Virus record (IMG/VR): IMGVR_UViG_3300048836_000651
Span: 1 to 23,719 of that record
DNA length: 23,719 bases
DNA from: a virus
Strand: one strand, 5' to 3'
The position numbers were made by a program, and so were the translations under genes. Shown here one piece after another: positions 1-23,719 of this stretch; position 1 is the first letter of the stretch, and every line of letters starts with the position of its first letter. The notes beneath the pieces were generated by a model. It made no database searches. It had not been told where the DNA came from and was given only the letters and a program-made list of their open reading frames with translations.

Positions 1-80
1 GGTTCGGAACTCGGTGGTTCTCCCCATCAGTTCTCCCTAACTTCCAGGTGGCCGGGGAGAGCCGGTGTGAAGATATTTTT
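1..80. other. Unassigned stretch upstream of tRNA-Ser with inverted repeats
   Basis: No gene is recognised here. The + strand contains a short inverted repeat at the very start (GTTC/GAAC) and a longer one, GGTTCTCCCC near 16-25 against GGGGAGAGCC near 55-64, which can pair over ten positions with one G-U pair. This could be the end of a structured host RNA cut by the window edge, or simply a leader of the tRNA transcript. I looked for the signal recognition particle RNA core (GGTCCGGAAGGAAGCAGCC type) and did not see it. Confidence 0.3.
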
Positions 81-169
81 GGAGCGGTATCGAAGTGGTC
101 ATAACGGGGCTGATTCGAAATCAGTTTGGGCGAAAGCCCACGTGGGTTCAAATCCCACCCGCTCCGCCA
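81..169 (+). tRNA. tRNA-Ser (anticodon CGA)
   Basis: The sequence folds as a class II tRNA. The acceptor arm GGAGCGG (81-87) pairs with CCGCTCC (159-165), followed by discriminator G and an encoded CCA (167-169). The anticodon stem GCTGA/TCAGT encloses the loop TTCGAAA with anticodon CGA, which reads UCG serine codons. A long variable arm TGGGC-GAAA-GCCCA is typical of tRNA-Ser, and the T arm is GTGGG-TTCAAAT-CCCAC. It is the only accepted gene on the + strand and probably belongs to the host chromosome, with the phage element beginning just downstream. Confidence 0.95.
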
Positions 170-174
170 TAAAT

Positions 175-195
175 AGACTACAAGTTTGGTAGTCT
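175..195. repeat. 7-bp inverted repeat just downstream of tRNA-Ser
   Basis: AGACTAC (175-181) and GTAGTCT (189-195) are perfect complements separated by 7 bases. The repeat lies between the tRNA 3' end and its terminator. Its right arm, GGTAGTC, resembles the start of the direct repeats farther on (GGTAGTCCGTGT). It could be a hairpin in the tRNA trailer or part of a recombinase binding site; the sequence does not decide between them. Confidence 0.35.
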
Positions 196-208
196 TAATC
201 AGAACAGT

Positions 209-234
209 AAAAAGCCCGCTTCGGCGGGCTTTTT
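209..234 (+). terminator. Rho-independent terminator after tRNA-Ser
   Basis: A seven-pair stem AGCCCGC (213-219) / GCGGGCT (224-230) closes on a TTCG tetraloop and is flanked by an A-run before and a T-run after. The T-tail on + fits termination of the tRNA transcript. The symmetrical A-run means it could also act on the minus strand. Confidence 0.9.
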
Positions 235-307
235 ACGTACCTTTAAAGCAATTCGGACAAATTGTTTTAAAGGCAAAGGACAAGTCAAAATTGGAAGATC
301 AGAAAGG

Positions 308-389
308 TAGTCCGTGTAATAATTGCCCCCGGTTTCAAATGCAGGGGTAGTCCGTGTAAAAGTATGCAACCGTAAGGGCTAGTCCGTGT
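308..389. repeat. Three direct repeats TAGTCCGTGT at the probable element edge
   Basis: Exact copies of TAGTCCGTGT occur at 308-317, 348-357 and 380-389, start-to-start distances 40 and 32. The first two extend to GGTAGTCCGTGTAA. They lie between the tRNA terminator and the terminator of the recombinase operon, in a stretch with no credible gene. Their position next to serine recombinase genes suggests a role in the attachment region or in recombinase or accessory factor binding, but this is inference from position only. Confidence 0.6.
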
Positions 390-410
390 TTTTATATAAT
401 GTCAGACGGA

Positions 411-440
411 AAAAGGGCGGTTTAACGTGACCGCCCTTTT
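411..440 (-). terminator. Terminator of the recombinase operon
   Basis: An 11-pair stem, AAAAGGGCGGT (411-421) with ACCGCCCTTTT (430-440), closes on an 8-base loop. It begins 6 bases beyond the stop codon of the downstream recombinase (447-449). On the minus strand the stem runs into a T-run, so it should end the minus-strand transcript of the recombinase cassette. It is symmetrical enough to work in both directions. Confidence 0.85.
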
Positions 441-446
441 CGTGTT

Positions 447-2051
447 TTATTTGCCCAGAACACTGACTCTGATTTGCCGTCCATCTTTGAATTCAACAAC
501 GATATCGCTCTCCCTGTAAACAATGATTCGCTCCGCTGTACGACGCCACAAGGTTTCATCAAACCCGAGCAGGATATCACCCTGTACTTTAAGTTCTTCA
601 AGAAAATTCATAATCTTGGTATTCTTAACCGAGCGCGAGGTAATCTCAGAAGCAATATCATCCAGTCTTGCTTTTACCGCATCATATCGCCCGATGAGCT
701 TTTTGTGCTGTGTGGCAAGTGCCGGGTCATTGCCCCGCCGGGCTTTTTCATCGATGCAATTTTTAACGAGAGTATATAACTCATCTTGCTGTTCCCACAG
801 GGTTGCCGTTTCCTTTTCTAAAGCACTGACATCGGTGAGCATTTCAATAACAGGTTCATAGTCCGATATATATTGCTCCTTTTGACGAATAATTTGATTG
901 AATGCAGTAACAAAAGCATATTCCAGCTGGTTGTCTGTCAGGTGCGGCGTATGGCAGTTAACCTTACCCTTCACCCGGTATTTTTCGTTGCACTGCCAAA
1001 TCATCCGCTGGAGACGTTCGCCTCCGGTTGTGGTGCGCCACGTTTTCGCACCGAAAGTCCCGCCGCATTCTCCGCATATAATCTGACTGGAAAAGGTATG
1101 CGTACAAGTACGCGTTTTCCCGCTATGTTTCTGCTTGTGGAGTTCAGCCTGAACCAAATCAAAAACCTCCGGGCGAATAATCGCCTCATGGCTTCCTTTG
1201 ACATGATATTGCGGTGCTTCACCCTCGTTTTTCTTGCGTGACTTTTGTAAAAAATCCACGCCTACTGTTTTTTGAAGAAGGGCTTCGCCTTTATATTTCT
1301 CATTTTGCAGGATGCTCCGAACCGTGGAAACCGACCATGTTTCCTTACCTCCCGGCGAAAGGACACCTTTATTTTCAAGTTTGCGAGCGATGGCGTTAGG
1401 TGTCATGCCGTGCAGAAAATCTGAAAAAATATCCCGTATAATTTTTGCTTCGGCTTCAATTACTTGAGGACGACCATCTTCTCCTTGTTCGTAACCGAGA
1501 AACCGCTTATATGGTAGATAAACATTACCCGCCTCAAAACTGCGGCGCTTGCCCCAGCTGACATTTTCACTGATGGAACGCGACTCTTCCTGCGCCAGCG
1601 ACGACATGATGGTGATCAGTAATTCGCCCTTTCCGTCGAATGTCCAAATGTTTTCTTTCTCAAAAAACACCTCAACACCAGCAGCTTTCAAATCCCGAAC
1701 AGCGGTCAAGGAATCCACAGTGTTTCTGGCAAAGCGTGAAACTGACTTTGTCAGGATTAGGTCAATTTTACCGGATAATGCATCAGCAATCATCTGTTTA
1801 AAACCGTCGCGCCGCTTGGTATTGACTGCGCTGATGCCCTCGTCAGTATATACCTCCACGAATTCCCATTCGGTATTTCCAATGATTTTCTTTGTATAAA
1901 ACTCAACCTGTGCAGTGAAGGAGGTTTCCTGTTCATCCGCATCGGTACTGACTCTGGCATAGGCGGCGGTACGCCGTTTATTTGTTGTGTCAAATGGGTT
2001 CTGCCGCTGCGAGGTCAGCGTGGCAGGAATTGTTGTGATATTAGGTTTCAC
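447..2051 (-). CDS. Large serine recombinase (second of tandem pair)
   Basis: This is a large serine recombinase that would cut and rejoin DNA for integration and excision. From a GTG start it is 534 residues. The resolvase domain carries YARVS with the probable nucleophile Ser35 and the catalytic SRFARN segment near 105-110. The Recombinase domain spans about 185-300, and the zinc ribbon has CGEC at 326-329 with further Cys near 354 and 366. A helical region at about 375-500 fits the coiled-coil insertion of large serine integrases, before a short basic C-terminus. A longer reading frame begins about 100 bases earlier, but that part overlaps the preceding gene. The GTG at 2051 overlaps the upstream stop by 11 bases and follows a GGAGAGGAG ribosome site, so it is preferred. 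It is translationally coupled to the first recombinase and followed by a strong terminator. Confidence 0.9.
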   Translation of the reverse strand: MKPNITTIPATLTSQRQNPFDTTNKRRTAAYARVSTDADEQETSFTAQVEFYTKKIIGNTEWEFVEVYTDEGISAVNTKRRDGFKQMIADALSGKIDLILTKSVSRFARNTVDSLTAVRDLKAAGVEVFFEKENIWTFDGKGELLITIMSSLAQEESRSISENVSWGKRRSFEAGNVYLPYKRFLGYEQGEDGRPQVIEAEAKIIRDIFSDFLHGMTPNAIARKLENKGVLSPGGKETWSVSTVRSILQNEKYKGEALLQKTVGVDFLQKSRKKNEGEAPQYHVKGSHEAIIRPEVFDLVQAELHKQKHSGKTRTCTHTFSSQIICGECGGTFGAKTWRTTTGGERLQRMIWQCNEKYRVKGKVNCHTPHLTDNQLEYAFVTAFNQIIRQKEQYISDYEPVIEMLTDVSALEKETATLWEQQDELYTLVKNCIDEKARRGNDPALATQHKKLIGRYDAVKARLDDIASEITSRSVKNTKIMNFLEELKVQGDILLGFDETLWRRTAERIIVYRESDIVVEFKDGRQIRVSVLGK

Positions 2052-3312
2052 GTTTTCGTTTACTCCTCTCCAAGGCTTTCTGCCGAGCAGCTTCCCGCAT
2101 TTCAGGTGTCCAGCTGTTTTTGCGGGAAGGATTTTCCCACTCGGATTCATGGACAGAACCGTCCTTCATTATAAATATCAGACGATTCCTGCCCGGAATT
2201 ACAATTTCTAAAATGGCATCCAAGCCGCCAACCTCGGCAACCTTGACGTCTAGGATATCCTCAGAGATTTGCTGGCTGTCGCACTCTGCTTTGCCGAGGG
2301 TATTAAAAGTCGCGCATATCCACACAATCTTTTCGTAGCGCGTTCCTGCCGAGGCGTGTTTGCGCCGATAAGAAGTACCGCATTTGCCGCAGCGGATCAA
2401 GCCGGTATACGGATAGACCGCAGGTGCTTGCGGCGCTGTGGGGCGTTTGTCTGCCCTACGCGCAATTTCCTGCTGCACCGCTGCAAAAGTGTCCCGACTG
2501 ATAATTTCCTCATGGCTTTTAGAAACGTAGTATTGTGGTAACTGCCCGATATTTTTCACTTTACGCTTGGTAATGTGATTCTCCACAAAAGTTTTCTGTA
2601 AAAGCATATCTCCTTGATATTTTTCATTCCGAAGCATTCCGGCGATGCCGTTCTTACTAAAAGAAATATCTCTCTTTCGGTACTTTTTCATGATGCTGAT
2701 AATGCCCATACCGGAAAGGTAGTCAGCAAATATCTCCCTGACAATTTCGGCTTCTTCGGGAACAACCAGCAGTTTGCCCTGCTCCAGCCGGAAGCCGAAC
2801 ATGGTCATGCTGCCGATTTTACCTTCCTTGAAATCGTTTCGGATACGCCACTTGCAGTTTTCAGAGACGCTCCGGCTTTCCTCCTGCGCGTATGAAGAGA
2901 GGATGGATAACATCAGTTCTCCATCCCCGCTATTTGAGTGGATATTCTGTTCTTCGAAGTAGACATCCACCCCCAGATTCTTAAGTTCCCGCACCGATGC
3001 GAGGATGGTGACGGTGTTGCGGGCGAACCGGGAAATTGACTTTGTAATGACAATGTCAATGTTGCCTGCACGGCACTCAGAAAGCATTCGTTGGAAATCC
3101 GGGCGCTGCTCTTTTGTGCCAGTAAATGCCTCATCAACGAACACGCCACCAAATTCCCAATCCGGGTTCTTCCCGATGAATTCAGTATAGTAATCGATTT
3201 GCGCCGAAAGGCTATGAAGCATGGTTTCTTTGCCGGAGGAAACCCGCGCGTAAGCAGCCACACGCTTTAGTGTCGGCAGTTCCGGCAAAGCCTCAATTTT
3301 GTTGATTTGCAT
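2041..3312 (-). CDS. Large serine recombinase (first of tandem pair)
   Basis: This 423-residue recombinase is related to, but clearly different from, the one that follows it. The N-terminal resolvase domain has YARVS with probable nucleophile Ser25 and SRFARN near 94-99. The Recombinase domain spans about 165-280. The zinc ribbon has CGKC at 308-311 and further Cys near 333 and 344. After the ribbon only about 75 residues remain, so the long coiled-coil insertion seen in its partner appears to be missing. The C-terminus is basic and ends in KRKRET. An AGAGGTG ribosome site precedes the ATG. Known two-recombinase systems such as CcrA/CcrB suggest a shared role, but whether these two act together is inference. 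Confidence 0.9.
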   Translation of the reverse strand: MQINKIEALPELPTLKRVAAYARVSSGKETMLHSLSAQIDYYTEFIGKNPDWEFGGVFVDEAFTGTKEQRPDFQRMLSECRAGNIDIVITKSISRFARNTVTILASVRELKNLGVDVYFEEQNIHSNSGDGELMLSILSSYAQEESRSVSENCKWRIRNDFKEGKIGSMTMFGFRLEQGKLLVVPEEAEIVREIFADYLSGMGIISIMKKYRKRDISFSKNGIAGMLRNEKYQGDMLLQKTFVENHITKRKVKNIGQLPQYYVSKSHEEIISRDTFAAVQQEIARRADKRPTAPQAPAVYPYTGLIRCGKCGTSYRRKHASAGTRYEKIVWICATFNTLGKAECDSQQISEDILDVKVAEVGGLDAILEIVIPGRNRLIFIMKDGSVHESEWENPSRKNSWTPEMREAARQKALERSKRKRET

Positions 3313-3364
3313 GAAAATTCACCTCTTTTCCCGTTACCATTAACGCTCTGAATGGGGTCAGAAG

Positions 3365-3544
3365 TCAAGTCAATGATTTTGGATTCGCGGTGCTTCCGGC
3401 AATGAGAGGCGCATACTTTTTCAGAAATATACTTCTGATTTTTATGTACTCATCTTTTGTAATATATTCATTTGCAAGAAGCCGGTCGGCGATTGCTATC
3501 GCCCCGGCAAAATCGCACTCGCGCTGTAACTGATCCTTAGTCAT
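3365..3544 (-). CDS. Small SHOCT-like protein
   Basis: This 59-residue protein begins MTKDQLQREC and ends at a TGA at 3365-3367. Its middle, from LLANEYITKDEY to KKYAPL, resembles the SHOCT short C-terminal domain: a pair of small helices with the pattern L-L-x-x-x-x-I-T-x-x-E-Y/F. The ATG at 3544 overlaps the stop of the upstream HTH gene by 8 bases, and a GAGGTG ribosome site sits about 5 bases before it, so translation is probably coupled. It lies between the HTH/zinc-finger gene and the two recombinases. That position suggests an accessory part of the integration cassette, such as a directionality or regulatory factor, but no function can be read from sequence alone. Confidence 0.75.
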   Translation of the reverse strand: MTKDQLQRECDFAGAIAIADRLLANEYITKDEYIKIRSIFLKKYAPLIAGSTANPKSLT

Positions 3545-3935
3545 GAGGCACCTCTCCGAATCGATCTTTTATGAAACAATCGTGGGAACAATACTTTCTG
3601 ATTGTCTTGCCGTAATAGGAAAACTCCTTATGACAACAGGCGCAAACGGCACTGTTATTAGGCTTTCGGTTTTTGCCCCACCATTCGTTCCGGCATTGGT
3701 CGGAGCAGAATTTTCGCGGAGGGGCATCAGCTTTTTTCTCCAATACACAACCGCAGTTGCGGCAACCGTTTTTGAAATGCTTGGATTTATCCGATAAATT
3801 TGCATTTGCGATCTGATTACGCCAACAAAAGGATTTCACCGTTCCTTGGGGCAGCTTGACAGCATCGGCAATTTCCGCATAGCCGCGTCCCTGACGGCGC
3901 ATTTCCGTTATTCGTTTCTTTTGCGCCTCCGTCAT
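3537..3935 (-). CDS. HTH and zinc-finger protein (sigma-70-like helper of the recombinase cassette)
   Basis: The 132-residue protein starts with a helix-turn-helix of the sigma-region-4/Trfa type at about 7-40 (ITEMRRQGRGYAEIADAV, then LPQGTVKSFCWRN). Two Cys-rich finger-like units follow: Cys58, Cys61, Cys77 and Cys81, then Cys98, Cys101, Cys116 and Cys120. Proteins of this layout are often annotated as RNA polymerase sigma factors, but only the HTH supports that; a DNA-binding accessory or regulator is safer. A GGGGAGGTG ribosome site precedes the ATG. It is the first gene of the cassette and overlaps the SHOCT-like gene by 8 bases, then the two recombinases follow, so all four probably form one transcript. 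Confidence 0.75.
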   Translation of the reverse strand: MTEAQKKRITEMRRQGRGYAEIADAVKLPQGTVKSFCWRNQIANANLSDKSKHFKNGCRNCGCVLEKKADAPPRKFCSDQCRNEWWGKNRKPNNSAVCACCHKEFSYYGKTIRKYCSHDCFIKDRFGEVPHD

Positions 3936-3990
3936 AAAAACACCTCCCCATAAACATCACTATTAAAATGTATATGCAGAAGTGATTGTC

Positions 3991-4005
3991 CGTTATTTTA
4001 TAACG
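3991..4005. promoter_or_regulatory. Short palindrome upstream of the recombinase cassette
   Basis: CGTTAT (3991-3996) and ATAACG (4000-4005) form a perfect inverted repeat around TTT. It sits in the 75-base AT-rich gap between the tail-tip gene stop and the HTH/zinc-finger gene, where a cassette promoter would be expected on the minus strand. I see no convincing pair of -35 and -10 boxes, so this is only a candidate operator. Confidence 0.3.
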
Positions 4006-4010
4006 CATTT

Positions 4011-6362
4011 TCAAAGGCTCAAAATCAACTCGTGAATCTGAGTCATCACATCCGCTTTCGGTCTGCCGGTAGTCAGCGGAATCCAACCGAATGCGTCCAC
4101 GTCAAAGGTTGATGTGTTACAGTTATAGTTGTTTATGAGATCAATCACCGGGTTCAGCGCCGAGCGGATTTCAAGAATGTGAAATACCCAGTCCCGCACC
4201 TCTGTTACACCAGCCGTGATTGCCTTTGACCAGCTGAATGCCGTCATTCCATAATAATTGCGTACGGTATTGACCGCCGTCCGAATTGCCAGAATATGCG
4301 AAGCCTTCACATGGGTGACATTCGGGATAATTTCCTCAAATGGCGACGGCAGCACCGTGATGGTACGGCTGACTGTCACGCTGGAGGAATAATCATCGTG
4401 GGACTCGAAGCGAACAGTATAAGTTCCGGGTGCGGTGGTATTGTCCTGAAAAACCGCCCGGTCTCCCTCGCCGAATGTCCCGCCTTTGCAGAAATGCTCC
4501 GGATGATCCACGCTGTTCAGCCATACGCCCGAAGTGCTGTATATAAAAAGTGTCTGATCCTCGCCGTCCGCATCCGCCCCCACTTGAATGAGATAGCGCG
4601 GGTTTTGGTTATAGGTGACACTGCCGTTCTTAGGCGCTGTAATTGTCAGCGTTGCGGGAACGGTATTCATTTTTATGCTGTTGCTGATGACATAGGGTGA
4701 AACCGCGTTCAGCGTGTCGGTTACAGCAATGCGATATCGGGTGAATGTGCCGGGAACATTGGATGGCGTCGCCGTATATGTTCCTGATGATGCGCTGGAT
4801 ACGACGGTAGCCACCGTTTCCCATGTTCCCCAAGTGGAGTTATTTGTAGAGGTGGACTGCTGGATAATGTAGTTCTTGATAGCGCTCGTTCCGGCTATCG
4901 TGCCACTCCATGTCAGTGCCGCACTGGGGGTGACATAAATGAGTGGGCTGGCGGTAAAGGCGGCGGGCGGTGTGGCAAGAATGTTTTTGCGGACATTGTT
5001 CGTGGTAATTTTCCAAGGTGAAAAATATACGCTGCCCGCTGTACCCTGCACCCGGATGCGGTAACGCAGATAATTGCCTCGCACCGTTGACGGGGCGGTA
5101 TTCAGACTGCCGCTGCCGGAGGCGGAGGCAATCACACCTACCGCGCTCCATTCGCCCCAAGTTATACCGTCCGAGGATTCGCTGGACTCCAATTCATACC
5201 CGGTGATCGCGTTGCCAGCCCCGCCCAAAGCGCCGCTCCAGGTCAGAGTCACGGTACTTTCCGCAATAGTCGCAGAGAAAGCAAACACTGTAGGTTCTGT
5301 GCAAGCGGAAACCGCGCATAGAACGCTGTTGCTGACCGCCTCATTGGAGTAGACATCCAGCGTATCAATCGTCCATAAACCATACCGGGTGTAAGTGCCG
5401 GAAACATTAGTCGCCGCAACCACCTGGCTGCCGCTGGATGAGGACAGCTCGAAGTTTTCCAGCACAGACCATGATGTCCATGTGGCATTGTCCGTGGAGG
5501 TTTGGCTGGCAATCATATACCCCTTGATGGGACTGCTGCCGCCTGACGCACCGCTCCAAGTCAGGATGACAGGTTCGGTACTGTGTATAAGGGGCGCGGC
5601 AGAAATGCTCGTTGCCGGTTGGGGCGGCGTATTTTTCCGCACAGAGTTCGTGGAGATCTTCCAGCCGGAATAATAACTCTCACCGGCAGCACCACGCGTC
5701 CGTACCTGAAAGCGGCGGTAATTGCCGCGCGTGGCTGGAGGCGCAACCGAGACGCTTCCGCTGGTGGCTGTGGTCGTGACGGTGGTCAGCGCCGTCCAGC
5801 TACCCCATGTGGAGTTATTGGAGGAATCGCTGTACTGGATTTCATAGGAAGAAATGGCATTGTTCGTACCGCCTGATGCGCCGCTCCAAGACAGCGTGAC
5901 ATTTCCCTCCGCCACAGTTTGGTTGACGGAGCAAGCGGTAGGCGCTCCGGCAGCGGTGGTCAGAAGCGCCAAGCTGAGAACGGTATAGCTGGAATTGTCA
6001 ATCACGCCGGACGAAAGCGTGAGCCGCCCATCCGAAACCACCTGAAAGCGCACACCCTGCGTGGCGTTGCCGGTGGTGGAGGAAGCGGTCACCGTGACAT
6101 AGCGAAGCCGGGGCGTTGTTCCGTCCCAATTGTCGTTGTCCTCCTGCTTGATTCTGACCGTGGAGGACGAGCCGTTGACTGTAACCGTACAAAGCAAAGC
6201 GTACCCATTATGGATATACGAGCCGGAGGAGCCGAGCGCGGCTGAAATGGTGAAATTGTAAGTCATCTGGCTGTTGCTCGGTCGGCTTCGGGTGTATGTA
6301 ATTGTATAATTGACCGTTGGACTGCTTCCGGCAGACAGAACAACGCCGTTAATATCCGCCAT
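4011..6362 (-). CDS. FN3-rich tail tip / tail fibre protein
   Basis: The 783-residue protein is probably a tail-tip or receptor-binding appendage. Residues 1-135 form a beta-rich N-terminal domain. Four fibronectin-III-like modules follow at about 140-244, 249-348, 354-460 and 465-565, each with a TWSG or SWSG strand and a TW(G/T).W segment. Modules 1 and 3 share an RGNY...NSVRKN-type ending, and 2 and 4 share a GTYTRY/GTFTRY...SNS ending, so the pair has been duplicated (ABAB). A further Ig-like domain spans about 570-671. The C-terminus (about 683-783) has short helical repeats of the HILAIR / HILEIR type. It is the last tail gene before the recombinase cassette. A GAGGTG site precedes the ATG. 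Receptor binding is inferred from position and domains. Confidence 0.75.
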   Translation of the reverse strand: MADINGVVLSAGSSPTVNYTITYTRSRPSNSQMTYNFTISAALGSSGSYIHNGYALLCTVTVNGSSSTVRIKQEDNDNWDGTTPRLRYVTVTASSTTGNATQGVRFQVVSDGRLTLSSGVIDNSSYTVLSLALLTTAAGAPTACSVNQTVAEGNVTLSWSGASGGTNNAISSYEIQYSDSSNNSTWGSWTALTTVTTTATSGSVSVAPPATRGNYRRFQVRTRGAAGESYYSGWKISTNSVRKNTPPQPATSISAAPLIHSTEPVILTWSGASGGSSPIKGYMIASQTSTDNATWTSWSVLENFELSSSSGSQVVAATNVSGTYTRYGLWTIDTLDVYSNEAVSNSVLCAVSACTEPTVFAFSATIAESTVTLTWSGALGGAGNAITGYELESSESSDGITWGEWSAVGVIASASGSGSLNTAPSTVRGNYLRYRIRVQGTAGSVYFSPWKITTNNVRKNILATPPAAFTASPLIYVTPSAALTWSGTIAGTSAIKNYIIQQSTSTNNSTWGTWETVATVVSSASSGTYTATPSNVPGTFTRYRIAVTDTLNAVSPYVISNSIKMNTVPATLTITAPKNGSVTYNQNPRYLIQVGADADGEDQTLFIYSTSGVWLNSVDHPEHFCKGGTFGEGDRAVFQDNTTAPGTYTVRFESHDDYSSSVTVSRTITVLPSPFEEIIPNVTHVKASHILAIRTAVNTVRNYYGMTAFSWSKAITAGVTEVRDWVFHILEIRSALNPVIDLINNYNCNTSTFDVDAFGWIPLTTGRPKADVMTQIHELILSL

Positions 6363-6372
6363 TCAAATCACC

Positions 6373-6876
6373 TCACTCATACACCGCAGACACCAGCGAA
6401 TTAACAAGTCCGCATAAAGACGAATTGAGCCTCGTGTCCGTGATGTAGTCGGATGTAATGGCAACCGCACCCTTTGGCACAGAAATATCGGCGATACCTA
6501 ATTCGTAGATGTCGCTGGTTCGAGTCAACTCCGGCGCGGAAGGAGTATCTGCCGCCACGCCCGTTTTAACCGCCAGCAGAATGTTTCTCTCCACATTGCT
6601 CCAGCGGACAACGATGCGGTCTACCCTCGGATAGACACCGTTTGCCGTGGCGATCACTAAATCCATTGGCGTTGTGTTTTCATAGTGGTAGCCATTGATA
6701 AATGCCATCCCGGCTTGCGCGGTCACGTTCATGCCCGTTGTCATGACGATTTTTAAGTTGTCAGCTGTTCTGTAAAAGATGCCGTTGCTGACTAAGCTGC
6801 CGAAATAAGCGGCAAAATCCGTCGCGTCATATACACGGTCGCCGCCTGAAGAGTTAAAAAAACCGCTTTTCTCCAT
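6373..6876 (-). CDS. Phage baseplate-associated structural protein
   Basis: The 167-residue protein starts MEKSGFFNS and contains ITSDYITDTR near the C-terminus, a pattern seen in small tail-tip and baseplate proteins of Gram-positive siphophages. Its N-terminal half, up to AGMAFINGYHY, fits a domain that attaches receptor-binding proteins to the baseplate. The ATG overlaps the stop of the upstream Gp37-like gene by one base (TAATG), behind an AAGGAGTGAGG ribosome site. It stands between the Gp37-like protein and the FN3 protein. I am confident that it is a virion structural gene and less sure of the exact role. Confidence 0.65.
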   Translation of the reverse strand: MEKSGFFNSSGGDRVYDATDFAAYFGSLVSNGIFYRTADNLKIVMTTGMNVTAQAGMAFINGYHYENTTPMDLVIATANGVYPRVDRIVVRWSNVERNILLAVKTGVAADTPSAPELTRTSDIYELGIADISVPKGAVAITSDYITDTRLNSSLCGLVNSLVSAVYE

Positions 6877-7919
6877 TAGTCCTCACTCCTTTTCAGTTTT
6901 TCAGATAAGGTCAGGAGAGGCTTGCCAAATGTAACGGAAAGGCTCATGCCGTCCCGGTCGTAGTTTTCCTCCACAGTGGTAATCCGCGCAGTCATAGAAA
7001 TTCCCCAGCGCTTTGACACCGCCTGAATCATATTCCCCAAATCAAAATCAACCTTGTATGTCAAATTACCGTATTGATTGATGGTAACATCAAATGCCTG
7101 AATCATAGCTTGCTCCGCAAGTCTGGTATTGCCGCGAAACAAAAGCGCCACCTCGTAATCGTCCGGGAAGTCCTCCATACGGAGGTCTTTTGCATCCACG
7201 AAGATCTCATAGCGGTCAAGTCCGACACCGCCGCCGGTGGTGACAAAGGTGCGTTCCACACCCTCGCCTTCGCCGCCTACGAGGGCGATATTGGCAAAAC
7301 TCAAAAGGCTCTCGGTAAAAATCTGTCCCATGATATTTTCGTATTCTTTGGAAAAGATCGCTTGCGATGCCGAACCGGCATACAACTGAACGGTAAACAG
7401 CTTTGCGACAGGATCAAAGGCTGTTTTTATACCGACATCGGCGGCATCACATAGGTTGGTGATGGTGTCCATCAGATTTCGGAAGGAAACCTGTGTGCTG
7501 ACAGGAACACCCATGCTTTCCGGCGTATAGGCAACTCCGCTTATGGCTCTGTCGGTGTTCACAGGAGAAATCAAATGATTGTTCAAAAGCTGTGACACTG
7601 CCGCCGATAAATCGCCGGTGAGGATTTCCGTTCCCCAGACGATTCGCCTGGATAACAGGGATGTTGCAAACCGCCCGATGACGGTAATATATTCCTGTTC
7701 TTGCAAGGTCATTTCCAGATATTCGATGATCCCTGCTTCCGCATCGTCGTTCTTCCACAGGATGTTGCCGATTTTCAAAAGTGCGATGTTTTCGTCCGAA
7801 GCGATGGCTTTGAGTTCAAAACTGCCGCACTTGGTGTATTGCCGCGTCCAGCGCAGATACTCATAAGATTCCACCAGCCCTGCAAGTTCCCGGTTATTAT
7901 TAAAAAGATACAGTTCCAT
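6876..7919 (-). CDS. Siphovirus Gp37-like tail protein
   Basis: The 347-residue protein resembles the ReqiPepy6 Gp37-like family of siphovirus tail proteins. It opens with MELYLFNNNRELAGLVESYE and the early segment RWTRQYTKCGSFEL, characteristic of this family. It occupies the position just after Dit, where the tail-associated (Tal) hub protein normally lies. No peptidase or lysozyme domain is visible, so it probably acts as the structural hub at the tail tip rather than as a wall-degrading enzyme. The ATG follows a GGGGTGTAAGGT ribosome site 3 bases after the Dit stop. Its own stop overlaps the next start, so the tail-tip genes are tightly coupled. Confidence 0.8.
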   Translation of the reverse strand: MELYLFNNNRELAGLVESYEYLRWTRQYTKCGSFELKAIASDENIALLKIGNILWKNDDAEAGIIEYLEMTLQEQEYITVIGRFATSLLSRRIVWGTEILTGDLSAAVSQLLNNHLISPVNTDRAISGVAYTPESMGVPVSTQVSFRNLMDTITNLCDAADVGIKTAFDPVAKLFTVQLYAGSASQAIFSKEYENIMGQIFTESLLSFANIALVGGEGEGVERTFVTTGGGVGLDRYEIFVDAKDLRMEDFPDDYEVALLFRGNTRLAEQAMIQAFDVTINQYGNLTYKVDFDLGNMIQAVSKRWGISMTARITTVEENYDRDGMSLSVTFGKPLLTLSEKLKRSED

Positions 7920-7922
7920 ACC

Positions 7923-8774
7923 TTACACCCCCAAAAACTGCAGGCGGTAATGGATGATGACTTCCAGCAAATCCATTTGTTCCTCCGCATCATAGCGAAG
8001 CACATTTTTGCCCACTGACAGCTGTAAAAAAGTTGATCCGACGTCGATCAGGTTGAAAGCGTTGGTTTCTGTCGTGCCAAGGACGCTGGTCACTCTTTTT
8101 CCCGCGAAATGGGTATACACTAAAATTTCCTGCCCGGCAGACATTGCAGTGTTGATGCGGATAAACTCACCTGTGTCCACATTCATCAGTTCAGGATTGA
8201 TCACCGAACCCAATGCCCTGAAGGTAATCACACAACCGCAAGGAACATCACCATCATTTTCTATGGTTATGATTTGGCTGGGCTGGCGGATACCGAGTTC
8301 AATGCCCGGTTCTGTAATTTCCAGAGGAAACGAGAAGTTATCCTCCCATGAAGCCAGTTCTGTACGGGTGGCATCCAGAGGTTCAAAAAACGGAGAAGGA
8401 CACAATAAGCTGATGAAAAAGGATGGTGCTCTGGTGATACTTCCCGCAGAGAACGCCGCCTCTTCCACAATGCAGGAAATCTGCCGGTTACGGTAAATCA
8501 GCGTTCCGCGCAGCTTGGGCGTGAAAATACGCAGAAGCTGGCGGCGGTAAGCAAAGGCGCTGTCGATGCTGGCGGCGAGGATTGTTCCCTCAATGGTGAT
8601 GTTCCGCATATCCAGTGTGGAGGAGATATAGAAGGCTCCGTCCTGTTCGGGCGCTTGAAAAGTATTGATCGTCTGACGTATGCGCCCTACACCGTCCAGC
8701 TTTGTTATAAACAGAGGTTTCACTTGACGGAGCGTGACGGTTGAGCCGTTTTGATTGGTATATATCAGTTCCAT
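7923..8774 (-). CDS. Distal tail protein (Dit-like)
   Basis: The 283-residue protein fits the siphovirus distal tail protein family (Siphovirus_tail component). This protein forms a ring that joins the tail tube to the tip. Features include the N-terminal segment with QTINTFQAPEQDGAFY, followed by RNITIEGTI and then RRQLLRIFTPK, and a C-terminal galectin-like half with conserved FxNxG-like strand patterns. It lies directly between tape measure and Gp37-like genes, the usual place of Dit. The ATG is preceded by GGGGTGTAGCTT, and only 3 bases separate it from the tape-measure stop. Confidence 0.85.
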   Translation of the reverse strand: MELIYTNQNGSTVTLRQVKPLFITKLDGVGRIRQTINTFQAPEQDGAFYISSTLDMRNITIEGTILAASIDSAFAYRRQLLRIFTPKLRGTLIYRNRQISCIVEEAAFSAGSITRAPSFFISLLCPSPFFEPLDATRTELASWEDNFSFPLEITEPGIELGIRQPSQIITIENDGDVPCGCVITFRALGSVINPELMNVDTGEFIRINTAMSAGQEILVYTHFAGKRVTSVLGTTETNAFNLIDVGSTFLQLSVGKNVLRYDAEEQMDLLEVIIHYRLQFLGV

Positions 8775-8777
8775 AAG

Positions 8778-11201
8778 CTACACCCCCAATGCCAGTTTTC
8801 TGGAGAGATTGCGGAATTCCCGCGCGGCTTCCTTTTCCGAGAGCGCTTTCGGCGAGGTGATGGAGATGCTCTGATGAATGACCGCCCCTGCCGGGTAAAC
8901 GCCTGTGCCGTTCACCCCCACGGTCATGCCGCCGAGGTTCGTGGGAATCGCGCTTTGCATATCTCGGCTGACTTGCTCCATTGCCTGTTCAAAGCCCACA
9001 CCGATGCCTTCGCCCATGTTCTGCCCGATCCCGGCGAAGAGTTCGGAGGGCGAATGAATGCCGAAAAAGTTCTTGATTTTGTCGACCACGCCGCCGAAAA
9101 AGCCGGAGATTTTGCTCCACAGCCATGCACCCGCATCGGAAATACCCTGCCACAAGCCCTTGATGAGGTTGCCGCCGACTTTTGCCATTTCACCGATTGA
9201 GCTGGTGAAGCCTTTGACCAGAGCCGTGATAATCTGCGGTACTGCTTTCACAACCTCCACGATAATCGTCGGCAGATTTTCAATCAGTGACACAAGCAGT
9301 TGTACACCGGCAAGGATAATCTTATCGATGTTCCCAATGATAGCGCTGACCAGCGAGGTCACGATTTTCGGGATCGCAGTTACAACAGTTGAAATAATCT
9401 GCGGGAGCGCTTGAATCAGCGATACCAGCAGCTTCACGCCGGATTCAATAAGCAGTGGGATTGCCCCGATGACGGCGTTGATAATGTTGTCGATGATTTT
9501 GGGAATCGCCTTGACCACGGTTTCGATGATGATAGGCAGCGCGGTGATCAGCGAGGTCAGAAGCCGGATGCCCGCCTCGATAATCTGCGGAATTGAGCCG
9601 ATGAGGAAATCTACCAGCGCGGCTATGACTTCCGGCAAAGCCTCAATCAAAACGGGAATGGCGTTCAGGATACCGTCCGCCAGCCCTATGACCAGCTGAA
9701 GAGCCGCGTCCAGTATGAGGGGCAGATTTTCCAGCAAGCCCTGCACAATTTGCATGACCGCCGACACTGCCGCCGGGATCAGCTGGGGCAATCCCGATCC
9801 GATGCCATTTACGAGCGCTGTCACCAGTTGTACCGCCGCATTGATTAGCAGCGGGAGATTGTCAATCAGCGCCCCGACGATTGTCATAACCGCATCCACG
9901 GCGGCGGGGATGAGTCTCGGCAGAAGGTTCAGGATAGTCTGCAGCACCTGTGTAAAAAGTTGCGTTACGACTTCAAGGAGCATGGGTAAAAGGTCGCCCA
10001 CCGCTTGCAGAATCGCACCCGTGGCTGTTGGCAGTGCCGCAACAATATTTTCAAGCACCGGCACGATGTTTTTAACCACCGACTGAAAAGCGTCCACAAG
10101 GTTCTGCGTTAGGTTGGTCATGTCGGCGTCGGCATTGCCGAGTCCTGCCGTGAATGAACCGAGGGCTGCTTGTAACAAACCCAATGAACCTGTGATGGTT
10201 TCGGTGGATTCCCGCGCGAAGTTGCCCGCATATTGCTCTGTGTTCTCAAAAAACATCTGCATGGCGACTTCGGCTTTTTCGGCGTTGGAAGCCGATGCCC
10301 AAGTGAAATCCAGCCCTTTGGAAAGGGCGTAGGCTTCGACGGTTGTGGCATTCATGGCAACCCCAAGGTTATCCATCATCGTAAAATTGCCCTTTGCCGC
10401 GCCCGCTACCGAGTCCAAAGCCATCTGCATATCGATGCCCATGACGGAAGCCATATCCGCTGCCCGCTGCATCGCTTTTTCTGTCAGTTCAAGCGACTTG
10501 CGCTGTTCGATACTTGAACCCTGAAACAAAGCGCCCATTTTGTTCGCGGTTGCGAGATATTGGCTTTGTGACACGCCAAGGTTTTTATAGGCTTCTTCCC
10601 CGGTTTTCTGGATGGAGGCGGCATAATTGCCGAACACAGCTTCCGAACCGCCCAAATTCTGCTCTAACTCACCGAATTGCTGAACCACTTCTTTGCCGAG
10701 TTTAATCGCCGCAGCACCTGCCGCGACAGCAACCGCACCCATCGCCACGCCGATTCCCTTCAGAACGCCGCCCAGCTTCTCAAATTTTGAGCCGGATTTT
10801 TCGGCTTCATCGCCCGTTTCCGTAAGCTTTTCACCGAGATCGTCCGCATCATCGGTAGATTCCTCAAGTTCGCGCTCCATGTCGTTCAGTTCCGCTTGCG
10901 CCCTGTTCAGCTGAATTTGCCAGTTCTGGGTACGGCGGTCATTCTCACCGAAACTCTCGGAGACGTTTTTAAGGGCGGCTTCAAGAGCCGTGATTTTCTC
11001 TTTTTGTGCATCAATCTCTTTATTGAGGACAGCGTTGCGGGAAGTAAGGGCGGCAGCGCTTTTGTCGTTTTTATCAAACTGGCTGGTGACCAGCGCCATT
11101 TCAGAGCCAAGGACTTTGAAGGACTGGTTGATATCGGCGAGGGCTTTCTTGAAATCACGTTCACCCTCGATGCCGATTCGTAAGCCAAAATCATCTGCCA
11201 T
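8778..11201 (-). CDS. Tail tape measure protein
   Basis: The 807-residue tape measure sets tail length and is probably released at infection. Residues about 36-140 are charged and helical, fitting a coiled coil. A Gly/Ala-rich hydrophobic segment follows at about 143-166. Residues about 170-380 hold the conserved tape-measure core. Residues about 429-667 are hydrophobic tandem repeats of 44 residues: two of the RLIPAAV/QLIPAAV type (429-472, 473-516), a short linker, and three of the SIPQ/AIPL/NIDK type (536-579, 580-623, 624-667). The C-terminus carries GIHSPSELFAGIGQNMGEGIGVGF, a common tape-measure motif. A GAGGAGGTG ribosome site precedes the ATG. By the usual rule of about 0.15 nm per residue, the tail would be near 120 nm. 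Confidence 0.93.
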   Translation of the reverse strand: MADDFGLRIGIEGERDFKKALADINQSFKVLGSEMALVTSQFDKNDKSAAALTSRNAVLNKEIDAQKEKITALEAALKNVSESFGENDRRTQNWQIQLNRAQAELNDMERELEESTDDADDLGEKLTETGDEAEKSGSKFEKLGGVLKGIGVAMGAVAVAAGAAAIKLGKEVVQQFGELEQNLGGSEAVFGNYAASIQKTGEEAYKNLGVSQSQYLATANKMGALFQGSSIEQRKSLELTEKAMQRAADMASVMGIDMQMALDSVAGAAKGNFTMMDNLGVAMNATTVEAYALSKGLDFTWASASNAEKAEVAMQMFFENTEQYAGNFARESTETITGSLGLLQAALGSFTAGLGNADADMTNLTQNLVDAFQSVVKNIVPVLENIVAALPTATGAILQAVGDLLPMLLEVVTQLFTQVLQTILNLLPRLIPAAVDAVMTIVGALIDNLPLLINAAVQLVTALVNGIGSGLPQLIPAAVSAVMQIVQGLLENLPLILDAALQLVIGLADGILNAIPVLIEALPEVIAALVDFLIGSIPQIIEAGIRLLTSLITALPIIIETVVKAIPKIIDNIINAVIGAIPLLIESGVKLLVSLIQALPQIISTVVTAIPKIVTSLVSAIIGNIDKIILAGVQLLVSLIENLPTIIVEVVKAVPQIITALVKGFTSSIGEMAKVGGNLIKGLWQGISDAGAWLWSKISGFFGGVVDKIKNFFGIHSPSELFAGIGQNMGEGIGVGFEQAMEQVSRDMQSAIPTNLGGMTVGVNGTGVYPAGAVIHQSISITSPKALSEKEAAREFRNLSRKLALGV
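9201..9917 (-). repeat. 44-residue tandem repeats within the tape measure
   Basis: The encoded protein repeats with a 44-residue (132-base) period. Residues 429-472 and 473-516 share (R/Q)LIPAAV-x-AVM and end in LP/IP. Residues 536-579, 580-623 and 624-667 share a hydrophobic start, AG(I/V)-x-LL, SLI-x-x-LP and KA(I/V)P or TAIP. The two sub-families are separated by a 19-residue partial unit. Such repeats are an easy route to change tail length by whole units. Confidence 0.8.
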
Positions 11202-11218
11202 GTGCGGTCACCTCCTCG

Positions 11219-11404
11219 CTAAATTGGAATAATATCATCAATCGTTTGCTCCCGATAAGGCTTCTCAATCCCCAGAAACTGCTTGTGACAAGCCCATAAG
11301 TCCATAAATAAACCAAACGGCATCGTCCAGAATTCATCGGCAGAGAGCCGCATCTGCACAGTGCCGTAGTAGTACAGGCGCGTGAAAACCTCAGAGGTGG
11401 TCAC
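11219..11404 (-). CDS. Tail assembly chaperone, frameshift extension (T part)
   Basis: This 61-residue frame directly precedes the tape measure and begins at a GTG that overlaps the upstream stop (GTGA). No good ribosome site lies before the GTG, and the start codon is inside the 5' arm of a strong hairpin. The frame is in the -1 register relative to the preceding chaperone gene and stays open back through a slippery heptamer. It is therefore best read as the C-terminal extension of that gene rather than a free protein, as in the gpG/gpGT pair of lambda. The predicted fusion is 190 residues. The segment WTMPFGLFMDLWACHKQFLG fits the short T domain found at this place in Gram-positive phages. 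Confidence 0.75.
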   Translation of the reverse strand: MTTSEVFTRLYYYGTVQMRLSADEFWTMPFGLFMDLWACHKQFLGIEKPYREQTIDDIIPI

Positions 11405-11422
11405 GCGCCCTGCGTGTTTTTT
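11377..11422 (-). promoter_or_regulatory. Programmed -1 ribosomal frameshift signal
   Basis: On the minus strand the heptamer A AAA AAC (11416-11422) is in phase for tandem -1 slippage. After 6 spacer bases a perfect 9-pair stem begins: GGCGCGTGA (11401-11409) pairs with TCACGCGCC (11377-11385) around a 15-base loop. Slippage leads from AAC into CAC GCA GGG CGC GTG and joins the downstream chaperone frame. Heptamer, spacing and stem all match known -1 sites. No expression data are available here. Confidence 0.85.
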
Positions 11423-11790
11423 GAGGTTTCATCGCCCTCGCTTACCACATTCCGTGCCGTTCCCTTGAACATGGCTTCGGTGATAGCGTTTTTGTAGGAT
11501 GCCAATTCCAGCGGGGAGGTCAGCAGTTCCACTTCCTCCTCGGTGAGCAGTTCCTTCGGCGCATCTTTATGCTTGAGGTTGTAAATCAGGATGGACTGAT
11601 TCGCCATCAGCGTAAGCAGCCAGACGATTTCGTCCAGTGCCATTTCAAAATTTTCCGCTTTCATCAGCCGTTCACCGAGGTTTTCCAGCCCGCCGTAGCG
11701 GCTGGCGATGGCTTTGGTCGCTTTGGTGGTGAGGATCAGTTCATACTGCTCACCGCCAATATTAATAAATGCACTGCGTTCGTTTTCCAT
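11401..11790 (-). CDS. Tail assembly chaperone (G part)
   Basis: The 129-residue protein lies between the major tail protein and the tape measure, the standard place of the tail assembly chaperone that coats the tape measure during tail growth. It starts MENERSAFINIGGEQYEL and includes a central helical region (ASRYGGLENLGERL) typical of the family. The ATG follows GGAGGAGGGCTGATT and is 2 bases after the major tail protein stop. Near its 3' end the codons TCA AAA AAC hold a slippery A AAA AAC heptamer in the right phase for a -1 shift after Asn125, giving two products: this one and a longer fusion into the next frame. Confidence 0.85.
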   Translation of the reverse strand: MENERSAFINIGGEQYELILTTKATKAIASRYGGLENLGERLMKAENFEMALDEIVWLLTLMANQSILIYNLKHKDAPKELLTEEEVELLTSPLELASYKNAITEAMFKGTARNVVSEGDETSKNTQGA

Positions 11791-11792
11791 AA

Positions 11793-12401
11793 TCAGCCCT
11801 CCTCCGGCGGTTCAGGTGTGCTGTTAAAAACCGGCTCATATACCTCGCTGTACCAGCCTGAAATAATTTCAACAGACACCCCGGCATCGCCTTCCGTCAC
11901 TTCCGCTTTCCACGGATGCTTTCCCGTACCGTCCGGCTTATTTCGGCGCATGACCGTACCCTCGATGGTCGGGGTCTGGAAGGTGATGGAATCACCTTTG
12001 GTCTGTAGGTTGGTCGCCGGGATACCGAATTTTATCCGATACAGCCAGAAATAACGGTATCTGTTGTCAGGCTTAAGGGCGCGGAAGCCCACGGCAACAA
12101 GAGCGCCGTCGTTTTCGCTTGCTGAAACCAGAACACCGTTGTCGTCGATGATTGCCCCGGTCAAGTCCTGCGCGGCGGCAGTGCCGATATCATCGATCCC
12201 CAGCGAGAGTGTGCCGGATTTGAAATCCTTAATCACATATGCGGTCGCGTCATCCGCATACAGCGTAGCCTCGGCAAGTTCAATGGACAAATCCGCTTTA
12301 ATGGCTTTTGCCAATGAAGTCGGAACGCCATAGGTTTCCTCGCCGTTAGCATCCTCAGTGATTTTTGCATAGTAAAGTTTATCCATGCCAATGGTCGCCA
12401 T
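11793..12401 (-). CDS. Major tail protein (phi13 family)
   Basis: The 202-residue protein forms the tail tube. It opens MATIGMDKLYYAKITEDANG and contains KAIKADLSIELAEATLYADD and SGTLSLGIDDI, the hallmark pattern of the phi13-type major tail protein family. A TTG lies 6 bases upstream in frame, but the GGAGG ribosome site is only one base from that TTG and 7 bases from the ATG at 12401, so the ATG is chosen. The ATG begins 2 bases after the stop of the preceding gene. Being the most abundant tail protein, it has a strong site, as expected. Confidence 0.92.
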   Translation of the reverse strand: MATIGMDKLYYAKITEDANGEETYGVPTSLAKAIKADLSIELAEATLYADDATAYVIKDFKSGTLSLGIDDIGTAAAQDLTGAIIDDNGVLVSASENDGALVAVGFRALKPDNRYRYFWLYRIKFGIPATNLQTKGDSITFQTPTIEGTVMRRNKPDGTGKHPWKAEVTEGDAGVSVEIISGWYSEVYEPVFNSTPEPPEEG

Positions 12402-12403
12402 TT

Positions 12404-12745
12404 TCAATCCTCCAATCGATATAATTTTGCCGTGTCCACGGCGTAATGGTGGTAGCCGGTATCGTCCTCATGGGCGATGTATTGCCGCCCCGTGATGGTG
12501 AAGCCTTTGTTCAGCAGGGCGTTCACCACTTTATTTTTCATACTCAGATAATTGCCCTTTGAATAAAGGGACAGCCGCACCTCCTGCGTTTCATATTCCG
12601 GCTGGTTGTCGCCGAACAGCGGAAAATTATCCGTCAGAGGCGTAATAACCGCATATTCGTCCGGCGCTGTATCTGAAAACACCCCGGTTTCTACTCGGAT
12701 CGGAATAGCGTCCAGCAGGGTGTTCAATTCCTGCAAAATATTCAT
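12404..12745 (-). CDS. Tail terminator / tail completion protein candidate
   Basis: The 113-residue protein begins MNILQELNTLLDAIPIRVETG and has the mid-protein segment QEVRLSLYSKGNY, consistent with tail terminator or tail-completion proteins that cap the tail tube. It lies between the gp10-like gene and the major tail protein, which is the usual place for the terminator. Its ATG overlaps the upstream stop as ATGA, behind GAGGAGG. The role rests mainly on position and a general pattern match; a minor capsid label is also possible. Confidence 0.7.
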   Translation of the reverse strand: MNILQELNTLLDAIPIRVETGVFSDTAPDEYAVITPLTDNFPLFGDNQPEYETQEVRLSLYSKGNYLSMKNKVVNALLNKGFTITGRQYIAHEDDTGYHHYAVDTAKLYRLED

Positions 12746-13173
12746 AGATTTTCGATTTCCTCCTCCAGCTTTGCCTTCATCGCCTCAATTGCGGGCTTCC
12801 GGCTGGCGGTTTTGGCGGGCTTCAGAAAAGGCTTCGGCGGCTGACCGTGCTTGCCGTATTCCAGAATGTTGGCGATTTTGGCGTTGGAACCCCCGTCAGA
12901 GCGCGGCTCGGAAAAGCCGACCTTGACATTGAAGTTGCCATTCTTATCCATTTTGGCGGGAGAAAGACCGAGTGACTGCTCCAGTTCACCAGTGGAACGG
13001 GAGGGGTACTGCGTATTCCTGCCAACCACAGCGCTGAGATTATCACGCACCGCATCCAGCGCCACTTCACCTCCTGCCTCCAGTACACGGGGCAGGATTT
13101 CATCGGTTTTATCAGCCAGCCGGGAAACCTTCATCAAAAAGTCCTCCGGCATCTTAAATTCCGCTTTTGCCAT
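12742..13173 (-). CDS. HK97 gp10-like head-tail protein
   Basis: The 143-residue protein matches the HK97 gp10-like family. Signature parts are the helical N-terminus, the central NTQYPSRSTGELEQSLG segment, and a C-terminal NILEYGKHGQPPKPFLKPA, where a glycine-proline-rich PxPFLxPA motif is typical. These proteins take part in head-tail joining or tail completion. A GTG lies three codons upstream, but the GAGG ribosome site overlaps it, and the ATG at 13173 has proper spacing of 8 bases. It precedes the tail terminator candidate with a 4-base overlap. Confidence 0.85.
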   Translation of the reverse strand: MAKAEFKMPEDFLMKVSRLADKTDEILPRVLEAGGEVALDAVRDNLSAVVGRNTQYPSRSTGELEQSLGLSPAKMDKNGNFNVKVGFSEPRSDGGSNAKIANILEYGKHGQPPKPFLKPAKTASRKPAIEAMKAKLEEEIENL

Positions 13174-13183
13174 ATTGTTCACC

Positions 13184-13519
13184 TCAATTCCCGGACGGCT
13201 CTAATTTCTCAGCCAGCACCTCAAGATACATCCCGCGCCCACGCACATTTTCCACACTGGTAATCCGAAAGCGCTCCTCACCGCACCCGATCCGCAGGGC
13301 GGCGGTGACATCGACGCCGGGAATCATCCGGAAACGAAAGAGGCTGGTTGCCGCAGACCACACGGCACGGTTTGCCCATCGTTCGTTGCCGTGGCGCTCC
13401 TCACGATAGGCGCGGATATTTGCCAGCACAGTTTCCGTGGAAACAGCAAAACCCTCCGCATCCTTGCCCTGTGTAACCTGAATGATTTGGATGGGTGTGT
13501 TCATTTTTCCGAAACTCAC
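13184..13519 (-). CDS. Phage head closure (head-tail joining) protein
   Basis: From a GTG at 13519 the protein has 111 residues and begins SFGKMNTPIQIIQVTQGKDAEG after the start; the pattern DAEGF...ANIRAYREERHGNERWANRAV is typical of phage head-tail joining proteins (SPP1 gp16-like). It probably closes the head exit channel. A longer open frame reaches 13594 but overlaps the upstream gene. The GTG at 13519 follows a GAGG ribosome site at 8 bases, so it is preferred; the ATG five codons later is a second option. It stands between the connector and the gp10-like genes. Confidence 0.8.
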   Translation of the reverse strand: MSFGKMNTPIQIIQVTQGKDAEGFAVSTETVLANIRAYREERHGNERWANRAVWSAATSLFRFRMIPGVDVTAALRIGCGEERFRITSVENVRGRGMYLEVLAEKLEPSGN

Positions 13520-13542
13520 AATTGAAACCTCGCTTTCAATTT

Positions 13543-13881
13543 TCACACCTTCCAGTCCCGGTCGAGCCGCAAGAGCATATTCACCGTGTTCCATACTTGC
13601 TGCCCCGCTTGAACGCTGTCGGCAAAGAAGCCGCCGGTCGAACCGTCGCGGGATTCGTAAAAGTGGGAAGCCAGCATGATGACCGCCTGTTCCGTGGTGG
13701 GTGGGAAGCGTGACGCTTCACCCATTTCGCCTTCGGCGTTGCTTTCAGAGTAATATCCTGCGGGCAGGTGTTGGAAACTCTCGGCATAGGCGGTAGCCGC
13801 CGCCAGAAAGCGTTCCAGCAGCGCGTCATCCTCATTATGGGTGAGAATCAGGTTCTCTTTGACTTTTTCAAGCAGAGTCAT
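13543..13881 (-). CDS. Head-tail connector protein (gp6-like DNA packaging)
   Basis: The 112-residue protein begins MTLLEKVKENLILTHNEDD, the common start of the gp6-like head-tail connector family, which is largely alpha-helical and forms a ring below the portal. It continues with ERFLAAATAYAESF and ends in NTVNMLLRLDRDWKV. It lies directly after the head fibre and capsid genes, in the usual place. The start is preceded by GGAAGGATGG. Family assignment is strong; detailed role follows from the family. Confidence 0.85.
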   Translation of the reverse strand: MTLLEKVKENLILTHNEDDALLERFLAAATAYAESFQHLPAGYYSESNAEGEMGEASRFPPTTEQAVIMLASHFYESRDGSTGGFFADSVQAGQQVWNTVNMLLRLDRDWKV

Positions 13882-13899
13882 ACCGCCGCCATCCTTCCG

Positions 13900-14265
13900 T
13901 TAATCTTCCGGCTCTGCCGCCATCAGTCCCGCCGCACGGAGTTTGGCAAGCAGTGCGTTGAAATCGGCAAGCAGCGTGGGTAAGTCCTCGGCAGTACTGT
14001 CCGCCATATATTCCGCGACAGGGATTTCCGCTATGATGGGATATGTTGGCACATAAAGATTGCCGTCTGCGCCGATTTTAGCAGGAACAGTGTCTGTTTC
14101 TTCCTTTTCCACGGCTTTTATACCGCCAAAATCGGTTTCAGTGGCTGCAAGCAAGGGATTAGCCGCAAGACCTGTCACAGTCGCGCCCGCCTTGATTTCC
14201 AAAGTACCGCCAATGACGGTTTTTTCGCCGCCCTGTTCGGTGTAATTTTTAGTGTTGTAACTCAT
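13900..14265 (-). CDS. Head fibre protein
   Basis: The 121-residue protein opens MSYNTKNYTEQGGEKTVIGG and continues with LEIKAGATVTG, matching the phage head fibre family (Phage_fiber_2), where a short beta-rich N-terminus is followed by a helical C-terminus. The C-terminal part, with PTLLADFNALLAKLRAAGLM, fits that helix. It lies immediately after the major capsid gene, as usual in Clostridia phages. An AGGAGGTG ribosome site lies before the ATG. It probably decorates the capsid surface. Confidence 0.8.
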   Translation of the reverse strand: MSYNTKNYTEQGGEKTVIGGTLEIKAGATVTGLAANPLLAATETDFGGIKAVEKEETDTVPAKIGADGNLYVPTYPIIAEIPVAEYMADSTAEDLPTLLADFNALLAKLRAAGLMAAEPED

Positions 14266-14275
14266 ACCGCACCTC

Positions 14276-15451
14276 CTATGCTTTCTGCTGAAGCACCTTG
14301 ACGGCTTCCGGCAGAATCAGTTTTCCATCCACACGTTGGGTAGCGATAAAGCCGATCTGCCCGGTGGTGGCAAACAGTTCATTCAGGCGCTTGAAGATCC
14401 GCCCCTGACGGTCGGCAATCCAGTAGTAAGAAAAATCGCCGAACGCGACGGTTTTAGCGCTTGCTGCGATAGTGGGCATGAACGCGGAGGTATACAGCGG
14501 TTTGCCGAGGAGGGTATCCGGCGCACCTTCCCGAACGGAGGGCTGCCAGAGGTATTGCCCCTGTCCGTCTTTCAGCTTGCGGAGCGTTTTGACCGTGGTG
14601 TCGCCGGTAATAAACACCGCTTTGTTGCGGTAGGGAGATTTCAGGCTGTGATACAAATCAATCATTTCATCCATCGTGATGGCGGTATCGGATGCCGCTG
14701 TCACGCCTACCTGTGCGCCGCCTGTCGCCTTGAGAATGCCGGTGGGCTTACCAGAGCCGTCACCGGTCAGGAAGGCTTCTTCTTCCTTCACGCCGATACG
14801 GCGGGCAAATTCGCGGGCGATATAGCTTTCAAGATCAAATGCGGAGTCGTTCATCAGTTCATCGCTGACCTTCATCATGGTGGCAAGTTTGAACGCACCC
14901 AGAGTCACCTGTGTGAAACTGTCGTCGCTGTCGGTGATTTCACCGCCTTCGTCCACCCAGTTGGCAGTGCCTTTGGTAGCCACCACAGGGATTTTGCGTT
15001 CGCCGCTGCTCGTCTGGATGATGCGGGCAATCTGACGGAAAATGTTTTGTTCTTCCAGCGCCTCAATGAGGGTGCGTTCAAATTCGTCAGGGACGAGATA
15101 GCCGCCTTCGGAATCTTCGCCGATCTGAAGAGCACCCGAAACCTTGCGACCGCGCATGGCGTTCCAGAACGCGGTTTTGTACTCATCCGAGGCTTTGCCG
15201 GACTTTCCGGGGCTGTTTGTCAGCGGCTGTGAGGTGGGCATGGCAAGTTCCCGGTCAATCGCCTGCCCACGCTCCAGCCGTTCGATCTCCTTGCCTAAAT
15301 CCACAACCTCCGCTTCCATTTTGTCGTAGGCGGCGGCATCCTCGGTGGTCAGCATATCGTTCGCTCCGCGCTTGCTGTCCAGAAACGCTTTTGCTTCCTC
15401 CCATGCCTTGGCTCTCTTGTCGCGCAGTTCAATGATTTTGCTCATGGTCAT
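14276..15451 (-). CDS. HK97-fold major capsid protein
   Basis: The 391-residue protein forms the capsid. Residues about 3-70 are charged and helical and fit the delta (scaffold-like) domain removed on maturation. The mature HK97 fold begins near residues 105-120, with GGYLVPDEF at 116-124 and the family patterns SDELMNDS and GDGSGKPTGIL. Of three in-frame starts (TTG 15454, ATG 15451, ATG 15445) the first ATG is chosen, 5 bases after GGGAGG; the second ATG remains possible. The start overlaps the protease gene by 23 bases, which couples protease and capsid synthesis. Confidence 0.93.
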   Translation of the reverse strand: MTMSKIIELRDKRAKAWEEAKAFLDSKRGANDMLTTEDAAAYDKMEAEVVDLGKEIERLERGQAIDRELAMPTSQPLTNSPGKSGKASDEYKTAFWNAMRGRKVSGALQIGEDSEGGYLVPDEFERTLIEALEEQNIFRQIARIIQTSSGERKIPVVATKGTANWVDEGGEITDSDDSFTQVTLGAFKLATMMKVSDELMNDSAFDLESYIAREFARRIGVKEEEAFLTGDGSGKPTGILKATGGAQVGVTAASDTAITMDEMIDLYHSLKSPYRNKAVFITGDTTVKTLRKLKDGQGQYLWQPSVREGAPDTLLGKPLYTSAFMPTIAASAKTVAFGDFSYYWIADRQGRIFKRLNELFATTGQIGFIATQRVDGKLILPEAVKVLQQKA

Positions 15452-16163
15452 CAAATCCTCCCATTTTTTTGATTGATTGAATACGGGTATTTAATACAGC
15501 GTAGGGTACGACGCCCGGCGATTCCGGCGGGTGTGTCGTGAATTTTTCCAGCAGGGAGTTCATCACCGCCATGCGGGAAAAGGCATAGCCCTCGCTTCCT
15601 TTTCGGTTCTTTTTCGGCTCAGCATCCTCATACAGAATGCCATCCGCAAAGCCCAGCTCCACCGCCTTGTGCGCGTCCATCCAAAATTCCGTGTTCATCA
15701 TTTCGGACAGGGCATCGCGGGACTGCTTGGTCTTGATTGCATATGCGTTGATGATGGATTCCTTGACCTCATCCAGCATCCGTTTGGCGCGGAGCATTTC
15801 CTCGCTGTCACCGATGGCGATGGTGGCGGGATTATGGATCATCATATTGGCAACCGGGGACATATACACCTCATCGCCGGACATGGCAACCACGGAAGCG
15901 GCAGAGGCGGCGATGCCGTCGATTTTCACGGTAACCTTCCCGGCGTATTCCTTAAGCATATTGTAGATCTGCGCGGCGGCAAACACATCCCCGCCGGGCG
16001 AGTTGATCCAGACCGATATATCACCGCTGCCTGACTCCAGTTCATTCCGGAACAGCTTTGGTGTGATTTCATCGCCCCACCACGTTTCATCCGAGATTGC
16101 ACCGTCGAGGAACAGGGTGCGCCCTTCGCTGTCCGATTGGGAAAAGTTCCAGAATTTCCTCAT
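15429..16163 (-). CDS. ClpP-like prohead protease
   Basis: The 244-residue protein is a ClpP-type serine protease that matures the prohead by trimming the capsid delta domain. It has SPGGDV at 55-60, the nucleophile region GIAASAAS with probable Ser87, and MMIHNPA with probable His110. At the place of the third catalytic residue the local pattern is EFWMDAHKAVELGFADGI, where Glu aligns with the usual Asp. It lies between portal and capsid, as expected. Its start overlaps the portal stop by 4 bases, and its C-terminus overlaps the capsid start. Confidence 0.9.
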   Translation of the reverse strand: MRKFWNFSQSDSEGRTLFLDGAISDETWWGDEITPKLFRNELESGSGDISVWINSPGGDVFAAAQIYNMLKEYAGKVTVKIDGIAASAASVVAMSGDEVYMSPVANMMIHNPATIAIGDSEEMLRAKRMLDEVKESIINAYAIKTKQSRDALSEMMNTEFWMDAHKAVELGFADGILYEDAEPKKNRKGSEGYAFSRMAVMNSLLEKFTTHPPESPGVVPYAVLNTRIQSIKKMGGFDDHEQNH

Positions 16164-17398
16164 TTCTCATCACCTCCGTTTTTACCGTATGCCGCACCGA
16201 CATCGGAAAGTTTTACCATGTTGCCGTTGACCATGTAGTTGTTACCGCCCTCCTCATCGGGAATCAGGTTCATGTTCTCCAACTTTCTCACATCATTCGG
16301 ACTCATAAAACCGTTCTGGATGCCGATAGAGTAGCCCTTCATGCGGGTTTCATAATCGCCCCGGAGCAGACCGTCCAGATTGAATTTGAGGAACACCGCG
16401 TCTTTCTCGGAGGGCAGGATAAGGGCTTGATGCATGGACTGTTCCCAGCGCACTATCCAAGGATCGAGGGTGTATTTTACAAATTCCAAGGACTGCTGTT
16501 CGATGTTGCTGAACGACGATTTTTCCAGATCGCCGATCATGTGCGGCGGGATGCGGAAAATCCGGGCGATTTCGTTCAGCTGAAACTTGCGCGTTTCCAA
16601 AAACTGCGCCTGTTCGGGCGGGATGCTCACTTGATGGAATTTCAGTCCGTCCTCCAGCACAGCTACCTTGCCGGAGTTCTTCGCCCCTTTATACAGCGCC
16701 TCCCAAGAGTCCCGAATGCCGCCCGGATTTTTAATCGTACCGGGATGCTCCAAAATACCTCCGGGGTTCGCCCCGTTGGCAAAAAAGCTGGCTCCGTAAT
16801 CCTCCGTGGCTATCGCCATGCCCACCGCGTTTCTGGCAAGGGCGATGGGCGAATATCCCACCAGCCCGTCATAACTCAGTCCCGGAATGTGCAGGACATC
16901 CTCTTTGGAAAGCACTACGCCGCCGCTTTTCTCATGAGGGTGGCTCTCGTCTTTATCGCGCCAGTAGGTATAATAAATCTGTCCGTTTTCATTCCGGCTG
17001 ACATCCATTTTGCTCGGAAGCAGCGGATACAGCGCCCGCACCCGACCGCCGCCGTCCCGGATGATCTGCGCGTAGGCGTTGCCCCACAAAAGCAGATGGC
17101 TCATGAGCGTTTCCCGGAATACGAAGCTGGTCATTTCAGTGTTCGGCGCGTTGTGCAGAATGTTATACAGGTGATGCTCCGGGGTGATCCGTGAGCCGTT
17201 TTCCTCATAACGGTATACATGGAGGGGCAGACAGGCGACCGCCTCCGAAATCACCCGTACACAGGAATAAACCGCTGCCGTTTGCATGGCAGTGGTTTCA
17301 TTCACATATACGCCGGAGGTTGAACCACCCCAAAATATACTCCGCGAAGTGCTGAGGCTATCGGTAATTTTTGATTTTTTCTTCGAGAATAGTCCCAT
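16160..17398 (-). CDS. Phage portal protein (HK97 family)
   Basis: The 412-residue portal forms the dodecameric DNA entry ring. It begins MGLFSKKKSKI and contains the family segments PLHVYRYEENGSR, LLWGNAYAQIIRDGGG, VLHIPGLSYDGLVGYSPI and IARIFRIPPHMIGDLEKS. A longer frame reaches 17434, but the 12 extra residues overlap the terminase C-terminus, while the ATG at 17398 follows GAGGAGG at 5 bases, so this start is chosen. The stop overlaps the protease start by 4 bases. Confidence 0.93.
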   Translation of the reverse strand: MGLFSKKKSKITDSLSTSRSIFWGGSTSGVYVNETTAMQTAAVYSCVRVISEAVACLPLHVYRYEENGSRITPEHHLYNILHNAPNTEMTSFVFRETLMSHLLLWGNAYAQIIRDGGGRVRALYPLLPSKMDVSRNENGQIYYTYWRDKDESHPHEKSGGVVLSKEDVLHIPGLSYDGLVGYSPIALARNAVGMAIATEDYGASFFANGANPGGILEHPGTIKNPGGIRDSWEALYKGAKNSGKVAVLEDGLKFHQVSIPPEQAQFLETRKFQLNEIARIFRIPPHMIGDLEKSSFSNIEQQSLEFVKYTLDPWIVRWEQSMHQALILPSEKDAVFLKFNLDGLLRGDYETRMKGYSIGIQNGFMSPNDVRKLENMNLIPDEEGGNNYMVNGNMVKLSDVGAAYGKNGGDEK

Positions 17399-17408
17399 TT
17401 CAGCCTCC

Positions 17409-19064
17409 TCACTCGTTACTGTAATAGTACCCATCCGGGTGGTTCAGATCGACAACCAGCATACCGCGCTTGTCGTATACACTTTCATGGTCTTCATGGA
17501 CGATTGCCCGGTCGAGCGCCATAATCATAGCAACCGCACCGTCAATTTTCTCGGTCGCCCGCTTTTTGTCCGGCTTGATATTCCCGGCTTCATCCTGCAT
17601 GACGACGATATTGTCAAAATTCCAGCGCAAAACCTTGTTGCCGCCGTGTGCGATACATTCCGAGAGCACAAGACGCATCAATTCTTCCATCGGTGGAGAC
17701 ATGGATTTATACCCCTGACCGAAATCCACGATGGTTAACCCTGCATCGCGCAAATTTTGTGTCAGCATTGTAGCGCCCCAGCGGTCAAAGGCAATCTCCT
17801 TGATGTCGTAAATTTGGGCAAGTTCCTCAATTTTGCGCTGTACAAAATTGTAGTTGATAACCGCACCGTCGGTGGTTTCTATCAGCCCCTGTGCCAGCCA
17901 CTGGTCATACGGCACATGGTCTTTCAGCACCCGGCGTTGCAGAGATTCATCTGGAATCCAGAAGAACGGAAGGATACGATATTTATCTTCTTCGTCGCTT
18001 GGATCATCTGGCGGGAACACCAGTACAAATGCTGTCAAATCCTGTGTTTTTGATAAATCCAGTCCGGCATAACACTTCTTACCCTTTAAAAAGCCTGTAT
18101 CCACAGGGAAATCGCATTTATCCCAGAGTTCCATCGGCATCCAGCGGGTGGATTGTTTTACCCATTGGTTCAGATTCAGCCGCCGGAATGTGTTTTCATT
18201 GGCAGGGTTCAGCTTGGCATTTTCAAATTCGGCTCGGAAAGCGTCAGGGCTTACCGTAATGCCATAGGATGGGTTTACCCGTTTCCACACTTCCGGGTCA
18301 GTCCAGTCGTCGCTTTCATCGGCGGAGTAAATGACGGGATAAAATGTCGGATCATATATTTTGCCGCGCAGAACATCCTCGGCTTTCTGGTGCTGCTCCC
18401 AGCAGATGGAATTGCGGTCAAAGCCCGCCGTTGTGATAATAAAAGTCAGAGGCTGTTCCCGTGCCATACCGGAGCCGGAGGTCATTACATCAAAAAGCCG
18501 CCGGTCTTTTTGTGCGTGGAGTTCGTCAAAGATAACACCGTGAGCATTGAGTCCGTCTTTTGTGTAGGCTTCTGCCGACAGCACCTGATAAAAGCTGTTC
18601 AGCGGCAGGAATGTCATGCGTTTTTGGCTGGGATTTAGTTTTATATATCGCTTGAGTTCCGGGAATTGATCTACCATGGAAACGGCGACATCAAACACAA
18701 TACTCGCTTGCTGACGGTCGGTAGCGCAACCGTAAACCTCACCGCCATGTTCCAGATCGGTGCAAGTGAGCAGAAGAGCTACAGCCGCCGCCAGCTCGCT
18801 TTTTCCGTTCTTTTTCGGAAGTTCTATGTATGCCCTTCGAAACTGGCGGCACTCGTCATAACGGCGCACGATACCGAACAGATCACGGATAATCTGCTCC
18901 TGCCAGCCGATGAGTTCAAACGGCATTCCATGCCATTTTCCCTTGGTGTGCCGCAATTGGTTGACGAAAAATACAGCCGAATCAGCAAAACGTGATTTAT
19001 ATATGCAACCCGGAGCCTTAAAACGGCTGGGTTTGTAATTTTTTAGACTGCGTAATTCTTCCAC
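17409..19064 (-). CDS. Terminase large subunit
   Basis: The 551-residue terminase pumps and cuts DNA during packaging. The N-terminal ATPase has the Walker A-like LPKKNGKSE at 82-90, the Walker B VIFDELH at 177-183 and the coupling ITTAG at 210-214. The nuclease domain shows AGLDLSKTQD (Asp336), IAFDRWG (Asp427) and KIDGAVAMIMA (Asp509), the three expected acidic positions. The start is GTG at 19064 with GGAGGT 6 bases ahead. An ATG overlaps it two bases upstream, but in another frame it gives only seven codons. Gene separation from the small terminase by three genes is a common arrangement in Clostridia prophages. Confidence 0.95.
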   Translation of the reverse strand: MEELRSLKNYKPSRFKAPGCIYKSRFADSAVFFVNQLRHTKGKWHGMPFELIGWQEQIIRDLFGIVRRYDECRQFRRAYIELPKKNGKSELAAAVALLLTCTDLEHGGEVYGCATDRQQASIVFDVAVSMVDQFPELKRYIKLNPSQKRMTFLPLNSFYQVLSAEAYTKDGLNAHGVIFDELHAQKDRRLFDVMTSGSGMAREQPLTFIITTAGFDRNSICWEQHQKAEDVLRGKIYDPTFYPVIYSADESDDWTDPEVWKRVNPSYGITVSPDAFRAEFENAKLNPANENTFRRLNLNQWVKQSTRWMPMELWDKCDFPVDTGFLKGKKCYAGLDLSKTQDLTAFVLVFPPDDPSDEEDKYRILPFFWIPDESLQRRVLKDHVPYDQWLAQGLIETTDGAVINYNFVQRKIEELAQIYDIKEIAFDRWGATMLTQNLRDAGLTIVDFGQGYKSMSPPMEELMRLVLSECIAHGGNKVLRWNFDNIVVMQDEAGNIKPDKKRATEKIDGAVAMIMALDRAIVHEDHESVYDKRGMLVVDLNHPDGYYYSNE

Positions 19065-19085
19065 ATAGTCACCTCCGACAGCAAA

Positions 19086-19111
19086 GCCGGGAGTCCATCT
19101 GAACTCCCGGC
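19086..19111 (-). terminator. Stem-loop in the large terminase leader
   Basis: GCCGGGAGT (19086-19094) pairs perfectly with ACTCCCGGC (19103-19111) around an 8-base loop. On the minus strand it is followed only by TTTGCTGTC, so it is a weak terminator at best; it ends about 10 bases before the terminase ribosome site. It may attenuate read-through from the DUF4314 gene or protect the downstream mRNA end. Confidence 0.5.
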
Positions 19112-19186
19112 AGACTCACTCATAAATATATGACTGAAAATGGGTTTATAGAAATTGTCCACCGTGTTTTGTTGCTGTTTTCGAGG

Positions 19187-19591
19187 CTATTCGCCGCATA
19201 GGATAAAGTGAACGTAAGCAGTGCGGTCATCCTCCATGAAATTTACCAAAGCAAAGAATCCTTTTTCATAGGCAAACCGCTGGACGGTCGTAATGTCGAA
19301 CATATTCGTTCGCCCCTCGGCGCGTATCTCCAAAATCTGCGATTTGATTTCCTCCGTGAACGCGCCGACGATTTTGAATTGGTCGACACCCGGAATCAAA
19401 TTCAAACTTGAACCCGCATCCCACCGGCACAGGATATGCCCGGCATCGTCCACGCCGCGCACCGTCGCGCGTTCTCCGGCGTTCAGCTTGGCGTAGGGGT
19501 CTTGCATCGGCGCTGTCAGCTCAACGCGCGTACCGGGCGCGTATTGCGCTCGCAGGCGCAGCACTTCGGAATGGGAGGGAAAGCTATTCAT
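19187..19591 (-). CDS. DUF4314-DUF5049 protein
   Basis: The 134-residue protein joins two small domains of unknown function. The first (about 8-75) has PGTRVELT, ATVRGVDDAGHILCRWDAGSSLNLIPG, typical of DUF4314. The second (about 80-133) has ILEIRAEGRTNMFDITTVQRFAYEKGFFALV and ends HFILCGE, typical of DUF5049. Both families are often found just before terminase large subunits in Clostridia phages. The ATG overlaps the upstream stop, with a weak AAGG site. No biochemical role is known to me; a packaging or expression accessory is suggested only by location. Confidence 0.75.
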   Translation of the reverse strand: MNSFPSHSEVLRLRAQYAPGTRVELTAPMQDPYAKLNAGERATVRGVDDAGHILCRWDAGSSLNLIPGVDQFKIVGAFTEEIKSQILEIRAEGRTNMFDITTVQRFAYEKGFFALVNFMEDDRTAYVHFILCGE

Positions 19592-20289
19592 CGCCTTGCA
19601 CCTTCGCTTTCTTCAGCAGGAGCGTCCTCTGCCGGAGCCTCTTTTTCGGGTTTGCCATGCCTCCACGCGCTGTTACCGCCTAAAAACTCTCCCATAATTT
19701 TGCGCAGATATTTGTACTCCTCACCCACGCAGCCAAGCCCGATAAGCCACACCCGCATGGCAAATTTCTCATTCTCGAAGCCGTCCTGTGCCTTGGCGGT
19801 AACGCGTTTTTTCTCTTTTGCCGTCGTGCAAAGGGTGGCGATAAGCTGGGCATAGGCGTTGACGCGCTCCGAGTCATCCGTCAGAGGAAACCATGGGAAA
19901 CGGATTTTGTCATCCAAAACCTGAATAGGCAGGTCATCCGCACCGAGTGCCGCCATCAGCAGATTTTCTTTTGCCTTGACCATCTTACAGAGGTTTTCGA
20001 TGCTTTCCGGTGAAAAACCGTCGAGCGGTATTTCAATGACAAGGCGGTCTGACCGGGGTTCGGCGATCACTGCTACCTCCGGTTCAAAGCCCTGCCCGGC
20101 GAGTTCTGTGAAAAGGGTTTGGTTGTATTCGCCGGTGACCGTGCCATTCTTGTCGATGGTGTAATTGCCGATTTCGTATGCAAAAGTCGGTGCGCCGAGA
20201 TACTTGGTCGGTATGTTCAATATTTCACTGATGGCTCCCGCCAGCTTTTTGCGCTCTGTTCCTGTTACATTAAAATTGAATTCCTGCAT
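19588..20289 (-). CDS. Conserved phage protein of unknown function
   Basis: The 233-residue protein opens MQEFNFNVTGTERKKLAGAIS. Homologous phage proteins carry the historic label virulence-related protein, but no function is established. A basic middle (KEKKRVTAKAQDG) is followed by FENEKFAMRVWLIGLG, LRKIMGEFLGGNSAWRHG and a low-complexity acidic tail (KEAPAEDAPAEESEG). GGAGG precedes the ATG. It lies between the methylase and the DUF4314 gene, with a 93-base gap before it in which I see no gene. The protein is soluble by appearance, without signal or membrane segment. Confidence 0.7.
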   Translation of the reverse strand: MQEFNFNVTGTERKKLAGAISEILNIPTKYLGAPTFAYEIGNYTIDKNGTVTGEYNQTLFTELAGQGFEPEVAVIAEPRSDRLVIEIPLDGFSPESIENLCKMVKAKENLLMAALGADDLPIQVLDDKIRFPWFPLTDDSERVNAYAQLIATLCTTAKEKKRVTAKAQDGFENEKFAMRVWLIGLGCVGEEYKYLRKIMGEFLGGNSAWRHGKPEKEAPAEDAPAEESEGARR

Positions 20290-20382
20290 AGTAAATGCCT
20301 CCTGAAAAAAGTGTTATTTACCTTTCGGCAGTTACATTAATCACTCTTTTCGGCTGTAATAGCAAGTCGCAAAACATGGACA

Positions 20383-21651
20383 TCAAGCCTGAATTTCGTG
20401 ATACGCAAGCTTTTCACCACCGCGCAGGAGGAACACTTCACTGTCGCTTTCCTGATGCTTGATATATCGCCGCACAATCACATCCGCATATTTCGGATCA
20501 AGCTCCATCGTGCGGCATATGCGCTCAGTTTGCTCCGCCGCCAAGAGAGTCGTTCCCGAACCGCCGAATAAATCCAAAACTGCGTCTCCCAAATGACTGC
20601 TGTTGCTGATTGCCCGCGCCGCCAGCGAAATCGGCTTCATGGTCGGGTGATCCTCGCTTTTCTTCGGGCGGTCGATCTGCCAAAGGTCGCTCTGCTGTCT
20701 GTCCTGTAAGGGGCAGAGCCGTTTTTCGCCCTCCAGCCAGCCGTACCAAATCGGTTCATATTTCGTGTGTTAATCTTTCCGCGAAAGCACAAGTGAATCC
20801 TTCGCCCAGATAATCGTGCTGCTCCAATGATATCCGGCTTCTTTCATTGCGATCATCACCGATCCCCATTCCTGAGCCGACATTACCACATAGGTCATTG
20901 CCCCCGGCTCTGAAACACCAGCCATTGCCTTGAACGCGGCAAGCAGAAATTTATGAAAATCTTCTGTGGACATTTTGTCATTGAGAATCTGGCGATTTTT
21001 CCAAGAGGGGTGTGTACTGCCTCCGTAATCTACGTTCCAAGGCGGATCGGTGAACACCATTTTTGCTTTTGCTCCGTCCATCAGTGTTGCAACGTCGGCA
21101 ATATCGGTGGAATCCCCGCACATCAGGCGGTGTTTTCCCAGCAGCCATATATCTCCCCGTCGGGTGAGGGGGTCGGTAATCTGCGCAGCCTCCGCTTCGG
21201 CATCAAAATCATCCTCGACAATTTTTCCGTCCTCACGGCTCAATTTCTGAAACAGCTTATCGATCTCCGGGGCTTCAAATCCTGTAATATCGAGGGAAAT
21301 TCCATACTGCTCAATGTCCCTGAAAACGTCAGCCAATTTCGCGGTATCCCAATCACCGGAGATTTTATTCAGCGCAATGTTCAGCGCCTTTTCCCGCGCT
21401 TCATCCATATCCACAACGACGCAGTCAATTTCCGCAAAACCCAGTTGCTTCAGCACCTTGAACCGCTGATGACCGCCGACGATATTGCCGGTGCGTTTAT
21501 TCCAGATAATCGGCTCAACGTAGCCGAATTCCTCCACCGAGCGCAGCAGCTTTTCATATTCCGGGTCGCCCGGCTGTAAATCTTTGCGCGGATTATATTT
21601 CGCCGGACTGAGATTTTCAATCGGGATTTTTTGTATTTGCATAGAATCCAT
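20383..21651 (-). pseudogene. ParB-like / DNA methyltransferase with in-frame stop
   Basis: This gene would encode a 422-residue protein: a ParB-like N-terminal domain (about 5-95, with IVGGHQRF at 57-64 and ALNIALNKISGDWD) joined to a beta-class amino methyltransferase. Motif IV is TDPPW at 201-205 and the SAM-binding FGGSG lies at 362-366. At codon 294 a TAA (20770-20772) stands where related enzymes have Tyr in a KDYH-like segment. The same frame continues without another stop for 44 codons to an ATG and on to 20383, keeping the expected YEPIWYGW and SEDHPTMKP parts. One base substitution (TAC or TAT to TAA) explains this. The start at 21651 has AAGGAG 8 bases ahead. Alternatives are a sequencing error or read-through; two separate proteins are less likely because the SAM-binding part is in the second half. 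Confidence 0.85.
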
Positions 21652-22228
21652 CGGGCGGTTCTCCTTTCGGTTTCGCTTTGCGCTGACGACCGCCAATGAT
21701 AATCGCCATCAGGTCTTGCTCCGGGTTCGTCACCAGCCGTTCGCAATTCCGCGATACGATATCCCAGATCGGCTCCCATGTCGCCAGCACATTTTTCTGC
21801 ATCTTCAGCATCGCCTCGGCAAAATCGGTGATTGCAAAGGTCTCGCCGCCGCCCTTTTTTGCTCCCTTATCCGCTTTTGTAACCGTTGCCGTCCTGCCGA
21901 GTTCATAATGCGCATGAAGCAGATGATATTTCGCCATGGCATAATCAGCAATCAGCGAAACTGGAATTAGGTTTAAGCAGTCGGTCGGCTCAAGATATTG
22001 AATCGTTTCGGTATATAGCTCGGTTGGCGTGGGGATGCCGGGGCGCTGCTCCTGCTCACGCTTTTCCATCACACGCAGATAATCGGGAGGTTGGCGAGGG
22101 TCGATGCCGCCGTTTCCGGCAAACTCAAGTTTTTTCAAAGGGCGATGCCCCGGATTTCCCTCTGCCAATTTCTCGGCAAGCGGCTTCGGCTTGCGCCCTG
22201 CGCCCTTACGCGCTCCGCCTCGCGGCAT
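21617..22228 (-). CDS. Terminase small subunit (P27 family)
   Basis: The 203-residue protein recognises phage DNA for packaging. It opens MPRGGARKGAGRKPKPLAEK and continues LAEGNPGHRPLKKLEF, the signature of P27-type small terminases. The helical core with ETFAITDFAEAMLKMQKNVL and the C-terminal RQRKAKPKG region fit the family. An ATG lies two codons earlier, directly against the GGGGGG site, so the ATG at 22228, six bases away, is preferred. It overlaps the methylase by 35 bases and follows the HNH gene, a common order in HNH/P27 packaging modules. Confidence 0.92.
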   Translation of the reverse strand: MPRGGARKGAGRKPKPLAEKLAEGNPGHRPLKKLEFAGNGGIDPRQPPDYLRVMEKREQEQRPGIPTPTELYTETIQYLEPTDCLNLIPVSLIADYAMAKYHLLHAHYELGRTATVTKADKGAKKGGGETFAITDFAEAMLKMQKNVLATWEPIWDIVSRNCERLVTNPEQDLMAIIIGGRQRKAKPKGEPPDGFYANTKNPD

Positions 22229-22240
22229 AATCATCCCCCC

Positions 22241-22582
22241 TTTATGAAAAATACGGTAATATTATTCTATGCACTCGGCTTGTTTTTCTTGACACTCATC
22301 TGCGATTTTTCGACAGGTTGTCCGTCGTTTTTTGCTTGTCCCCGGCAATCTGCACCGCCTTTTTCTCCTCCAAAATTCGTGATTTCACCGTGATTTTCCG
22401 GGCAAAACGAATGAAAAAAGCTGTGTTCAATGAAAACAATCAAAGAACGCTTTGAATAGGCATGGCGAAAGCCCGCAAACGCAGTGTTTACGGGCTTTTC
22501 AGAATGTTTTGAAATCGCGGATTTTTTGTACGACACCCTGCCGCGCTACACAGGACAAAGGGTGCAGAGATTAAGACCGCCC
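22241..22582. other. Gene-poor stretch between HNH and small terminase
   Basis: I see no convincing gene in these 342 bases. One minus-strand frame (22267-22536, 89 codons) starts at GTG with no good ribosome site, has unusual composition, and contains the hairpin described separately; I do not accept it. The middle has runs of T and AT-rich sequence, which suggests a regulatory or spacer role between the HNH gene and the small terminase. Confidence 0.5.
22471..22499 (-). terminator. Terminator-like hairpin after the HNH gene
   Basis: GCCCGCAAAC (22471-22480) and GTTTACGGGC (22486-22495) form a ten-pair stem around GCAGT. As minus-strand RNA all ten pairs hold, one of them G-U; as + RNA there is one mismatch. 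T-runs flank it weakly on both sides (TTTT on +, TTT on -). It may end or slow transcription between the HNH and small terminase genes. Confidence 0.55.
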
Positions 22583-22930
22583 CTACCGTCGGTTGGTTTC
22601 GGCGATTGTGATTGCAGAGTGGCAGGGCTTGCAAAGAGCCTGAAGGTTGGACTCATCATTCGAGCCGCCTTTGTCGAGGGGCAGCTTATGGTGGACTTCG
22701 GTTGCGGGAACATAGCGACCGGCTTCAAGGCAAAGCTCGCAGAGCGGATGCTTTTGGATGTACAGGTTACGGATCGCCACCCACCGGCGACCGTAAAGTT
22801 TGCGGTCAGTCGGACGGTGGGACTGGTTGTATTCACGGGAAGCGATGGTCTTATGGTCAGGACAATAGCGCTCGGTCGTAAGCCGAGGGCAGCCGGGATA
22901 GGCACAGGGATGAGGGGCTTTGGGTGGCAT
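22583..22930 (-). CDS. HNH endonuclease
   Basis: The 115-residue protein is a phage HNH endonuclease, which in HK97-like phages helps terminase cut DNA. The N-terminus has a Cys-rich knuckle (Cys9, Cys14, Cys23, His26). The nuclease core has HPLCELC (Cys64, Cys67), EVHHKLP (His80, His81), SNLQALC (Asn95) and CKPCH (Cys100, Cys103, His104), matching the HNH zinc-bound fold. A longer frame to 23029 exists, but the ATG at 22930 follows AAGGAGG at 8 bases. It lies upstream of the small terminase on the same strand, as in the HNH-terminase modules of many phages. Confidence 0.93.
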   Translation of the reverse strand: MPPKAPHPCAYPGCPRLTTERYCPDHKTIASREYNQSHRPTDRKLYGRRWVAIRNLYIQKHPLCELCLEAGRYVPATEVHHKLPLDKGGSNDESNLQALCKPCHSAITIAETNRR

Positions 22931-22957
22931 GGTGATAACCTCCTTGTGGACTGGCAT

Positions 22958-23067
22958 GAGCGGAATAACAGAAAATTCCGCTCCATATATACTTTTTATC
23001 TTATTACACTGTTTACTCTTGCGAACCATATGACATAATGGGTTGCGCCGACTCGCTCATTCCGCTC
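22958..23067. repeat. Three GAGCGGAAT / ATTCCGCTC motifs in the HNH leader
   Basis: GAGCGGAAT (22958-22966) and ATTCCGCTC (22975-22983) form a perfect nine-pair stem with an 8-base loop; another ATTCCGCTC lies at 23059-23067. The motifs flank an AT-rich stretch (about 22984-23040) upstream of the HNH gene, where a late promoter would be expected. I cannot define -35 and -10 boxes with confidence. They may be operators or mRNA structure in the HNH leader. Confidence 0.5.
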
Positions 23068-23084
23068 AAACCCTGATGGCATCT

Positions 23085-23117
23085 GGCGAAAAGCCGCTCC
23101 GAGTTCCGCTCGGGAGC
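23085..23117 (-). terminator. Terminator-like hairpin after the primase gene
   Basis: CTCGGGAGC (23109-23117) pairs with GCTCCGAG (23096-23103) with one bulged base, around TTCCG. On the minus strand the stem is followed by GGCTTTTCGCC, a short T-run. It begins 3 bases after the primase stop codon (23121-23123), so it probably marks the end of the replication transcript. Confidence 0.55.
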
Positions 23118-23120
23118 CGC

Positions 23121-23719
23121 TCACAGCAACCGGATGCCGCGCCATGTGCGGCGGCGGGTGACGGCTTCGCTTCCGCGTGATACGCCGCTGACACCCTCGA
23201 GTTCGTTGTTGAACCGCTTCTGGGAGACAGGCTTCGATCCGACGGATGAGCAATATTCGTGATATGCGTTGTACAATTCCTCACGCAGAACCTCGCTGCC
23301 GGGATCGAGGGTGCAGCATTCCTCCACGAACGCCAAGGTGCTACTGTTGTCGGCTTTGTAGCTGGCAAGCTCGGCGCGGGTGCGCTCGGTCTCGGTAAAC
23401 TTCCACTTGCGTTCAATCAGGCGTTTCAAACCGACCATCGCCCATGCGATGATACCGTCTTTCTCCAGCAGGAGTTTTTCCTTGAGATTGCCGTCTTTTT
23501 TGTCCTCGGGTATGGTGTGGTCAAAGCGGATCAGAATCAATCGCCGGTAGAAGCCGTCGCTGCGGTCGCTGTAATTCTTAGGGATATTGTTGCAGGAAAA
23601 TAAGAGCCTCGCAAACGGTTTGAATGAAAAATATTCTTTAAACTTGTGCTGTGCAGAAATATAGTCCTCGCCGGTGATTGCTTTAAACGTACCCGTGTCA
23701 CGGATATCACTGGTGGGCA
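23121..23719 (-). CDS. Phage primase-helicase (D5/P4-type), C-terminal part
   Basis: The gene runs off the window edge; 198 codons before the stop are visible, all open. The visible part begins TSDIRDTGTFKAITGEDYIS and continues AQHKFKEYFSFKPFARLLFSCNNIP, then SDRSDGFYRRLILIRFDHTIP. This is the superfamily 3 helicase C-terminal core of D5/P4-type primases: FKAITGED, LLFSCN (motif C) and the GFYRR arginine region. A C-terminal winged-helix-like part follows (LREELYNAYHEYCSSVG, then SQKRFNNEL). No start can be given because the N-terminal primase part is outside the window. It would replicate the element and lies at the boundary between replication and late genes. Confidence 0.9.
   Translation of the reverse strand, partial: PTSDIRDTGTFKAITGEDYISAQHKFKEYFSFKPFARLLFSCNNIPKNYSDRSDGFYRRLILIRFDHTIPEDKKDGNLKEKLLLEKDGIIAWAMVGLKRLIERKWKFTETERTRAELASYKADNSSTLAFVEECCTLDPGSEVLREELYNAYHEYCSSVGSKPVSQKRFNNELEGVSGVSRGSEAVTRRRTWRGIRLL

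Follow-up and report, generated by a model that had tools for sequence, protein, structure and literature searches.

In single serine integrases, a coiled-coil (CC) drives synapsis and blocks excision. What, then, might a phage do with two serine recombinases encoded side by side, of which only one carries a CC? The question is raised by positions 447-3935 of IMG/VR record IMGVR_UViG_3300048836_000651, whose whole 23,719-nt stretch is called the window below. A preliminary description of this DNA had noted a four-gene cassette, and all four genes are present where it had placed them, on the - strand in the order Z, S, R2, R1 (Table 1). As part of the two-component reading argued below, we think it probable that a siphovirus-like prophage uses the cassette as its integration module.

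Table 1. Features of the cassette and its flank in the window
Feature	Position	Strand	Description
Host tRNA-Ser(CGA)	81..169	+	Insertion target, intact
Junction, CCA end of tRNA	167..169	+	Inferred core dinucleotide CA 168-169 (TG on - strand)
Phage-derived att half-site	170..194	.	Outer 9 bp 186-194, GACTACCAA on - strand
Hairpin with T-run, phage side	207..236	.	May terminate the tRNA transcript; L083 has it too, in its homologous stretch
Phage arm of att site	306..391	.	Three GGTAGTCCGTGTAA-like direct repeats: 306-319, 346-359, 378-391
Inverted repeat, T-run on - strand	411..440	.	Probable cassette terminator
R1	447..2051	-	534-aa serine recombinase with CC; GTG start at 2051
R2	2041..3312	-	423-aa serine recombinase without CC; tail with SR..SWT.EMR motif
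S	3365..3544	-	59 aa; SHOCT_2 (PF20612)
Z	3537..3935	-	132 aa; HTH and two CxxC-type zinc fingers; phrog_2308

Gene content and layout

The genes had been described as packed with overlapping starts and stops. Z and S indeed share 8 nt, and R2 and R1 share 11 nt, but a 52-nt gap separates S from R2, so overlap does not hold for every pair. The R2/R1 overlap depends on the GTG start of R1, directly upstream of which an AGGAG on the same strand was seen by eye; an alternative ATG at 2150 would yield a protein of 567 aa. The overlapping layout of Z and S suggests that they are transcribed jointly with the integrases.

Pfam searches identified the Resolvase, Recombinase and Zn_ribbon_recom domains, in that order, in both R1 and R2, which share 36% identity over 400 aligned positions and are thus two unlike serine recombinases, as had been proposed. 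S matched SHOCT_2 with an E value of 1.1e-14. Z matched phrog_2308 (E value, 1.9e-37) and gave only weak HTH matches in Pfam.

The coiled-coil is confined to R1

R2 had been suspected of lacking the CC insertion of its partner, and alignments and structure models of the single proteins agree that it does. In the AlphaFold model of R1, a helical hairpin is formed by residues 409-439 and 443-489; in that of R2, helix 351-360 leads straight into strand 367-372. A clear CC in the shorter protein, which would have spoken against the proposal, was sought in both the alignments and the models and was not found there. Across the family, the insert is at least 96 aa long in 128 of 130 aligned R1 proteins and measures 0 to 11 aa at the same position in all 155 aligned R2 proteins. 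A reciprocal search with R1 gave the same picture, with a CC in 57/57 R1 and an R2 insert of at most 18 aa in 56/56. R1 thus has the CC inside the zinc ribbon domain that marks large serine recombinases, and R2, which does not, is an LSR-type protein without a CC.

The catalytic Arg, Ser, Arg and Arg residues do not vary in the aligned rows, 130 of R1 and 155 of R2 with the window included; the latter are what remains of 161 R2 rows after removal of four sequences and of two variants (L008 and L094, seemingly one sequence) in which Thr replaces the catalytic Ser. The C terminus of R2 consists of a tail of its own or, in some phages, of a second zinc ribbon. In Foldseek comparisons, R1 aligned with the SPbeta integrase over 561 to 567 columns, with TM-scores of only 0.35 to 0.47.

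The four genes travel together

A search for the cassette beyond the window, as the preliminary description had advised, recovered the complete Z-S-R2-R1 order in 100 of 106 loci, counting the window and considering loci in which R2 has 1000 nt or more on its upstream side and 1700 nt or more downstream. Where there was upstream room, Z was present in 138/143 loci and S likewise in 138/143, and R1 adjoined R2 on the downstream side in all 124 loci with room (window included in each count). The four-gene cassette is beyond chance. Many phages of Clostridia carry it, and it has kin in streptococcal phages. In the reciprocal R1 search, whose set shares at least two contigs with the main one (L176/L078 and L177/L080), R2 lay immediately upstream in 61 of 65 cases.

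In a quick tree, the R2 proteins fall together on one side of a branch with full support, and R1 and R2 distances are correlated (Mantel r, 0.42; 0 of 9999 permutations as high; n = 60). That two unlike recombinases, one of them CC-less, are kept as a linked pair makes division of labor between them a sound hypothesis.

Relation to known systems

The closest mobile relative is the Streptococcus prophage Phi1207.3, in which orf55-orf56-orf57 follow the lysis genes in the same order as in the window: a SHOCT-like gene (orf55, S-like with an E value of 3.2e-8), then a CC-less recombinase (orf56, 412 aa, 10-residue insert, like R2) and a CC-bearing one (orf57, 521 aa, 119-residue insert, like R1). 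No match to Z was detected in the stretch of Phi1207.3 that was scanned, where the annotated orf54-orf55 gap is just 105 nt. Phi1207.3 targets comEC, unlike the window cassette, which targets a tRNA. According to the excerpted text of PMC4260502, Phi1207.3 is mobile and duplicates a GA dinucleotide on integration, and its two resolvases, likened to those of SCCmec and Phi m46.1, probably cooperate; that text does not mention the CC difference between them. The idea of cooperation therefore belongs to the authors of that study, and what is new here is the strict CC rule, the four-gene linkage, the tRNA CCA junctions and the arm repeats.

The pair had also been likened to CcrA and CcrB. This is fair as a working analogy, since the Ccr proteins of SCCmec and ECC are likewise a tandem pair of serine recombinases, but membership fails: against the NCBIfam profiles NF047344 and NF047343, with their curated cutoffs, R2 and R1 scored 55 and 61 bits for CcrA (cutoff, 700) and 114 and 146 bits for CcrB (cutoff, 900). 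The profile of CcrA (442 positions) is 100 positions shorter than that of CcrB (542). A search for CcrA at an E value of 1e-60 gave no match in 398 Bacillota genomes and none in 14 controls either, and is thus uninformative. The Ccr target is rlmH (PMC6222049, in excerpt).

The Listeria A118/LI, SPbeta YokA, phiC31 and Bxb1 integrases have the same domains and fold as R1 and R2. Such single integrases consist of one protein with a CC in every subunit and rely on a phage-encoded directionality factor (excerpted text of PMC3783163), whereas here there are two proteins, with the CC on R1 only. At the tmRNA gene ssrA of Dehalococcoides, a 540-residue serine recombinase, DsiB, is paired with a smaller one, DsiA (excerpted text of PMC3146451); DsiA, however, has only about 200 aa, and the Dsi module holds other genes.

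Junctions at the CCA end of tRNA and tmRNA genes

Homology with the related locus L083 (90% identity) covers positions 166-4952 of the window and ends at the CCA of the tRNA. Only L083 gives access to the attP of the window, and the L083 halves fit the family motif described below poorly. What R1 faces, in the window as in 29 relatives, is the 3′ terminus of a tRNA or tmRNA gene; the targets comprise tRNA-Ser, -Leu, -Met, -Ala, -Pro, -Gln, -Lys and -Val in addition to tmRNA. R1 is followed by at least 450 nt in 157 loci; in 29 of these, a tRNA or tmRNA starts within 700 nt, always on the opposite strand. Either tRNA targeting is not general or the 128 contigs with no tRNA within that distance are not integrated.

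The motif T[TA][GT]TAT[CT]AA was matched at 9/9 positions 24 to 25 nt from the CCA in 21 of 30 junctions. L110 and L112 count as misses, as the called tRNA lies further off and the motif with TGG is found at another point; L158 was left out because its tmRNA call, which does not end in TGG, is doubtful. In the window itself, the half-site matches 6/9 positions at -25 and 7/9 at -34, and the right half-site of L083 does not match. Of 125 non-redundant arms, 18 contain TTGTATCA, where 1.8 would be expected. Motif-based scans of the 128 loci revealed a clear 52-bp palindrome in two only, L218 (score, 19.5) and L182 (18.0), the best shuffle reaching 16.25; a third, L216, scored 16.75, barely above shuffles. 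These scans superseded a generic palindrome scan around every TGG, in which the best scores, 17 and 16, barely exceeded the 15 of shuffles, and a first right-arm scan that was clear for G007 only.

Mirrored motifs were also found at the junctions of G007 and G031, each element having TGG at both junctions. We rejected the far junctions as clean attR sites: their outer side carries left-arm-like sequence, and at the same tmRNA G060 holds a remnant that includes part of R1, so that they look like boundaries between stacked elements. No true empty attB was obtained. A second junction considered for G019 (tRNA-Pro), at 25797, was discarded, its flank being an inverted repeat unmatched in 10 other genomes of the genus. 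The tRNA cluster has matches among those genomes, and the window's tRNA-Ser stretch has matches in other genomes as well.

Repeated 10-mers are present in 21 of 29 loci. Among the arms examined, the GGTAGTCCGTGTAA-like repeat is common to the window and L083 only, and the other arm of L083 has an inverted copy.

A proposed two-component integrase

We favor, as the probable reading, that R1 and R2 act jointly as a two-component serine integrase on an LSR-type att site, both being active and only R1 having a CC. In part of the family, attP would be a site of some 52 bp in which outer motifs of the TTGTATCAA type flank a central TG on both sides. A tRNA or tmRNA gene would provide attB at its 3′ end, the CA of the terminal CCA serving as core, a choice that would leave the tRNA whole after insertion. 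R1 would supply the sole CC; R2, which has none, would contribute its own tail or, in some phages, a second zinc ribbon. With one CC per site, the intramolecular CC-CC lock by which single integrases are kept from excising could not form on attL or attR, and direction would have to be set otherwise, perhaps by Z and/or S acting on the arm repeats. Several observations count against this reading: where seen, attP is palindromic, which fits a homodimer better than a heterodimer; L221 and L224 have R1 and S (L221 also Z) without R2 upstream; and the same side of the balance holds the 128 loci with no nearby tRNA, the poor motif matches of the window and L083 half-sites, and the two R2 variants with Thr for the catalytic Ser.

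R1 might instead integrate alone, R2 being a natural CC-deleted integrase that serves excision in R2-only or mixed complexes. A laboratory-made ΔCC Listeria integrase lost integration and gained intramolecular attL × attR excision (excerpted text of PMC3783163), and R2 strictly lacks the CC while retaining its catalytic residues; one protein could also bind both halves of a palindromic attP. We nevertheless consider this doubtful: the low identity of the two proteins (36%) and the separate tail or extra ribbon of R2 suggest different DNA targets, and, according to a secondary mention in the excerpted PMC3146451, SCC depends on the smaller CcrA besides CcrB both for integration and for attB-specific excision. 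It is quite improbable that R1 is the sole functional integrase and R2 a DNA-binding accessory for site recognition whose own catalysis is dispensable. The active-site residues of R2 are invariant in its 155 aligned rows, even if the Thr variants L008 and L094 lack the catalytic Ser and partnerless R1-like enzymes exist as single genes, 37.7% identical, on Enterococcus plasmids (in each record, either query matched a single place).

Very improbable, and already disfavored, is an origin of R1 and R2 as separate integrases of two fused elements, each with its own att site. Third recombinases do lie near some cassettes, and streptococcal ICEs have serine integrase triplets, tandem enzymes that cluster by position, with 2- to 8-bp direct repeats (excerpted text of PMC4701971). 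Those, unlike R1 and R2, are sets of three with protein-gene targets. Against fusion, the gene order is constant and the genes near-contiguous or overlapping across diverse loci, R1 and R2 diverge in a correlated manner, and the mapped cases show a single junction, beside R1.

Z, S and the choice of target

The small genes had been put forward as a possible directionality factor, for which the data provide no support. A Z relative adjoins a DNA methyltransferase, with no annotated integrase in the stretch shown; the fetched stretch around the Z relative in L228 gave no recombinase match, and Phi1207.3, which has an S-like gene, has no match to Z in the stretch scanned. Reciprocal searches of viral contigs yielded one relative each for Z and for S, too few to use.

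A bolder combination, unlikely as a whole, is that subunit mixing sets direction, R2 aiding excision from within by lifting the CC lock on attL and attR. Z would bind the arm repeats around attP, in a lambda-like arrangement that is unusual among serine integrases, and any tRNA-like 3′ end would serve as attB through its CCA core and T-loop. The T[CT]GA of the T-loop occupies +18 to +21, the position at which TTGATACAA begins in attP, and reading of attB through the universal CCA core and T-loop would explain the use of many tRNAs and of tmRNA.

A natural CC deletion in one of two partners, kept across many phages, makes the role of the CC in setting direction directly testable. Entry at a tRNA 3′ end through the CCA tail would be an unusual landing site for serine integrases, and an integrase pair that achieves it may be of use in genome engineering. 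Neither recombinase tracked target type clearly better than the other: on 76 of 105 loci, near-copies having been removed, target type changed 13 times on the R1 tree and 15 times on the R2 tree, against a shuffled mean of about 21.

A conserved four-gene cassette at the phage-host junction

The window, a 23.7-kb IMG/VR virus record, encodes a terminase, portal, protease, capsid, and tape measure of siphovirus type, and it harbors a cassette coding for Z, a protein with a helix-turn-helix and two zinc fingers, the small protein S, and two serine recombinases, R2 and R1. The recombinases are 36% identical, and both contain the three large serine recombinase domains (Pfam) and belong to integrase family phrog_95 (PHROGs). 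S is a SHOCT_2 protein (Pfam), and Z belongs to phrog_2308, a family annotated as function unknown (PHROGs).

Positions of the cassette genes and the neighboring tRNA gene in the window
Feature	Position	Strand	Remark
tRNA-Ser(CGA)	81-169		window left end, before cassette
Z	3935-3537	-	
S	3544-3365	-	
R2	3312-2041	-	
R1	2051-447	-	

A search with R2 yielded a set of 161 loci, i.e., the best 80 of 233 viral relatives, the best 80 of 144 genome relatives, and the window. In this set, R1 followed R2 in all 124 loci with at least 1,700 nt of room, and S and Z were each found in 138 of the 143 loci with at least 1,000 nt upstream, both being present in 136. The Z-S-R2-R1 arrangement proposed in the preliminary description was borne out, being complete in 100 of the 106 loci with room on both sides. 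When R1 was used in turn as the query, 65 loci were obtained, at least two contigs being common to both sets, and R2 was directly upstream of R1 in 61 of these loci. L221 and L224 have no R2; the R1 scored in L206 and L225 has no upstream room, and L225 holds a Z-S-R2-R1 set further along. Among the 48 reciprocal loci with at least 2,700 nt upstream, R2 was detected in 46, Z in 43, and S in 31, S thus being detected less frequently here; all were present in 30. The cassette is real, conserved, and placed at the phage-host junction.

The genome loci of the R2 search (best 80 of 144) are labeled chiefly Oscillospiraceae and other Clostridia, and the gene set also occurs in a phage labeled Ca. 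Heliusvirales, a Streptococcus suis phage, and a Peptoclostridium megaplasmid. The closest relatives of the window, L083 and L084, are in a MAG labeled Desulfobulbaceae (G001), unlike the mostly clostridial other genome loci, and their contigs may be mis-binned. Four loci (L025, L030, L036, and L050) have an extra serine recombinase of 614 to 617 residues, some 1.6 to 1.7 kb downstream of the R2-R1 pair and outside the R1 and R2 groups in the tree. On an Enterococcus lactis plasmid (L301, 4682-6563), R1 stands alone near IS1216, preceded by a 115-residue frame matching R2 (E value of 1.2e-8), probably a decayed pair.

Z is not restricted to the R1/R2 pair, since one relative of Z adjoins a DNA methyltransferase and another adjoins a pair of genes annotated as excisionase and integrase. 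The latter relative, from a Ruminococcus phage (L310, 3501-5656), overlaps the excisionase gene and is located upstream of the integrase. Positions 3936-4010 of the window, between the cassette and a long gene (4011-6362), cannot accommodate lysis genes, unlike L302, L304, and L305, where genes with holin, lysin, or cell wall hydrolase annotations immediately precede Z. Elsewhere in the window, a ParB/DNA methyltransferase gene (phrog_498, 20383-21708) is broken by an in-frame TAA at 20770-20772, the frame being open on either side.

One partner consistently lacks the coiled coil

The preliminary description also suggested that the shorter recombinase lacks the coiled coil (CC), and both alignments and models agree with it. 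The insert that separates the zinc-ribbon helix from the last beta hairpin was measured in a joint R1/R2 alignment, after leaving out 6 of 161 R2 and 29 of 159 R1 in which the Y.R[VIL]S motif was absent (3 R2 and 5 R1) or the open frame was insufficiently long; the excluded R2 of L008 and L094 have RVT instead of RVS. The insert comprises 0 to 11 residues in 155 of 155 R2, and 117 to 126 residues in 126 of 130 R1, the remaining four having 55, 78, 96, and 96. In the reciprocal set, counting, out of 65 loci, only the frames that satisfied the length and motif requirements, it spans 115 to 146 residues in 57 of 57 R1 and 0 to 18 in 56 of 56 R2. Of the latter, 18 measure 570 to 602 residues when the count starts 15 residues ahead of the motif; in the three of them inspected (L163, L164, and L197), the additional part looks like a further zinc ribbon with hairpin and tail and not like a CC.

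The model of R1 (pLDDT 83) has helices 409-439 and 443-489 at the CC position, and that of R2 (pLDDT 89) has no counterpart there and a final helix at 403-422. Foldseek aligned R1 with the SPbeta integrase over 561 to 567 columns and R2 over approximately 380, with low TM-scores for both. The catalytic Arg, Ser, Arg, and Arg are invariant in the aligned R1 and R2 rows, and the four zinc Cys are kept in all cells but one. In a quick tree, for which the program warned of long branches, a branch with support of 100 sets R2 apart, and the R1 rows (support of 92) cluster with one more row, the R1 of L152, whose R2 is split. The distances of R1 are correlated with those of R2 (r = 0.42; none of 9,999 permutations as high); judged from these distances, their co-descent is real but loose.

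A probable attachment site at tRNA 3' ends

The window and L083 (R2 identity of 94%) are approximately 90% identical over window positions 166-4952. They diverge at the tRNA end, where a common TGGC is followed by the tRNA in the window and by other sequence in L083. Because homology parts there, L083 looks like the phage's own attP; the arm repeats on its far side suggest that this side, too, is phage DNA (the arms being the DNA beside the putative core at the tRNA CCA end). Among the 157 loci that extend 450 nt or more past the end of R1, 29 had a tRNA or tmRNA starting within 700 nt, with its 3' end towards R1 in all 29.

We aligned 30 junctions, adding the window and L084 and leaving out L158; 22 are non-redundant, several being near-copies. 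The motif T[TA][GT]TAT[CT]AA is perfect at -25 from TGG in 16 junctions and at -24 in 5, and 4 more match 7 to 8 of 9 positions at -25; the window, with 6 of 9, is among the five that miss. Of 125 non-redundant arms, 18 contain TTGTATCA, versus 1.8 expected. The far junctions of the elements in genomes G007 and G031 carry the motif in mirror image, equally far after TGG (TTGATAAAA and ATGATACAA), and give element sizes of approximately 52 and 53 kb. Among 128 tRNA-less loci, the full 52-bp palindrome is present in L218 (score of 19.5) and L182 (18.0); L216 scores 16.75, the best shuffle reaching 16.25 with one shuffle per locus. The right half-site of L083 (CTAATATTA) does not match the motif.

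The sites are symmetrical about TG (GT in L218), which is complementary to the CA of CCA, and we infer that crossover would occur exactly there; the motif at -24 in five junctions would put the center at GG. On the tRNA side, the invariant T-loop T[CT]GA lies at +18 to +21, and the attP of L218, L182, and G007 have TTGA at its position, a correspondence that might explain the wide tRNA range.

The tmRNA flanks of L281, L283, L284, L287, L293, and L295 (Syntrophomonadaceae; six of those inspected) all have the same phage-arm sequence, and L283 (G060) retains a remnant with an R1 fragment at the tmRNA. In this group (L281-L300), insertions seem to be concentrated at the 3' end of the tmRNA, a likely hot spot. 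In L024, at approximately 5404, the phage arm and its TGG are followed by some 25 nt resembling a tRNA 3' end, but the 700 nt next to R1 gave no tRNA call.

Possible division of labor and related systems

Deletion of the CC from a Listeria integrase is reported to preserve DNA binding, to abolish intermolecular integration and to permit intramolecular recombination of all four tested site pairs; its authors proposed that CC-CC contacts join attP to attB and lock attL and attR (PMC3783163). By analogy, R2 is a natural counterpart of this deletion, maintained together with a partner that has its CC. If every site were bound by an R1 and an R2, the CC-CC lock could not form, and direction would then be set by something else; if R2 acted alone or in excess, it might be the excising form. 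The divergence of R1 and R2 points mildly to different half-sites for the two, and the palindromic attP points mildly to a single protein on both attP halves.

Tandem systems have precedents. The two tandem resolvases of Phi1207.3 were proposed in 2014 to probably cooperate, and were likened to SCCmec (PMC4260502); they show the same CC asymmetry as R1 and R2, with an S-like gene. Serine integrase triplets are reported in streptococcal ICEs (PMC4701971). In Dehalococcoides, a CcrB homologue is reported at the tmRNA gene together with a smaller partner (PMC3146451). A term search of the main text of the 2022 Heliusviridae paper (PMC9226167) returned no integrase, recombinase, invertase, serine, or tRNA. 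Neither the CC rule nor the four-gene cassette was met in the literature searched, mostly work outside subscription journals and without two main CcrAB studies. The cassette is a new variant of tandem serine integrase, marked by consistent CC absence in one partner and, for some of the family, by landing at a tRNA CCA end.

Repeats in the phage arm

A repeated 10-mer was found between R1 and the core in 21 of 29 loci, near-copies included, versus approximately 4% of single-base shuffles. The window repeat, ACACGGACTA, has three copies 148 to 220 nt from the core; in L083, an inverted copy lies on the far side of the core, 71 nt away. Among the arms examined, only the window and L083 have this repeat, the GTAGTCCG string occurring in 1 of 125 non-redundant arms. 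Family-wide, AAATGCAC and AATGCACC occur in 18 and 15 of 125 arms versus 2.5 and 1.3 expected. Our guess is that Z binds the arm repeats. ATCGTT is less enriched (38 of 125 arms versus 17 in one simulated set and 15 of 97 control stretches).
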